From the NCBI RefSeq assembly GCF_017163755.1, contig NZ_JAFIWC010000032.1, positions 1-55,827 on the forward strand: a stretch of 55,827 nucleotides of DNA, read 5' to 3'. A model generated the notes under the pieces. That model had not been told where the DNA came from. It made no database searches and worked only from the letters and a program-made list of their open reading frames with translations. Positions within the stretch are counted from its first letter, which is position 1; every line of letters starts with the position of its first letter. The DNA is from Xanthomonas sp. GTDB lineage: Bacteria > Pseudomonadota > Gammaproteobacteria > Xanthomonadales > Xanthomonadaceae. A program made the position numbers and the translations under genes. Shown piece by piece: positions 1-55,827 of the stretch.

Positions 1-48
1 GCCATGCGCGCACCTGTTTCCAGCCGGGCCGCCGTTAGCCGGTTGATC

Positions 49-996
49 CTACTCGGGAAAACGTGGGGATACCTCAGGGTCCGACCCCTCCCGCCGCTGG
101 CCGTGATAGATCCAGGTCGAGGTCACGGCGGCCGCCGGCGCGACATACAGCATGATGTCGGTGAGCAGTTCCTCTTCCGAGAACTTGCTCCAGATGTCCG
201 GGCCGCCATCGGCCCGGGTCGGAAGATCGGCCCACTTGCCGATCTTCTCCAGTATCCAGCCTGCCACGCCGACCGGGCTGTCGGCCATCGCGACGCCCAG
301 GGTCTGCGGGCGCGTGCGCTGCTCGTGCGCGTAGCCGGTCTCCAGATCGAGGATGGCGTCGCGGCGGGCGATCAGGTCCTTCTCCTGCGCGGTCGTGGCC
401 GTGGCGTCGCTGGCGAAGATGCTCACCATGTTGATGTGCAAGCCGAGCAGCGCGTCGGGCCGCAGGAACGCCATCCAACTGCCGATATGCGCGCCCCAGT
501 CGCCGCCCTGGACGAGGTAGCGGGCTTGGCCGAACAGCCGGACCATCAGCCCGTGCATGAGCTCGGCGGCCCGGCGCGGACCGATGATGCCGGTGATCGG
601 CGTGGAAAAAGCGAAGCCCGGGAGGGACGGAACCACGACGTCGTGCCCGTCCGCCGCCAGAGGCGCGAGGAGCCGCTCGAATTCAAGATACGACCCCGGC
701 CAGCCGTGCAGGAGCAGAAGCGGCGGCTTGGATCCGTCGCCGCGCAGATGGACGAAATGCAGGCGCTCGCCCTCGACCTCGGTGGCGAAGTTGGGCAGCT
801 GGTTGAGGCGCCGTTCGATCGCCCGCCAATCGTAGCGGTCCCGCCAGTAGGCGACGAGCCGCTTGAGGTCGTCGATCCCGACGCCTGCGCTCCATCCTCC
901 GGCGTCCGCGAGTTGGCGCCAGTCGTAGGCGTCCACTTTCGCCTGGATGCTGGCGAGCCGTGCATCTGGAATGTCGATCGTGTAGGGCGAGACCAT
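49..996 (-). CDS. Epoxide hydrolase (EHN + alpha/beta hydrolase), C-terminus missing
   Basis: This resembles the microsomal-type epoxide hydrolase family, which opens epoxides to diols through a covalent Asp-ester intermediate. Residues 1-95 look like the EHN N-terminal domain, followed by an alpha/beta hydrolase fold with the oxyanion motif HGWPGS (97-102) and the nucleophile motif GGDWG (Asp166). Family members usually run to about 380 residues or more and carry the acid and the catalytic His in the last 80 residues. Here the frame stops after 315 residues (ending SPRFPE), so both are absent. The protein is therefore probably inactive or the gene is frameshifted. No convincing continuation is visible in the 48 bases left before the window edge. 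The gene starts at an ATG and is divergent from a LysR gene 166 bp away, which probably regulates it. Confidence 0.8.
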   Translation of the reverse strand: MVSPYTIDIPDARLASIQAKVDAYDWRQLADAGGWSAGVGIDDLKRLVAYWRDRYDWRAIERRLNQLPNFATEVEGERLHFVHLRGDGSKPPLLLLHGWPGSYLEFERLLAPLAADGHDVVVPSLPGFAFSTPITGIIGPRRAAELMHGLMVRLFGQARYLVQGGDWGAHIGSWMAFLRPDALLGLHINMVSIFASDATATTAQEKDLIARRDAILDLETGYAHEQRTRPQTLGVAMADSPVGVAGWILEKIGKWADLPTRADGGPDIWSKFSEEELLTDIMLYVAPAAAVTSTWIYHGQRREGSDPEVSPRFPE

Positions 997-1088
997 TGTT
1001 CACCTCATCGCTCAGCGGTGACCGCCACGTCGGTTGGCGAGCGGTACGTCCATGGGGCTGGAACTCGAGTCTTTCGGCCAACGCAACG

Positions 1089-1119
1089 ATAGAGACCGGT
1101 CGCGCCTCGTGTCTATACT
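1089..1119. promoter_or_regulatory. Candidate LysR operator and lysR -10 element
   Basis: ATAGAGAC (1089-1096) and GTGTCTAT (1109-1116) form an inverted repeat with 7 of 8 positions matching and a 12-bp spacer. The right arm overlaps TATACT (1114-1119), a good -10 hexamer for the rightward LysR gene. The position between the divergent hydrolase and regulator is where LysR-type regulators usually bind, and overlap with the -10 would give autorepression. The repeat and hexamer are seen directly; their function is inferred. Confidence 0.5.
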
Positions 1120-1162
1120 AAAAAGGCCGTCAACACCTTTGCGTTTTTCGCACAATTGCCCC

Positions 1163-2053
1163 ATGGACATCGCTGGCGAACTGGAAGTCTTTACCCTGGT
1201 GGCCGAGGCCGGGAGTTTCTCGGCGGCGGGACGACGGCTGAAGCTGGCGCCGTCGTCCGTCACCCGGGTCGTCGACCGGATCGAAGCCCGCCTCGGCGTC
1301 CGCCTGTTGCTGCGGACGACCCGGTCGCTGACGTTGACCCCGGAAGGCGCGACCTATCTGTCCTCCGCGCGGCGGATCCTGGCGGACCTGCGCGAAACCG
1401 AACAGCTGATCGCCGACCAGAGCTCGCCGAAGGGGCGCCTGCGCGTGAGCCTCTCGCTCACCTACGGACGGATGTTCGTGGTGCCGCTTCTGCGCGATTT
1501 CCTCCAGCGCCACCCCGGCATCCTGCTCGAGGTGATCTCCACCGATGCCGTGATCGACATCGCCGCCGGCCAGGCGGACGTCGCGGTGCGCCTGGGCCCG
1601 CTCCCCGACAGCCCGCTCACGGCACGCAAGCTTGCCCAGACCCACAAGCTGATCGTGGCCTCGCCCGACTATCTCGCGCGCCGCGGTACGCCGGTCGTCC
1701 CCGAGGACCTGCACGGGCACGACTGCATCGGCTTCAACTTCAAGCGCGCCGCTCCGACCTGGCCCTTCCGCAAGGACGGGCGCGACTACGCGCTGCCGAT
1801 CAAGGGCAGCGTGGAAACCAACAATGGCGAGACGCAACGCCAGTTGGCCATCGAAGGCCTCGGGATCGCGCGGGTGTGCGCCGAAACGGCGGAGGACGCG
1901 ATCCAGGCCGGCCAGCTCGTGGCGCTCCTGGAGGCGTTCAACCCGGGCGACGGCGAGGAGGTCCATGCGGTGTTCGTCGGCGGCACGCACACGCCGGCAC
2001 GGGTCCGCTGCTTCGTCGACTACCTCGTCCAGCGGCTGGGCAAGGTGCGTTGA
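1163..2053 (+). CDS. LysR-family transcriptional regulator
   Basis: A 296-residue protein with the usual LysR layout. A winged helix-turn-helix occupies residues 1-60 (LEVFTLVAEAGSFSAAGRRL, then SSVTRVVDRIEARLGVRLL and TRSLTLTPEG). A substrate-binding-protein-like effector domain follows from about residue 90 (GRLRVSLSLTYGR onward). The start was placed at ATG 1163, because the helix-turn-helix begins right after MDIAGELEVF, as in the family; an upstream in-frame extension is not conserved-looking. It is divergent from the epoxide hydrolase gene, so a role in controlling that gene and its own promoter is likely. The effector is unknown. Confidence 0.9.
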   Translation: MDIAGELEVFTLVAEAGSFSAAGRRLKLAPSSVTRVVDRIEARLGVRLLLRTTRSLTLTPEGATYLSSARRILADLRETEQLIADQSSPKGRLRVSLSLTYGRMFVVPLLRDFLQRHPGILLEVISTDAVIDIAAGQADVAVRLGPLPDSPLTARKLAQTHKLIVASPDYLARRGTPVVPEDLHGHDCIGFNFKRAAPTWPFRKDGRDYALPIKGSVETNNGETQRQLAIEGLGIARVCAETAEDAIQAGQLVALLEAFNPGDGEEVHAVFVGGTHTPARVRCFVDYLVQRLGKVR

Positions 2054-2133
2054 TCGAAACGTGCGCCGAGAGGAGTGGCTGGCTCGGCAGGACACGCGAT
2101 AACGCCAAACGCGATGAGGCGTCCCGAAAACGA

Positions 2134-2159
2134 AGAACGCCGGCATTTGCCGGCGTTCT
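2134..2159 (-). terminator. Hairpin terminator downstream of fda
   Basis: An 11-bp perfect stem (AGAACGCCGGC and its complement) closes a 4-base loop. On the minus strand it is followed by a T-rich stretch (TTCTTCGTTTTC). It lies 27 bp beyond the aldolase stop codon and can also stop transcription arriving from the lysR side. Confidence 0.7.
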
Positions 2160-2185
2160 CGCTCACTCCAGCGGCGGCGCCGGAC

Positions 2186-3190
2186 TCAGCCCTGCCACTT
2201 GCCCAGCGCGGCCAGGCCGTTCTCCTTGGCGCGCTCGTAGATCACCTGCTGCGCCTTGGCGAAATTGCCCTTCATGTCCTGCGACCACAGCTTCAGCGCG
2301 GCCTGCTGCATCGCACGGCCGTAGGAGAAGCTCAGCGGCCACGGCAGGTTGCCGAGCTGGTTCATCGCGTTCAGGTGCGCGGTGGACTGCTCGTCGGTCT
2401 GGCCGCCGGACAGGAACACGATGCCGGGCAGGATCGCCGGCACGGTGCTCTTCAGGCACATCACGGTGGACTCGGCCACTTCCTCGACGCTGGCCTGCTC
2501 GTCGCAGTCCTTGCCGGCGATGACCATCGACGCCTTCAGGATGGTGCCTTCGAGCACCACGTTCTGCTCGTACAGCGCGCCGAACAGCGAGCGCAGCGTG
2601 GCTTCGGTCACTTCGTAGCAGGTCTCGATGTCGTGGTCGCCGTCCATCAGCACCTCCGGCTCGACCATCGGCACCAGGCCCTGCTCCTGGCACAGCGCCG
2701 CATAGCGCGCCAGCGCATGCGCGTTGGTCTCGATGCACACGCCGGACGGGATGTCCTCGCCGATGGTGATCACCGCGCGCCACTTGGCGAAACGCGCGCC
2801 GAGCTTGTAGTACTCCTCCAGGCGCGCGCGCAGGCCGTCCAGGCCCTCGGTGACCAGCTCGCCGGGCATGCCGGCCAGCGGCTGCGCGCCCTTGTCGACC
2901 TTGATGCCGGGGATGATGCCGTGCTCGGCCATGTACTTGGCGAACGGCACGCCGTCCTTGGTCTTCTGGCGGATGGTCTCGTCGAACAGGATCGCGCCGG
3001 AGATGTAGTCGCTCAGCTTCGGCGTGGTCAGCAGCAACTCGCGGTAGGCGCGGCGGTTCTCTTCGACGTTCTCGATGCCGACGCCGGCGAAGCGCTTGGC
3101 GATCGTGCTGGTGGATTCGTCGATCGCGATGATGCCCTTGCCCGGGGCGACCATCGCCTGTGCGGTTTCGGCAAGCTGTTCGATGCTCAT
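2186..3190 (-). CDS. fda: Class I fructose-bisphosphate aldolase
   Basis: Cleaves fructose 1,6-bisphosphate to glyceraldehyde 3-phosphate and dihydroxyacetone phosphate, reversibly, in glycolysis/gluconeogenesis in the cytoplasm. The 334-residue chain matches the animal-type class I family. The N-terminal GKGIIAIDESTSTIAKRF block (residues 18-34) is present, and the Schiff-base signature VLEGTILKASM puts the active-site Lys at 219. The start at 3190 fits the family N-terminus (MSIEQLAETAQAMVAPGKG). A -10 hexamer lies 30 bases upstream and a hairpin terminator follows, so it looks monocistronic. It belongs with the pgk, phosphatase and pyruvate kinase genes transcribed just upstream on the same strand. 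Confidence 0.96.
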   Translation of the reverse strand: MSIEQLAETAQAMVAPGKGIIAIDESTSTIAKRFAGVGIENVEENRRAYRELLLTTPKLSDYISGAILFDETIRQKTKDGVPFAKYMAEHGIIPGIKVDKGAQPLAGMPGELVTEGLDGLRARLEEYYKLGARFAKWRAVITIGEDIPSGVCIETNAHALARYAALCQEQGLVPMVEPEVLMDGDHDIETCYEVTEATLRSLFGALYEQNVVLEGTILKASMVIAGKDCDEQASVEEVAESTVMCLKSTVPAILPGIVFLSGGQTDEQSTAHLNAMNQLGNLPWPLSFSYGRAMQQAALKLWSQDMKGNFAKAQQVIYERAKENGLAALGKWQG

Positions 3191-3219
3191 GGAGTTCCTA
3201 TGGCACGGGGGAAAACCGA

Positions 3220-3225
3220 AGTATA
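3220..3225 (-). promoter_or_regulatory. -10 element of fda
   Basis: TATACT on the minus strand, 30 bases before the aldolase ATG, inside an AT-richer patch (GGATATACTTCGG). I see no strong -35 hexamer at the expected distance. Confidence 0.5.
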
Positions 3226-3320
3226 TCCCGCGGCGGCGCAGCCATTCCTTCACGGAATGCTTGCAACCGTTTCCACGCGGTAGACGAAGCGGAGACGTGC
3301 GCGCGTTGCGCCATCGGCGC

Positions 3321-3356
3321 AAAAAAAAGCCGCGCGCTGCCTGGGCAGCGCGCGGC
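3321..3356 (-). terminator. Rho-independent terminator of pykA
   Basis: A perfect 12-bp GC-rich stem (GCCGCGCGCTGC with its complement, 3329-3340 and 3345-3356) with a 4-base loop. On the minus strand it is followed by eight T residues (A-run at 3321-3328). It lies 29 bp past the pyruvate kinase stop codon. Confidence 0.93.
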
Positions 3357-3385
3357 CATCCGTTGCGGCACCGGGGCCGCGGGCG

Positions 3386-4852
3386 TTACAGCTCGCCCAG
3401 ACCGCTGGCGCGGCCGTCCGGGCCCACCTCGAGCAGGCGCAGCGTGTTGGTCGCGCCGTGGGTCTCCATGTGCTCGCCGCTGGTGAACACCACGCGATCG
3501 CCCGGGCCCATGCGCTCGGCCTCGACCAGCAGGCGGATCGCCGCGCGCGCGGCCTCGCGCGGGGTCAGTCCGCGGCTGTCGAAGTTGATCGGGAACACGC
3601 CGCGCATCATCGCCATGCCGCGGCGCGCGCCGTCGTGGCGGGTGAAGGCGTAGATCGGCATCTTGGAGCGGAAGCGCGACAGGAAGCGCGGCGTGCCGCC
3701 GGATTCGGTCAGCGCGACCACGCCGCCCAGGCCCACGTGCTCGGACAGGAACATCGTCGCCATCGCGATCGCCTGGTCGGCGCGCTGCAGGTTGCGCTGC
3801 GCGGCCTCGAAGTCGGTGTCCATCTCGAACTGGCGCTCGGCGCCCAGGCAGATCCGCGCCATCGCCTGCACCGCCTTGACCGGGTAGGCGCCAGCGGCGG
3901 TTTCGGCCGACAGCATCACCGCATCGGTGCCGTCGATCACCGCGTTGGCCACGTCCAGCACCTCGGCGCGGGTCGGGATCGGGTTCTCGACCATCGACTG
4001 CAGCATCTGCGTGGCGGTGATCACCACTTTGTTCTGCGCCAGCGATTCGCGGATGATCTTCTTCTGCAGGCCGGGCAGCTCGGCGTCGCCGATCTCCACG
4101 CCCAGGTCGCCGCGCGCGACCATCACCACGTCGCTGGCCTCGACGATCTCGGTCAGGTTCTCGATCGCCTCGGTGCGCTCGATCTTCGACACCAGCGCGG
4201 CATAGCAGCCGTGCTGCTCGGCGATGCGCCGCGCGTCGTGCATGTCCTGCGCGTTACGGCAGAACGACACCGCGATGAAATCGACGCCGATCTTGGCGAC
4301 GATGCCGATCAGTTCCTTGTCGCGCTCGGTCAGCGCGCCCAGCGACAGGCCGCCGCCCTGCTTGTTCAGGCCCTTGCGGTCGGACAGCACGCCGTCGTTG
4401 AGCACGGTGCTGACGATGCGCTCGCCCTGCACCTCGACCACCTGCAACTGCAGCAGGCCGTCGTCGAGCAGCAGCACGTCGCCCGGCTTCACGTCGTTGG
4501 GCAGGCCCAGGTAGCTGACCCCGACCTGGTTCTCGTCGCCGGCCGGCGCGTTGGCGTCGGCGACCAGGTCGAAGCGCGCGCCGGCCTTCAGCGAGACCTT
4601 GCCGCTGGCGAAGCGCTCGATGCGGATCTTCGGCCCCGGCAGGTCGGCGAGGATACCCACCTCGCTGCCCACGCGCTGCGCCGCGGCGCGCACTTCGGCG
4701 GCGCGCTTGGCCTGGCCGGACGGATCGCCGTGCGAGAAGTTCAGCCGCACCACGTTGACGCCGGCGCGGAACAGGTCTTCGAGCACGCCCGGCGGGTCGG
4801 TGGCCGGCCCGAGGGTGGCGAGAATCTTGGTGCGGCGCTGACGTTCGATCAT
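3386..4852 (-). CDS. pykA: Pyruvate kinase
   Basis: Converts phosphoenolpyruvate and ADP to pyruvate and ATP, the last step of glycolysis. The protein has 488 residues, close to the 470-490 typical of the family. The N-terminal barrel begins RRTKILATLGPATDPP, and NFSHGDPSG follows. The active-site signature ALVSKIERTEAIEN contains the catalytic Lys. MVARGDLGVEIG precedes the metal-site region, and the C-terminal allosteric domain contains ALTESGGTPRFLSRFR. The start was set at ATG 4852, just before IERQRRTKI; upstream in-frame codons are not family-like. It has its own terminator and sits between the phosphatase gene (172 bp upstream) and fda. Confidence 0.97.
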   Translation of the reverse strand: MIERQRRTKILATLGPATDPPGVLEDLFRAGVNVVRLNFSHGDPSGQAKRAAEVRAAAQRVGSEVGILADLPGPKIRIERFASGKVSLKAGARFDLVADANAPAGDENQVGVSYLGLPNDVKPGDVLLLDDGLLQLQVVEVQGERIVSTVLNDGVLSDRKGLNKQGGGLSLGALTERDKELIGIVAKIGVDFIAVSFCRNAQDMHDARRIAEQHGCYAALVSKIERTEAIENLTEIVEASDVVMVARGDLGVEIGDAELPGLQKKIIRESLAQNKVVITATQMLQSMVENPIPTRAEVLDVANAVIDGTDAVMLSAETAAGAYPVKAVQAMARICLGAERQFEMDTDFEAAQRNLQRADQAIAMATMFLSEHVGLGGVVALTESGGTPRFLSRFRSKMPIYAFTRHDGARRGMAMMRGVFPINFDSRGLTPREAARAAIRLLVEAERMGPGDRVVFTSGEHMETHGATNTLRLLEVGPDGRASGLGEL

Positions 4853-5024
4853 GATGGGGAGCCTCCCGGGCAAAGAGTCGGAAATTAACACAGGCGGGTC
4901 GCCATCACGATTTCGTTGTGGCATACCCGCGGAATGATTCCGGCATGTCCTGCGGACACGCCGGGCCTTGGCCGCTGACGCCGCGCTGTCCTGGACGGGG
5001 ACAATCGCGCGTCCTCGGCCACGC

Positions 5025-5672
5025 TCAGCCGTCGACCAGGCCGGGCAGTTGCGCCGGCTGCGCCGCCAGCTGGGTGGCGCCGGCGGCGCGCAGTTCGTCC
5101 TCGCTGCCGAAGCCCCACAGTACGCCGATGCTGCGCATGCCGTGGTGGTTGGCGCCTTCGATGTCCATGCGCCGGTCGCCGATCATGCGGCAGCCGTCGG
5201 CCTGCAGCGACAGGCGCCGCAGCGTCTCGGCGATCAGGTCGGGCTTGAAGCGGCGCTGGCCGTCGTCGCTGGCGCCGACGACCTGCTCGAAGTGCGCGCC
5301 GAACGGCAGCGTCTCGACGATGCGCCGGGCGAAGCGCTCGTTCTTCGAGGTCACCACCGCCAGGCGGTGGCCTGCGGCGACCAGCGCCTCGACCGCCGCG
5401 CCGATCTGCGGGAACACGGTGTGTTCGCGCCAGCCCTGGCTGTCGTAGCGCTGGCGATACAGCGCCAGCGCCTGCTCGACCCGCGCCGGATCGGCGTCGA
5501 AATGCGCGTGGAAACTGTCGCGCAGCGGCGGGCCGATCCAGCTGCGCAGCACGTCCGCCGGCGGCGCTGGCAGCGCCATCTGCGCGAAGGCATGCAGGAT
5601 GCTGCCGACGATGCCGGCCTCCGAGTCGACCAGGGTGCCGTCCAGGTCGAAGAACAACGTATCGGTACTCAC
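5025..5672 (-). CDS. HAD-family phosphatase (phosphoglycolate phosphatase-like)
   Basis: A 215-residue HAD hydrolase. Motif I is [14 protein letters not shown] near residue 7, with the nucleophile and acid/base Asp pair. A helical cap (residues 15-80) follows. Motif II is AVVTSKN, and the motif III/IV region is [10 protein letters not shown] and [14 protein letters not shown]. The substrate cannot be read from sequence; phosphoglycolate phosphatase and 5'-nucleotidase-like activities are both possible. It starts with GTG, and that codon overlaps the pgk stop codon (GTGA), so it is translationally coupled to pgk. Such coupling suggests a damage-repair or side-product role alongside glycolysis, which is inference. 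Confidence 0.88.
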
Positions 5673-6847
5673 GCCCCGCGTGCCTCCAGCGCGGCGACCG
5701 CCGGCAGGGTCTTGCCCTCAAGGAATTCCAGGAACGCGCCGCCGCCGGTGGAGATGTAGCTGACCTGGTCGGCGATGCCGTACTTGTCGACCGCGGCCAG
5801 GGTGTCGCCGCCGCCGGCGATCGAGAACGCCGGCGAGGCGGCGATCGCGCGCGCCAGGGTCTGCGTGCCCGTGCCGAACGCATCGAACTCGAACACCCCG
5901 ACCGGACCGTTCCACACCACGGTGCCGGCCTTGGCGATCAGCTCGGCGTAGTGCGCGGCGGTGTCCGGGCCGATGTCCAGGATCAGGTCGTCGTCGGCGA
6001 CCTCGGCCAGCGCCTTCACCGTGGCCTGCGCCTCGGGCAGGAACTGCTTGGCCACCACCACGTCGCTGGGCAGCGGGATCGCCGCGCCGCGCGCGTTGGC
6101 GTCGGCGACGATCTTGCGCGCGGTGTCCAGCAGGTCCGGCTCGCACAGCGACTTGCCGACCGGATATCCGGCCGCGGCGATGAAGGTGTTGGCGATGCCG
6201 CCGCCGACGATCAGCTGGTCGACCTTGCCGACCAGGTTCGACAGCAGTTCCAGCTTGGTCGAGACCTTGCTGCCGGCGACGATCGCCAGCAGCGGCTTGG
6301 CCGGATGCAGCAGCGCCTTGCCCAGCGCATCCAGCTCGGCCATCAGCAGCGGGCCACCGGCGGCGACCGGCGCGAAGCGGATCACGCCGTGGGTGGAAGC
6401 CTGCGCGCGGTGCGCGGTGCCGAACGCGTCCATCACGAACACGTCGCACAGCGCCGCGTACTTCCTGGCCAGGGCTTCGTCGTCCTTGCCCTCGCCGACG
6501 TTCATCCGGCAGTTCTCCAGCAGCGCGATCTGGCCCGGCGCCACGTCCACGCCATCGACCCAGTCGCGCCGCAGCGCCACCTCGGTGCCGAGCAGCGCGC
6601 TCAGCCGCGCGGCCACCGGCGCCAGCGAATCCTCCGCGCTCCAGGTACCCTCCTTCGGCCGCCCCAGGTGCGAGGTGACCATCACCGCGGCGCCCTGCTG
6701 CAGCGCCAGCTTCAGCGTCGGCACCGACGCCACGATGCGCTGCTCGGAGGTGATCCGGCCTTGGTCGTCGATCGGCACGTTCAGGTCTTGCCGGATCAGC
6801 ACGCGCTTGCCGGACAAATCGAGATCGGTCATTCGCAAAATGGGCAT
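5669..6847 (-). CDS. pgk: Phosphoglycerate kinase
   Basis: Transfers phosphate from 1,3-bisphosphoglycerate to ADP. The 392-residue length matches the family. The N-terminal substrate-binding domain begins [20 protein letters not shown] and contains [10 protein letters not shown]. The C-terminal nucleotide domain has [11 protein letters not shown] and ends with the [14 protein letters not shown] motif. The start at 6847 ([11 protein letters not shown]) fits homologues, which begin about six residues before TDLDL; ATG 6832 is the alternative. Its 3' end overlaps the HAD phosphatase start by four bases. A 342-bp gap separates it from the DUF3999 gene upstream, so it should have its own promoter. 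Confidence 0.97.
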
Positions 6848-7189
6848 TGTCGGTCGCTCGCTATCGGGGGGAATTGCAAAGAAGAGAGGCGCGGTGCCGC
6901 GCTCGGCGCGGCCAGCGCGGCTTCGGAACGTCGGAATGGCCATCCATGGCCGCGCGCTCGCCGGACACAGCGAGACCGGACCATGCGAAGCATGCTGGCA
7001 TCGGACCACGTTCCTCGCGATGAAGGACCGCCATTGTCGGAGGTTCGCGGCGATGCGGCAAACCCGGAGCGGGCCCGGCAGAGGTCATCGCGGGTCCACG
7101 CTTACTGGCGCAACGAATCGCGGGCGTGCCTCGCGGGCGCATCGCCCGCGCCACAACGCATCGCGCGGGGCCGCGAACGCCGGGCGGGA
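6848..7189. other. Intergenic region upstream of pgk
   Basis: 342 bp with no supportable gene. It should carry the pgk promoter on the minus strand, but I cannot pick a clear -35/-10 pair. A small hairpin (GCGGGCG/CGCCCGC, 7133-7149) lies downstream of the DUF3999 stop codon and could weaken read-through; it has no T-run. Confidence 0.5.
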
Positions 7190-8542
7190 TCAGCCGCCGC
7201 TGGCCGCCGGCGCCTTGCGCAGCAGGCTGAAGGCGAAGCCGACCACGATCAGCGCCGCACCGATCAGCAGCGCCCACAACAGCCAGGCCTTCCAGTCGCG
7301 TACCGGCGGCGCCGGCTGCAGCGCGGCCTCGCCCGCCAGCGGCGTCGCCACGCCCAGGCTCGCCTTGGCCGGCGTCCATTGCGGGCCGCGCTGGGCGCGC
7401 AACGCCTCCAGCGTGGCGGCCACCGGCGCCGCGGCACGCTGCGCACGCGCACTGCCGGCGGCCAGCGCGTACGGCGGGGCGCCCTGCGCCAGGAAGGTCA
7501 GCGTCTCCGGTTGATAGCCCAGGCGCAGCGCCGGGCGCTGGCTGCCCGGGTCCTGCGTCGCCAGCAGCCGCCAGTAGCGGTCGCGCACCGGCGCGGCCAG
7601 CGCCTGCGGCGGCGAGCGGTCGCTGTCCTTGCCGACCTGGAACGCCACCCATGGCCCGGCGCGGTCCTGCCACGGCGCTTCGGCGCCGTCGCGGCTCTGC
7701 ACTCGCCATTCGATCGCGCTGTTGCCGGGCAGCGCCACGTCCACGCGCGCCACCGGGTAACGCCCCGGCGACTGGAATTCGAAGCTGCGCTGCGCCGCAT
7801 CGGCGCGCAGCGCATCGAGCTGCTGCCAATGCCAGTCGGCGGCCGCCGGCGCGGCGGTCAGTTCGGCGCCGACCCCGCTCAGGCTCGGCAATGGCGCCGG
7901 CGACAACGGCACCAGCCGCAGGTAGCGGACCTGGCGCCCGATCACGATGCGCAGCTGCTGCAGGCGCTGTCCCTGGTTGGCCAGATCGACCAGCGTCGCC
8001 TCCGGCACCAGCACCTGCCAGTCGCGCAGGTCGTCGCTGGCTTCCACCCGGTAGCGCGCCTGCCGCGGCGCGTCGGCGGCCGCCCATTGCAGCGACAGCG
8101 CCAGCACCGGCTCGCGCAAGGCGGTGGCGTCGATCAGCCACCCCGCGCCGGCCGCATCGGCCGCCGAGCTGCCCACCCGGGTCTGGATGCGGCGCACGCT
8201 GCCGTCGGCATCGCGCTCGGCGATCAACTCCAGGTCGGCGCTGGCGCCGGCGCGGCCAGCCGGCAGCGGGAACCACGGCAGTGCCTGCTGGCGCGGCGTG
8301 GCGGCCGCCTGCTCGGCGCCGAACAGCGCCGCCGGCACCGGCTCGCCGTTGCCGTTGAACACCTCCACATCGCCGAGCGAGGCCAGATGCGCGCGGCGGT
8401 ACACCGCATCGTCCAGCGTCACCCGGTAGGCGCCGGCATCGGCATCCTGCAGGGTCAACGGCCATTGCTGCGCGTAGTCCTCGCGCTGGCTGGCCGCCCA
8501 CGCGGCGACCGGCAACAGCGCGAGCAGGATCAGACGTCTCAT
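7190..8542 (-). CDS. DUF3999 family exported membrane protein
   Basis: A 450-residue protein of unknown function, family DUF3999. It starts with a clear signal peptide (MRRLILLALLPVAAWA). A long beta-rich extracytoplasmic region follows. One C-terminal transmembrane helix (WKAWLLWALLIGAALIVVGF) and a short RK-containing tail complete it. Its ATG overlaps the stop codon of the DUF2339 gene (ATGA), so the two are co-translated. In this family the DUF3999 gene commonly sits next to DUF2339, suggesting a shared envelope complex; the function is not known. The predicted topology is a periplasmic domain anchored at its C-terminus. Confidence 0.87.
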   Translation of the reverse strand: MRRLILLALLPVAAWAASQREDYAQQWPLTLQDADAGAYRVTLDDAVYRRAHLASLGDVEVFNGNGEPVPAALFGAEQAAATPRQQALPWFPLPAGRAGASADLELIAERDADGSVRRIQTRVGSSAADAAGAGWLIDATALREPVLALSLQWAAADAPRQARYRVEASDDLRDWQVLVPEATLVDLANQGQRLQQLRIVIGRQVRYLRLVPLSPAPLPSLSGVGAELTAAPAAADWHWQQLDALRADAAQRSFEFQSPGRYPVARVDVALPGNSAIEWRVQSRDGAEAPWQDRAGPWVAFQVGKDSDRSPPQALAAPVRDRYWRLLATQDPGSQRPALRLGYQPETLTFLAQGAPPYALAAGSARAQRAAAPVAATLEALRAQRGPQWTPAKASLGVATPLAGEAALQPAPPVRDWKAWLLWALLIGAALIVVGFAFSLLRKAPAASGG

Positions 8543-11220
8543 GCGGAGGCCTCCTCGGCCGGTTCGGCGCGGCGCGGCGGCGCCGGCGCGAAATATCCCA
8601 CCACGGTGCACAACAGACCGTAAGCGATGAACGAGGCGATGCCGGCGACATTGCCCAGGTTGCCGCGGTCCACCAGCAGCAGCTTGCCCAGCACCACCGC
8701 CATCAGCAGCGCGCCGGCCAGCCACAGGCCGCGATGGCCGCGGCGCGAGCCCAGCACCCAGCCGATCACGCCGAGCACGCTCCAGACCACGGTCAGGCTG
8801 GTCTGCGCCACGCCGCTGGACAGCAGCCGTTCGTCCCACGCCACGCCGCCCCAGTAGTGCACCGCGTGCAGGGTGACGCTGGTGATCATCAGGAAGCCTG
8901 CCGCGGCCAGCAGGTACACGCGCAACGCGCGCAAGGCGGCCGGCGGCGCTGGCGACCACAGCCAGTGCGCCGCCAGCAACAGCACGATCGCCTGGGTCAG
9001 CTCCAGCGGATTGAGCAGCGGCAGCCACGGCAGCGGCGCGCTGCCGCCGGGCAGCGCCAGCGCCACCGTCCAGCCCAGCGCCAGCAGCGCGAAATAGCTG
9101 CTTTGCAAGGTGCCGCGGCAGCGTTCGAAGTCCGCGCCCAGCGGCGCGGCCAGCCACGGCCAGCGCCACAACGACACCGCCACGGCCAGCAGCCACGGCC
9201 ACGCCAGCAGCGCCAGCTGCCAGCCCTGCGCCAGCGCGAAGCGCTGCGCCAGCCAGGCGCCGAGCAGCGACAGCGTCAGCGGCCATACCAGCCACCAGAC
9301 GAACTGCGCCGCGCGCGCCATACCGCCGCCGGCACCGCGCAGGCAGATCAGGCTGCGCACGCCCAGTACCGCGAACAGCGCCCACGCCCAGGCACCGTGG
9401 CCGGCGAACGGCTGCCCGTGCGCCGCGGCCTGCATCGCCGCCAGCGGCAACGCCAGCAGCAGCCCGGCCAGGGTGGTGGCCGCCAGTGCCTGCGCCGGAC
9501 GCCGCCGATGCACTTCCGCCGCCAGCCAGCCGCTCAGCGCGGCGAACCCCAGCCACACGTCCGCGCGCGCGTCGGCGGCGACGAAGCGCTCGACCTCGCC
9601 GATGCCGATGCCGCACCACCACGCCAGTCCCCACAGGTAGTACACCAGCGCTGGCGGCGTCCGCGCCGCGCGCCGGTACGACCAGGCGCTGGCGAAACCG
9701 GCGACCGCCAGCAACAGCGCGCTCATGCAGGTCGCATTGGCCACGGCGTGGACGTCGCGCCAGGCGCGGTCCAGGCCGATCACGAAACCGGCCGCCGCCG
9801 CCAGCTGCAACGCCGCGCCGCTGAGCTGCGGCAGCCAGCGCTGCTGGCGCAGGCCCAGCCACACCAGCGCCGCGCCTTCCAGCGCGAACACGCTGGCGGT
9901 GGCGTTGGCCGACAGCGCCAACGGCACCGCCAGCGTGGCGAAGCCGACCGCCAGCAACGCGTAGGCCTGGCCAAGCACGGCGAAGCGCTCGCGGCGGATC
10001 AGCGCGGCGGCCAGCGCCGCGTACAGCGCGGCCACGCCGACCGCGCACAGCGCCAGCGGCATGCGCTCGCCGTGCAGCAGGCCGGCCTGCAGCGAGAACG
10101 CGATCAACGGCGCGCCGAACACCAGGCTGCCGTCGATCGGATCGCGGCGATCGGCCGGCCGCCGGCGCGCGTACAGGATCGGGATCAGCAGATAGAAGGC
10201 GAAGAACAGCAGCAGGAACGGCTCGGTGCTGGCGAACTTCGCCGGCTGGTACTGCAGCACGCCCCACAGCGTGCCGATGCCGAAGGTGAAGGCGAAGCCG
10301 ATCAGGTTCAGCACCCGCCACGGCCGGTACCAGGCGATCGCCAGCACCGCCGCGTTCAAGACCGCGTAGTACGAGAACAGGCCGACGTGGTTGCCGCTGC
10401 CGGTGGACAGCCAGATCGGCGCCAGGAACCCGGCGAGCACGCCGAGCACCGCCAGCGTGCGCGACTCCTGCATCACCGCCAGCACGCACATGCTCGCCAC
10501 CAGCACGATGCTCAGCGCGAAGGCCGGCGCGGCCGGCAGCAGCCCGGACAGCTTGAACGCGGCGAACACGGTCAGCAGCAGCACGCCGATCGCGCCGCCC
10601 TGCAGCGCCAGCGCGAAGCTGCGCTTGCGCTCGCGCTGGCGCCAGCCGAACACCAGCCCGGCCATCGCCGCGGCGGCGATGCCGGCATAGCGCAGTTCGA
10701 TCGGCACGCTGAGCCAGCCCTGGTCGCCGGCGTACTTGAGCAGCGCGGCGACGCCGGCCAGCAGCACCAGCATGCCGATCTTGACCGGCACGTTGCCTTC
10801 GGTGAACCAGCGCTTGGCCGCGCCCAGCGCGCGTTCGACCGGGCCCGGGCCGCTCGGCACGTAGGCGGCGGGCTCGGGCTCGGGCGCGTTCGGCGGCGTG
10901 GCGGCGAAAGGCGCCGGCAATGGCAGCGGCGGCGGTTGCGGCGGTTGCGCTGGCGGCGTTGCGGCGGCGGATGGATGGACCGGCGCGGCGTCGCCGTCAT
11001 CCGGCCCGGCCGCGGCGCGCGCGTCCTCGGCGTCCGCCAGCGGCGCGGCCTCCCAGGCGTTCGCCGGCGCGGCCGCGACAGGCCCGTCGCGCCATTGCGC
11101 CAGTTCCTGCTCGAGCGCCGCGACCCGGCGCCTGAGCCCGGACAGCGACACCAGCGCCACGATCAGCAATACCGGCACCGCCAGTACCGCCAACACCACC
11201 ACCACGATCAGCGTTTCCAT
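8539..11220 (-). CDS. DUF2339 large polytopic membrane protein
   Basis: An 893-residue inner-membrane protein of family DUF2339, function unknown. One N-terminal helix (TLIVVVVLAVLAVPVLLIV) is followed by a short coiled coil (LRRRVAALEQELAQW) and a low-complexity Pro/Ala linker (residues 50-140). The conserved entry segment is KRWFTEGNVPVKIGMLVLLAG. From there on, well over twenty hydrophobic segments run to the C-terminus. The start at 11220 is supported by an AAGGAG ribosome binding site directly upstream. It is the first gene of a two-gene operon with DUF3999, divergent from the chemoreceptor-like gene. The many helices with few charged residues resemble a transporter or a polymer-handling protein, but no specific role can be assigned. 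Confidence 0.87.
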   Translation of the reverse strand: METLIVVVVLAVLAVPVLLIVALVSLSGLRRRVAALEQELAQWRDGPVAAAPANAWEAAPLADAEDARAAAGPDDGDAAPVHPSAAATPPAQPPQPPPLPLPAPFAATPPNAPEPEPAAYVPSGPGPVERALGAAKRWFTEGNVPVKIGMLVLLAGVAALLKYAGDQGWLSVPIELRYAGIAAAAMAGLVFGWRQRERKRSFALALQGGAIGVLLLTVFAAFKLSGLLPAAPAFALSIVLVASMCVLAVMQESRTLAVLGVLAGFLAPIWLSTGSGNHVGLFSYYAVLNAAVLAIAWYRPWRVLNLIGFAFTFGIGTLWGVLQYQPAKFASTEPFLLLFFAFYLLIPILYARRRPADRRDPIDGSLVFGAPLIAFSLQAGLLHGERMPLALCAVGVAALYAALAAALIRRERFAVLGQAYALLAVGFATLAVPLALSANATASVFALEGAALVWLGLRQQRWLPQLSGAALQLAAAAGFVIGLDRAWRDVHAVANATCMSALLLAVAGFASAWSYRRAARTPPALVYYLWGLAWWCGIGIGEVERFVAADARADVWLGFAALSGWLAAEVHRRRPAQALAATTLAGLLLALPLAAMQAAAHGQPFAGHGAWAWALFAVLGVRSLICLRGAGGGMARAAQFVWWLVWPLTLSLLGAWLAQRFALAQGWQLALLAWPWLLAVAVSLWRWPWLAAPLGADFERCRGTLQSSYFALLALGWTVALALPGGSAPLPWLPLLNPLELTQAIVLLLAAHWLWSPAPPAALRALRVYLLAAAGFLMITSVTLHAVHYWGGVAWDERLLSSGVAQTSLTVVWSVLGVIGWVLGSRRGHRGLWLAGALLMAVVLGKLLLVDRGNLGNVAGIASFIAYGLLCTVVGYFAPAPPRRAEPAEEASA

Positions 11221-11450
11221 CCCGCTCCTTGTCTCCCCCCGACGGCGCGGCGCCTGTTGCGACGGCACCCGCGCCAGCGGCCCGGCGGCGCCGGATCCAC
11301 CCCCCCATGCTAGACGAGTTCGGCACGCGGGCGCTCGCCCGGCGGCGCGGCGCCGCTGGCGGGGGCCGCTCAAGCTTCGCCGCCGCGCGCCGATAGCGCC
11401 CTTATCCCCGGCTGCGCCGGCCGTTCTTCCGCCCCCACCTACCCGAGCCG

Positions 11451-12527
11451 ATGAACCTGCCTGCCACCCCCACCGAGGTCGGGATCGACGACCACATCCG
11501 CTCCGTCGCCGGACTGTCCGACCAGTTGCTGGGCCAGCTGCGCCGCTCGCTGCAGCGCATCGACGAGATCAACCGCACCACCCACGTGATCTCGATGAAC
11601 GCACGCATCGAATCGGCGCGGATCGGCCACGCCGGGCGCGGCTTCAGCGTCATCGCCCAGGAAATGGACGTGCTGTCGCGGCGCGTGGCCGATGCCACCC
11701 AGGACCTGGACAAGGTCGCCGCCAGCACCAGCGCCGACATGCGCCAGACCCTGCAGCGGCTGCAGGACGACGTGCGCCGCACGCGGCTGAGCGAACTGGC
11801 GCTGGGCAACATCGACCTGATCGACCGCAACCTCTACGAGCGCAGCTGCGACGTGCGCTGGTGGGCCACCGACGCGGCCATCGTCGCCGCCGCGCGCCAT
11901 GGCCGCGGCGACGACGAACTGGCCTACGCGTCGCGGCGCATGGGCCAGATCCTGGATTCGTACACTGTGTACTTCGACCTGGTGCTGGCCGGCAGCGACG
12001 GCCGCGTGCTCGCCAACGGCCGGCCGCAGCAGTACGCCTCGGCCGGCAGCGACGTCTCCGGCCAGGCCTGGTTCGAGAGCGCCGCGCGCACCCGCAGCGG
12101 CGAGGAATTCGGTTTCCAGGAGGTGCACGCCAGCCCCCTGGCCGACGGCGAGCGCGTGCTGGTGTACTCGTGCACGGTGCGCGACGGCGGACGCGTCGAC
12201 GGGCGCGTGCTCGGCGTGCTCGGCATCGTGTTTCGCTGGGACGCGCTGGCGCAGACGGTGGTGCAGCGCACGCCGCTGTCGGAGCAGGAGTGGGGCCGCA
12301 GCCGCGTGTGCATCGTCGATGCGCAGGGCCAGGTACTGGCCGATTCGGCAGGGCGCATGTTGCAGGAGCGGATCGACTTCCCCGGCCGCGACGCGCTGCT
12401 CAAGCAGCCGCGCGGCGCGGTGCTGTGCGACATCGGCGGGCGCCCGCATTGCGTCGCCCACGCCGCCTCGCCCGGCTACGAGACCTACCGCACCGGCTGG
12501 CATTCGTTGATCCTGCAGGCGCTGTAG
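11451..12527 (+). CDS. Soluble chemoreceptor-like protein: N-terminal MCP tip, C-terminal sensor
   Basis: A 358-residue protein with no transmembrane segment or signal peptide. Residues 30-85 match the methyl-accepting chemotaxis hairpin tip, the region that contacts CheA/CheW (DEINRTTHVISMNARIESAR, then GRGFSVIAQEMDVLSRRV). Only a short stretch of the usual long signalling coiled coil is present. Residues 120-340 look like a Cache/PAS-type ligand domain (FDLVLAGSDGRVLANG, then SGQAWFESAARTRSGEEFG and VLGVLGIVFRWDAL). The order is the reverse of a normal receptor, in which the sensor comes first. It probably acts in the cytoplasm with the chemotaxis array, but the ligand is unknown. It is divergent from the DUF2339 operon and has no chemotaxis genes beside it. 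Confidence 0.8.
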   Translation: MNLPATPTEVGIDDHIRSVAGLSDQLLGQLRRSLQRIDEINRTTHVISMNARIESARIGHAGRGFSVIAQEMDVLSRRVADATQDLDKVAASTSADMRQTLQRLQDDVRRTRLSELALGNIDLIDRNLYERSCDVRWWATDAAIVAAARHGRGDDELAYASRRMGQILDSYTVYFDLVLAGSDGRVLANGRPQQYASAGSDVSGQAWFESAARTRSGEEFGFQEVHASPLADGERVLVYSCTVRDGGRVDGRVLGVLGIVFRWDALAQTVVQRTPLSEQEWGRSRVCIVDAQGQVLADSAGRMLQERIDFPGRDALLKQPRGAVLCDIGGRPHCVAHAASPGYETYRTGWHSLILQAL

Positions 12528-12557
12528 CGCGGCCTGCGCGCCGGGCCGCCGGCGCGC

Positions 12558-13565
12558 TCAGGACGGCCCGATCCTGACCACCACCTTGCCCTTGGCGCGC
12601 CCGCTGTCGACGTAGGCCAAGGCCTGCGCGGCGGCGTCCAGCGCGAATACCCGGTCCACGACCGGCGTGATGATGCCGGCCTCGATCAACGCACCGAGCG
12701 CGCGCAGCTGATCGCCGCTGGCGGTCATGAACAGAAACGCGTAGCGGGCGCCGTGCCGCCTGGCCCTGCTGCGGATCCCGCCGCTCAGCATGCCGATCAC
12801 CTGCCGCAGCGGCCAGGACAGGCCCTGTTGCACCGCGAAGTCCCGGTCGGGAGGCCCGGAGATGGAAATGAGCAGGCCGCCGGGCTTCAGCACGCGCAGC
12901 GACTTTTCCAGCACGTCCTTGCCCAGGCTGTGCAGCACGACGTCGTAGCCGTGCACGACCGTCTCGAAGTCCTGCGTCCTGTAGTCGATGACGAGGTCGG
13001 CGCCGAGCGCCTTCACCCACTCCACGTTGCCGGTGCCGGTGGTCGTGGCCACGAAGGCGCCCAGATGCTTGGCCAACTGGATGGCGATCGTGCCGACGCC
13101 GCCGGAGCCGGCGTGGATCAGCACCTTCTGCCCCTGCTTCAGCTTCGCCGTCTCGACCAGCGCCTGCCACGCGGTCAGCCCGACCAGCGGAACGGACGCG
13201 GCCTGCTCCATGCTCAGGTTCGCGGGCTTCAGCGCCAGCGCGCTTTCGCCGACCGCGATCCGTTCCGCGAACGTGCCGATGCGCGCCTGGTCCGGACGCG
13301 CATAGACTTCGTCGCCCGGCTTGAACCGCCGCACCTTGGAACCGACACGCACGACGACGCCGGCCAGGTCGTTGCCCAGGATCAGCGGAAGGCGATAGGG
13401 CAGGATCAGCTTGAACTCGCCCTTGCGCAGCTTCGCGTCGAGGACGTTGACGCTCGCCGCATGGATCTGCACCAGCACATCGTCGTCGCGCACCTCAGGC
13501 TCGGGCAGCTGGCCGATCCGCCCCGGATGCTTGCTGCCGTAACGCTCGATGAAGAACGCCTTCAT
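12558..13565 (-). CDS. NAD(P)-dependent quinone-oxidoreductase-like dehydrogenase
   Basis: A 335-residue zinc-free medium-chain dehydrogenase. It has the GroES-like N-terminal domain (residues 1-125, SVNVLDAKLRKGEF, LGNDLAGVVVRVG) and a Rossmann domain with the nucleotide motif AGSGGVGTIAIQLAKHLGA (about residues 150-168). The ligands for catalytic zinc are not visible, which points to a quinone or enone reductase rather than an alcohol dehydrogenase. It probably uses NADPH to reduce quinones or alpha,beta-unsaturated carbonyls. It is the last gene of a five-gene operon, and its ATG overlaps the stop of the small membrane protein gene by four bases. Confidence 0.88.
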   Translation of the reverse strand: MKAFFIERYGSKHPGRIGQLPEPEVRDDDVLVQIHAASVNVLDAKLRKGEFKLILPYRLPLILGNDLAGVVVRVGSKVRRFKPGDEVYARPDQARIGTFAERIAVGESALALKPANLSMEQAASVPLVGLTAWQALVETAKLKQGQKVLIHAGSGGVGTIAIQLAKHLGAFVATTTGTGNVEWVKALGADLVIDYRTQDFETVVHGYDVVLHSLGKDVLEKSLRVLKPGGLLISISGPPDRDFAVQQGLSWPLRQVIGMLSGGIRSRARRHGARYAFLFMTASGDQLRALGALIEAGIITPVVDRVFALDAAAQALAYVDSGRAKGKVVVRIGPS

Positions 13566-13936
13566 GATCTTCCCCCGATGGAAACAAACGCGACTGCGAA
13601 CGCGACCTCGAGCACGACGGCCAGCGCAATCCCGCTGCCCGCATGCCCCGCGGCCAGCTCCACGACGCCGAGCAGCGCAAGCAACGAACACGCCGTGACG
13701 ATACCCGCTACCAGTGCCGCGCGTGCCGGCGACGGCGCCGCCTTCCTTGCCATGAACAACATCACCCCGATGCCCGCGTACAGCGCCGCCGCCCTTCGCG
13801 CCACCAGCTCGGCCGGCGGCGAGACACCGACGTTCCAGTTCGCCAGCATGGAACCCGGCGAGAACATCCAGATGCAGGCGATGACGAAGAACAGGACCGC
13901 GGCCAGGCTCGACAGCGAACGGAACCCCAGGCGCAT
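13562..13936 (-). CDS. Small four-helix membrane protein of unknown function
   Basis: 124 residues with four predicted transmembrane helices: LSSLAAVLFFVIACIWMF, RRAAALYAGIGVMLFMA, AALVAGIVTACSLLALLGVV and SGIALAVVLEVAFAVAF. I do not recognise a characterised family. It begins six bases after the upstream SDR stop codon and overlaps the reductase gene downstream, so it is translated as part of the redox operon. A role in holding the enzymes near the membrane or handling a lipophilic substrate would fit but is speculative. Confidence 0.75.
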   Translation of the reverse strand: MRLGFRSLSSLAAVLFFVIACIWMFSPGSMLANWNVGVSPPAELVARRAAALYAGIGVMLFMARKAAPSPARAALVAGIVTACSLLALLGVVELAAGHAGSGIALAVVLEVAFAVAFVSIGGRS

Positions 13937-13941
13937 GCCGG

Positions 13942-14727
13942 TCAACCGTTCAGGATGCGGGACAGCACGGACTGGTGGAACCAGCGCGGCGTCGCCCACA
14001 TGAAGGCCACGTTCAACCTGTTGAGCAGCCCCGGCACCACGCTGATACGACCCGCGTCCAGCGCGCCGATCCCGGCCCGCACCACCGGCGGGGCCTGCAT
14101 CATGAGCGTATTCAACAGCGGCGTGATCCGCTGCTGGGCGACGCTTGCGAAGCCGGTGTCGGTCAATCCCGGGCACAGCGTCGTCACGGTGACCCCGTCG
14201 CGCGCGAACTCCCGGTGCAACGCCTCGCCGAGACGAAGAACGTAGGCCTTCGCGGCCGAATACACCGCAAATCCCTCCACGCCTTGATAGGCCAGCATGC
14301 TCGCGACCTGCAGTATCTTGCCGCGCCGCCGCCGCCGCATGTCCTGGCCGAACAGATGCGTCATCGCGGTCAGGCTTGCGATGTCGAGCTGGATCATCGA
14401 CAGCACCGGTTCCAGTTGCCCGCCCAGGAACGGTCCCTGCAGCCCGTGCCCGGCGTTGTTGATCAGCACCTCGATCTCGATGCCGCGCGCGTGCAAGCCG
14501 GCGTGAAGCCGACGCACCGCCGCGATATCCGACAGGTCCACCTGCTCGACGACGATGTCGATGCCGTGCTCCTGCCGCAACGACTGCGCCAGCGCCTGCA
14601 ACCGGTCCAGCCGCCGCGCGACCAGGACCAGCCTGTGGCCGCGCTGCGCGTACTGCCTGGCGAACTCCTCGCCGAATCCACTCGATGCGCCGGTGATCAG
14701 CACCCAGCTATCGCGCTGCGTCTTCAT
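13942..14727 (-). CDS. Short-chain dehydrogenase/reductase (first of two)
   Basis: 261 residues, classical SDR. The cofactor motif TGASSGFG lies near residues 12-19, NNAGHG in the middle, a catalytic Ser in VASMLAYQ, and YSAAK (Tyr and Lys) about a dozen residues later. Arg residues after the second strand (LVARRLDRL) favour NADP(H). The C-terminal extension (about 70 residues after the catalytic Tyr) is of the type found in DltE/YqjQ-like SDRs. It lies 39 bp after the second SDR gene in the same operon. The substrate is unknown. Confidence 0.9.
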   Translation of the reverse strand: MKTQRDSWVLITGASSGFGEEFARQYAQRGHRLVLVARRLDRLQALAQSLRQEHGIDIVVEQVDLSDIAAVRRLHAGLHARGIEIEVLINNAGHGLQGPFLGGQLEPVLSMIQLDIASLTAMTHLFGQDMRRRRRGKILQVASMLAYQGVEGFAVYSAAKAYVLRLGEALHREFARDGVTVTTLCPGLTDTGFASVAQQRITPLLNTLMMQAPPVVRAGIGALDAGRISVVPGLLNRLNVAFMWATPRWFHQSVLSRILNG

Positions 14728-14766
14728 GGTGTTTGCCTCGTTCGCGACGGTGCGCAGCGGCGGCCT

Positions 14767-15555
14767 TCAGGCAGCCGGCCGATAGCGTTCGGCGGCATTG
14801 GCCTGCCTGATGCTTCCCAGCAGCGCTTGCCTGGCGCCGTCGAGGGCGTCCCAGCGGCCGGCGTCGTGCAGCGGCGGGATGGTCACCCGTTCGCGGCGAT
14901 CGAAGCCGACCAGCGCCGCATCGACCAGTTCTTCCACGTCCATCACCTCGGCCAGCGTGTTGACGTCGATGCCCGCGCGTTCCCAGATCTCGGTGCGGGT
15001 GGCCGCCGGCAGCACCGCCTGCACGTACACGCCCTTGGGCGCCAGCTCCAGGCTCATGCCCTGCGACAGGAACAGCACGAAGGCCTTGCTCGCGCCGTAC
15101 ACGGTCATGCCGAACTCCGGCGCCAGGCCGACCACCGAACCGATGTTGACGATCGCGCCGTTGCCCGACTGCGCCAGCCGCGGCGCGATCGCCGACGCCA
15201 GCCGCGTCAGCGCGGTGACGTTGAGCGTCAGCAGGCGTTCGATGCTCTCGCCCGACTGCCCGACGAATCCGCCCGACTGGGCCATGCCGGCGTTGTTGAT
15301 GAGGATGCCGATGCCGGCGTCGTCGCGCAGCCGGGTTTCCACGGCGGCCAGGTCGTCCTGCGTGGTCAGGTCGGCCTGCAGCACATCGACCGCGACCTTG
15401 TGTTCCTCGCGCAGGCGCGCCGCGAGCGCGTCCAGGCGCGATTTGTCGCGTGCGACCAGGACCAGGTCGTGGCCGCGCTGGGCGAAACGCTGCGCGTAGA
15501 TGGCGCCGATGCCGGTGGAGGCGCCGGTGATGAGGACAGTGGACGGGGTGCTCAT
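14767..15555 (-). CDS. Short-chain dehydrogenase/reductase (second of two)
   Basis: 262 residues, classical SDR. TGASTGIG lies near residues 10-17, LVLVARDKSRLDAL follows the second strand, then NNAGMAQ, a catalytic Ser in NIGSVVG and YGASK. It resembles the first SDR in the operon and may be an ancient duplicate with a different substrate. The start at 15555 is just before the Rossmann fold. It lies 65 bp downstream of the ene-reductase gene and continues the operon. Confidence 0.9.
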   Translation of the reverse strand: MSTPSTVLITGASTGIGAIYAQRFAQRGHDLVLVARDKSRLDALAARLREEHKVAVDVLQADLTTQDDLAAVETRLRDDAGIGILINNAGMAQSGGFVGQSGESIERLLTLNVTALTRLASAIAPRLAQSGNGAIVNIGSVVGLAPEFGMTVYGASKAFVLFLSQGMSLELAPKGVYVQAVLPAATRTEIWERAGIDVNTLAEVMDVEELVDAALVGFDRRERVTIPPLHDAGRWDALDGARQALLGSIRQANAAERYRPAA

Positions 15556-15620
15556 GCGAGTGGTCTCTTCAGGTAAGGGAATCGGCGGGCCGCGATGGCG
15601 CCGCCTGTGCTCGGTGGTGC

Positions 15621-16709
15621 TTAGTTGCCGTGCCCGGCCAGCGCCGGATAGTCGGTGTAGCCCTTGGCGCCGCCGCCGTAGAGCGTGGCCGGATCCGGGG
15701 CGGCCAGCGGCGCGCCGGTCTTCAGGCGCTCGACCAGGTCGGGATTGCCGATGAACGCGCGGCCGAAGGCGAACAGGTCCGCGTTGCCATCGGCAAGCCT
15801 GGCGGTGGCCAGCGCCGGGTCGTAGCCGTTGTTGGCTACATAGGTGCCCTTGAAGCGACTGCGCAACGCGGCATAGTCGAACGGCGCCACGTCGCGCGGA
15901 CCGCCGGTGGCGCCCTCCACCACATGCAGGTAGACGATGCCCAGCGCGCTGAGCTGCTCGGCGATGTAGTCGTACTGCGGCTGCGGATCGCTGCAGGAGA
16001 TGCCGTTGGCCGGCGACACCGGCGAGATGCGCACGCCGGTACGGTCGGCGCCGATCTCCTTGGCGACCTCCGCGGCGACCTCGAGCAGCAGGCGCGCGCG
16101 GTTCTCGATGGAGCCGCCATAGGCGTCGGTGCGCTGGTTGGCGCCGTCCTTGACGAACTGCTCCAGCAGGTAGCCGTTGGCGCCGTGCAGCTCCACCCCG
16201 TCGAAGCCGGCGGCGATGGCGTTGGCCGCGGCTTGGCGGAAGTCGTCCGCGATGCCCGGCAGCTCGTCGAGCGCCAGCGCGCGCGGTTCGGAGACGTCGG
16301 CGAAGCCGTTGTTGACGAAGGTCTTGGTGGCGGCGCGGAGCGCCGACGGCGCCACCGGCGCGGTGCGCCCGGGGCGCAGGTCCACGTGCGAGACGCGGCC
16401 GACGTGCCAGAGCTGCACGAAGATGCGCCCGCCCTTGGCGTGCACGGCATCGGTGACCCTGCGCCAACCCTCGACCTGCTCGGGGGTATAGATGCCTGGC
16501 GTGTCCTGGTAGCCCTGCGCATCGGCCGAGATCTGCGTGGCCTCGGTGATCAGCAGGCCTGCGGAGGCGCGCTGGGCGTAGTAGGTGGCAGCCAGTTCGC
16601 CGGGCACCAGGCCTTGGCCCGCGCGGTTGCGGGTCAGCGGCGCCATGACGATGCGGTTGGCCAGCGTCAGCGGGCCCAGGGCGTACGGTTCGAACAGTGC
16701 GGCGGTCAT
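15621..16709 (-). CDS. Old Yellow Enzyme-type alkene reductase (NemA-like)
   Basis: A 362-residue FMN-dependent ene-reductase that reduces electrophilic C=C bonds, or nitro groups, with NAD(P)H. Family marks are the LANRIVMAPLTRNRA segment near residue 20, WHVGRVSH, the substrate-site VELHGANGYLLEQF, and the phosphate-binding region FAFGRAFIGNPDLVERL. The C-terminus ends GGAKGYTDYPAL as in NemA proteins. It is the first gene of the redox operon, divergent from a TetR gene. This matches the known nemR-nemA arrangement for sensing reactive electrophiles. The exact substrate here is inferred, not shown. Confidence 0.93.
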   Translation of the reverse strand: MTAALFEPYALGPLTLANRIVMAPLTRNRAGQGLVPGELAATYYAQRASAGLLITEATQISADAQGYQDTPGIYTPEQVEGWRRVTDAVHAKGGRIFVQLWHVGRVSHVDLRPGRTAPVAPSALRAATKTFVNNGFADVSEPRALALDELPGIADDFRQAAANAIAAGFDGVELHGANGYLLEQFVKDGANQRTDAYGGSIENRARLLLEVAAEVAKEIGADRTGVRISPVSPANGISCSDPQPQYDYIAEQLSALGIVYLHVVEGATGGPRDVAPFDYAALRSRFKGTYVANNGYDPALATARLADGNADLFAFGRAFIGNPDLVERLKTGAPLAAPDPATLYGGGAKGYTDYPALAGHGN

Positions 16710-16833
16710 GGTGGTGTTGGTTCTCGATGGATGGATGCGTGCCAAGCCAGTGCGACCTTTCGCGTGCGATGCGGCGGTCGTGGCGGCGGGGCGGAAGACA
16801 CCGGGTGAGCGGGTCGTTCGATGAAAGCCGCTC

Positions 16834-16895
16834 TATGATGATGATCATAATCTAACTTGTCAACATTTTGATGATGACCAGCATCAATGTATGCT
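16834..16895. promoter_or_regulatory. Divergent promoters and TetR operator candidates
   Basis: The region is strikingly AT-rich for this genome. Leftward, TTGACA (16863-16858, minus strand) is spaced 17 bp from CATCAT (4 of 6 to the consensus) and would serve the ene-reductase operon. Rightward, TTGATG (16868-16873), 16 bp, then TATGCT (16890-16895) would serve the TetR gene. TTGATG and CATCAA (16882-16887) form an inverted repeat with an 8-bp spacer, and a palindrome ATGATCAT sits in the leftward spacer. Either could be the repressor site. The sequences are seen; the roles are inferred. Confidence 0.55.
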
Positions 16896-16930
16896 TGTCC
16901 CCGGGAAAGACAACGTCAGCGAGGCACCCC

Positions 16931-17530
16931 ATGAAGGTCAGCAAGGCTCAAGCGCAGGCGAACCGCGCGCATATCGTCGAAACGGCATCGACGCTGTTTC
17001 GCGAGCGCGGCTACGACGGCATCGGCGTTGCCGACCTGATGGCGACCGCGGGCTTCACCCACGGGGGCTTCTACAAGCACTTCCCGTCCAAGGCCGACCT
17101 GATGGCGGAAGCGGCGGCATGCGGGATCGCGCAGACCGTGGCGCAGACGGGCGGCGTCGACACCCAGGAGTTCGTGCAGCATTACGTGTCGCGCAAGCAT
17201 CGCGACGCCCGTGCCGCCGGCTGCACCATGGCGGCGCTGGGCGGCGACGCCGCACGTCAGCCGGAAGCGGTCCGGGCCACGTTCGCGGCGGGCATCGAAA
17301 GCCTGCTGGCGGCGCTGGAGCGCGAGGACGACGCCTCCAATGGCGCAGGCACCGGCGCAACGCGGGCCAAGCGCCTGGACATGCTGGCCCATGCCCTCGG
17401 CGCCATCGTCATGTCCCGGGCCTGCCCGGACGACTCCCCGCTGGCCGACGAGATCCTCGACGTGTGCCGCGCGGAACTCCTCGCCTCGCTGCGCCCCACC
17501 CCGGCTGCGGGCAAGCGTCGCGGCAAGTGA
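16931..17530 (+). CDS. TetR/AcrR-family repressor of the redox operon
   Basis: 199 residues. The N-terminal helix-turn-helix is typical (IVETASTLFRERGYDGIGVA, LMATAGFTHGGFYKHFPSK, residues 13-55). The C-terminal ligand domain follows, with a Cys in AAGCTMAALGGD as in NemR-like proteins. ATG 16931 was chosen because the DNA-binding domain starts directly after it; an earlier in-frame ATG would place the start inside the promoter. It is divergent from the ene-reductase gene and presumably represses that operon and itself until an electrophile or small hydrophobic ligand binds. Confidence 0.9.
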   Translation: MKVSKAQAQANRAHIVETASTLFRERGYDGIGVADLMATAGFTHGGFYKHFPSKADLMAEAAACGIAQTVAQTGGVDTQEFVQHYVSRKHRDARAAGCTMAALGGDAARQPEAVRATFAAGIESLLAALEREDDASNGAGTGATRAKRLDMLAHALGAIVMSRACPDDSPLADEILDVCRAELLASLRPTPAAGKRRGK

Positions 17531-17777
17531 GCCGCGGCGTTGGCGACAGGTTGTGCCGACCCGCCAAAGCCGTCCGCGGCCGCACAGGGCCGCTCGTCCG
17601 CAGCGCCCGCGCAGGGACCTGCGGTCAGTCGGCCCCATGCACCGCCGTCCCGCCCGGCCGCGCATCGGCGCGCCGCTTGCCGGTCTCGGCGGGGCATGGT
17701 AGAAATCGCCACAGCGCACTCTTGGTGCGCCTGTCGCAGACGGATCCGCTGACGCAAGCTATCAAGGACGTATCGCA

Positions 17778-18242
17778 ATGCCCATTCCCCGTAGTCGTCT
17801 CCTGCGCGCCATGTGCGCGGCCTGCCTGCTGGCCATGGCGCCGCTGGCCTCGGCCGGGCTGTTCGGCGACCCGGAAGAAATCGCACGCAGCTGGCTGGGC
17901 CACGACGCCTCCGAGCTGATGCTGCAATGGCCGGTCGACCGCGGCCTGTACACCTCGGAAAACACCGAGACCCGCGAAACCGCCTACACCTACAACTTCG
18001 GCACCGAAGCGCACTACCGCACCGACTACTGGACGACGCAGGGGCAGTTGGTCGGCGTCGACCGCGGCACGCCGATCTACCAGCAGGATCAGCACAGCCA
18101 GACCAGCTTCGTGCCGGCCGAGCACCATTGCGAGATCACCTTCGTCGCCAATGCCGAAGGCATCATCACCCGCTACGACTTCGCCGGCAGCAAGTGCAAG
18201 CCGTACATCCGCAGCTGGGGCCGACCGAAGAACAGGAAGTAG
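17778..18242 (+). CDS. Small exported protein of unknown function
   Basis: 154 residues. A Sec signal peptide (RLLRAMCAACLLAMAPLASA) is followed by a mature domain with two cysteines (EHHC and GSKC) that could form one disulfide. I do not recognise the family. The ribosome binding site AAGGA is ten bases before the ATG. A TAGAAA hexamer at 17700-17705 may be the -10 element. It is followed 52 bp later by another exported protein gene on the same strand and the two may be cotranscribed. Confidence 0.75.
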   Translation: MPIPRSRLLRAMCAACLLAMAPLASAGLFGDPEEIARSWLGHDASELMLQWPVDRGLYTSENTETRETAYTYNFGTEAHYRTDYWTTQGQLVGVDRGTPIYQQDQHSQTSFVPAEHHCEITFVANAEGIITRYDFAGSKCKPYIRSWGRPKNRK

Positions 18243-18294
18243 ACACCGGGTGCCGGACGCGCCGGCCTCCGCCAAAAACCACAGGGGAATATCG

Positions 18295-18747
18295 ATGAAC
18301 GCAAACAACAAGCTCGTCCGCATCGCGTGGTCGGCACTGGCGGCGGCGCTGCTGTCGCTGTCGGCATCGGCCATGGCCGCGCCGCCGCGGCACGGCGCCA
18401 TCGTCGCGCTGGAACCGATCGAGAACAAGAACACCGACGTGCCGGAAAAGACCAAGACCATCACCAAGGCCGCGGCCAGCCTCGGCGGCCTGGCCGGCGG
18501 CTTCCTCGGCATCAAGAGCCCAGTGGGCTCGGGCACCGGGCAACTGGCCGGCTCGGCCGCCGGCGAAGCGGTCGGCGCCAAGATCGCCGGCACCGGGCCG
18601 GCCGCGCACTACATGGTGAAGATCCGTTTCGACGACAAGTCGCAGGTGGTCGTGTCCAAGCCCAGCGCCGAAGTCACCGGCCTGGCCGTGGGCAGCCGGG
18701 TCCTCGTCACCGGCAGCGGCGAGAGCATGCAGATCGCCGCGGAGTGA
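18295..18747 (+). CDS. Exported glycine-zipper protein (SlyB-like)
   Basis: 150 residues. The signal peptide ends SASAMAA. Residues 60-100 form a glycine-zipper helix pair (LGGLAGGFLG and AGSAAGEAVGAKIAG), followed by a small beta domain (YMVKIRFDDKSQVVV, VGSRVLVTG). This layout resembles SlyB/17-kDa surface-antigen proteins, which sit in the outer membrane as lipoproteins. Here, however, there is no lipobox Cys, so it should be periplasmic or loosely membrane-associated. It ends 34 bp before a strong bidirectional terminator. Confidence 0.75.
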   Translation: MNANNKLVRIAWSALAAALLSLSASAMAAPPRHGAIVALEPIENKNTDVPEKTKTITKAAASLGGLAGGFLGIKSPVGSGTGQLAGSAAGEAVGAKIAGTGPAAHYMVKIRFDDKSQVVVSKPSAEVTGLAVGSRVLVTGSGESMQIAAE

Positions 18748-18781
18748 GCATCGCGACGCCCTCTCCCCGCCGTTGCAGGCA

Positions 18782-18819
18782 CCCACAAAAAAAGCGCCCG
18801 CAGGCGCTTTTTTTGTGGG
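18782..18819. terminator. Bidirectional terminator between the SlyB-like gene and gap
   Basis: A perfect 17-bp inverted repeat with a 4-base loop. The inner GC stem (AGCGCC/GGCGCT) is flanked by seven A on one side and seven T on the other, then CCCAC/GTGGG. It gives a rho-independent terminator in both directions for these convergent genes. Confidence 0.95.
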
Positions 18820-18832
18820 CGGCGGGCGCTGC

Positions 18833-19964
<1,132 letters not shown>

Positions 19965-20019
19965 GGCGTGACGGCGGCGCGCTGCGGACACTGCGCCCAC
20001 CCCAACCGAGAACACCCCC

Positions 20020-20649
20020 ATGCGCAAGACCTCTTCCCTGCTGCTGTCCGGCCTGGCCGCCGCCCTCGCCTTCTGCGCCGCGCCGGCGTTCGCGCAGGCG
20101 CAGGGCGACTGGACCCTCGGCGTCGGCGCCCACCAGGTGAATCCGAAGTCGGACAACGGCAAGCTCGCCGGCGGCACGCTGCCGCTGAGCATCGACAGCG
20201 ACATCAAGCCCACCGTCACCTTCGAGTACTTCGTGCGCCAGGACCTGGGCATCGAAGTGCTGGCCGCGTTGCCGTTCAAGCACGACATCAGCGTCAAGGG
20301 TGTCGGCACGGTCGGCAGCACCAAGCACCTGCCGCCGGTGGTGTCGCTGCAGTACCACTTCAACAGCGCCGGCAGGGTGTCGCCGTTCGTCGGCGCCGGC
20401 CTCAACTACACCACCTTCTTCAGCGAGGACACCCGCGGCGCGCTGGCCGGCACCAAGCTGAAGCTGGAAGACTCGTGGGGCCTGGCGCTGCATACCGGCG
20501 TGGACTTCGCGCTCAACGACAAGTCCGCGCTGCGCGTGGACCTGCGCTGGGCCGACATCGACAGCAAGGTCAAGGTCGATGGCGTCGAGCTGGGCACCGC
20601 GCAGATCGATCCGCTGGTGTACGGCGTGGCCTACGTGCTCAAGTTCTGA
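20020..20649 (+). CDS. ompW: OmpW-family outer-membrane protein
   Basis: 209 residues. The signal peptide ends APAFAQA. The mature protein is an eight-stranded barrel of the OmpW family: GDWTLGVGAHQVNPKSDNG at the start, TVTFEYFVRQDLGIEVLAA, PPVVSLQYHF, VSPFVGAGLNYTTFF, and a final strand ending in Phe (GVAYVLKF), the signal for barrel insertion. OmpW proteins are small hydrophobic-solute pores whose expression responds to oxygen and stress. An FNR-type site lies directly upstream. Confidence 0.93.
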   Translation: MRKTSSLLLSGLAAALAFCAAPAFAQAQGDWTLGVGAHQVNPKSDNGKLAGGTLPLSIDSDIKPTVTFEYFVRQDLGIEVLAALPFKHDISVKGVGTVGSTKHLPPVVSLQYHFNSAGRVSPFVGAGLNYTTFFSEDTRGALAGTKLKLEDSWGLALHTGVDFALNDKSALRVDLRWADIDSKVKVDGVELGTAQIDPLVYGVAYVLKF

Positions 20650-20797
20650 GCGCACCGGCCCGCCGGCGAACCGAAGAAGATACGGGCGGTCCGCGACGGC
20701 GCGCTGCGCGCGAGCGCACCGGCCAGTGTGCCGCCGAGGCTTAGCCGCGCCGCAACGGCACCCGCCGGCGGATGCTGCCGCGGTCATCGGCGCCGGC

Positions 20798-20803
20798 TAG
20801 AAT
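20798..20803 (+). promoter_or_regulatory. -10 element abutting the S1/P1 nuclease start (leaderless)
   Basis: TAGAAT ends six bases before the ATG (TAGAAT-CGGCCG-ATG). Transcription would then start at or next to the A of the start codon, giving a leaderless mRNA. No ribosome binding site is visible. Confidence 0.6.
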
Positions 20804-20809
20804 CGGCCG

Positions 20810-21616
20810 ATGACCTCACGCACCCATTTGTCCGCCGCGCTCGCCCTGGCGATCGCCATCGCACCGTCCGCCGCGCTGGCCTGGGGCCCGCTCGGCCACC
20901 GCCTGGTCGCCGACCTGGCCGACACCCAGCTCACCGCCCCGGCACGCGCCCAGATCCGCACGCTGCTGCAAGGCGAGCCCGAGCCGACCCTGGCCGGCGT
21001 CGCCAACTGGGCCGACCAGTTGCGCGAGCACGATCCGGACCTGGGCAAGCGCAGCGCCGGCTGGCACTACGTCAACCTGGGCGAGGAGGACTGCCACTAC
21101 GAGCAGAACCGCGACTGCCCCGACGGCAACTGCGTGGTCGAAGCGCTGCGCCGGCAGACCGCGATCCTCGCCGATCGCCGCCAGCCGCAGGCCGCGCGCG
21201 CACAGGCGCTGAAGTTCGTGGTGCATTTCGCCGGCGACATCCGCCAGCCGCTGCATGCCGGCTATGCCCGCGACAAGGGCGCCAACACCTTCCAGGTCCA
21301 GTTCGAAGGCAAGGGCAGCAACCTGCATGCGTTGTGGGACAGCGGCCTGCTGCGCAGCCGCGACCTGGACGAGGCGGCGTACCTGCGCCAACTGCAGGCG
21401 CAGCCGCTGCCGGCGCCGAGCGGCACCGCGCTGCCGCCGCCGGCGGCGCGGTGGGCCGAAGCCTCGTGCAGGATCGCGCTGCGCCCGGGCTTCTATCCGC
21501 CCGGGGCGAAACTGCCGCAGGACTACGTGCAGACCTGGCGCCCGGTGGCCGAGGCGCAGGTGCGCCAGGCCGGTACCGACCTGGCGGCCACGCTCAACGC
21601 CGCGCTGGGTAAGTAG
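20810..21616 (+). CDS. S1/P1 family nuclease, exported
   Basis: 268 residues. The signal peptide ends ALA, so the mature protein begins with Trp25 (WGPLGHR). In this family the N-terminal Trp and the following His bind the trinuclear zinc cluster. Other zinc-ligand regions are ANWADQLREHD, GWHYVNL, HFAGDIRQPLHAG and NLHALWDSGLL. It should cleave single-stranded nucleic acids in the periplasm or outside the cell, probably for phosphate or nucleoside scavenging. The -10 element lies six bases before the ATG, so the transcript is predicted to be leaderless. Confidence 0.93.
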   Translation: MTSRTHLSAALALAIAIAPSAALAWGPLGHRLVADLADTQLTAPARAQIRTLLQGEPEPTLAGVANWADQLREHDPDLGKRSAGWHYVNLGEEDCHYEQNRDCPDGNCVVEALRRQTAILADRRQPQAARAQALKFVVHFAGDIRQPLHAGYARDKGANTFQVQFEGKGSNLHALWDSGLLRSRDLDEAAYLRQLQAQPLPAPSGTALPPPAARWAEASCRIALRPGFYPPGAKLPQDYVQTWRPVAEAQVRQAGTDLAATLNAALGK

Positions 21617-21930
21617 CGGCGCCTGCGCGCAGCACGACGATGCCACTGCGCATGTCCGTCCTTTAACCGGCTGGGCTGGCCGGTCGATATCGACGCGCTC
21701 ATCGTCGTGGGCAAGATCCGCAACGGCACCGATACCGCGAATGAAGATCAGGACGACCTGGGAAAGCGCTACCTTCTGGCTCCCCTCAAGCCGACCAGGA
21801 AGGGACCGCCTGAAGGCGATGCGTTGATCTCGCTTCTGCGAAAAGAAGCGCACGGCGAGCGGGAAGCGCATCGCCCTGGCGCCACCGCCATGAACCCGAT
21901 GAAACGGGACACGATGGCGTTGTCCGCGCG
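21617..21930. other. Intergenic region between the nuclease and trxC
   Basis: 314 bp between convergent genes. A plus-strand frame stays open across most of it and ends at 21934, with a possible GTG start at 21707. It would encode a very charged 75-residue peptide (GKIRNGTDTANEDQDDLGKR and so on) with no family resemblance, ribosome binding site or promoter that I can see. It may be a decayed gene. No terminator with a T-run is visible. Confidence 0.4.
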
Positions 21931-22368
21931 CTAGGCGGCGTTCGTCTGCGCCCAGCGCACGATCTGCGCGGCGCTGATCGCGCCGGCCTGCCGCGCCAGC
22001 TCGCGCCCGTGCAGCAGCAGCGCCAGGGTCGGGATGCTGCGGATGCCGAAGCGCGCGGCCAATGCGGGCTGCGCCTCGGTGTCCAGCTTGCCCAGCCGCA
22101 TCCGCGGCTCCAGCTGCGCCGCGGCCGCTTCGAACTGCGGCGCCATGGTCCGGCACGGGCCGCACCACGGCGCCCAGAAATCCACCAGCAGCGGCACGTC
22201 GCTGCGCTCGGCGTGCGCGGCGAAGTTGCCCGCATCCAGCGCCAGCGGTTGCGCGACGAACAGCGCACGATGGCAGCGGCCGCATTGCGGCCCCGCCGCC
22301 AGGCGCGACGCCGGCACCCGGTTCAGCGCCTGGCAGTGCGGGCAGGCGATGTGCAGCGTTTCGCTCAC
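21931..22368 (-). CDS. trxC: Thioredoxin 2 (zinc-ribbon thioredoxin)
   Basis: 145 residues. The N-terminal zinc ribbon has two Cys pairs (C9/C12 in CPHC and C29/C32 in CGRC), as in TrxC. The thioredoxin fold carries the active site WCGPC (C69, C72) and the cis-Pro segment RSIPTLALL. It reduces disulfides in the cytoplasm, mainly in oxidative stress. The start is GTG 22368, overlapping the stop of the OsmC gene (GTGA), so the two are translationally coupled. This start gives the typical TrxC N-terminus (SETLHIACPHCQALNRVP). Confidence 0.93.
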   Translation of the reverse strand: MSETLHIACPHCQALNRVPASRLAAGPQCGRCHRALFVAQPLALDAGNFAAHAERSDVPLLVDFWAPWCGPCRTMAPQFEAAAAQLEPRMRLGKLDTEAQPALAARFGIRSIPTLALLLHGRELARQAGAISAAQIVRWAQTNAA

Positions 22369-22844
22369 GCGCCGGCCTCGATGCTCTTGTCGCCGAGCAG
22401 CACGTTGCCGTGCGCGTCCTTCACCGTGACCTGCACGTCGATGCCCTGGCGCACGCTCTGGGTGACCACGCAGAACTGCTCGAACTGGTCGAGCACGCGC
22501 TGCAGCTGCGCATAGTCCTCGTTGCCGGCCGGCAGCTGCAGTTCCACCGACGCCTGCGGAATCCGCCAGTACCCTTCCGGATTGCGCGTCGGCGTGGCGG
22601 TGATGTGCGCGACCACGCCGGCCGGATCGTTCTTGTGCTTGCGCATCGCGAACAGCAGGCTGGCGGCCAGGCAGTTGGCGATGCTGGCCAGCAGGATGCG
22701 CGAGGGGTTGGGCCCGCGCTCCTGCCCCAGCGGCGCGGTCTCGTCGCTGAGCCACGGCTCCAGTTCGGTCTCGTCGAACTGGATGCGGAACGCGAAGTCG
22801 GTCTCCTGCTGCAGGGTCACCCGGATCGGGTCGCCGATGCTCAT
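22365..22844 (-). CDS. OsmC-family peroxiredoxin-like protein
   Basis: 159 residues of the OsmC/Ohr superfamily. Two conserved cysteines are visible: Cys58 in ASIANCLAASLL, and one near residue 124 in FEQFCVVTQSVRQG. These act as peroxidatic and resolving residues in the family, which reduces organic hydroperoxides. Coupling to trxC by a GTGA overlap suggests that thioredoxin 2 could recycle it. This is inferred from the operon and from the known need of such enzymes for dithiol reductants. Confidence 0.85.
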   Translation of the reverse strand: MSIGDPIRVTLQQETDFAFRIQFDETELEPWLSDETAPLGQERGPNPSRILLASIANCLAASLLFAMRKHKNDPAGVVAHITATPTRNPEGYWRIPQASVELQLPAGNEDYAQLQRVLDQFEQFCVVTQSVRQGIDVQVTVKDAHGNVLLGDKSIEAGA

Positions 22845-23039
22845 GCTGCATGCTCCAAAAAGCGGTGGTCGATGCAGGCGACTGTACCCGGGGACCGCTA
22901 AATCGGCGTGGATGGTCGTGCGCGCCGCTTCGGTCGGGTCCGCGATATCAGCACAGCAGGCAAGGCACGGCCCTCGCAGCCCGGTACAAGCCGCGGATGC
23001 CGAGGTCGGCAGGCGCACGCACTGAGCGGGCGGCGGCAG

Positions 23040-23056
23040 TGCGACCGTATGTCGCA
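23040..23056. promoter_or_regulatory. Inverted repeat upstream of the rhodanese gene
   Basis: TGCGAC-N5-GTCGCA is a perfect 6-bp inverted repeat, 59 bp before the rhodanese ATG and 196 bp from the divergent osmC start. A TATACA hexamer (23078-23083) lies just downstream and could be the -10 element. The symmetry suits a dimeric regulator; which one is unknown. Confidence 0.4.
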
Positions 23057-23114
23057 TGGAAGATTCGTGGCGGCCGATATACAAATCGACGTCCCCCCAC
23101 ACCCCTGAAGTCCC

Positions 23115-23477
23115 ATGTCCCCTGCCTCCGCCCATGCCCTGGTCGAGCGTCCGCGCCCGCCACCCAGCGAAGCCGACGCGGCCAGCGACGCGGTGCCGCT
23201 ACCCGGCGAACAGGTGATCGACCTGCGCGAACCGGGCGAGTTCGCCGCCGGCCACCTGCCCAACGCGATCAACCTCCCGTACAGCCTGCTGGAGTTCCGC
23301 CTGGCGGCCGATCCGGCACTGGCCCGGCGCGAGCAGCCGATCCTGCTGTACTGCGCCAGCGGCGGCCTGGCCACGCTGGCCGCGCTCGGCCTGCAGCGGT
23401 CGGGCTACACCGCGGCGCGCGCGCTGCTTGGCGGCTTCCTCGGCTGGACCGCGTCCGGGCGCGCCGTCGACTTCTGA
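23115..23477 (+). CDS. Single-domain rhodanese (sulfurtransferase)
   Basis: 120 residues. The rhodanese fold has VIDLREPGEFAAGHLPNAIN and the active-site loop YCASGG (Cys80), which carries a persulfide during sulfur transfer. It precedes a damaged ArsR-type regulator and a persulfide-dioxygenase-like hydrolase. Together these form a sulfide/persulfide detoxification group like the bigR-blh operon known in Xanthomonas and Xylella. It is cytoplasmic; there is no signal peptide. Confidence 0.88.
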   Translation: MSPASAHALVERPRPPPSEADAASDAVPLPGEQVIDLREPGEFAAGHLPNAINLPYSLLEFRLAADPALARREQPILLYCASGGLATLAALGLQRSGYTAARALLGGFLGWTASGRAVDF

Positions 23478-23480
23478 CCG

Positions 23481-23978
23481 ATGGCCCGCAGCCGCGCCGT
23501 GGCGATGGACCCGGCGGCGATGCGCGCACGCCAGCGACGCCACGCGCCTGCTCAAGGCGCGCTGGGGCAACGAGAAGCGGCTGATGCTGCTGTGCCGGCT
23601 GGCCCAACGCGAGCAACCGGTGGGCGAACTGAACGCACGGCTGGACCTCAGCCCGTCGGCGCTTTCGCAGCGCCTGGCGCCGCTGCGCGAGGACGGACTG
23701 GCGAACACCCGGCGCGACGGCACACCCTCCACTATTCGCTGGCGCCAGGACCGGCGCGACGCCTGCTCGACGCCTTGCATGGCATCTTCTGCGGCGACGC
23801 GCGCTGCGGCCAGCGCTTTCGCGCCGTGCGCAGGCCAGATTGCGTTTGGCGCGCGGCGAGGAACACGCGACACGCAATGTCGGCGAGCCGCCGCGTGACG
23901 GCGCCATTCCAGGCGCATCTCGGGGGGCCTTCGGATGGCCGTCACCTATCACAACGGCAGGGACAGGCCCTAAGCTAA
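23481..23978 (+). pseudogene. Frameshifted ArsR-family (BigR-like) regulator
   Basis: The N-terminus reads in one frame (MARSRAVAMDPAAMRA). The helix-turn-helix core reads in the next frame from about 23524 to 23725 (ASDATRLLKA, EKRLMLLCRLAQREQPVGEL, LSPSALSQRLAPLREDGL). The end returns to the first frame near 23730 (HYSLAPGPARRLLDALHGIF). Two compensating shifts, at about 23520-23530 and 23725-23735, break the gene. An extra codon in KARWGNEKR, versus the KALGNEKR usual in the family, also suggests decay. Sequencing error is possible but would have to occur twice. If it is real, the rhodanese/hydrolase pair has lost its repressor. Confidence 0.75.
23971..23976 (+). promoter_or_regulatory. 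-10 element abutting the Blh-like gene (leaderless)
   Basis: TAAGCT lies exactly six bases before the ATG (TAAGCT-AAGCCG-ATG). The same arrangement, with 20 of 21 bases shared in the surrounding stretch, precedes the acetyl-CoA hydrolase gene at 28897. Confidence 0.6.
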
Positions 23979-23982
23979 GCCG

Positions 23983-24816
23983 ATGGACACCCTTCCTCGC
24001 GTGCACCCGTTCCACCATGCCGGATCCGGCACCTGGAGCTATGTCGTCGACGACGGCGTCGATGCGGCGTTGATCGATCCAGTGCTGGATTTCGATCCGG
24101 CCACCGCGACCACGTCGTCCGCCGCGGCGCAGCCGCTGGCCGATCACCTGCAGGCGCAGCGCCTGCAACTGCGCTGGATACTCGAGACCCACGCCCATGC
24201 CGACCATGTCTCCGCCGCGCAATGGTTCAAGCGGCGCTGGCCACAGGCGGTGCTGGCGATCGGCGACGGCATCGGCCGCGTGCGCGAGACGTTCGCGCCG
24301 GCGCTCGGCCTGCCGCGCGACTTCGACCAGGACAGCTGCCGCTTCGACCGCCTGTTCGCCGACGGCGATACCTTCGCCATCGGCCGCCTGCCGGCGCGGG
24401 TGATCGCGGTGCCCGGGCATACCAGCGACAGCGTCGCCTACCTGATCGGCGATGCGCTGTTCCCCGGCGATTCGCTGTTCATGCCCGACAGCGGCACCGC
24501 GCGCTGCGATTTCCCCGGTGGCGATGCCGCGCTGCTGTTCCGCTCGATCCAGAAGCTGTACGCGCTGCCGGACGCCACCCGCGTGTTCGTCTGCCACGAC
24601 TACGGCGCCGGCGGCGGCCGCGAGGTCGCCTGCCTGAGCAGCATCGGCGAGCAGCGTCGGCACAACATCCACGTGCGCGACGGCGTGGCCGAGGCGGACT
24701 TCGTCGCGCAGCGGCAGGCGCGCGATGCGACGCTGAGCGCGCCGCGGCTGCTGCAGCCGTCGGTGCGCGCGAACATCCAGGCCGGCTGCACCGAGGGGCT
24801 GACCGCGGCCGATTGA
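23983..24816 (+). CDS. blh: Metallo-beta-lactamase-fold hydrolase, persulfide dioxygenase/Blh-like
   Basis: 277 residues. The metal-binding motif THAHADH lies at residues 69-75. Further ligand regions are [36 protein letters not shown] and [11 protein letters not shown]. This set matches the ETHE1/Blh group, iron persulfide dioxygenases that oxidise glutathione persulfide, rather than glyoxalase II. The upstream rhodanese and ArsR remnant support a sulfide-detoxification role. The predicted transcript is leaderless. The symbol follows the bigR-blh operon by resemblance. Confidence 0.85.
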
Positions 24817-25036
24817 GCCTTGCGGCGCGCTGGTGGTCTGCGCGGCATCGCCGCCCGGGCCAGGCATGGCCTTCGCTTCGCGCCCCCTCTGCCACTGCAT
24901 ATGCGATTCGGTTATGGCCTTACGCCCTGTGGAACGGACGCCTTCGACGCATGGCTTACCCGGATCGTGCGATGCTTCGCGGTCGCGCATCCGCCCGCCC
25001 TGCCGGCCGCCGCGATGTCCCATCGGAGATTCCCCC

Positions 25037-25864
25037 ATGCCCGCACTGCGCCTGTTCGCCACGCCCCGGCCGCGGATCGCCACAATCCCACGCGCCTTGT
25101 TCTCGCTGCTTTGCCTGCTCCTGTTGCCGCTGACCGGCGCGGCGCAGGGTTCCGCCGCCGCGCAGCCGCCGCTGACGGTGTTCGCCGCCGCCAGCCTGAA
25201 GGAATCGCTGGACGAGGCCGCGGCGGCCTACCAGAAGGCCAGCGGCACGCCGGTGCGCGTGTCCTACGCGGCCAGTTCGGCGCTGGCGCGGCAGATCGAG
25301 CAGGGCGCGCCGGCCGACGTGTTCTTTTCCGCCGACCTGGAGTGGATGGACTACCTGCAGCAACGCGAGCGGGTCGATGCCAGCCAGCGCCACAACCTGC
25401 TCGGCAACACGCTGGTGCTGGTCGCCCCCGCCGCGAGCCAGGCCAAGGTGGATCTGCGCAGGCCCGGCGCCGTAGCCGCCGCACTGGGCGCGCAGGGACG
25501 GCTGGCGCTCGGCCAGACCAACACCGTGCCGGCCGGCAAGTACGCGCGCCAGGCGCTGACCCGGCTCGCGCAGTGGGACGGCGTGCAGGGCCGGCTGGCC
25601 GAATCGGAGAGCGTGCGCGCGGCGCTGATGCTGGTGGCGCGCGGCGAAGCGCCGCTGGGCATCGTCTACGGCTCCGACGCCAAGGCCGAGCCCAAGGTGC
25701 GCGTAGTGGCGGTGTTCCCGGCCGACAGCCACGCAGCGATCGTCTATCCAGTAGCGGCGCTACGCGCGGGCCGGCAGCCGGCCACGGCCGCCTTCGTGCG
25801 CTGGCTGGCGACGCCACCGGCGCGCGCGATCTTCCTGCGCCACGGCTTCTCCGCCGCGCAATGA
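25037..25864 (+). CDS. modA: Molybdate ABC transporter substrate-binding protein
   Basis: 275 residues, exported to the periplasm. The signal peptide spans residues 18-36 ([18 protein letters not shown]). The mature protein begins [20 protein letters not shown], the classic ModA opening, and has [25 protein letters not shown], with the Ser/Ala residues that hold the oxyanion. [19 protein letters not shown] follows. The start at 25037 has GGAG eight bases upstream. It is the first gene of modABC, with 15 bp to modB. Confidence 0.95.
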
Positions 25865-25879
25865 CCACGCGCATCTGAC

Positions 25880-26566
25880 GTGTTCAGCCCGGAAGAGACC
25901 ACCGCGATCGCGCTGAGCCTGAAGGTCGCGTTGACCGCGTCGCTGCTCAGCCTGCCGTTCGGGGTGGCGTTCGGCTGGCTGCTGGCGCGGCGCCGGTTCT
26001 TCGGCAAGTCGCTGCTCGATGCGCTGCTGCACCTGCCGCTGGTGATGCCGCCGGTGGTCACCGGCTACGTGCTGCTGATCGTGCTCGGCACGCAGGGGCC
26101 GGTGGGCGCATGGCTGCTGCAGCACCTGGGCGTGCAGTTCGCGTTCCGCTGGACCGGCGCGGCGCTGGCCAGCGCGGTGATGGGGTTTCCGCTGATGGTG
26201 CGGGCGATCCGCCTGGCATTGGAGTCCACCGACCGGCGCCTGGAGGCGGCCGCATCCACGCTGGGCGCCGGGCCGTGGCGGGTGTTCTTCACCATCACCC
26301 TGCCGCTGGCCTGGCCGGGCCTGGTCGCCGGCACGGTGCTGGCGTTCGCCAAGGCGCTGGGCGAGTTCGGCGCCACCATCACCTTCGTGTCCAATATCCC
26401 CGGGCAGACACAGACGCTGTCGTCGGCGATCTACGGCTTGATGCAGGTTCCGGGCGCCGAGTCGGGCATCTGGCGGCTGGCCGCGGTGGCGCTGGCGATC
26501 TCGCTGGGCGCGCTGCTGTTGTCCGAATGGCTGGTGCGCCGCCAGCGCGGGCAGGAGGACGCATGA
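25880..26566 (+). CDS. modB: Molybdate ABC transporter permease
   Basis: 228 residues with five or six transmembrane helices. The permease coupling motif EAASTLGAGPWRVFFTITLP (EAA loop) docks on ModC. The ending GEFGATITFVSNIPGQTQTL is typical of ModB. The start codon is GTG 25880, 15 bp after modA, giving MFSPEETTAIALSLKVAL. It forms the inner-membrane channel for molybdate. Confidence 0.95.
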   Translation: MFSPEETTAIALSLKVALTASLLSLPFGVAFGWLLARRRFFGKSLLDALLHLPLVMPPVVTGYVLLIVLGTQGPVGAWLLQHLGVQFAFRWTGAALASAVMGFPLMVRAIRLALESTDRRLEAAASTLGAGPWRVFFTITLPLAWPGLVAGTVLAFAKALGEFGATITFVSNIPGQTQTLSSAIYGLMQVPGAESGIWRLAAVALAISLGALLLSEWLVRRQRGQEDA

Positions 26567-26633
26567 TGCGGCACCGCTACCGCCCCGCCCTGCGCCGCGG
26601 CGCGGCGTGCGCCGGACGATATGGTGCGCGCCG

Positions 26634-27260
26634 ATGTTGAAGATCGACATCGAAGTGCAGCGCGGGCGCTTCCACCGGCACATGCGCATCGACGAGCAGG
26701 CGCGGGTGATCGCGCTGGTGGGCCCGTCCGGCGTCGGCAAGACCAGCATGCTCAACGCCATCGCCGGCGTGCTGCGGCCGCGCAGCGGCCACATCGCCAT
26801 CGACGGCCGCGTGCTGTTCGACCATGCCGCCGGCATCGACGTCCCCACCCACCGGCGCCGCATCGGCTACGTGTTCCAGGACGCGCGACTGTTCCCGCAC
26901 ATGGACGTGCGCCGCAACCTGGGCTACGGCCGCCACGGCCGCGGTCAGGCGCAGCGCTTCGGTTTCGACGCGGTGGTGGAACTGCTCGGCATCGAGGCCT
27001 TGCTCGCGCGCCGGCCGAGCAACCTGTCCGGCGGCGAGGCGCAGCGGGTGGCGATCGGACGCGCGCTGCTGTCGCAGCCGGCGATCCTGCTGTTCGACGA
27101 GCCGCTGTCGTCGCTGGACCCGGCGCGGCGCGAGGAACTGATCCCCTACCTGCAACGCGTGCGCGACGAGATCCGCCTGCCGATGTTGTACGTCAGCCAC
27201 CAGGCCGAGGAAGTGCAACGCATCGCCGATGCGATCCACCGGCTCGACGGGCCGGCGTGA
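26634..27260 (+). CDS. modC: Molybdate ABC transporter ATPase, lacking the C-terminal TOBE/Mop domain
   Basis: 208 residues. Walker A is GPSGVGKTS (30-38), the Q-loop GYVFQDARLFPHMDV, the signature LSGGEAQRVAIGRALL, Walker B ILLFDEPLSSLDP, and the H-loop YVSHQAEE. Typical ModC proteins are about 350 residues, with a molybdate-binding Mop/TOBE domain after the ATPase. Here the chain stops right after the ATPase, so trans-inhibition by cytoplasmic molybdate is probably absent. The start was set at ATG 26634; a GTG at 26607 is possible but adds an unusual Trp/Cys-rich leader. It is 67 bp after modB. Confidence 0.92.
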   Translation: MLKIDIEVQRGRFHRHMRIDEQARVIALVGPSGVGKTSMLNAIAGVLRPRSGHIAIDGRVLFDHAAGIDVPTHRRRIGYVFQDARLFPHMDVRRNLGYGRHGRGQAQRFGFDAVVELLGIEALLARRPSNLSGGEAQRVAIGRALLSQPAILLFDEPLSSLDPARREELIPYLQRVRDEIRLPMLYVSHQAEEVQRIADAIHRLDGPA

Positions 27261-27413
27261 GCGGCGCGACGGGCGCGCGAAGATAGCCACCGGCGGGCCG
27301 CGGCGCGAAACGCGCATCCGCTCGCGCGCTGCGACCTCGCCCGGCCGCATGCCGACACGGCATTCACCGCCGATGGCGACACTGATGCGCAACGCACGCG
27401 CCGGTGCCCGCCG

Positions 27414-27971
27414 ATGAAACGCTACCGCAAGCACGATTTCCCGCTCGACCAGGTGCGCCGCTTCCTGGAGCCGGGCCCGGTCGTCCTGGTCAGCTCCGCC
27501 AGCAGGAACCAGCGCGACATCATGACGATGGGCTGGCACATGGTGATGGGTTTCGAGCCGTCGCTGCTCGCGTGCTATATCTGGAGCGCCAACCACAGCT
27601 ACGGGCTGATCCGCCGCAGCAAGCAATGCGTGATCAACCTGCCGACCGCGGACATGGTCGATACCGTGGTCGGCATCGGCAACAGCAGCGGCGCGGAGAT
27701 CGACAAGTTCGCCCACTTCGGCCTGACCGCGGTACCGGGCGAGCGCGTGGACGCGCCGGCGATCGGCGAGTGCTACGCGAGCTTCGAGTGCCGCCTGTAC
27801 GACGGCAGCCAGATCGCCAGGCACGGCCTGTTCATCTGGGAAGTGGTCAAGGCGCACGTGGCGCGCGTGCCGAAACTGCCGAAGACGCTGCACTACCGCG
27901 GCGACGGCAAGTTCATGCTGTCCGGCCCCGACATCTCGCGGCGGCGCCTGTTCAAGCCGGAGATGCTGTAG
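27414..27971 (+). CDS. Flavin reductase-like FMN-binding protein
   Basis: 185 residues of the flavin reductase-like family (split-barrel FMN-binding fold). It has RRFLEPGPVVLVSSASRNQRD near the N-terminus, the flavin-contact segment NLPTADMVDTVVGIGN in the middle, and LHYRGDGKFMLSG close to the end. It may bind FMN and reduce flavin or another small acceptor. It follows modC by 153 bp, and cotranscription is uncertain. The substrate is unknown. Confidence 0.8.
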   Translation: MKRYRKHDFPLDQVRRFLEPGPVVLVSSASRNQRDIMTMGWHMVMGFEPSLLACYIWSANHSYGLIRRSKQCVINLPTADMVDTVVGIGNSSGAEIDKFAHFGLTAVPGERVDAPAIGECYASFECRLYDGSQIARHGLFIWEVVKAHVARVPKLPKTLHYRGDGKFMLSGPDISRRRLFKPEML

Positions 27972-28107
27972 ACGGCTCGCCGCAGGCATCGACACACTGG
28001 CATCCGCAGCCGCCGCGGACACGCTGACGCCGCTTCCGCACCGCGGCCGGCCACGGTTTCGTCGCCGCCGACACCGCACCCGATCGGTCCTGATGCAGAC
28101 AGGGACG

Positions 28108-28698
28108 CTAACGCGCGCCGCGTCCGCCCACCCGTCCGCTGCGTACCGTCGCCTCGCCTTCGCGCACCTCGAAGGTGAACGCATACGACAGCGTCACCGG
28201 CACCGCTTCCACCGACTGCGCATCGTCGCAGCGCCCTCCCTGCGCGGGGCGCTGCGCAGGACCGGCATAGGTGCAGATCGCCGCCGGCACGAAGCGCCAA
28301 TGCGCGATCGCGTCATGCACCGCCCGCAGCAGATCGGCGTACTCGGGCGCGGCGCCGGCGCCGCACTCGGGACGATCGTTCAGCGCTTCGCTGCGCGCGA
28401 CCTCGCCCTGCGCGGTCACGATCACGCGCACGCACACCGTGGTCGGCGCCAGCGTGCGCCGCGGCGAATCGGCCGGCAGCTGCGGCGTCGCGCTGTCCAC
28501 CGGCTGCGGCATGCGGAACACCTGCTGCGGCTGCATCCGGTAGGACGCCGCCGCAGCGCCGGCGCCCGCGTCGGCACGCGGCGCGAGCAGGCGCTGATCC
28601 ACCGAATCGACGCGTTGCGCCGGCTCAATCACTGGCTGGCCGGCGCAACCGGCCAGCCACAGGCAGGCCATCGCAACGCACGTCCTGGGCGCGTTCAC
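28108..28698 (-). CDS. Lipoprotein with TonB-like C-terminal domain
   Basis: 196 residues from a GTG start at 28698 (an ATG at 28671 is the alternative). The longer start gives a proper lipoprotein signal with an Arg and the lipobox LAGC. After a Pro/Ala-rich stretch (residues 30-75) comes a domain resembling the TonB C-terminus: VCVRVIVTAQGEVARSEALN, then AVHDAIAHWRFVPA. It has no TonB N-terminal membrane anchor and no ExbB/ExbD neighbours. It is more likely a periplasmic envelope lipoprotein than a true energy transducer. It is divergent from the acetyl-CoA hydrolase gene. Confidence 0.72.
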   Translation of the reverse strand: MNAPRTCVAMACLWLAGCAGQPVIEPAQRVDSVDQRLLAPRADAGAGAAAASYRMQPQQVFRMPQPVDSATPQLPADSPRRTLAPTTVCVRVIVTAQGEVARSEALNDRPECGAGAAPEYADLLRAVHDAIAHWRFVPAAICTYAGPAQRPAQGGRCDDAQSVEAVPVTLSYAFTFEVREGEATVRSGRVGGRGAR

Positions 28699-28884
28699 CG
28701 CGACGCCGCCGTCGCCACCATGCCGCAGTACAGGCGTCGCTCCGGCGCAGCCCGAAGGACCGCGCTGGGGCGCGCACGGGGCGGCGTCATCGCTCGGTCG
28801 CTTATCGGCATAAGCTCCCCGGCGCTTTCTTGCCCCGCATGCGCCCAAGCACGGCGTGGCTATTCCGATAGCGTTAATAGGCCC

Positions 28885-28890
28885 TAAGCT
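28885..28890 (+). promoter_or_regulatory. -10 element abutting the acetyl-CoA hydrolase start (leaderless)
   Basis: TAAGCT, then six bases (ATGCCG), then ATG at 28897. It is nearly identical to the arrangement before the Blh-like gene. An ATG also lies within the six-base gap (28891), two codons upstream of the chosen start. Confidence 0.6.
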
Positions 28891-28896
28891 ATGCCG

Positions 28897-30846
28897 ATGA
28901 CCGACCACCTCGAAGACCTCGACGCCGCCGTCGCGCTGATCCTGCAACGCATCCGCGGCGCGCTGCGCGTCGGCGCGCCGCTGGGCATCGGCAAGCCGCA
29001 TCGCCTGCTCAATGCGCTGTACGAACGGGTGGCCGCCGATCCGTCGCGTCCGCTGCAGATCTACACCGCGCTGTCGCTGAATCCGCCCGCGCCCGGCGGC
29101 GGGCTGCAGGGCCGCTTCGCGCGGCCGTTCGTGCAGCGCCATTTCGGCGACGACTTCCCGTACCTGAAATACGTGCAGGCGATGCAGCGCGATGCGCTGC
29201 CGGCGCACGTCCAGGTCGAGGAGTTCTACATGCAGTCCGGCGCGCTGCTCGGTTCGGCGCAGGCGCAGCGCGGCTACACCAGCCTCAACTACACCCATGC
29301 GGCCGAGGCGGTGGCGCAGCGCGCGCCGAACCTGATCGTGCAGAAGGTGGCGCGCGAACCCGGCGGCGCGCGGCTGTCGTTCTCGTGCAACAACGACATC
29401 ACCCAGGACACGCTGGACGCGGTGCAGCGGCGCGGCCTGCCGCGTCCGCTGCTGGTCGCCGAGGTCGATCCGCAGCTGCCGTGGATCGGCGGCAGCGCGG
29501 CGGTGGATGCGGCGTTCTTCGACCTGGTGCTGACCCCGCCTGGCCCGTATCCGAAACTGTTCGGGCTGCCGCGGCAGCCGGTCGGCGACGCCGACTACGC
29601 GATCGGCCTGTACGCCAGCACGCTGGTGCGCGACGGCGGCACGCTGCAGATCGGCATCGGCACGCTGGCCGACGCGCTGAGCCACGCGCTGGTGCTGCGG
29701 CATACCGACAACGCGCGCTACCGGCGCGTGCTGGCGGCGCTGGACCCGGCGCTGGAACAGCACCCCACGGTGCGCCAGAGCGGCGCGCTGGAGCCGTTCC
29801 GGATCGGCCTGTACGGCTGCAGCGAGATGCTCAACGAAGGCTTCCGCCAGCTGGTGCAGTGCGGGGTGATCAAGCGCAAGGTGGTCGACGACGTCGAGCT
29901 GATGCAGCGCCTGCACGACGGCGTGGCCGATGCCGAAGACCACGCCCGGCTGCAGCGCGAAGGCGAATACCTGCAGGGTGCGTTCTACCTGGGCTCGCCG
30001 GAGTTCTACGCCTGGCTGCACGGCATGGACGCCGCCGAGCGCGCCAGCATCGGCATGCGCCGGATCAGCGAGATCAACCAGCTCTACGGCGGCAACGAGA
30101 CGCTGGAGCGGCTGCAGCGGCACGACGCGCGCTTCTTCAACTCGTGCATGATGGCCACCGCGCTGGGCGCAGCGGTATCGGACGGACTGGAGGACGGGCG
30201 GGTGGTCTCCGGCGTCGGCGGCCAGTACAACTTCGTGGCGATGGCGCATGCGTTGCGCGACGCGCGCAGCGTGCTGATGTTCCGCGCGACCCGCGGCGAA
30301 GCGCGCACGCTGCAGTCCAACGTGCGCTGGAACTACGGCCACACCACGATCCCTCGCCACCTGCGCGACATCTACCTCAACGAATACGGCATCGCCGACC
30401 TGCACGGGCTGACCGACGAGGATTGCGTGGTCGCGATGGCCGGCATCACCGACGCGCGCTTCCAGCAGGAAGTGCTGCAGCAGGCCGTCGGTTCGCGCAA
30501 GCTGCGCGCCGACTTCCTCGCGCCGCCGCACTGGCGGCAGAACAGCGCCGAACGCGTGCGCCAAGCGCTGGCGCCGTTCCGCGCCGACGGCACCCTGCCC
30601 GACTACCCGCTGGGCAGCGACTTCACCGAGGTCGAGCAGCGCCTGTTGCGCGCGCTGACCTGGTTGAAGCAGCACACCGCCGGCAACGGCGCGAAGCTGG
30701 CGACCGTGGCGCGTGCGCTGTGCTCGGGCGCGCAGGGCGATGCCGCGTGCCTGCAGCGCATGGCGCTGGATGCGCCGCGCGGGTTTGCGGAGCGACTGCA
30801 GGCGCGGCTGTTGGGGTACGCGCTGCAGCGCACCTGCGCGCCGTAG
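28897..30846 (+). CDS. Acetyl-CoA hydrolase/transferase family protein, long form
   Basis: 649 residues. It has the acetyl-CoA hydrolase/CoA-transferase fold: an N-terminal domain from about residue 20 (GAPLGIGKPHRLLNAL), then the substrate-binding GTLQIGIGTLADALSHAL. The C-terminal domain contains GLYGCSEMLNEGF, GVGGQYNFVAMAHAL and RWNYGHTTIPRHLRDIYLNEYGIADL. The last resembles the CoA-transferase catalytic segment. Start 28897 is preferred over 28891 because it keeps the six-base spacing to the -10 element seen in two other genes here. The CoA donor and acceptor are unknown; acetate or propionate exchange is likely. Confidence 0.88.
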   Translation: MTDHLEDLDAAVALILQRIRGALRVGAPLGIGKPHRLLNALYERVAADPSRPLQIYTALSLNPPAPGGGLQGRFARPFVQRHFGDDFPYLKYVQAMQRDALPAHVQVEEFYMQSGALLGSAQAQRGYTSLNYTHAAEAVAQRAPNLIVQKVAREPGGARLSFSCNNDITQDTLDAVQRRGLPRPLLVAEVDPQLPWIGGSAAVDAAFFDLVLTPPGPYPKLFGLPRQPVGDADYAIGLYASTLVRDGGTLQIGIGTLADALSHALVLRHTDNARYRRVLAALDPALEQHPTVRQSGALEPFRIGLYGCSEMLNEGFRQLVQCGVIKRKVVDDVELMQRLHDGVADAEDHARLQREGEYLQGAFYLGSPEFYAWLHGMDAAERASIGMRRISEINQLYGGNETLERLQRHDARFFNSCMMATALGAAVSDGLEDGRVVSGVGGQYNFVAMAHALRDARSVLMFRATRGEARTLQSNVRWNYGHTTIPRHLRDIYLNEYGIADLHGLTDEDCVVAMAGITDARFQQEVLQQAVGSRKLRADFLAPPHWRQNSAERVRQALAPFRADGTLPDYPLGSDFTEVEQRLLRALTWLKQHTAGNGAKLATVARALCSGAQGDAACLQRMALDAPRGFAERLQARLLGYALQRTCAP

Positions 30847-31043
30847 CCCTGGGAGACCCGGGCGCGCGTGGCGTGTCCGTCGCCAGGACTTGCCGCTGGC
30901 GAGCGCGATCCCGATCCACGGACACGCATGAGCGGCGCACACCGCACGCGCCTGCGACGCGGCGGTCAGCCGGCAGTGGGCTTTTTCACGCGGACTAGCC
31001 GCCCGACCTGGGCATGGTGGGCGAAATCCCAGTGGAGCCGCCG

Positions 31044-31991
31044 ATGTCCCGTTCGCCGCTGCATGCCGCCTGCCTGGGCGCGCTGTTGATCCTCGCCGCA
31101 GGTTCCGCGACCGCGCAGGCCGCGCCGCCCGCGCCGGCGCCGGGTGCCGACGATGCCTCCGACCTGCGCGCGCAGGTGCTGTTGGACCGCGCGCGCTTCT
31201 CCCCCGGCGAGATCGACGGGCAACCCGGCTCCAACCAGCGCCGCGCCGTATCCGCTTTCCAGGCCGGGCGCGGGCTCGCCGTCAGCGGCACGCTGGACGA
31301 GGCCACCTGGCAGGCGCTCAAGCAGGACGCCGCGCCGGCACTGGTCGCCTACACGCTCACCGCCGAGGACGTGGCCGGGCCGTTCCCGCGCATTCCCGAC
31401 GACACCGCGGAAAAGGCCAAGCTGCCGGCGCTGGGCTTCGAATCGGTGGAGGAGCGGCTCGGCGAGCGCTTCCATGCCTCGCCGAAGCTGCTGCGCGCGC
31501 TCAATCCGGGCGTGGACTTCGCCCAGGCCGGCGCCAGCGTGCAGGTGCCCAACGTGCTCGGCACGCCGGCGCTGCCGAAGGCGGCGAAGGTGGTGGTCGA
31601 CAAGTCCGATTCCAGCGTGCGTTTACTGGATGCCGCAGGAAAGGTGCTGGCGCAGTTTCCCGCCTCCACCGGCAGCGAACACGATCCGCTGCCGATCGGC
31701 GAATGGAAGATCAAGGGCGTGGTGCGGCAGCCCACCTTCCACTACAACCCCAAGCTGTTCTGGGACGCGGACAAGTCGGACAAGAAGGCCACGCTGGCCG
31801 CCGGTCCCAACAATCCGGTCGGCGAGGTCTGGATTGACCTGTCCAAGGACCACTACGGCATCCACGGCACGCCCGACCCGGCGCGGGTCGGCAAGAGCCA
31901 GTCGCACGGTTGCGTACGCCTGACCAACTGGGACGTGCAGGCCGTGGCTGCGGCGGTGGATGCGTCGGTACCGGTGACGATGCAGGAGTGA
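31044..31991 (+). CDS. L,D-transpeptidase with peptidoglycan-binding domain
   Basis: 315 residues, exported (signal AACLGALLILAAGSATAQA). Residues 40-95 form a peptidoglycan-binding domain (LLDRARFSPGEIDGQPGSNQ, AVSAFQAGRGLAVSGTLDEA). A LysM-like segment with FHASPKLLRALNPGVDF follows. The YkuD catalytic domain from about residue 180 ends with the motif HGTP then SHGCVR, with the nucleophilic Cys near residue 288. It makes 3-3 peptidoglycan cross-links or anchors proteins. The start at 31044 has GGAG upstream. An M23 peptidase gene follows after four bases, so synthesis and cutting enzymes are cotranscribed. Confidence 0.93.
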   Translation: MSRSPLHAACLGALLILAAGSATAQAAPPAPAPGADDASDLRAQVLLDRARFSPGEIDGQPGSNQRRAVSAFQAGRGLAVSGTLDEATWQALKQDAAPALVAYTLTAEDVAGPFPRIPDDTAEKAKLPALGFESVEERLGERFHASPKLLRALNPGVDFAQAGASVQVPNVLGTPALPKAAKVVVDKSDSSVRLLDAAGKVLAQFPASTGSEHDPLPIGEWKIKGVVRQPTFHYNPKLFWDADKSDKKATLAAGPNNPVGEVWIDLSKDHYGIHGTPDPARVGKSQSHGCVRLTNWDVQAVAAAVDASVPVTMQE

Positions 31992-31995
31992 GGCG

Positions 31996-32724
31996 ATGAA
32001 GACGTTGCTGACGCTGGCGTTGGCGGCCGTGGTCGCGGGGCTGGTGTATTGGACGTTGCGCGACAACCTGCGCGTGCGGCCCAGCGATACCGACGCCGCC
32101 GCGTCGGTCGGCGAAACGGCGACACCGGCGGCGCAAACGCACGCGGCCGACCCGATGCCGGCCGATCCATCGCCGGCGTTGACGATGCAAGCCGCCGATC
32201 CGGGTGCAGCCAGCGCGGCGCCCGCGGTGGCCGCCAGCGCGCCCACGGCCGCTAGCGCTGCCGACGCCGCGGCACCGGTGCCGACCGGCCTGCTGATTCC
32301 GGTGCAGGGCGTGAGCGGCGCGCAGCTGCACGACACCTTCACCGATGCGCGCAGCGAGGGCCGCGTGCACGATGCGATCGACATCATGGCCACGACCGGC
32401 ACGCCGGTGCTCGCGGTCGCCGACGGCACCGTCGAGAAGCTGTTCGACAGCCAGCGCGGCGGCCTCACCGTGTACCAGTTCGAGCCCAGCGGCCGCTTCG
32501 CCTACTACTACGCGCACCTGCAGCGCTACGCCGACGGCCTGGCGGAAAAGCAGCCGATCCGGCGCGGCCAGGTGATCGGCTACGTCGGCAGCACCGGCAA
32601 TGCCGATCCCGCCGCGCCGCATCTGCACTTCGAGGTCCACCGCCTGGGTCCGGAGAAGCAATGGTGGAAGGGCGAATCGATCAATCCGTATCCGCTGCTG
32701 CGCGGGGAATCGGCGCCGCGGTGA
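31996..32724 (+). CDS. M23-family (LytM) peptidoglycan endopeptidase
   Basis: 242 residues. The N-terminal signal anchor (LLTLALAAVVAGLVYWTL) is followed by a long Ala/Pro-rich linker (residues 30-95) and a LytM domain. Zinc ligands are in HDAIDI (about residue 125) and the HLHFEV motif (about 209). Both halves of the metal site are present, so it should be an active endopeptidase rather than a degenerate activator. It starts four bases after the L,D-transpeptidase stop. It is probably anchored in the inner membrane and acts in the periplasm. Confidence 0.93.
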   Translation: MKTLLTLALAAVVAGLVYWTLRDNLRVRPSDTDAAASVGETATPAAQTHAADPMPADPSPALTMQAADPGAASAAPAVAASAPTAASAADAAAPVPTGLLIPVQGVSGAQLHDTFTDARSEGRVHDAIDIMATTGTPVLAVADGTVEKLFDSQRGGLTVYQFEPSGRFAYYYAHLQRYADGLAEKQPIRRGQVIGYVGSTGNADPAAPHLHFEVHRLGPEKQWWKGESINPYPLLRGESAPR

Positions 32725-32870
32725 GCCCTGCTGCAGGGTGGCCGCACGCCGCACCGCTGCTTGCGGCGTGGCCTGGCAAAGGCTCCTCGTTGCAAGCGGA
32801 CCCTACTACCGTCGTCCGGCGACCAGCCAGATACGCCGCGCACGCAAGGCATCTTGCTCGCGTGCGAAAG

Positions 32871-32896
32871 AAAAGGCCGGCATGCGCCGGCCTTTT
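32871..32896. terminator. Bidirectional terminator between the M23 gene and tkt
   Basis: An 11-bp perfect stem (AAAAGGCCGGC with its complement) and a 4-base loop, with A/T at both ends of the stem. It lies 23 bp past the transketolase stop codon and also serves the convergent M23 gene. Confidence 0.85.
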
Positions 32897-32919
32897 CCGT
32901 CCACACGATAGTCGTACGG

Positions 32920-34920
32920 CTACAGCGCCTTCGCCGCCTCGACCACGTGTTCGGCGGTGATCTTGAAGTGCTTGTACAGCACGTCCGCCGGCGCCGACGC
33001 GCCGAAGCTGTCGATACCCACCACCGCGCCGTCCAGGCCCACGTACTTGCGCCAGAACGCGGTGATGCCGGCTTCCACCGCCACGCGCTTGCGCACCGCC
33101 CTGGGCAGCACCGACTCCTGGTAGGCGGCGTCCTGGCGGTCGAACACGTCGGTGGACGGCATCGACACCACGCGGGTCTTCAGGCCGGCGGCGTCCAGCG
33201 CCTTCTTCGCTTCCACGGCCAGGCCCACTTCCGAGCCGGTGCCGATCAGGATCACGTCCGGCGCGCCGCCTTCGGCGTCGGCCAGCACGTAGCCGCCGCG
33301 CTCGATCTGCTTGATCTGCGCGTCGCTGCGCGGCTGGAACGGCAGGTTCTGGCGGCTGAACACCAGGCAGCTCGGGCCGTCGTTGCGGGTGATCGCGGCC
33401 TTCCAGCTCACCGCCGACTCCACCGTATCGCACGGGCGCCACACGTCGTTGTTGGGGATGTAGCGCAGCGAGGCCAGGTGCTCGACCGGCTGATGGGTCG
33501 GGCCGTCCTCGCCCAGGCCGATCGAATCGTGAGTGTAGACGTGGATCGCGTGCGCCGGGATCAGCGCGCTCATGCGCACGCCGTTGCGCGCGTAGTCGCT
33601 GAACACCAGGAAGGTGGCGTCGAACGGGATGAAGCCGCCGTGCAGCGCCAGGCCGTTGGCGATCGCGGTCATGCCGAACTCGCGCACGCCGTAGTACACG
33701 TAGTTCGCGTCCGGATCGTCCAGCGCGACCGACTTGCTGTTCTTCCACAGGGTCAGGTTGGAGTGCGCCAGGTCGGCCGAGCCGCCGATCAGTTCCGGCA
33801 GCAGCGGCGCGAACGCTTCGATCGCCATCTGCGAGGCCTTGCGCGAGGCGATGGTCTGGGCCTCGGCGGCCTGCTTGGCGATGTAGGCGTCGGCCTGGGC
33901 GATGAAGTCGGCCGGCAGCTCGCCGTGCGAGCGGCGGATCAGCTCGGCCGCCTCGTTCGGGTACTGCTTGGCGTACTTGTCGAAGGCCTGCTCCCACTCG
34001 GCCTGGCGCAGCGTGCCGGTGCCGCCGGCGCGCCAGCCGTCGTAGATCTCCTGCGGGATCTCGAACGGGCCGTACGGCCAGTCCAGCGCCTTGCGCGCGC
34101 CTTCCAGTTCTTCCTTGCCCAGCGGCGCGCCGTGCGAGGATTCCTTTCCGGCCTTGGTCGGCGCGCCGAAGCCGATGGTGGTGCGGCAGCAGATCAGGGT
34201 CGGCTTGTCGCCCTGCGCAATGGCGGCCTCGATCGCGGCCTTGATCGCGTTGGCGTCATGGCCGTCGACGTCGCGCACCACATGCCAGCCATAGGCCTCG
34301 AAGCGCGCCGGGGTGTTGTCGCTGAACCAGCCGGCGGTGTTGCCGTCGATGGAGATCTGGTTGTTGTCCCAGAACGCGACCAGCTTGCCCAGTCCCCAGG
34401 TGCCGGCCAGCGACGCGGCCTCGTGGGAGATGCCCTCCATCAGGCAGCCGTCGCCCATGAACACCCAGGTACGGTGGTCGACGATCTCGTGCTCGGGACG
34501 GTTGTAGCGCTGCGCCAGCAGCTTCTCGGCCAGCGCGAAACCCACCGCGTTGGCGAAGCCCTGGCCGAGCGGGCCGGTGGTGGTCTCCACCCCGGGGGTC
34601 TCGCTGTGCTCGGGGTGGCCGGCGGTCTTGCTGTGCAACTGGCGGAAATGCTTGAGCTCGTCCAACGGCAGGTCGTAGCCGGACAGGTGCAGCAGCGCGT
34701 ACTGCAGCATCGAGCCGTGGCCGTTGGACAGCACGAAGCGGTCGCGGTTGAACCACTTCGGGTTGTTCGGGTTGTGGCGCAGGAAATCGTTCCACAGCAC
34801 TTCGGCGATGTCGGCCATGCCCATCGGCATGCCGGGGTGGCCGGACTTGGCGGCCTCGACCGCGTCGGCGGCGAGGAAACGGATCGCATTGGCGAGCTGG
34901 CGGCGGGTAGGCGTCGTCAT
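32920..34920 (-). CDS. tkt: Transketolase
   Basis: 666 residues, the usual length. It transfers two-carbon units in the pentose phosphate pathway using thiamine diphosphate. The substrate-channel block is [20 protein letters not shown]. The cofactor and metal motif is [20 protein letters not shown], with NNQISIDG. The pyrimidine domain has [20 protein letters not shown]. The start at ATG 34920 fits the family N-terminus. It has its own terminator. A heptamer repeat cluster lies 72 bp upstream of the start, between this gene and the symporter gene. Confidence 0.97.
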
Positions 34921-34991
34921 AGGGCTTCTATTGGACCGGGAGCGGGCGCGGGGGCGTCGGGTTGGCTATTGTCCCACAGGCGGGGGAGCGC

Positions 34992-35019
34992 GGGACTCGG
35001 GACTCGGGACTCGGGACTC
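34992..35019 (+). repeat. Heptanucleotide tandem repeat (GGGACTC)x4
   Basis: Four perfect copies of GGGACTC in tandem between the symporter and tkt genes. An inverted set of the same unit lies 79 bp away at 35099-35126, so the two sets could pair as a 28-bp stem on a single strand. Confidence 0.9.
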
Positions 35020-35079
35020 GCAAGAGGCTAGCGGCCACACCCCTCTATCGCCGATCGCGTCCCGCAAATACCCAAACGA

Positions 35080-36411
35080 TTACGGGGCAGCGCTTCCCGA
35101 GTCCCGAGTCCCCAGTCCCGAGTCCCGCGCCCCCTCCTCCCCCTTCGCCACCAGCGTCGTCAACGCCAGATCCCCGGTCACGTTCAACGCCGTGCGGCAC
35201 ATGTCCAGGAAATGGTTGACGCCCAGGATCATGCCGATGCCGACCGGGTCCACCCCGACCATCGCGCAGATCAGCGCCACCACCGGCAGCGAGCCGGACG
35301 GCACGCCGGCGGTGCCGATGCCGCCGAGGATGCACACCAGCATCACCATGAACTGCTGGGCGATGCTCAGCTCCACGCCGAAGAACTGCGCCAGGAAGAT
35401 CACGGTGACGCCCTCGAACAGCGCGGTGCCGTTCTGGTTGGCGGTGGCGCCGACGGTCAGCACGAAGCGCGACACCTTGTTCGGCAGGCCCATCTCGTCG
35501 GCCACGCGCAGCGCGGTCGGCAGCGTGGCATTGCTGGAGGCGGTGGAGAACGCCATCACCGTGGCCTCGCGGGTGGCGCGGAAGAACGCCAGCGGCGAGC
35601 GCCCGGCGAACTTCACCGCCAGGCCGTAGGTCACCACCATGTGCAGGCCCAGCGCCAGCACCACCACGCCCACGTAGGCGCCCAGGCGGACCAGCAGCTC
35701 GAAGCCGAACAGCGCCGCCAGGTTGAACATGAAGCAGGCCACCGCGTACGGCGCCAGCCGGATCACCAGCCCGATCAGCGTCATCGAGATCTCGAAGATG
35801 CCTTCGATGCCGCGCCGCAGCGTGGCCACCTTGGCGTCGTCGCTGAGCACCATGCCCACGCCGAACATCACCGCGAAGAACATCAGCGACAGGATCGCGC
35901 CGTTGCTGGAGGCGGCGGCGACCACGTTGTCGGGCACGATCGACAGCAGCATGTCCATGCCGCGCGGCTGGCTCTTGCTCTGGTCGACGATCTGCGCGGT
36001 GCGCTCCACGTTCTGCTGCAGCAGCTCCTGCGCCAGCGCGCGGTCCACGCCCATGCCCGGCTTGAGCACGTTGACCAGCACCAGCCCCAGCAGCACCGCG
36101 ATGCCGGACAGCACCACGGTGTAGCCGAGCGTCTTCCAGCCGATCCGGCCCAGTGCGCGGATGTCGCCCATCTCGGAAATGCCCATCACCAGCGCCGAGA
36201 ACAGCAGCGGCACGATCAGCATGAAGATCAGGCTGAGGAACAGCTTGGAGAACGGCGTGGTTAGGTACTTGGTCAGCATCTGCACCCACGCCGCGTCGCC
36301 GCCGACGGTCAGGTGCGCGACCAGGCCGAACACCAGCCCGACGCCGAAGCCGATCGCCATCTTCCAGTGCAGAGGCATGCCGGCCTTGGCCTTCACGGGG
36401 GTGTCGGTCAT
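35080..36411 (-). CDS. Dicarboxylate/amino acid:cation symporter (GltP/DctA family)
   Basis: 443 residues, polytopic inner membrane. Family motifs include the serine-rich re-entrant loop AFSTASSNATLPTALRVADE, the NQNGTALFEG-type loop (VGATANQNGTALFEGVTVIF), and SLPVVALICAMVGVDPVGIG with NHFLDMCRTALNVTGD. It takes up glutamate, aspartate or C4-dicarboxylates with protons or sodium. The last 16 residues (ARDSGLGTRDSGSAAP) are encoded by an inverted copy of the GGGACTC heptamer array and are not family-like. The repeat has replaced or extended the original C-terminus. Start 36411 is MTDTPVKAKAG. Confidence 0.92.
   Translation of the reverse strand: MTDTPVKAKAGMPLHWKMAIGFGVGLVFGLVAHLTVGGDAAWVQMLTKYLTTPFSKLFLSLIFMLIVPLLFSALVMGISEMGDIRALGRIGWKTLGYTVVLSGIAVLLGLVLVNVLKPGMGVDRALAQELLQQNVERTAQIVDQSKSQPRGMDMLLSIVPDNVVAAASSNGAILSLMFFAVMFGVGMVLSDDAKVATLRRGIEGIFEISMTLIGLVIRLAPYAVACFMFNLAALFGFELLVRLGAYVGVVVLALGLHMVVTYGLAVKFAGRSPLAFFRATREATVMAFSTASSNATLPTALRVADEMGLPNKVSRFVLTVGATANQNGTALFEGVTVIFLAQFFGVELSIAQQFMVMLVCILGGIGTAGVPSGSLPVVALICAMVGVDPVGIGMILGVNHFLDMCRTALNVTGDLALTTLVAKGEEGARDSGLGTRDSGSAAP
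35099..35126 (-). repeat. Heptanucleotide repeat inside the symporter 3' coding end
   Basis: On the minus strand there are four tandem 7-mers, three GGGACTC and one GGGACTG. They are translated in frame as a G-L-G-T-R-D-S type period and sit just before the TAA stop of the symporter gene. Confidence 0.9.
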
Positions 36412-36766
36412 CGTTTGCGCCTGGATAGGGGAAACCGGGAGCTTAACAAACCCGCCGTGGCGCACCGCAAGCCCTGCAGGCGGCGGCTGTGCCGCGCGAT
36501 GTCCACCGTGGCATGGCGCGCGCGCTTGCCGCACGCGGAGACTGCGGGCCTTCGACGCCCGGCGGCGCAGCGCCGGGGCGAGCCGGTCCGCGGCGCTGGA
36601 ACGGGCTACGTCCCTTGCACCGGCGGGCCAAGCGGGGTCTCGGGATCACGACGGAGCTTGCTGCGCAGTCCGGCGCTGCCGCCGTGGAGGCGGATCGACC
36701 GCCGCTTCGCAGCCACGGAGCCGCCGCCAGCGCCCCGCTCCCGCTCGAGGGCCAGACGCGGACGCT
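36412..36766. other. Intergenic region between batD and the symporter gene
   Basis: 355 bp of very GC-rich sequence with no supportable gene. A hairpin (36556-36580, CGCCCGGCG with a near-complement) without a T-run may end the bat transcript. TTAAGCT on the minus strand, just upstream of the symporter gene, is a possible -10 element. Confidence 0.45.
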
Positions 36767-38509
36767 TCAGGCGTCGCGCGGATACAGCGGCGGCAGTTCG
36801 TCGACGACCGCGCGCCGGTCCGCGCCGCGCCAGCGCGGGCCGGTGCGGAAGGCGTCGCGCAGCGCGGCGCGCGCGCCGGGCAGGTCGCCGTCGCCGCCCC
36901 AGCGCGCCCGCTGCATGCGCGCGACCGCCTCGCGCTGCGCCGCATCGTCCAGGCGAGCCTGCACCGCATCCAGGTCGGCGACGCCGGCCATGCCGCACAG
37001 CACCGCCGCGACCTCGTCCAGCCCGCCGCCATCCAGCGCCCGGCGCAGGTCCGGCAAGCCATGCGTCGCCCGCGCCGGGCCCGGCGCCGCAGCCGCCGCG
37101 CCGTTGCCCGCGGCCGGCGCCAGGCGCGGCAGGCGGCGCATGCGCGACCACGCCCACAGCAGGGTCGCGACCCACAGCAGCGCGAACAGCGCCGCCAGGC
37201 CCATCCACAGCCACAGCGCACGGGAAGCGCCGGGGCGCGGCGTCGGCGCGATGGCGTTGTCGGCCGGCGCCGTGGCCGCGGGCGCATCGACGCTGGCCGG
37301 CGCCGGCGCCGGCGCGCCGGTGCCCGGCGCCACCTGCAGCTGCAGGTCGGGCAACGCGGCGGTGCGCGCGGCGCCGGCCTTCACGTCCCACCACGGCAGG
37401 CGCACGCCGCCGACGCTCAACGCGCCCGGATTCTGCGGCACGACCGAATAGCGCCGCGTCACCTTCAGCTGCGGGCTGCCATCGACGAACCGCTCGTCGT
37501 ATTGCGGCGGCTCGGCGAACACCTGCGCGCCGGCGACGCTGGGCGGCGGCAGTTCCGGGAACTGCGCCTGGGTGGCGCCGCGCGCGGTCGCTTCGACCAC
37601 GATGTCGGCGGCCTCGCCGACCGCCGCGCGCTGCGGCGTGGCGGTGTAGCGCAGGCGTAGCTCGTGCAGCGGCAGCCACGGCTGCGGCGCGTTGGCCGGT
37701 TGCGCGCGCACCTGCAGCGTCTGCGGCGCGCTGCGCGCGGCCAGCTCGCCGCCGCGGCCGAAATAGTCGTCGAAGAAACCGCTCGGCCCGCGTCCCTTGA
37801 AGCGCGCGCCCGGCAGCAGCAGCGGCCCGCTGCGCTCGGGCACCAGCAGGAAGCGGCGCTCGACCACGGTGTACATGCGCCCGTCGATCTCGCGCCGGCT
37901 CTGGCTGTCCTCGCCCACGCGCTGCAGCGAGGCGCCGGCCGGCGCGTCCAGGTCCAGTTCGCCCGAGCTCAGCGGCACGCCCAGGTACAGCCGCACCACC
38001 ACGCCCACGCTCTGCTGCACGTAGGGGCCGGTATCGTCGGCAACGGTCTGCACGAACACGTCGGCGTCGCCGATCTGCGCCGGATCGCCACCGGTGGTGC
38101 CGGCAGGCGCGGGCGCCGCCGCGGCCACCTGCAGCCGCAACGGCTCGGTGCGCTCGTTGCCCACGCGCAGCGCCGGGATTTCCAGCACGCCGTCGCGGCG
38201 CGGCGTAAGCGCCACGCCGAACAGCGACTTCGATGTCACCTTGCCGTTGACCATCTGCAGCTGGCGGCTGCTGGCTTCGTCGCTGAGCGCGAAGTCGGCG
38301 CGCAGCGGCGCGTAGTCCGGCGCGCCCACGGTCTGGTCGGTCTCGATGTTGAGGGTCACGCTCTCGTCCGCGCCGATGCTGTCCCGGTCCAGCCACGCGC
38401 GGGTGGCCGCCTGCGCCGGCAGCGCGCACGCCAGCAGCAGTAGCGCGGCGGCGGCGGCACGAAGTCGCATGCCGCCCAGGAGCCTGCGATGGAGTGGACG
38501 ATCGATCAT
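36767..38509 (-). CDS. batD: BatD-family protein (aerotolerance/BAT cluster)
   Basis: 580 residues. A signal sequence (RLRAAAAALLLLACALPAQA) precedes a long extracytoplasmic beta-domain region of the BatD type (RAWLDRDSIGADESVTLNIE, VGVVVRLYLGVPLSSGEL, ERRFLLVPERSGPLLLPGA). One transmembrane helix lies at about residue 425 (ALWLWMGLAALFALLWVATL), with a cytoplasmic tail after it. The start at 38509 overlaps the batBC stop (ATGA). An ATG 13 codons further in (38470) would give a shorter signal peptide and is a real alternative. It is the last gene of the moxR/bat operon and probably scaffolds the VWA proteins at the membrane; the molecular role is unknown. Confidence 0.87.
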   Translation of the reverse strand: MIDRPLHRRLLGGMRLRAAAAALLLLACALPAQAATRAWLDRDSIGADESVTLNIETDQTVGAPDYAPLRADFALSDEASSRQLQMVNGKVTSKSLFGVALTPRRDGVLEIPALRVGNERTEPLRLQVAAAAPAPAGTTGGDPAQIGDADVFVQTVADDTGPYVQQSVGVVVRLYLGVPLSSGELDLDAPAGASLQRVGEDSQSRREIDGRMYTVVERRFLLVPERSGPLLLPGARFKGRGPSGFFDDYFGRGGELAARSAPQTLQVRAQPANAPQPWLPLHELRLRYTATPQRAAVGEAADIVVEATARGATQAQFPELPPPSVAGAQVFAEPPQYDERFVDGSPQLKVTRRYSVVPQNPGALSVGGVRLPWWDVKAGAARTAALPDLQLQVAPGTGAPAPAPASVDAPAATAPADNAIAPTPRPGASRALWLWMGLAALFALLWVATLLWAWSRMRRLPRLAPAAGNGAAAAAPGPARATHGLPDLRRALDGGGLDEVAAVLCGMAGVADLDAVQARLDDAAQREAVARMQRARWGGDGDLPGARAALRDAFRTGPRWRGADRRAVVDELPPLYPRDA

Positions 38510-40311
38510 GGGTCTTCCCGCTGCCTGCGTTCGTGTTCGAGCTTGAACTTGGCGCGCAGCAGGTTGCCCGGGTCGTCCGGCACCCGCCGCAGCCATGCCT
38601 CCACCGCCTGGCGCTGTTCGCGCTGCTGCGGCGTTTCCGCGGCCGCCGCCGCCGCGGCGCGCTCGGCCGCGGTCTTGTCCGCCGCGCCCTGCTGCGCCAT
38701 CGCCTGCTGCATCTGCCGGCGCTGCGCCGCGTCGGCCTGCTGCTGCGACTGCGCATCGCCGGGCTTGGGCGGCGCCTGCGTCGGCGGCGATGGCGAAGAC
38801 GACGACGGGTTCTTGTCCTGTCCCGGCGCCTGGCCCTGCGGCGACGGCGATGGCGGCGGTTGCGACGGCTGCCCGGGCTTGTCGCCCTGCGGCGACTGGC
38901 CCCGGCCGGACTGCGGCTGGCCCTTCGGATCCTGCTGTTGCTGGCCCGGGTTCTGCTGCCCGGGCCTGTCGTTCTTGGACGAGGACTGGCGCCTGCGCGC
39001 GGCATCGACCGCGGCGCGGTTGGCGCGCGCATCGGCCATGTCCGGATGCTGCTTCAGCGCCTTGTCGTAGGCGGCGATCGCCTCGTCGTAGCGGCCCTGG
39101 CGCGCCAGCGCATTGCCCAGGTTGTACCAGCCCTGGTCGCTGTCGATGCCTTCGAACTGCTGTTGCGCGGCGGCGTAGTCGCCCTTGCGGTAGGCCTGCA
39201 CGCCTGCGTCCAGGCGCTGTTGCCGCACCTGGTCCGCACGCCGCCACAGGTCGCCGCCGATGGTGGGAGCCGGCGCCTGCGCATGCGCCGGTGTCGGCAC
39301 GGCCAGCGGACCGAGCAGCAGGACCAGCACCGCCGCGCCGGCATGGCGGCGGAATGCCAGCAACGCCAGCGCCAGCAGCGGCAGCAGCAACCAGTAGCCC
39401 TGGTCCAGCCATACCCGTCCGCTGCGCTCGCCGTCCGCGGCGGCGTCCTGCTGCTGTTGCGGACGCAGCACGCCCAGCGCCTGCAGGTCCGCGTCGGTGG
39501 GCGCCAGCGCGGCGTAGCCGCCGCCACCGGCGCCGGCCAGCGCGCGCAGCGAGCCGGCATCCAGCCGCGCCTGGCCGATGCCGCCTTGCGCATCGCGGTA
39601 GGCCGCGCCGCGCGCGGTACCCAGGCCCAGCGCGGAGACACGGTAGCCCAGGCTCGCCGCACGCGCCGCGGCGCGCTGCGCGTCGGCGTCGGCGTGGTCG
39701 CTGAGCAACAGGATGTCGCCGCGCTTGAAGCTGCCCTGCTGCAGCAGCCGCACCGCCCAGTCGATCGCCAGGTCGGCGCGCTGGCCGGGCACCGGCATCA
39801 CCTCCGGCGACAGCGCATCGAGGAACAGCGCCACGTTCGCCGCATCGTCGGTCAGCGGTGCCACCGTGTACGCCTCGCCGGCGTAGGCCACCAGCGCGAT
39901 CTCCCCGCCGGCGCGCTGGCGCAGCAGCGTCGCCAGCTTCGCCCGCGCCTGCAGCAGCCGCGACGGCGGCAGGTCGCCGGCCTCGATGCTCGAGGACAGG
40001 TCCAGCGCGATCACCAGCGGCATCCGCGACTGCCACAGCGGCTGCTGTTCCTGGCGCCAGCTCGGCCCGGCCAGCGCCGCCACGGCGATCGCGTAGCCCA
40101 GCGCCGCCAGCCACATCCCGGCCAGCGTGTCCTTGCCGCCGCGCGCCAGCAGGTGCGGCAGCAGATGCGCATCCACGGTGCGCTGCCAGACGTTGCGCCG
40201 CCGGCGCCGGCGCAGCCAGCTCCAGCCGAGCAGCGGCAGCAGCAGCAACGCCCAGCCCCACTGCGGGCGCAGGAAATGCAGCGATTCGAAGAACACGCCC
40301 AGCGCGTTCAT
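38506..40311 (-). CDS. BatB-BatC fusion: VWA domain plus TPR domain
   Basis: 601 residues. Two N-terminal membrane helices flank a short cytoplasmic stretch. A von Willebrand A domain (residues 98-290) has an intact metal site, D104-L-S106-S-S108, plus DHADADAQ. A further helix pair at about 320-365 ends in an AHA-type signal-like site. TPR repeats follow (YRKGDYAAAQQQFEGIDSDQ, then GWYNLGNALARQGRYDEAIA). A long Gln/Pro/Ser-rich tail completes the protein. In many bacteria BatB and BatC are separate proteins; here they are one chain. It overlaps batA upstream and batD downstream by four bases. Confidence 0.88.
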   Translation of the reverse strand: MNALGVFFESLHFLRPQWGWALLLLPLLGWSWLRRRRRRNVWQRTVDAHLLPHLLARGGKDTLAGMWLAALGYAIAVAALAGPSWRQEQQPLWQSRMPLVIALDLSSSIEAGDLPPSRLLQARAKLATLLRQRAGGEIALVAYAGEAYTVAPLTDDAANVALFLDALSPEVMPVPGQRADLAIDWAVRLLQQGSFKRGDILLLSDHADADAQRAAARAASLGYRVSALGLGTARGAAYRDAQGGIGQARLDAGSLRALAGAGGGGYAALAPTDADLQALGVLRPQQQQDAAADGERSGRVWLDQGYWLLLPLLALALLAFRRHAGAAVLVLLLGPLAVPTPAHAQAPAPTIGGDLWRRADQVRQQRLDAGVQAYRKGDYAAAQQQFEGIDSDQGWYNLGNALARQGRYDEAIAAYDKALKQHPDMADARANRAAVDAARRRQSSSKNDRPGQQNPGQQQQDPKGQPQSGRGQSPQGDKPGQPSQPPPSPSPQGQAPGQDKNPSSSSPSPPTQAPPKPGDAQSQQQADAAQRRQMQQAMAQQGAADKTAAERAAAAAAAETPQQREQRQAVEAWLRRVPDDPGNLLRAKFKLEHERRQREDP

Positions 40312-41315
40312 CGCGGCCTCCACGGCCACACGAACGACAGCAGGCCCAGGACCAGCGCCGCGCTCAGCGGCCAGACGTACCGCTCGATCCGCGGGCGCAC
40401 CGCCGGCCCGGCCGAGCGCACCGGCTCCAGGAGCTCCAGTTCGGCGTAGATCGACACCAGCTCGTCGGTATCGCGTGCGCGGAAGAAGCGCCCGCCGGTG
40501 TCCTGCGCGATCTTGCGCAGCGTGTCCTCGTCGACCTGGTCGTCGCCGCCGCCAGCGGGCACCGACATGCCGAACAGCGAATAGCCGCTGCCGCCGAAGG
40601 CGATCGTATACACCCGCACCTTCTCGGCCCTGGCCAGTTCGGCCGCCTTCAGCGGCTCCAGCACGCCGGCGGTGTTGACCCCGTCGGTGAGCACGATCAG
40701 CACGCGGTCGCCCTGCGGCTGGTCGCGCAGGCGCTTGACCGACAGCGCGATCGCATCGCCGAGCGCGGTTTCGCGCCCGGCCAGCCCGACCACGCTGTCG
40801 CGCAACTGGTCGCGTACCGAGGCCAAGTCGGCGGTGAGCGGGGTCAGCGCATAGGCGCGCTGGCCGAACACCAGCAGGCCGATCCGGTCGCCGTCGCGGC
40901 GGTCGAGGAAGTCGGCCAGCACCGCCTTGGCCGCGGTCAGGCGGTCGACCGTGCGCCCGCCCAGGCTCATGTCCGGCTCGCTCATGCTGCCGGACAGGTC
41001 CACCGCCAGCATCAGCTGCCGCGCCTGCTGCGGCGGCGAGATCGGCTCGCCCAGCTGCAGCGGCCGCGCCGCCGCGCCGCACAGGCAGAACCAGGCCAGC
41101 CACAACAGCCACGTGCTGGCCCGCGACAGGCCGCCGCCGCGCGCCGCCGACACCGCGCGCAGCTGCGCGTCGTAGGGCACGCGCAACGCCGGCGCGGCGC
41201 TGCGCCGCGCCGGCAGCCACCGTGCCAACAACGGCAGCGGCATCGCCAGCCACAGCCACGGCCAGGCGAAGCCGGCCAGCAGTTCGCTCAGGCTCGGCCA
41301 ATGCAGCGCGCTCAT
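40308..41315 (-). CDS. batA: BatA-type VWA-domain membrane protein
   Basis: 335 residues. Helices near the N-terminus (AWPWLWLAMPLPLLARWL and STWLLWLAWFCLCGAA) precede a VWA domain with a complete MIDAS motif, D106-LSGSMS, plus DRIGLLVFGQRAYALTPLT and LIVLTDGVNTAG. One C-terminal helix follows (YVWPLSAALVLGLLSFVW). The VWA domain should be periplasmic or cytoplasmic according to anchor topology and bind a partner through a divalent metal. It overlaps the DUF4381 gene and batBC by ATGA. Confidence 0.9.
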   Translation of the reverse strand: MSALHWPSLSELLAGFAWPWLWLAMPLPLLARWLPARRSAAPALRVPYDAQLRAVSAARGGGLSRASTWLLWLAWFCLCGAAARPLQLGEPISPPQQARQLMLAVDLSGSMSEPDMSLGGRTVDRLTAAKAVLADFLDRRDGDRIGLLVFGQRAYALTPLTADLASVRDQLRDSVVGLAGRETALGDAIALSVKRLRDQPQGDRVLIVLTDGVNTAGVLEPLKAAELARAEKVRVYTIAFGGSGYSLFGMSVPAGGGDDQVDEDTLRKIAQDTGGRFFRARDTDELVSIYAELELLEPVRSAGPAVRPRIERYVWPLSAALVLGLLSFVWPWRPR

Positions 41316-41764
41316 CGCCGCCCCGCCATCAGTTCGACGAAGCGCACGCGCGCCACTTCGGCCAGGCCCTGCACCGCCGCCGGATCCAGTTCGCGCCGGT
41401 AGCCGCCATCCAGCAGCAGGCGGCCGTGGCCCTCGGAGAACGCATGGCCCTTGCCGCCGTCGAGGAACTGCAGCCAGGCCTCGCCCTGCAGCGTGGCCGC
41501 GTCGGGTGCGCCGCGGCGGGCGGCGCGGCGCAGCAGCTCGGACATCGCCGCGACCTGCGCCGGCGCGTCGCCGCCGGCCAGCGCGCGATCGAAGCGCTGC
41601 CGCCAGCGGCGCCGGCGCATGCGCCGCCACGCCCACACCCCGAGCGCGGCGCCCAGCAGCGCCAGCACGAACGCCGCCAGCAACCACCAGCCCGGCGCCG
41701 GCGGCCACCAGCCCGGTGCCGGCGGCAGGTGCACATCGCGCAGCGGCAACTGTTCCGGCGTCAT
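41312..41764 (-). CDS. DUF4381 single-helix membrane protein
   Basis: 150 residues, family DUF4381, always found in moxR/bat-type operons as far as I know. A short N-terminal segment with a duplicated PPAPGWW motif is followed by one transmembrane helix (LLAAFVLALLGAALGVWAW), a basic stop-transfer stretch (RRMRRRRWRQR), and a cytoplasmic helical domain (LLRRAARRGAPDAATLQGEA). It overlaps both neighbours by four bases. The function is unknown. Confidence 0.85.
   Translation of the reverse strand: MTPEQLPLRDVHLPPAPGWWPPAPGWWLLAAFVLALLGAALGVWAWRRMRRRRWRQRFDRALAGGDAPAQVAAMSELLRRAARRGAPDAATLQGEAWLQFLDGGKGHAFSEGHGRLLLDGGYRRELDPAAVQGLAEVARVRFVELMAGRR
41684..41725. repeat. 21-bp in-frame tandem duplication in the DUF4381 gene
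   Basis: Two adjacent 21-bp copies (41684-41704 and 41705-41725) differ at one base. They encode PPAPGWW twice, just before the membrane helix. Confidence 0.85.
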
Positions 41765-42705
41765 CGCGCGCCCAACCCGGTTGCGCCCGGCAACAGCCAG
41801 GATTCGCTCGGCGCATCGCTGCGCAGCGTGCGCACCTGCACCCCGCGTCCGGGCAGGTTGGCCAGCAAGGCCTCCACCGGCGCGACGAACGCCTCGTGCC
41901 AGCGCTCGCGCGCCGCGCCGCCGGCAAGATCGACCTCGACCCGCTGTCCGCCGGCCCAGAACGGCAACGTGGCCCGTGGCGGCGTCAGTTCCAGCGCATC
42001 GACCAGCAGCAGCACCACCACCTCGTTGTGCATCGCCAGCCCGGCCCAGCGCGAGGCGGCGATCTGCAGCGCGCTGTGCGGGTCGGCCAGCACCACCAGG
42101 CGCGACCCCGGGCGCAGCAGCTTGGCCGCGTGCTCCAGCGCCACGTCCAGGCCGGCATCGTCCTGCGGCGGCTGGGCGTACCAGCGCGCCAGCGCATCGA
42201 GCACGCGCAGCGCGCCGCGCGGTCCCGACGCCGGCGGCACCGGGGCTTCGCTGCGGCTGCCGCGCAAGGCCGCCAGGCGATCGCCCTGGCGCTGCGCGGC
42301 CCAGGCCGCGATCGCGCCGGCACGCGCGGCCTGCACCGACTTGAACCGCACCCGGGTGCCGAAGTACAGCGCCGGCGCGGTGTCGGCGACGATCAGGCTC
42401 AGGCGCTCGCGCTCGGCCTGGAACAGCTTGGTGTGGGTGCGCCCGCTGCGCGCGGTGAGCCGCCAGTCGATATGCCGCACGTCGTCGCCGGCCACGTACT
42501 CGCGCGACTCGGCGTATTCCATGCCGCGCCCGCGCACCGCCGCCGGCGCGCTGCCGCTGAGCCCGTGACGGCCGCGCCGCGGCGGCGGCAACCGCGTCGC
42601 CGCCGCGCGCAGCGCGACCAGTTCGGCCAGCGTCGGCCGCAGCCCGTCGGCGGCTGGCGCCTGGCCGGCCTGCGGCGACTCGGACGACGTCATGCGCATC
42701 GGCAT
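41761..42705 (-). CDS. DUF58 domain-containing protein
   Basis: 314 residues. The DUF58 core motif is plain: RGRGMEYAESREYVAGDDVR and HIDWRLTARSGRTHTKLFQAERERL, followed by a VWA-like fold (LSLIVADTAPALYFG). Most DUF58 proteins are cytoplasmic partners of MoxR ATPases. ATG 42705, 42699 and 42693 are all in frame; the first was taken. It overlaps DUF4381 (ATGA) and follows moxR by 113 bp. Confidence 0.9.
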   Translation of the reverse strand: MPMRMTSSESPQAGQAPAADGLRPTLAELVALRAAATRLPPPRRGRHGLSGSAPAAVRGRGMEYAESREYVAGDDVRHIDWRLTARSGRTHTKLFQAERERLSLIVADTAPALYFGTRVRFKSVQAARAGAIAAWAAQRQGDRLAALRGSRSEAPVPPASGPRGALRVLDALARWYAQPPQDDAGLDVALEHAAKLLRPGSRLVVLADPHSALQIAASRWAGLAMHNEVVVLLLVDALELTPPRATLPFWAGGQRVEVDLAGGAARERWHEAFVAPVEALLANLPGRGVQVRTLRSDAPSESWLLPGATGLGAR

Positions 42706-42818
42706 CGCTGGCCTACCCCGCCTGTGTCATTCGGGCGCCCGGCACGCGCGCCGCGCGCGCGCCACCGCGCAGGCGCCGCGGCGCCTGCCGTTGCCAAGCG
42801 TTGCGCGTGCGACGGCAT

Positions 42819-43838
42819 TCACGGCGGCGGCACCTTGTCCAGCAACGCCGCGACCAGGCGGTCGCCGTCCCAGCCCTCGGCGGTGGCTTCGTAGCTGGGC
42901 AGCACCCGGTGGCGCAGCACGTCCGGGGCGACCGCGCGCACGTCGTCGGGGGTGACGTAGTCGCGCCCGGCCAGCCAGGCGCGCGCGCGCGCGCAGCGTT
43001 CCAGCGCGATCGATCCGCGCGGGCTCGCGCCCCAGGCGATCCGCCGCGCCAGCGCCGCGTCGTAGCCGCTGGCATCGCGCGAGGCGAGCACCAGTTCGAT
43101 CAGATAGCGTTCCAGCGGCGGTGCCACGTGCAGCGACAGCACCGCGCGGCGCGCGGCGAACACGTCCTCCATCGGCATGCGCGCCGGCGCGGTCTCGCCG
43201 TGGTCCAGCGTCTCGCGTGCGCGCTCGCGCGCCAGGCGCAGGATCTCCGCCTCGGCGGCGGCCTCCGGATAGCCGATGCGCACGTGCATCAGGAACCGGT
43301 CCAGCTGCGCCTCGGGCAGCGGGAAGGTGCCTTCCTGCTCGATCGGGTTCTGCGTCGCCATCACCAGGAACAGCTTGGGCAGCGCGTAGGTGTGGCGGCC
43401 GACGGTGACCTGGCGCTCGCCCATCGCCTCCAGCAGCGCGGACTGGACCTTGGCCGGGGCGCGGTTGATCTCGTCGGCGAGCAGGATCGGATGGAAGATC
43501 GGCCCGGGCAGGAACTCGAAGCGGCTTTCCTGCGGACGCCACACCTCGGTGCCGGTCAGATCGGCCGGCAGCAGGTCCGGAGTGAACTGGACGCGGGCGA
43601 AATCCGCCTCCAGCCGTGCCGCCAGGGCGCGGATCGCGGTGGTCTTGGCCAGGCCGGGCGCGCCTTCGACCAGCAGGTGGCCGTCGGCCAGCAGCGCGAT
43701 CAGCAGCCGCTCGACCAAGGCGGACTGGCCGACGATGGTTTCGGAAAGGCCGTCGCGCAAGGCGAGGAAGGCCGCGTGCAGGCGAGCCTGCTCGGGCGCG
43801 GCGGACGAAGGTTCGGGAAGCGGGGGCGTCAGGTTCAT
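42819..43838 (-). CDS. moxR: MoxR-family AAA+ ATPase
   Basis: 339 residues. Walker A is EGAPGLAKTT (58-67), Walker B ILLADEINRAPAKVQSALLE, sensor 1 ATQNPIEQEGTFPLPEAQLDRF, and an arginine-finger/lid region in the C-terminal third. MoxR ATPases are chaperones that work with VWA-domain proteins, here batA and batBC in the same operon. The start at 43838 (MNLTPPLPEPS) was chosen over an upstream in-frame codon lacking family resemblance. It is the first gene of the Bat operon. Confidence 0.95.
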   Translation of the reverse strand: MNLTPPLPEPSSAAPEQARLHAAFLALRDGLSETIVGQSALVERLLIALLADGHLLVEGAPGLAKTTAIRALAARLEADFARVQFTPDLLPADLTGTEVWRPQESRFEFLPGPIFHPILLADEINRAPAKVQSALLEAMGERQVTVGRHTYALPKLFLVMATQNPIEQEGTFPLPEAQLDRFLMHVRIGYPEAAAEAEILRLARERARETLDHGETAPARMPMEDVFAARRAVLSLHVAPPLERYLIELVLASRDASGYDAALARRIAWGASPRGSIALERCARARAWLAGRDYVTPDDVRAVAPDVLRHRVLPSYEATAEGWDGDRLVAALLDKVPPP

Positions 43839-43950
43839 GGTCCGAGTTTGACCTATCGGCGGTGAAATGGTTCTGGGCAAGGCCGATCGCGGCCGGGAAA
43901 ATTCAGGCTTCCCTCACTCGCGACGGTGCATCGCGCACGCGCGAACGAAG

Positions 43951-43972
43951 AAGGGGCCCAGACGGGCCCCTT
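43951..43972 (-). terminator. Hairpin terminator downstream of pilQ
   Basis: A 9-bp perfect stem (AAGGGGCCC with its complement) and a 4-base loop. It is followed on the minus strand by CTTCTTCG, a weak T-run. It lies 24 bp past the pilQ stop codon. Confidence 0.7.
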
Positions 43973-43995
43973 TCGGATACGGCGGCGATCGCGTA

Positions 43996-45909
43996 TCAGC
44001 GGCTCTTGGCGACCCGCAGCACCTTCGGCGTCACGAATACCAGCAGCTCGGCCTTGCTCTTGCTGCGTCCGCGCTTCTTGAACAGGTTGCCCAGGAACGG
44101 GATGTCGCCGAGGAACGGGACCTTGGCGATGCTGGACCGGTCGGTGAACTCGTACACGCCGCCGATCACCACCGTCTGCCCGTCGTCGACCAGCACCGCG
44201 GTATTGATCTCGCGGCGGTTGATTTCCGGCACGGTGCCGTAGCCGTCCAGCACGATGTAGCGCTCGACCTCGTCCTTCTTGATGTTCATGTTGAGGAAGA
44301 CGCGGTTGTCGTTGGTGATGGTCGGGGTGACCTTCAGCTCGAGCAACACTTCCTTGAACTGGACGTTGGCCTGCGACGTGCCGGTACCGCTGCTGGTGAT
44401 GGTCACATAGCCGATTTCCTTGCCCTGCTTGATCACGCCTTCGCGCTGGTTGGTGGTCACGATGCGCGGATTGGACACGACTTCGCCGCGACCCTCCTCC
44501 TGCATCGCCGACAGCTCCAGATCGAGCGAGAAGTTGGCGCCCAGCAACGTGTAGGCGATGGCGCCGGGAGCGGTGGTGGTATAGGTGCCAGCCGCCAGGT
44601 CGACGTTCAGCCCGCCGGGTACGTTGGTTACGCCGTCTTGGATGATCGACGTGTTGTTCTCCAGGCTGCCGCTCACCGCACCGGTGTTGCCGCCGTACTG
44701 TCTGCGTCCGGAGATGCCGAACCTGGCACCGAGATCGCGCGCGAACGTGTCGGTGGCGATGACGATGCGGCCTTCGATCAGCACCTGGTCGACCGGCCGG
44801 TCGATCACGTCGATCAGCTCGCGCATCTGCGCGACCTTCTTCGGGATGTCGCTGACCATCAGCACGTTGGTGCGCTCGTCGGCCACCAGCCGGCCGCGCG
44901 GGGACAGGAAGCCGTTGTCGTTCTGGCTGCTGCCGCCACCGCCGCCGCTACCGCCGCTGCCACCGCCGCCGCTGCCGCCGATGCCCTTGGCTTCGGTCAG
45001 CGCTTTGAAGATGGCCTGCGCGTTGTGGTAGTTGATCTGGATGTAGTCGGTGATCAGGTCCTCGCGGTTCTCGATCGCGATGCGCGCGTCTTCCTTGTCC
45101 TGCTCGAACTTGGCCAGCTCCGGCTGCGGCGCGACCCACATCACCGCGCCGTCGCGGCGCTTGTCCAGGCCCTTGGCGCGCAGCACGATGTCCAGCGCCT
45201 GGTCCCACGGCACGTTGACCAGGCGCAGGGTCACGTTGCCCTGCACCGTGTCGGACGCGACGATGTTGAGGTTGGACTCCTCGGCGATCAACTGCAGCAC
45301 GGTGCGCACCGGCACGTCCTGGAAGTTGAAGGTCACCGGGCGCCCGCTGTAGCCGCGGCTGGCTACCTGCGCCGCCGCCTGGCCGACCGTGGTGGCGTTG
45401 ATCGCGCCCACCGCCGGCGCCGCCGCGCGCGGCGAGATCTCCACCACGTACTCGTTGCCGGACTGGTAGGCCAGCGACTCGAACGGGCCGTTGGTGCTCA
45501 GCACCAGCTGCGCGCCGCCGCCATAAGGCTTGGCGTCGATGCGCTGCACCGGCGTGGCGAAGTCGGTGACGTTGAGCGGCCGCTGCAGCTCGGCCGGCAG
45601 CACGGCATTGCCCACGTCGACCACGACGCTGTTGCCCTGGGTGCGCAGATCCGGGCTGGCGCCGGCGTCGCTGAAGCGCAGGATCAGCCGCCCCGCGTCG
45701 CCTTCGCCGCGCTTGAAGTCGATCTTCGAGACGCTGATCTTGGCCGCAACCGTCTTCGCCGGATCCTGCGCCCCCGCCGGTACCGACACCTGCGCCGGCG
45801 TGGCCGCAAACGCGCCGCCCGCCAGCATCGTCGCCAACCCCAACGCGCAGAACCGTACCTTCGCATGGCGCCGGATGGGACGCATGCTCAGGGCTTTGGA
45901 AAAAGTCAT
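43996..45909 (-). CDS. pilQ: Type IV pilus secretin PilQ
   Basis: 637 residues, forming the outer-membrane ring through which the pilus passes. A signal peptide (CALGLATMLAGGAFA) precedes an AMIN domain (residues 55-150). The STN/N0 domain is VTFNFQDVPVRTVLQLIAEE. The N1 domain is interrupted by a Gly/Ser linker (44928-44982). The secretin barrel has VLIEGRIVIATD, EVVSNPRIVTTNQREGVIKQ and VPFLGDIPFLGNLFKKR. Start 45909 has GGGGAT six bases upstream. An ATG at 45933 that overlaps the pilP stop (ATGA), adding eight residues, is equally consistent with the coupled style of this operon. Confidence 0.95.
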   Translation of the reverse strand: MTFSKALSMRPIRRHAKVRFCALGLATMLAGGAFAATPAQVSVPAGAQDPAKTVAAKISVSKIDFKRGEGDAGRLILRFSDAGASPDLRTQGNSVVVDVGNAVLPAELQRPLNVTDFATPVQRIDAKPYGGGAQLVLSTNGPFESLAYQSGNEYVVEISPRAAAPAVGAINATTVGQAAAQVASRGYSGRPVTFNFQDVPVRTVLQLIAEESNLNIVASDTVQGNVTLRLVNVPWDQALDIVLRAKGLDKRRDGAVMWVAPQPELAKFEQDKEDARIAIENREDLITDYIQINYHNAQAIFKALTEAKGIGGSGGGGSGGSGGGGGSSQNDNGFLSPRGRLVADERTNVLMVSDIPKKVAQMRELIDVIDRPVDQVLIEGRIVIATDTFARDLGARFGISGRRQYGGNTGAVSGSLENNTSIIQDGVTNVPGGLNVDLAAGTYTTTAPGAIAYTLLGANFSLDLELSAMQEEGRGEVVSNPRIVTTNQREGVIKQGKEIGYVTITSSGTGTSQANVQFKEVLLELKVTPTITNDNRVFLNMNIKKDEVERYIVLDGYGTVPEINRREINTAVLVDDGQTVVIGGVYEFTDRSSIAKVPFLGDIPFLGNLFKKRGRSKSKAELLVFVTPKVLRVAKSR

Positions 45910-45929
45910 CGTGCTATCCCCATAATCAA

Positions 45930-46466
45930 TCATTGATCGTCCAGCGCGACGGAAGCCGGACGTTCCAGCCAACCGCCAGCGCCATCCGGCACCAGTTCAA
46001 TCAAATCGATGCGATCCTCGTGCACCCCAGTCACGCGGCCATCGCTCTGCCCCAGATACACGCCGGGACGCACGCGGTAGGTCACCTTGTCCGGGGCCAT
46101 CACCAGCGCGACCAGGCCCGGCTCCCTGCCCAGCGTACCCACCATGTCCAGGCTATCCAGCGGGAACTGCTCCAGCGGTTCCTTGCGCCGGTTCGGATCC
46201 GGACGCAGGCCGCTGTTGCCGTCGGGATCGGCCCAGGCGTCGCTGAACGGATCGCGCATGCCCTGCGCCGCATACTCGAACGTCTCGAACTGCTGCATCA
46301 CCGGCAACGGATCCAGCGGCGGCGCCGGCCGGGCGCGCACCTCGGCCACCCAGCTCTCCAGGTTCGGCGCATCGCCCGGCGTGCTGGTCACGCCGCGGCC
46401 GCAGCCGCTGAGCAGCGCCAGCAGCGCCAGCGCGGCGGCAAGCTTCAAACCCGCTGTCCGGCTCAT
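45930..46466 (-). CDS. pilP: Type IV pilus assembly lipoprotein PilP
   Basis: 178 residues. The lipoprotein signal ends LLALLSGC, so it is lipid-anchored in the inner membrane. The unstructured stretch QQFETFEYAAQGMRDPFSDA is the segment that binds PilN/PilO. The beta-sandwich HR domain (LDMVGTLGREPGLVALVMAP, YRVRPGVYLGQSDGRVTGV) contacts PilQ. The start at 46466 overlaps the pilO stop (ATGA). Confidence 0.94.
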   Translation of the reverse strand: MSRTAGLKLAAALALLALLSGCGRGVTSTPGDAPNLESWVAEVRARPAPPLDPLPVMQQFETFEYAAQGMRDPFSDAWADPDGNSGLRPDPNRRKEPLEQFPLDSLDMVGTLGREPGLVALVMAPDKVTYRVRPGVYLGQSDGRVTGVHEDRIDLIELVPDGAGGWLERPASVALDDQ

Positions 46467-47137
46467 GCGCCACCACCTTGCTTGGTACCCTTCTTCGCCT
46501 CGGCCGCGGCCTTCTCCTGCTCCTCCATCTCCTTGTCGTCGAGATAGCGATAGGTCTTGACCGTGCCGGACAGTTCGAGCTCGCCGCGCGCGGTGATGCC
46601 CGCCTTCTTGTCCTTGGGCTTGAGGTTGATATCGTGCATGGTCAGGATCACCACCCGCGGCAGCGAGGCGACGCCGCTGACGAAGGCGCCGAACTGGTGG
46701 TAGCTGCCCACCATGCGCAACGCGATCGGCTTCTCGGCGTAGAACTCCTTCGGCGATTCGGGCCCGGGCTGGAACAGCTCGTTGGCCAGGCCGCTGGACA
46801 GCGCGGTCTGCGAGATGTCGATGATCAGGTCGGGCATTTCGGTCCTGCTCGGCAGCTGCCGCAGCATCTGCTGCAGCACCTGCTCCATCTGCGCCAGCTG
46901 CTGCTTCAGCGGCTGCAGGTTGACCGCGCGGCCCTGCTCCTTCTCGAACGACAGGCGCAGATCGGTTTCCTTCTGCTCCAGCGTGGCCAGCTCCTCGCGC
47001 TTGCCGCTGATCAGCAGGAACCAGGACATGATCAGGATGAACAGCGCCAGCAGCACGCAGAAGCCGACCTTGGCCTGCTGCGGCCAGCTGCCCATGTTGT
47101 TGAAGTCGAGTTCTTTCAGATTGACTTTCTTGCTCAT
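46463..47137 (-). CDS. pilO: Type IV pilus inner-membrane protein PilO
   Basis: 224 residues. One N-terminal membrane helix (VGFCVLLALFILIMSWFLLI) is followed by a coiled coil (LATLEQKETDLRLSFEKEQG, LKQQLAQMEQVLQQMLRQLP) and a periplasmic ferredoxin-like domain (IALRMVGSYHQFGAFVSGVA). It forms a dimer with PilN and links to PilP. Overlaps with pilN and pilP are each four bases. Confidence 0.94.
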   Translation of the reverse strand: MSKKVNLKELDFNNMGSWPQQAKVGFCVLLALFILIMSWFLLISGKREELATLEQKETDLRLSFEKEQGRAVNLQPLKQQLAQMEQVLQQMLRQLPSRTEMPDLIIDISQTALSSGLANELFQPGPESPKEFYAEKPIALRMVGSYHQFGAFVSGVASLPRVVILTMHDINLKPKDKKAGITARGELELSGTVKTYRYLDDKEMEEQEKAAAEAKKGTKQGGGA

Positions 47138-47936
47138 GACGCCGGTCCCTGTTGCGCTGGCGTGGCGGCGGGCGCGGCGGCCTCGCCAGGCGTGACGGAC
47201 GCCGGCGCCGGCGCGGCGCCCGGCGTGGCGGGCGCCGCGGGCGGCGCAGCGGCCGGAGCCGGGGTCGCCGGCGTGGACCCGGCCTCCGGGCCGGTGGCCG
47301 CAGCGGCGTCGGCCGAGGGTTGCGCACCGGCCGCGGCGGCATCGGCGGCGTCGGCGCCTTCGCCCGGCACCGGCAGCTTCACCTTCAGCGTGAACACGTA
47401 CGGCAGCGCCTTGGTGTCGACGACCGGGCCCTTGGCCTCCTTCTCGTCCTGCGCCTTGGCCTCGATCACGGTCAATTCCGGGTTGGTCATCCAGCCGGAG
47501 CCTTCCAGGTTGCGCATGTAGGCGCTGACCCGCGCGTTGGACTGCGAACGGCCTTCCAGGGTCAGGATGTCGCCTTCCTGATTCAGCGCGGTCAGCACCA
47601 CGCCGTCGGGGATGGTGCGCACCAGCGAATCGAACAGATGCACCATCTGCGAACGCTTGGCCTGCAGCTCCTCGATGACCTGCTTGCGCGCCAGCAGGCG
47701 CGACTTCTGCTCGTCCAGCCGGTCGATTTCCTTGTTCTGCGCCTTGACCTTCTCGATCTCGGCTTCCAGGTACGTGTTGCGCTCGTTCTGGCCCGTGATC
47801 TGCTGGTCGTAGTAGAACCAGATCAGCAGCGACAGCAGCACGCCGCCCAGCGCGGCGAAGCCCAGCATCGCGTAGAACTCGCGCTCACGCTGCTTGCGGC
47901 GCTCCGCGCGCCAGGGCAGCAGGTTGATTTTCGCCA

Positions 47937-47937
<1 letters not shown>
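47134..47937 (-). CDS. pilN: Type IV pilus inner-membrane protein PilN
   Basis: 267 residues. The N-terminal motif INLLPWRAERRKQRE is the segment that binds PilM in the cytoplasm. One helix (MLGFAALGGVLLSLLIWFYY), a coiled coil and a periplasmic domain (VVLTALNQEGDILTLEGRSQ) follow. The last 70 residues are an Ala/Pro-rich tail, longer than in most PilN proteins. Its ATG shares one base with the pilM stop (TGATG). Confidence 0.94.
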
Positions 47938-52473
<4,536 letters not shown>

Positions 52474-52714
52474 TCCGGCAGCTGTACCGCCAAGGCGAGG
52501 ACGCGCCACGGTCGCCCGGCGATTTCGCAGCGTGATCAACGCGGCAATGGATCGCATGGCCAAGCCGCGCGGCCGATCGACCCGGGGCCGCGCCATCTGG
52601 CGCGCATGGCCACGCGCGCACGGCTCGGCAGCACAAGGCGGCTCGGGCGAGGCGCCGTCCCGCAGCGGCGACGGCGACACCACCGGCGCCTGCCCGCCGG
52701 CAGTGCGCGCACCT

Positions 52715-52742
52715 AAAAAAAAACGCCCCGCGAGGCGGGGCG
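52715..52742 (-). terminator. Rho-independent terminator of gltA
   Basis: An 8-bp GC stem (CGCCCCGC with its complement) and a 3-base loop, followed on the minus strand by nine T residues (A-run 52715-52723). It lies 27 bp past the citrate synthase stop codon. Confidence 0.95.
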
Positions 52743-52768
52743 CCGTGGCGACAGGGACGGCCGCGCGA

Positions 52769-54058
52769 TCAGCGCTGCGCGTCGCCCTTGTAGTCGCGCT
52801 TGTCGTAGCCGGTGTAGATCTGGCGCGGACGGCCGATCTTCATTTCCGGATCGACCTGTTGCTCCAGCCAATGCGACACCCAGCCGGCGGTGCGCGCGAT
52901 GGCGAACATCACGGTGAACATCTCCACCGGGATATTCAGCGCCTTGTAGATGATGCCCGAGTAGAAGTCGACGTTCGGGTACAGCTTGCGCTGCACGAAG
53001 TAGTCGTCCTTCAACGCGGCCTCTTCCAGCTTCAGCGCCACTTCCAGCAGCGGGTCGTTGACGCCCAGCTCGCCCAGCACCTTGTGGGTCATCTCGCGGA
53101 TGATCTTCGCGCGCGGGTCGAAGTTCTTGTACACGCGGTGGCCGAAGCCCATCAGGCGGAAGCCGGAGTTCTTGTCCTTGGCCTTGGCCACGGCCGAATC
53201 GACGTTGTCGGCGGTGCCGATCTCCTCGAGCATCTTCAGCACGGCCTCGTTGGCGCCGCCATGCGCCGGACCCCACAGCGCGGTGATGCCCGCGGCCACC
53301 GAGGCGTACGGGTTGGCGCCGGTGGAGCCGACCAGGCGCACGGTGGAGGTCGACGCGTTCTGCTCGTGGTCGGCGTGCAGGATGAACAGCAGGTCCAGCG
53401 CCTTGGCCACGACCGGGTTCATCTCCAGCTGCTCGCTCGGCACTTCGAACATCATGTGCAGGAAGCGTTCGACGTAACCCAGGTTGTTGCGCGGGTAGCG
53501 GATCGGCCAGCCGATCGAGTAGCGGTACGCGGCGGCGGCGATGGTCGGCACCTTGGCGATCAGGCGGATCGCGGCCAGGCGGCGCTGCTCCGGATCGTTG
53601 AGGTCCAGCGTGTCGTGGTAGAACGCCGACAGCGAGGCCACGGTGCCGGCCATCATCGCCATCGGATGCGCGTCGTGGCGGAAGCCGCCGAGGAAGTTCT
53701 TCAGCGACTCGTGCATCATCGTGTGATGCGTCACTTCGTGGTCGAACTTCTTGAATTCGTCGGCGGTCGGCAGCTCGCCGTTCATCAGCAGATAGGCCAC
53801 TTCCAGGAAGTTGGACTTTTCCGCCAGCTGCTCGATCGGGTAGCCGCGATACAGCAGCACACCGTTGTCGCCGTCGATGTAGGTGATCGCCGATTTGCAG
53901 CTGGCGGTCGCGGTGAAGCCCGAGTCGTAGGTGAACAGACCGGTTTCTTTGGTCAACTTGGAGATGTCGACGCAATCGTTGCCCAAGGTGGGTTTGAGTA
54001 CCGGCAGAACGACCGACTTGTCGCCGGCGTTCAGCGTGACCTGATCAAGATCGGACAC
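52769..54058 (-). CDS. gltA: Citrate synthase
   Basis: 429 residues, type II hexameric length as in Escherichia coli GltA. It condenses acetyl-CoA with oxaloacetate. Landmarks are [20 protein letters not shown], the [12 protein letters not shown] segment, the catalytic His in [20 protein letters not shown], and [15 protein letters not shown] with a second His. The C-terminus has [14 protein letters not shown] and [13 protein letters not shown]. The start codon is GTG 54058, with GAGGAG eight bases upstream. It has its own terminator and an extended -10 promoter. Confidence 0.97.
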
Positions 54059-54146
54059 AGTGTGCGCTCCTCAGTGGAAGGCGCCTGTCCGTGCTTTGCG
54101 AACAGACGCGTGAAGGAAGTCCACGGCAATTACCACGGATCGCGCC

Positions 54147-54152
54147 ATTATC
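54147..54152 (-). promoter_or_regulatory. Extended -10 promoter of gltA
   Basis: On the minus strand TGC-GATAAT is an extended -10 element (TGn next to a hexamer that matches 5 of 6). It is about 90 bases before the gltA GTG, leaving an 80-base leader. Confidence 0.55.
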
Positions 54153-54282
54153 GCACAGCAACATTTGAGTAGTCGCTCGTACTGAGGCCGTACGGCGTTG
54201 GCCGGCGATGCGACACAGCGTTGCATCCCATCGTCGCTTGACGAAGGGATTCGGGCCGGAACCGGATTGAAACCAGAGCGAC

Positions 54283-54315
54283 AAAAAAGACGGCCGCGCA
54301 GGGCGCGGCCGTCTT
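54283..54315 (-). terminator. Rho-independent terminator of rpmE2
   Basis: A 13-bp perfect stem (AAGACGGCCGCGC with its complement) and a 3-base loop, followed on the minus strand by a run of T (A-run 54283-54288). It lies 24 bp past the L31 stop codon. Confidence 0.93.
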
Positions 54316-54338
54316 GGTGCAGCCTTACGACCGTCCGA

Positions 54339-54581
54339 TCAGCGCGCGTAGCGCTTCTGGAACTTGTCGATGCGGCCGCTGGTATCGATGACCTTGTGCT
54401 TGCCCGTGTAGAACGGATGCGAAGCCGAGGAAATTTCAACCTTGATCAGCGGATACTCTTCGCCGTCCTCCCACTTGACCGTCTCTTTCGAGGACATGGT
54501 CGAACGGGTCAGGATCTTGAAATCGGAAGTGACATCGTGGAAAACGACGTCGCGGTATTGGGGATGGATGTCGGCCTTCAT
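54339..54581 (-). CDS. rpmE2: 50S ribosomal protein L31 type B
   Basis: 80 residues, ending KRYAR. It has the L31 motif [20 protein letters not shown] and the opening [20 protein letters not shown]. It lacks the Cys residues that bind zinc in type A L31, so it is the zinc-independent form. In many bacteria this form replaces the zinc form under zinc starvation. No Zur-box-like palindrome is evident upstream, so it may be the main L31 here. It is monocistronic, with its own promoter and terminator. Confidence 0.96.
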
Positions 54582-54620
54582 GGGCACGCACCGTAGGGGG
54601 CTGCTGGACAAGAGGGCAAT

Positions 54621-54648
54621 GTTATCAACCCTTGGGCCTGCCGCGCAA
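54621..54648 (-). promoter_or_regulatory. Promoter of rpmE2
   Basis: On the minus strand TTGCGC (54648-54643) and GATAAC (54626-54621) are 16 bp apart, 40 bases before the rpmE2 ATG. Confidence 0.55.
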
Positions 54649-54659
54649 GCCTTCCGCGT

Positions 54660-54698
54660 GCATCGGGCGCCGGGCCGCGGCCGGCGGGCGCCCGATGC
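54660..54698. other. Long hairpin between rpmE2 and the nucleoside hydrolase
   Basis: Perfect 11-bp arms (GCATCGGGCGC, 54660-54670 and 54688-54698) enclose a 17-base loop that itself contains the palindrome GGCCGCGGCC. It has no T-run. It lies just after the nucleoside hydrolase stop and just upstream of the rpmE2 promoter. Confidence 0.7.
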
Positions 54699-54712
54699 GC
54701 AGCGGCAGGCGC

Positions 54713-55651
54713 CTAGCCGGCGCCGACCGCCGCGCGCGCCAGCCGCTCGAAGCGGGCCTGGTCGTAGCGGATCAGCATCGAAGCGTTGTCCGCCAGGCCC
54801 AGCTGGCGGTTCCAGTCGACCAGGGTGGCGCCGCGGCTGTGCGTCCCGGCCAGTTCGACCTGCAGCGGCCGCGCCTGCACCTCCAGCGCGCCGTCGGGCT
54901 GCAGCGCCCAGGCCATCGCCAGCGCGTCGGCCGCGTACCAGTGCTCGCCGCGCGAATCCTCCGACCACAGCCGGGTCTTGCGCGAGATCGCCTCGTAGAA
55001 GCGCGCCTTGTCCGCGTCGGCGGCCAGCCACTGCTCGACCTGGCGGTGCGGCAGGCCATGGGCGACGGTGGCTTCCCAGTCGGCCACGTCGATGCGCGGG
55101 AACGCGGAGAACACGATATGCGCCGCCTCCGGGTCGAAGGCGATGTTGAATTCGGCGGCCGGGGTGATGTTGCCGTGGCAGGTGATCGCCCCGCCCATCA
55201 CCACGAAGCGCGGCACGCGCTGCGGCAGGGTCGGGTCGAGCTTCAGCGCCAGCGCGATGTTGGTCAGCGGGCCCAGCGCCACCAGCAGCAGGCGGCCGGC
55301 GTACTGGTGCGACAGGCGCAGGATGGCCAAGGCGGCGTGCTCGGCGGCGGCGCCATGCGCCGCCGCCGGCAGGCCGATGTCGCCGAAGCCGTCCATGCCG
55401 TGCACGTGCGCCGCGTCCACCGCCGGATGCAGGATCGGGTCGGCGCAGCCGGCGAACACCGGCACGTCCTGGCGCCCGGCCACCTCGCACAGCTTCAGCG
55501 CATTGCGCACGGTGTGGCCCAGGCCGACGTTGCCGGCGGCGATGGTCAGGCCCACCACCTCATGGCGCTCGTCGGCGAACGCCATCAGCAACGCCAGTGC
55601 GTCGTCAACGCCGGGATCGGTGTCGATCAACAGGGGAATCTTGTCGCTCAT
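54713..55651 (-). CDS. Nucleoside hydrolase (IunH/URH1 family)
   Basis: 312 residues. The N-terminal calcium and ribose site [12 protein letters not shown] (residues 10-21) is the family signature. Further landmarks are [57 protein letters not shown] and [12 protein letters not shown]. It cleaves ribonucleosides to base and ribose in the cytoplasm, for nucleoside salvage. The base preference (purine, pyrimidine or both) cannot be read. The start at 55651 ([14 protein letters not shown]) fits the family. A heptamer repeat lies 64 bp upstream. Confidence 0.94.
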
Positions 55652-55714
55652 GCGGGATTCTTCATCAGTCCGTTCGGCCGCCGAGTCTGGCATTGCGGCA
55701 GGGGACTGGGAAGC

Positions 55715-55756
55715 GGGACCGGGGACCGGGGACCGGGGACCGGGGACCGGGGACCG
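55715..55756 (+). repeat. Heptanucleotide tandem repeat (GGGACCG)x6
   Basis: Six perfect tandem copies of GGGACCG, upstream of the nucleoside hydrolase gene. The unit differs from the GGGACTC arrays at 35.0 kb and 51.7 kb by two bases; the mixed array at 51655-51682 contains both versions. Confidence 0.92.
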
Positions 55757-55827
55757 GGCAAGGATCTTTGGCCGCGATCGCCTGTCAAGCGCCTTTCGAA
55801 TTCATGCACATGGGCTTGACGCTGGAA

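Follow-up and report, generated by a model that had tools for sequence, protein, structure and literature searches.

Two inverted arrays of a G-rich heptamer, located between a symporter gene and the transketolase gene tkt in a 55,827-nucleotide stretch of Xanthomonas sp. DNA (contig NZ_JAFIWC010000032.1; hereafter the window), constitute one locus of the G-rich heptamer array family of Xanthomonas; they belong to the inverted-pair class of that family and use a lineage-specific unit, GGGACTC. Our preferred reading of their role, to which we give somewhat less than even confidence, is that of a REP-like element of gene 3' ends, which would work close to the stop codon, either as a stem in the RNA or as a quadruplex. 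No function was assigned to the family when it was described in 2015 (Rehm et al., 2015; PMC4692102); the distance from stop codons, the order of the arms and the way in which both arms change together now make it directly testable whether the arrays are a gene-3'-end device or a by-product of DNA replication. If they are a device, they would form a REP-like system of tandem quadruplex units, with GGGACTC as the dialect of one lineage.

The locus upstream of tkt

The sodium:dicarboxylate symporter gene (PF00375; ORF 36411-35080) and tkt (32920..34920, ATG at 34920) are both on the minus strand. The tkt-side array (34992..35019, plus strand) consists of four exact GGGACTC units and is C-rich on the sense (minus) strand. 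The inverted array (35099..35126, minus strand) has four units, including a variant that reads CAGTCCC on the plus strand, and provides the G-rich arm on the sense strand. The 79-bp spacer between them (35020..35098) contains the present symporter stop codon (35080-35082). Read along the sense strand, the locus runs from the symporter through the G-rich arm, the spacer in which the symporter now stops, the C-rich arm and a TGTGGGACAAT block (34968..34978, minus strand) to tkt. The pair and its position at the 3' end of the symporter gene, upstream of tkt, are as the first-pass annotation had described them, and its proposal that the arms can form a stem was borne out by folding: for the minus-strand transcript of 34985..35133 (149 nt), a stem of 20 + 15 bp with one mismatch was predicted, with an energy of -108 kcal/mol, compared with -68.4 for shuffled sequences (z -9.7). 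An Rfam scan of 34000-36000 gave sub-threshold matches only, with nothing above the gathering score.

The inverted array is part of the symporter reading frame, where it codes for most of the tail GARDSGLGTRDSGSAAP. The focal site thereby breaks the post-stop rule described below, as the G-rich array precedes the stop codon. In many other Xanthomonas, the last codon of the symporter gene is a TAG overlapping the first unit; an older symporter stop codon therefore seems to have been lost in the genome of the window. In the gap between the element and tkt, a TGGGA[CG]AAT block was retained in 72 of 77 parsed spacers. This block, the TGTGGGACAAT block of the window, is promoter-like by position only, with no sigma-70-type match; its retention suggests, without proving it, that tkt has its own promoter.

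A two-unit pattern (at most one mismatch) matched seven times in the window, compared with a mean of 0.04 in 100 shuffles, none of which reached seven. The same unit had been reported at 51.7 and 55.7 kb, which holds for the first site only. There, an array of ACTC, ACCG, ACTC and ACTC units (51655..51682, plus strand) begins 7 bp past the end of ORF 49092-51647 (stop codon 51645-51647), which is penicillin-binding-protein-like. The other site (55715..55758, plus strand) is made of six GGGACCG units and lies 21 bp upstream of the ATG of a nucleoside hydrolase gene on the minus strand (55693).

Distribution and placement of the arrays

In the whole genome, three GGGACTC units in tandem were matched 322 times (165 + 157), overlapping matches within longer arrays each being counted, and the reversed control gave no match on either strand. 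Among 60 genomes searched, the genome of the window included, 19 had a three-unit GGGACTC match and 36 had a match to the generic pattern (GGGANNN)3GGGA. Apart from the genome of the window, 19 genomes of the genus were covered, 17 of which carried 241-464 generic matches each, so that arrays were not absent or random in the genus at large; the remaining two (G002 and G016; 3.7 and 3.5 Mb) had five and one. In the 17 array-rich genomes, GGGACTC matches ranged from 0 (five genomes) to 252, which indicates that the unit is lineage-dependent and the family constant. The arrays are thus dispersed, as had been proposed. The further proposal that they are actively spreading was not supported, as pair positions are conserved in many Xanthomonas and the one spacer core tested was not repeated elsewhere, though a composite element (see below) occurs at 13 places. 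The tkt-locus pattern of that spacer core was found in none of 20 genomes of the genus, the own genome included; in eight other Xanthomonas genomes, five had one match (0-1 mismatch), always at the tkt locus, and three had none. The spacer core was therefore rejected as a dispersed element.

According to the available part of Rehm et al. (2015), two Xanthomonas genomes contain 186 and 183 arrays, with 70 and 75 convergent inverted pairs, four units and the first 50 bp past stop codons being preferred. Their repeats have at least two G-rich GGGANTN units, as do the focal arrays with four GGGACTC units each. Their search also called for at least one GGGAATC, which neither focal array contains; the units of the focal genome are GGGACTC, and also GGGACCG and GGGACCC. 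Orthologous sites carry GGGAATC, and we therefore read GGGACTC as a unit variant at a shared site rather than as another family. Elsewhere, the site C3:83954 of the genome of the window (G000) has arms of GGGACTC type and its counterpart in G006 has arms of GGGAATC type. In vitro, the GGGAATC unit forms a quadruplex (Rehm et al., 2015, available part). The same source describes GGGGA(T/C)T heptamers of Nostoc, which are likewise tandem, G-rich and quadruplex-capable, with the same sidedness towards ORFs, but which have few inverted pairs and a larger in-gene share than those of Xanthomonas.

Placement was analysed in 856 kb of the genome of the window (800 kb plus the window) and in the first 400 kb of contig 1 of four relatives, with genes called by a codon-score script rather than taken from an annotation. 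An array was counted if it had at least three G tracts, which gave 113 arrays (72, 9, 12, 11 and 9 per genome). Exactly four G tracts were present in 69 of the 113, in line with the four-unit preference of the published repeats, given that three tracts were needed to count. Only nine of the 113, the focal array at 35099-35126 among them, were inside a gene call; the intergenic bias that had been anticipated was therefore observed. In these samples, an arm has the approximate anatomy GCC-(GGGANNN)x4, followed in some copies by AAAGC, and the arms face inward. GCC was frequent before the arm (G 71%, C 59%, C 81%). Past the arm, 26 of 113 arrays had AAAGC or AAAAG within 16 nt, compared with 43 of 3660 random intergenic 16-mers.

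The outer side faced a stop codon for 56 of the 104 arrays outside gene calls. Two of these had no called gene on their inner side and were excluded. Of the 54 others, 51 began no more than 15 bp from the stop codon, with a few even overlapping it, and the median distance was 6 bp; random placement within the same spacers gave a mean of 6.8 such arrays and a maximum of 15 in 5000 trials. Over all 104 arrays outside gene calls, the share within 15 bp of a stop codon was about half. On the start-codon side, the median distance was 28 (30 arrays of the own genome). In the sampled genomes, the G-rich strand is the coding strand right after the stop codon, and the pair fills the gap from the 3' end of the gene to its neighbour. 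Arrays were present in two of 220 spacers of 90-400 bp between divergent genes, compared with 54 of 705 other spacers (Fisher p 6e-5).

Neighbouring arrays at most 300 bp apart were convergent ('+-') in 29 cases, '--' in two and never '-+'; a single '-+' pair was found, 438 bp apart. Convergence, intergenic location and closeness to gene ends are shared with the repeats of Rehm et al. (2015), as far as the available part of that paper describes them. By comparison with the same text, the distance to the stop codon is here resolved to a median of 6 bp, and the joint unit change in both arms and their exchange with the spacer, presented below, are additions. Three points look new, namely the stop distance at base resolution, a fuller count of how the arms are ordered, and the concerted change of the two arms and the spacer: apart from the paper of 2015 and from typing schemes based on loci of this kind, the titles and abstracts searched, among which few subscription journals were covered, contained none of them.

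Matching of the two arms

A complementary partner was found on the inner side, within 260 bp, for 83 of the 113 arrays, the cut-off being a score above the 98% point (10) of 112 outer-side control searches, one of which scored 20. In the 23 pairs sampled in the own genome, the sharing of unit type between arms was 0.56, compared with 0.35 after shuffling (none of 10000 shuffles as high). At the tkt locus, four of 80 loci could not be parsed. The set used consisted of 30 sequences (L031-L058, L062 and the window), 26 of which had at least two GGGA units per arm. The dominant unit type was the same in both arms in 22 of these 26, and none of 20000 shuffles reached the observed sharing, related species in the set meaning that the shuffles are not independent trials. 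The four sequences left out were those of X. bonasiae, where a pair is lacking, and of Leaf131, X. melonis and X. maliensis. In X. melonis and X. maliensis, GGGACCC-type arms are present but went unrecognised by the parser on one side. Neither L064 nor L103, two records named Xanthomonas outside the set, had an array with three G tracts in either arm, and none was found in the other parsed tkt loci (L060 and L063-L110). By symporter identity, the closest named records were X. bonasiae (96%), X. sp. F10 and X. sp. NCPPB 1128 (both 93%), in a listing that may omit the species of the window itself; the nearest named relative is thus one without a pair at this locus.

Unit changes involved both arms at other sites also: besides the C3:83954 site, G010 differed from G007 at one site and from G014 at one site, both arms having AAT-type units on one side of the comparison and ATT-type units on the other. 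At the tkt locus of L057, one arm has grown into a long GGGGATT run and the other arm is short, a strong case of one-arm slippage.

The spacer appeared to follow the arms. For flanking genes at least 94% identical, spacers were 47-64% identical when unit types differed and 68-99% identical when they were the same, with one exception at 45% (X. floridensis and X. cucurbitae). At equal gene identity, mean spacer identity was 0.645 within and 0.548 between types (276 pairs, 24 loci), with unit types assigned by hand (X. arboricola CFBP 7645 set as AT despite mixed arms) and spacers trimmed by rough motifs, the Leaf131 piece containing part of an arm. The plainest case is X. cissicola and X. euvesicatoria, in which the gene is 98% and the spacer 53% identical. 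Spacer identity being low where unit types differ, arms and spacer would tend to switch as one allele.

Mismatches between arms, scored on the sense strand, comprised 34 G-U and 38 A-C (p 0.72; the two arms of a pair can be counted twice), and selection on the arms at the RNA level was rejected on this negative wobble test. Arm lengths were uncorrelated (rho -0.11, 29 pairs). The lack of wobble bias and the unrelated arm lengths point to upkeep of arm identity at the DNA level.

Candidate roles and origins of the arrays

Stop-side arrays lie in 51 of 54 cases at the distance (less than 16 nt) at which REPs past a stop codon lower translation in E. coli, according to an earlier study cited in the available part of PMC12306157; a post-stop or 3'-end role is therefore the best reading. 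We infer it from position, and the mechanism and the upkeep are inferences too. In the transcript, beside the stop codon, the two arms would pair to give a long stem, or a quadruplex would form in the G-rich arm. The folded arms would then act like REP/BIME hairpins by blocking 3'-to-5' exonucleases, as a hairpin is reported to do in the gal operon (PMC11925234, available part), by holding the terminating ribosome, or both. Slippage would keep the units uniform inside an array, a DNA-level process would match the two arms, and arms and spacer would pass between strains as one allele. This role is favoured by the abundance over the control (322 against 0), the nearness to stop codons (51/54), the convergent order (29/31), the complementary partners (83/113), the rarity in divergent spacers (2/220 against 54/705), the shared unit types and the predicted stem (z -9.7). 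Published results also speak for it: the quadruplex formed by GGGAATC and the surplus of transcript starts and stops at quadruplex-capable repeats (Rehm et al., 2015, available part), and the translation effect of REPs near stop codons cited above. Against it stand the missing wobble bias, the unmatched arm lengths, the in-frame focal array, X. bonasiae without a pair, the one-arm expansion in L057, the restriction of exactly four tracts to 69 of 113 arrays, and the outcome of Rehm et al. (2015), who, in the available part of their paper, did not find a role in gene regulation. A stronger version, which we consider unlikely, would be that in Xanthomonas many quadruplex-capable heptamer stems serve as a standard brake on the ribosome or exonuclease about 6 nt past the stop, and that, with the heptamer drifting by lineage and the arms still matching, it is the shape and not the sequence that is read.

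REP, REPIN and BIME elements (PMC3686654, PMC12306157; available parts) likewise form many intergenic inverted pairs, partly near stop codons. In E. coli, 446 of 4072 REPs, or 260 of 496 in an earlier study, are close to stop codons (both cited in PMC12306157), shares whose denominators differ from that of the 51 of 54 found here, which covers only arrays facing a stop. REPs have a GTAG or GTGG head followed by a palindrome (PMC3686654), neither of which is present in heptamer units, and REP/REPIN repeats flank a RAYT gene, which the tandem heptamer arrays did not in the Y1_Tnp neighbourhoods sampled.

The lack of a wobble signature and of matched arm lengths would also be accounted for by a near-neutral structural repeat, in which slippage expands the heptamers, template switching copies the inverted arms, and selection only purges coding and promoter DNA, leaving gene 3' ends. 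Array length does vary within a species: in X. euvesicatoria, repeat numbers range over 5-12 at one 7-bp locus and over 6-18 at another (PMC8002079, available part). Template switching is known to homogenise the arms of inverted repeats (PMC8604942, available part). No match above the cut-off to the hairpin nuclease SbcD was found in 36 genomes of the bacterial family, array-rich or not, and its absence might allow long inverted repeats to persist. However, tolerance alone does not explain why 51 of 54 stop-side arrays are within 15 bp of the stop codon, nor the total lack of '-+' neighbours within 300 bp, and spacer inversion among species, the second mark of template switching, was not seen at the tkt locus. 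We therefore regard this explanation as possible but rather doubtful. SbcD was rejected as a factor separating array-rich from array-free genomes; G000-G035 contained a single weak match, in G023.

The position at gene ends and the rarity in divergent spacers would also suit a two-way transcription terminator or insulator between adjoining transcription units, as would the excess, relative to controls, of transcript starts and stops at quadruplex-capable repeats (Rehm et al., 2015, available part). The first-pass annotation had suggested that the element could end transcription. However, no intrinsic terminator (GC-rich hairpin followed directly by a T run) was found on either strand in 34700-35300, and array-bearing gene ends were not poorer in canonical terminators, as judged by a simple rule of unknown sensitivity: in spacers of 90-300 bp, these were present at 3 of 41 array ends compared with 18 of 414, and at 5 of 22 compared with 31 of 280; in longer spacers, at 3 of 8 compared with 28 of 217, and at 3 of 8 compared with 14 of 130. 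In all four comparisons, canonical terminators were commoner at array ends, none of the differences being significant. Substitution for terminators was therefore rejected, and termination or insulation, which we hold to be improbable, is a weaker reading than a post-stop or 3'-end role.

Mobilisation as a REPIN-like element by a RAYT transposase fails and is very improbable, even though the array-poor G002 and G016 are the only two genomes of the genus without a Y1_Tnp match and 13 places carry a composite element that ends in heptamer arrays: arrays were present in only one of 40 Y1_Tnp neighbourhoods fetched from the listed places (about 3 kb per side where the contig allowed; L188, about 2 kb away) and in neither of the two that came from the own genome, the units lack a GTAG/GTGG head and an inner palindrome while GTAG-type REPs co-occur in the same genomes, and arrays and Y1_Tnp occur apart elsewhere, arrays without Y1_Tnp in G032 (82% complete) and G046 and the converse in G021, G026, G028 and G031. 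G002 and G016, with nearly no arrays and no Y1_Tnp gene, are the smallest genomes of the genus, and both features may have gone with genome reduction.

The composite element is about 240 bp long and consists of a heptamer array, GGCAGGATGATGTCCC, a second hairpin and an inverted heptamer array; most copies also have, ahead of the inverted array, an inverted repeat resembling a terminator and a doublet of GTAG-type REPs. Eight loci were scanned, with no Rfam family above the gathering score. The 13 places in the genome of the window include L303, L304, L305, L309 and L134:17159, and the right-hand array is present in 10 of them; other copies are found in G007 (nine), G001 (five), G009 (three), and G011, G013 and G017 (one each).

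Several further observations were made on the distribution of the matches. Plasmids gave one short match among 72,556 records, and 13 stretches carrying three units were found in viral contigs. G034 had 46 forward and 350 reverse generic matches, G047 had 1190 matches plus 247 of the reversed control, and G057 had matches of the reversed control only (303). Array density was 9-12 per 400 kb in the first 400 kb of G007, G006, G014 and G010, compared with 72 in 856 kb of the genome of the window; this chromosomal region may be comparatively poor in arrays, or the latter genome may simply be richer. The symporter encoded by L082, a record with the title Bacillus subtilis, is 78% identical to the focal one; the assembly is probably mislabelled or contaminated. 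Finally, contigs C10, C11 and C48 of the genome of the window start or stop within GGGACTC arrays, which therefore probably break its assembly.
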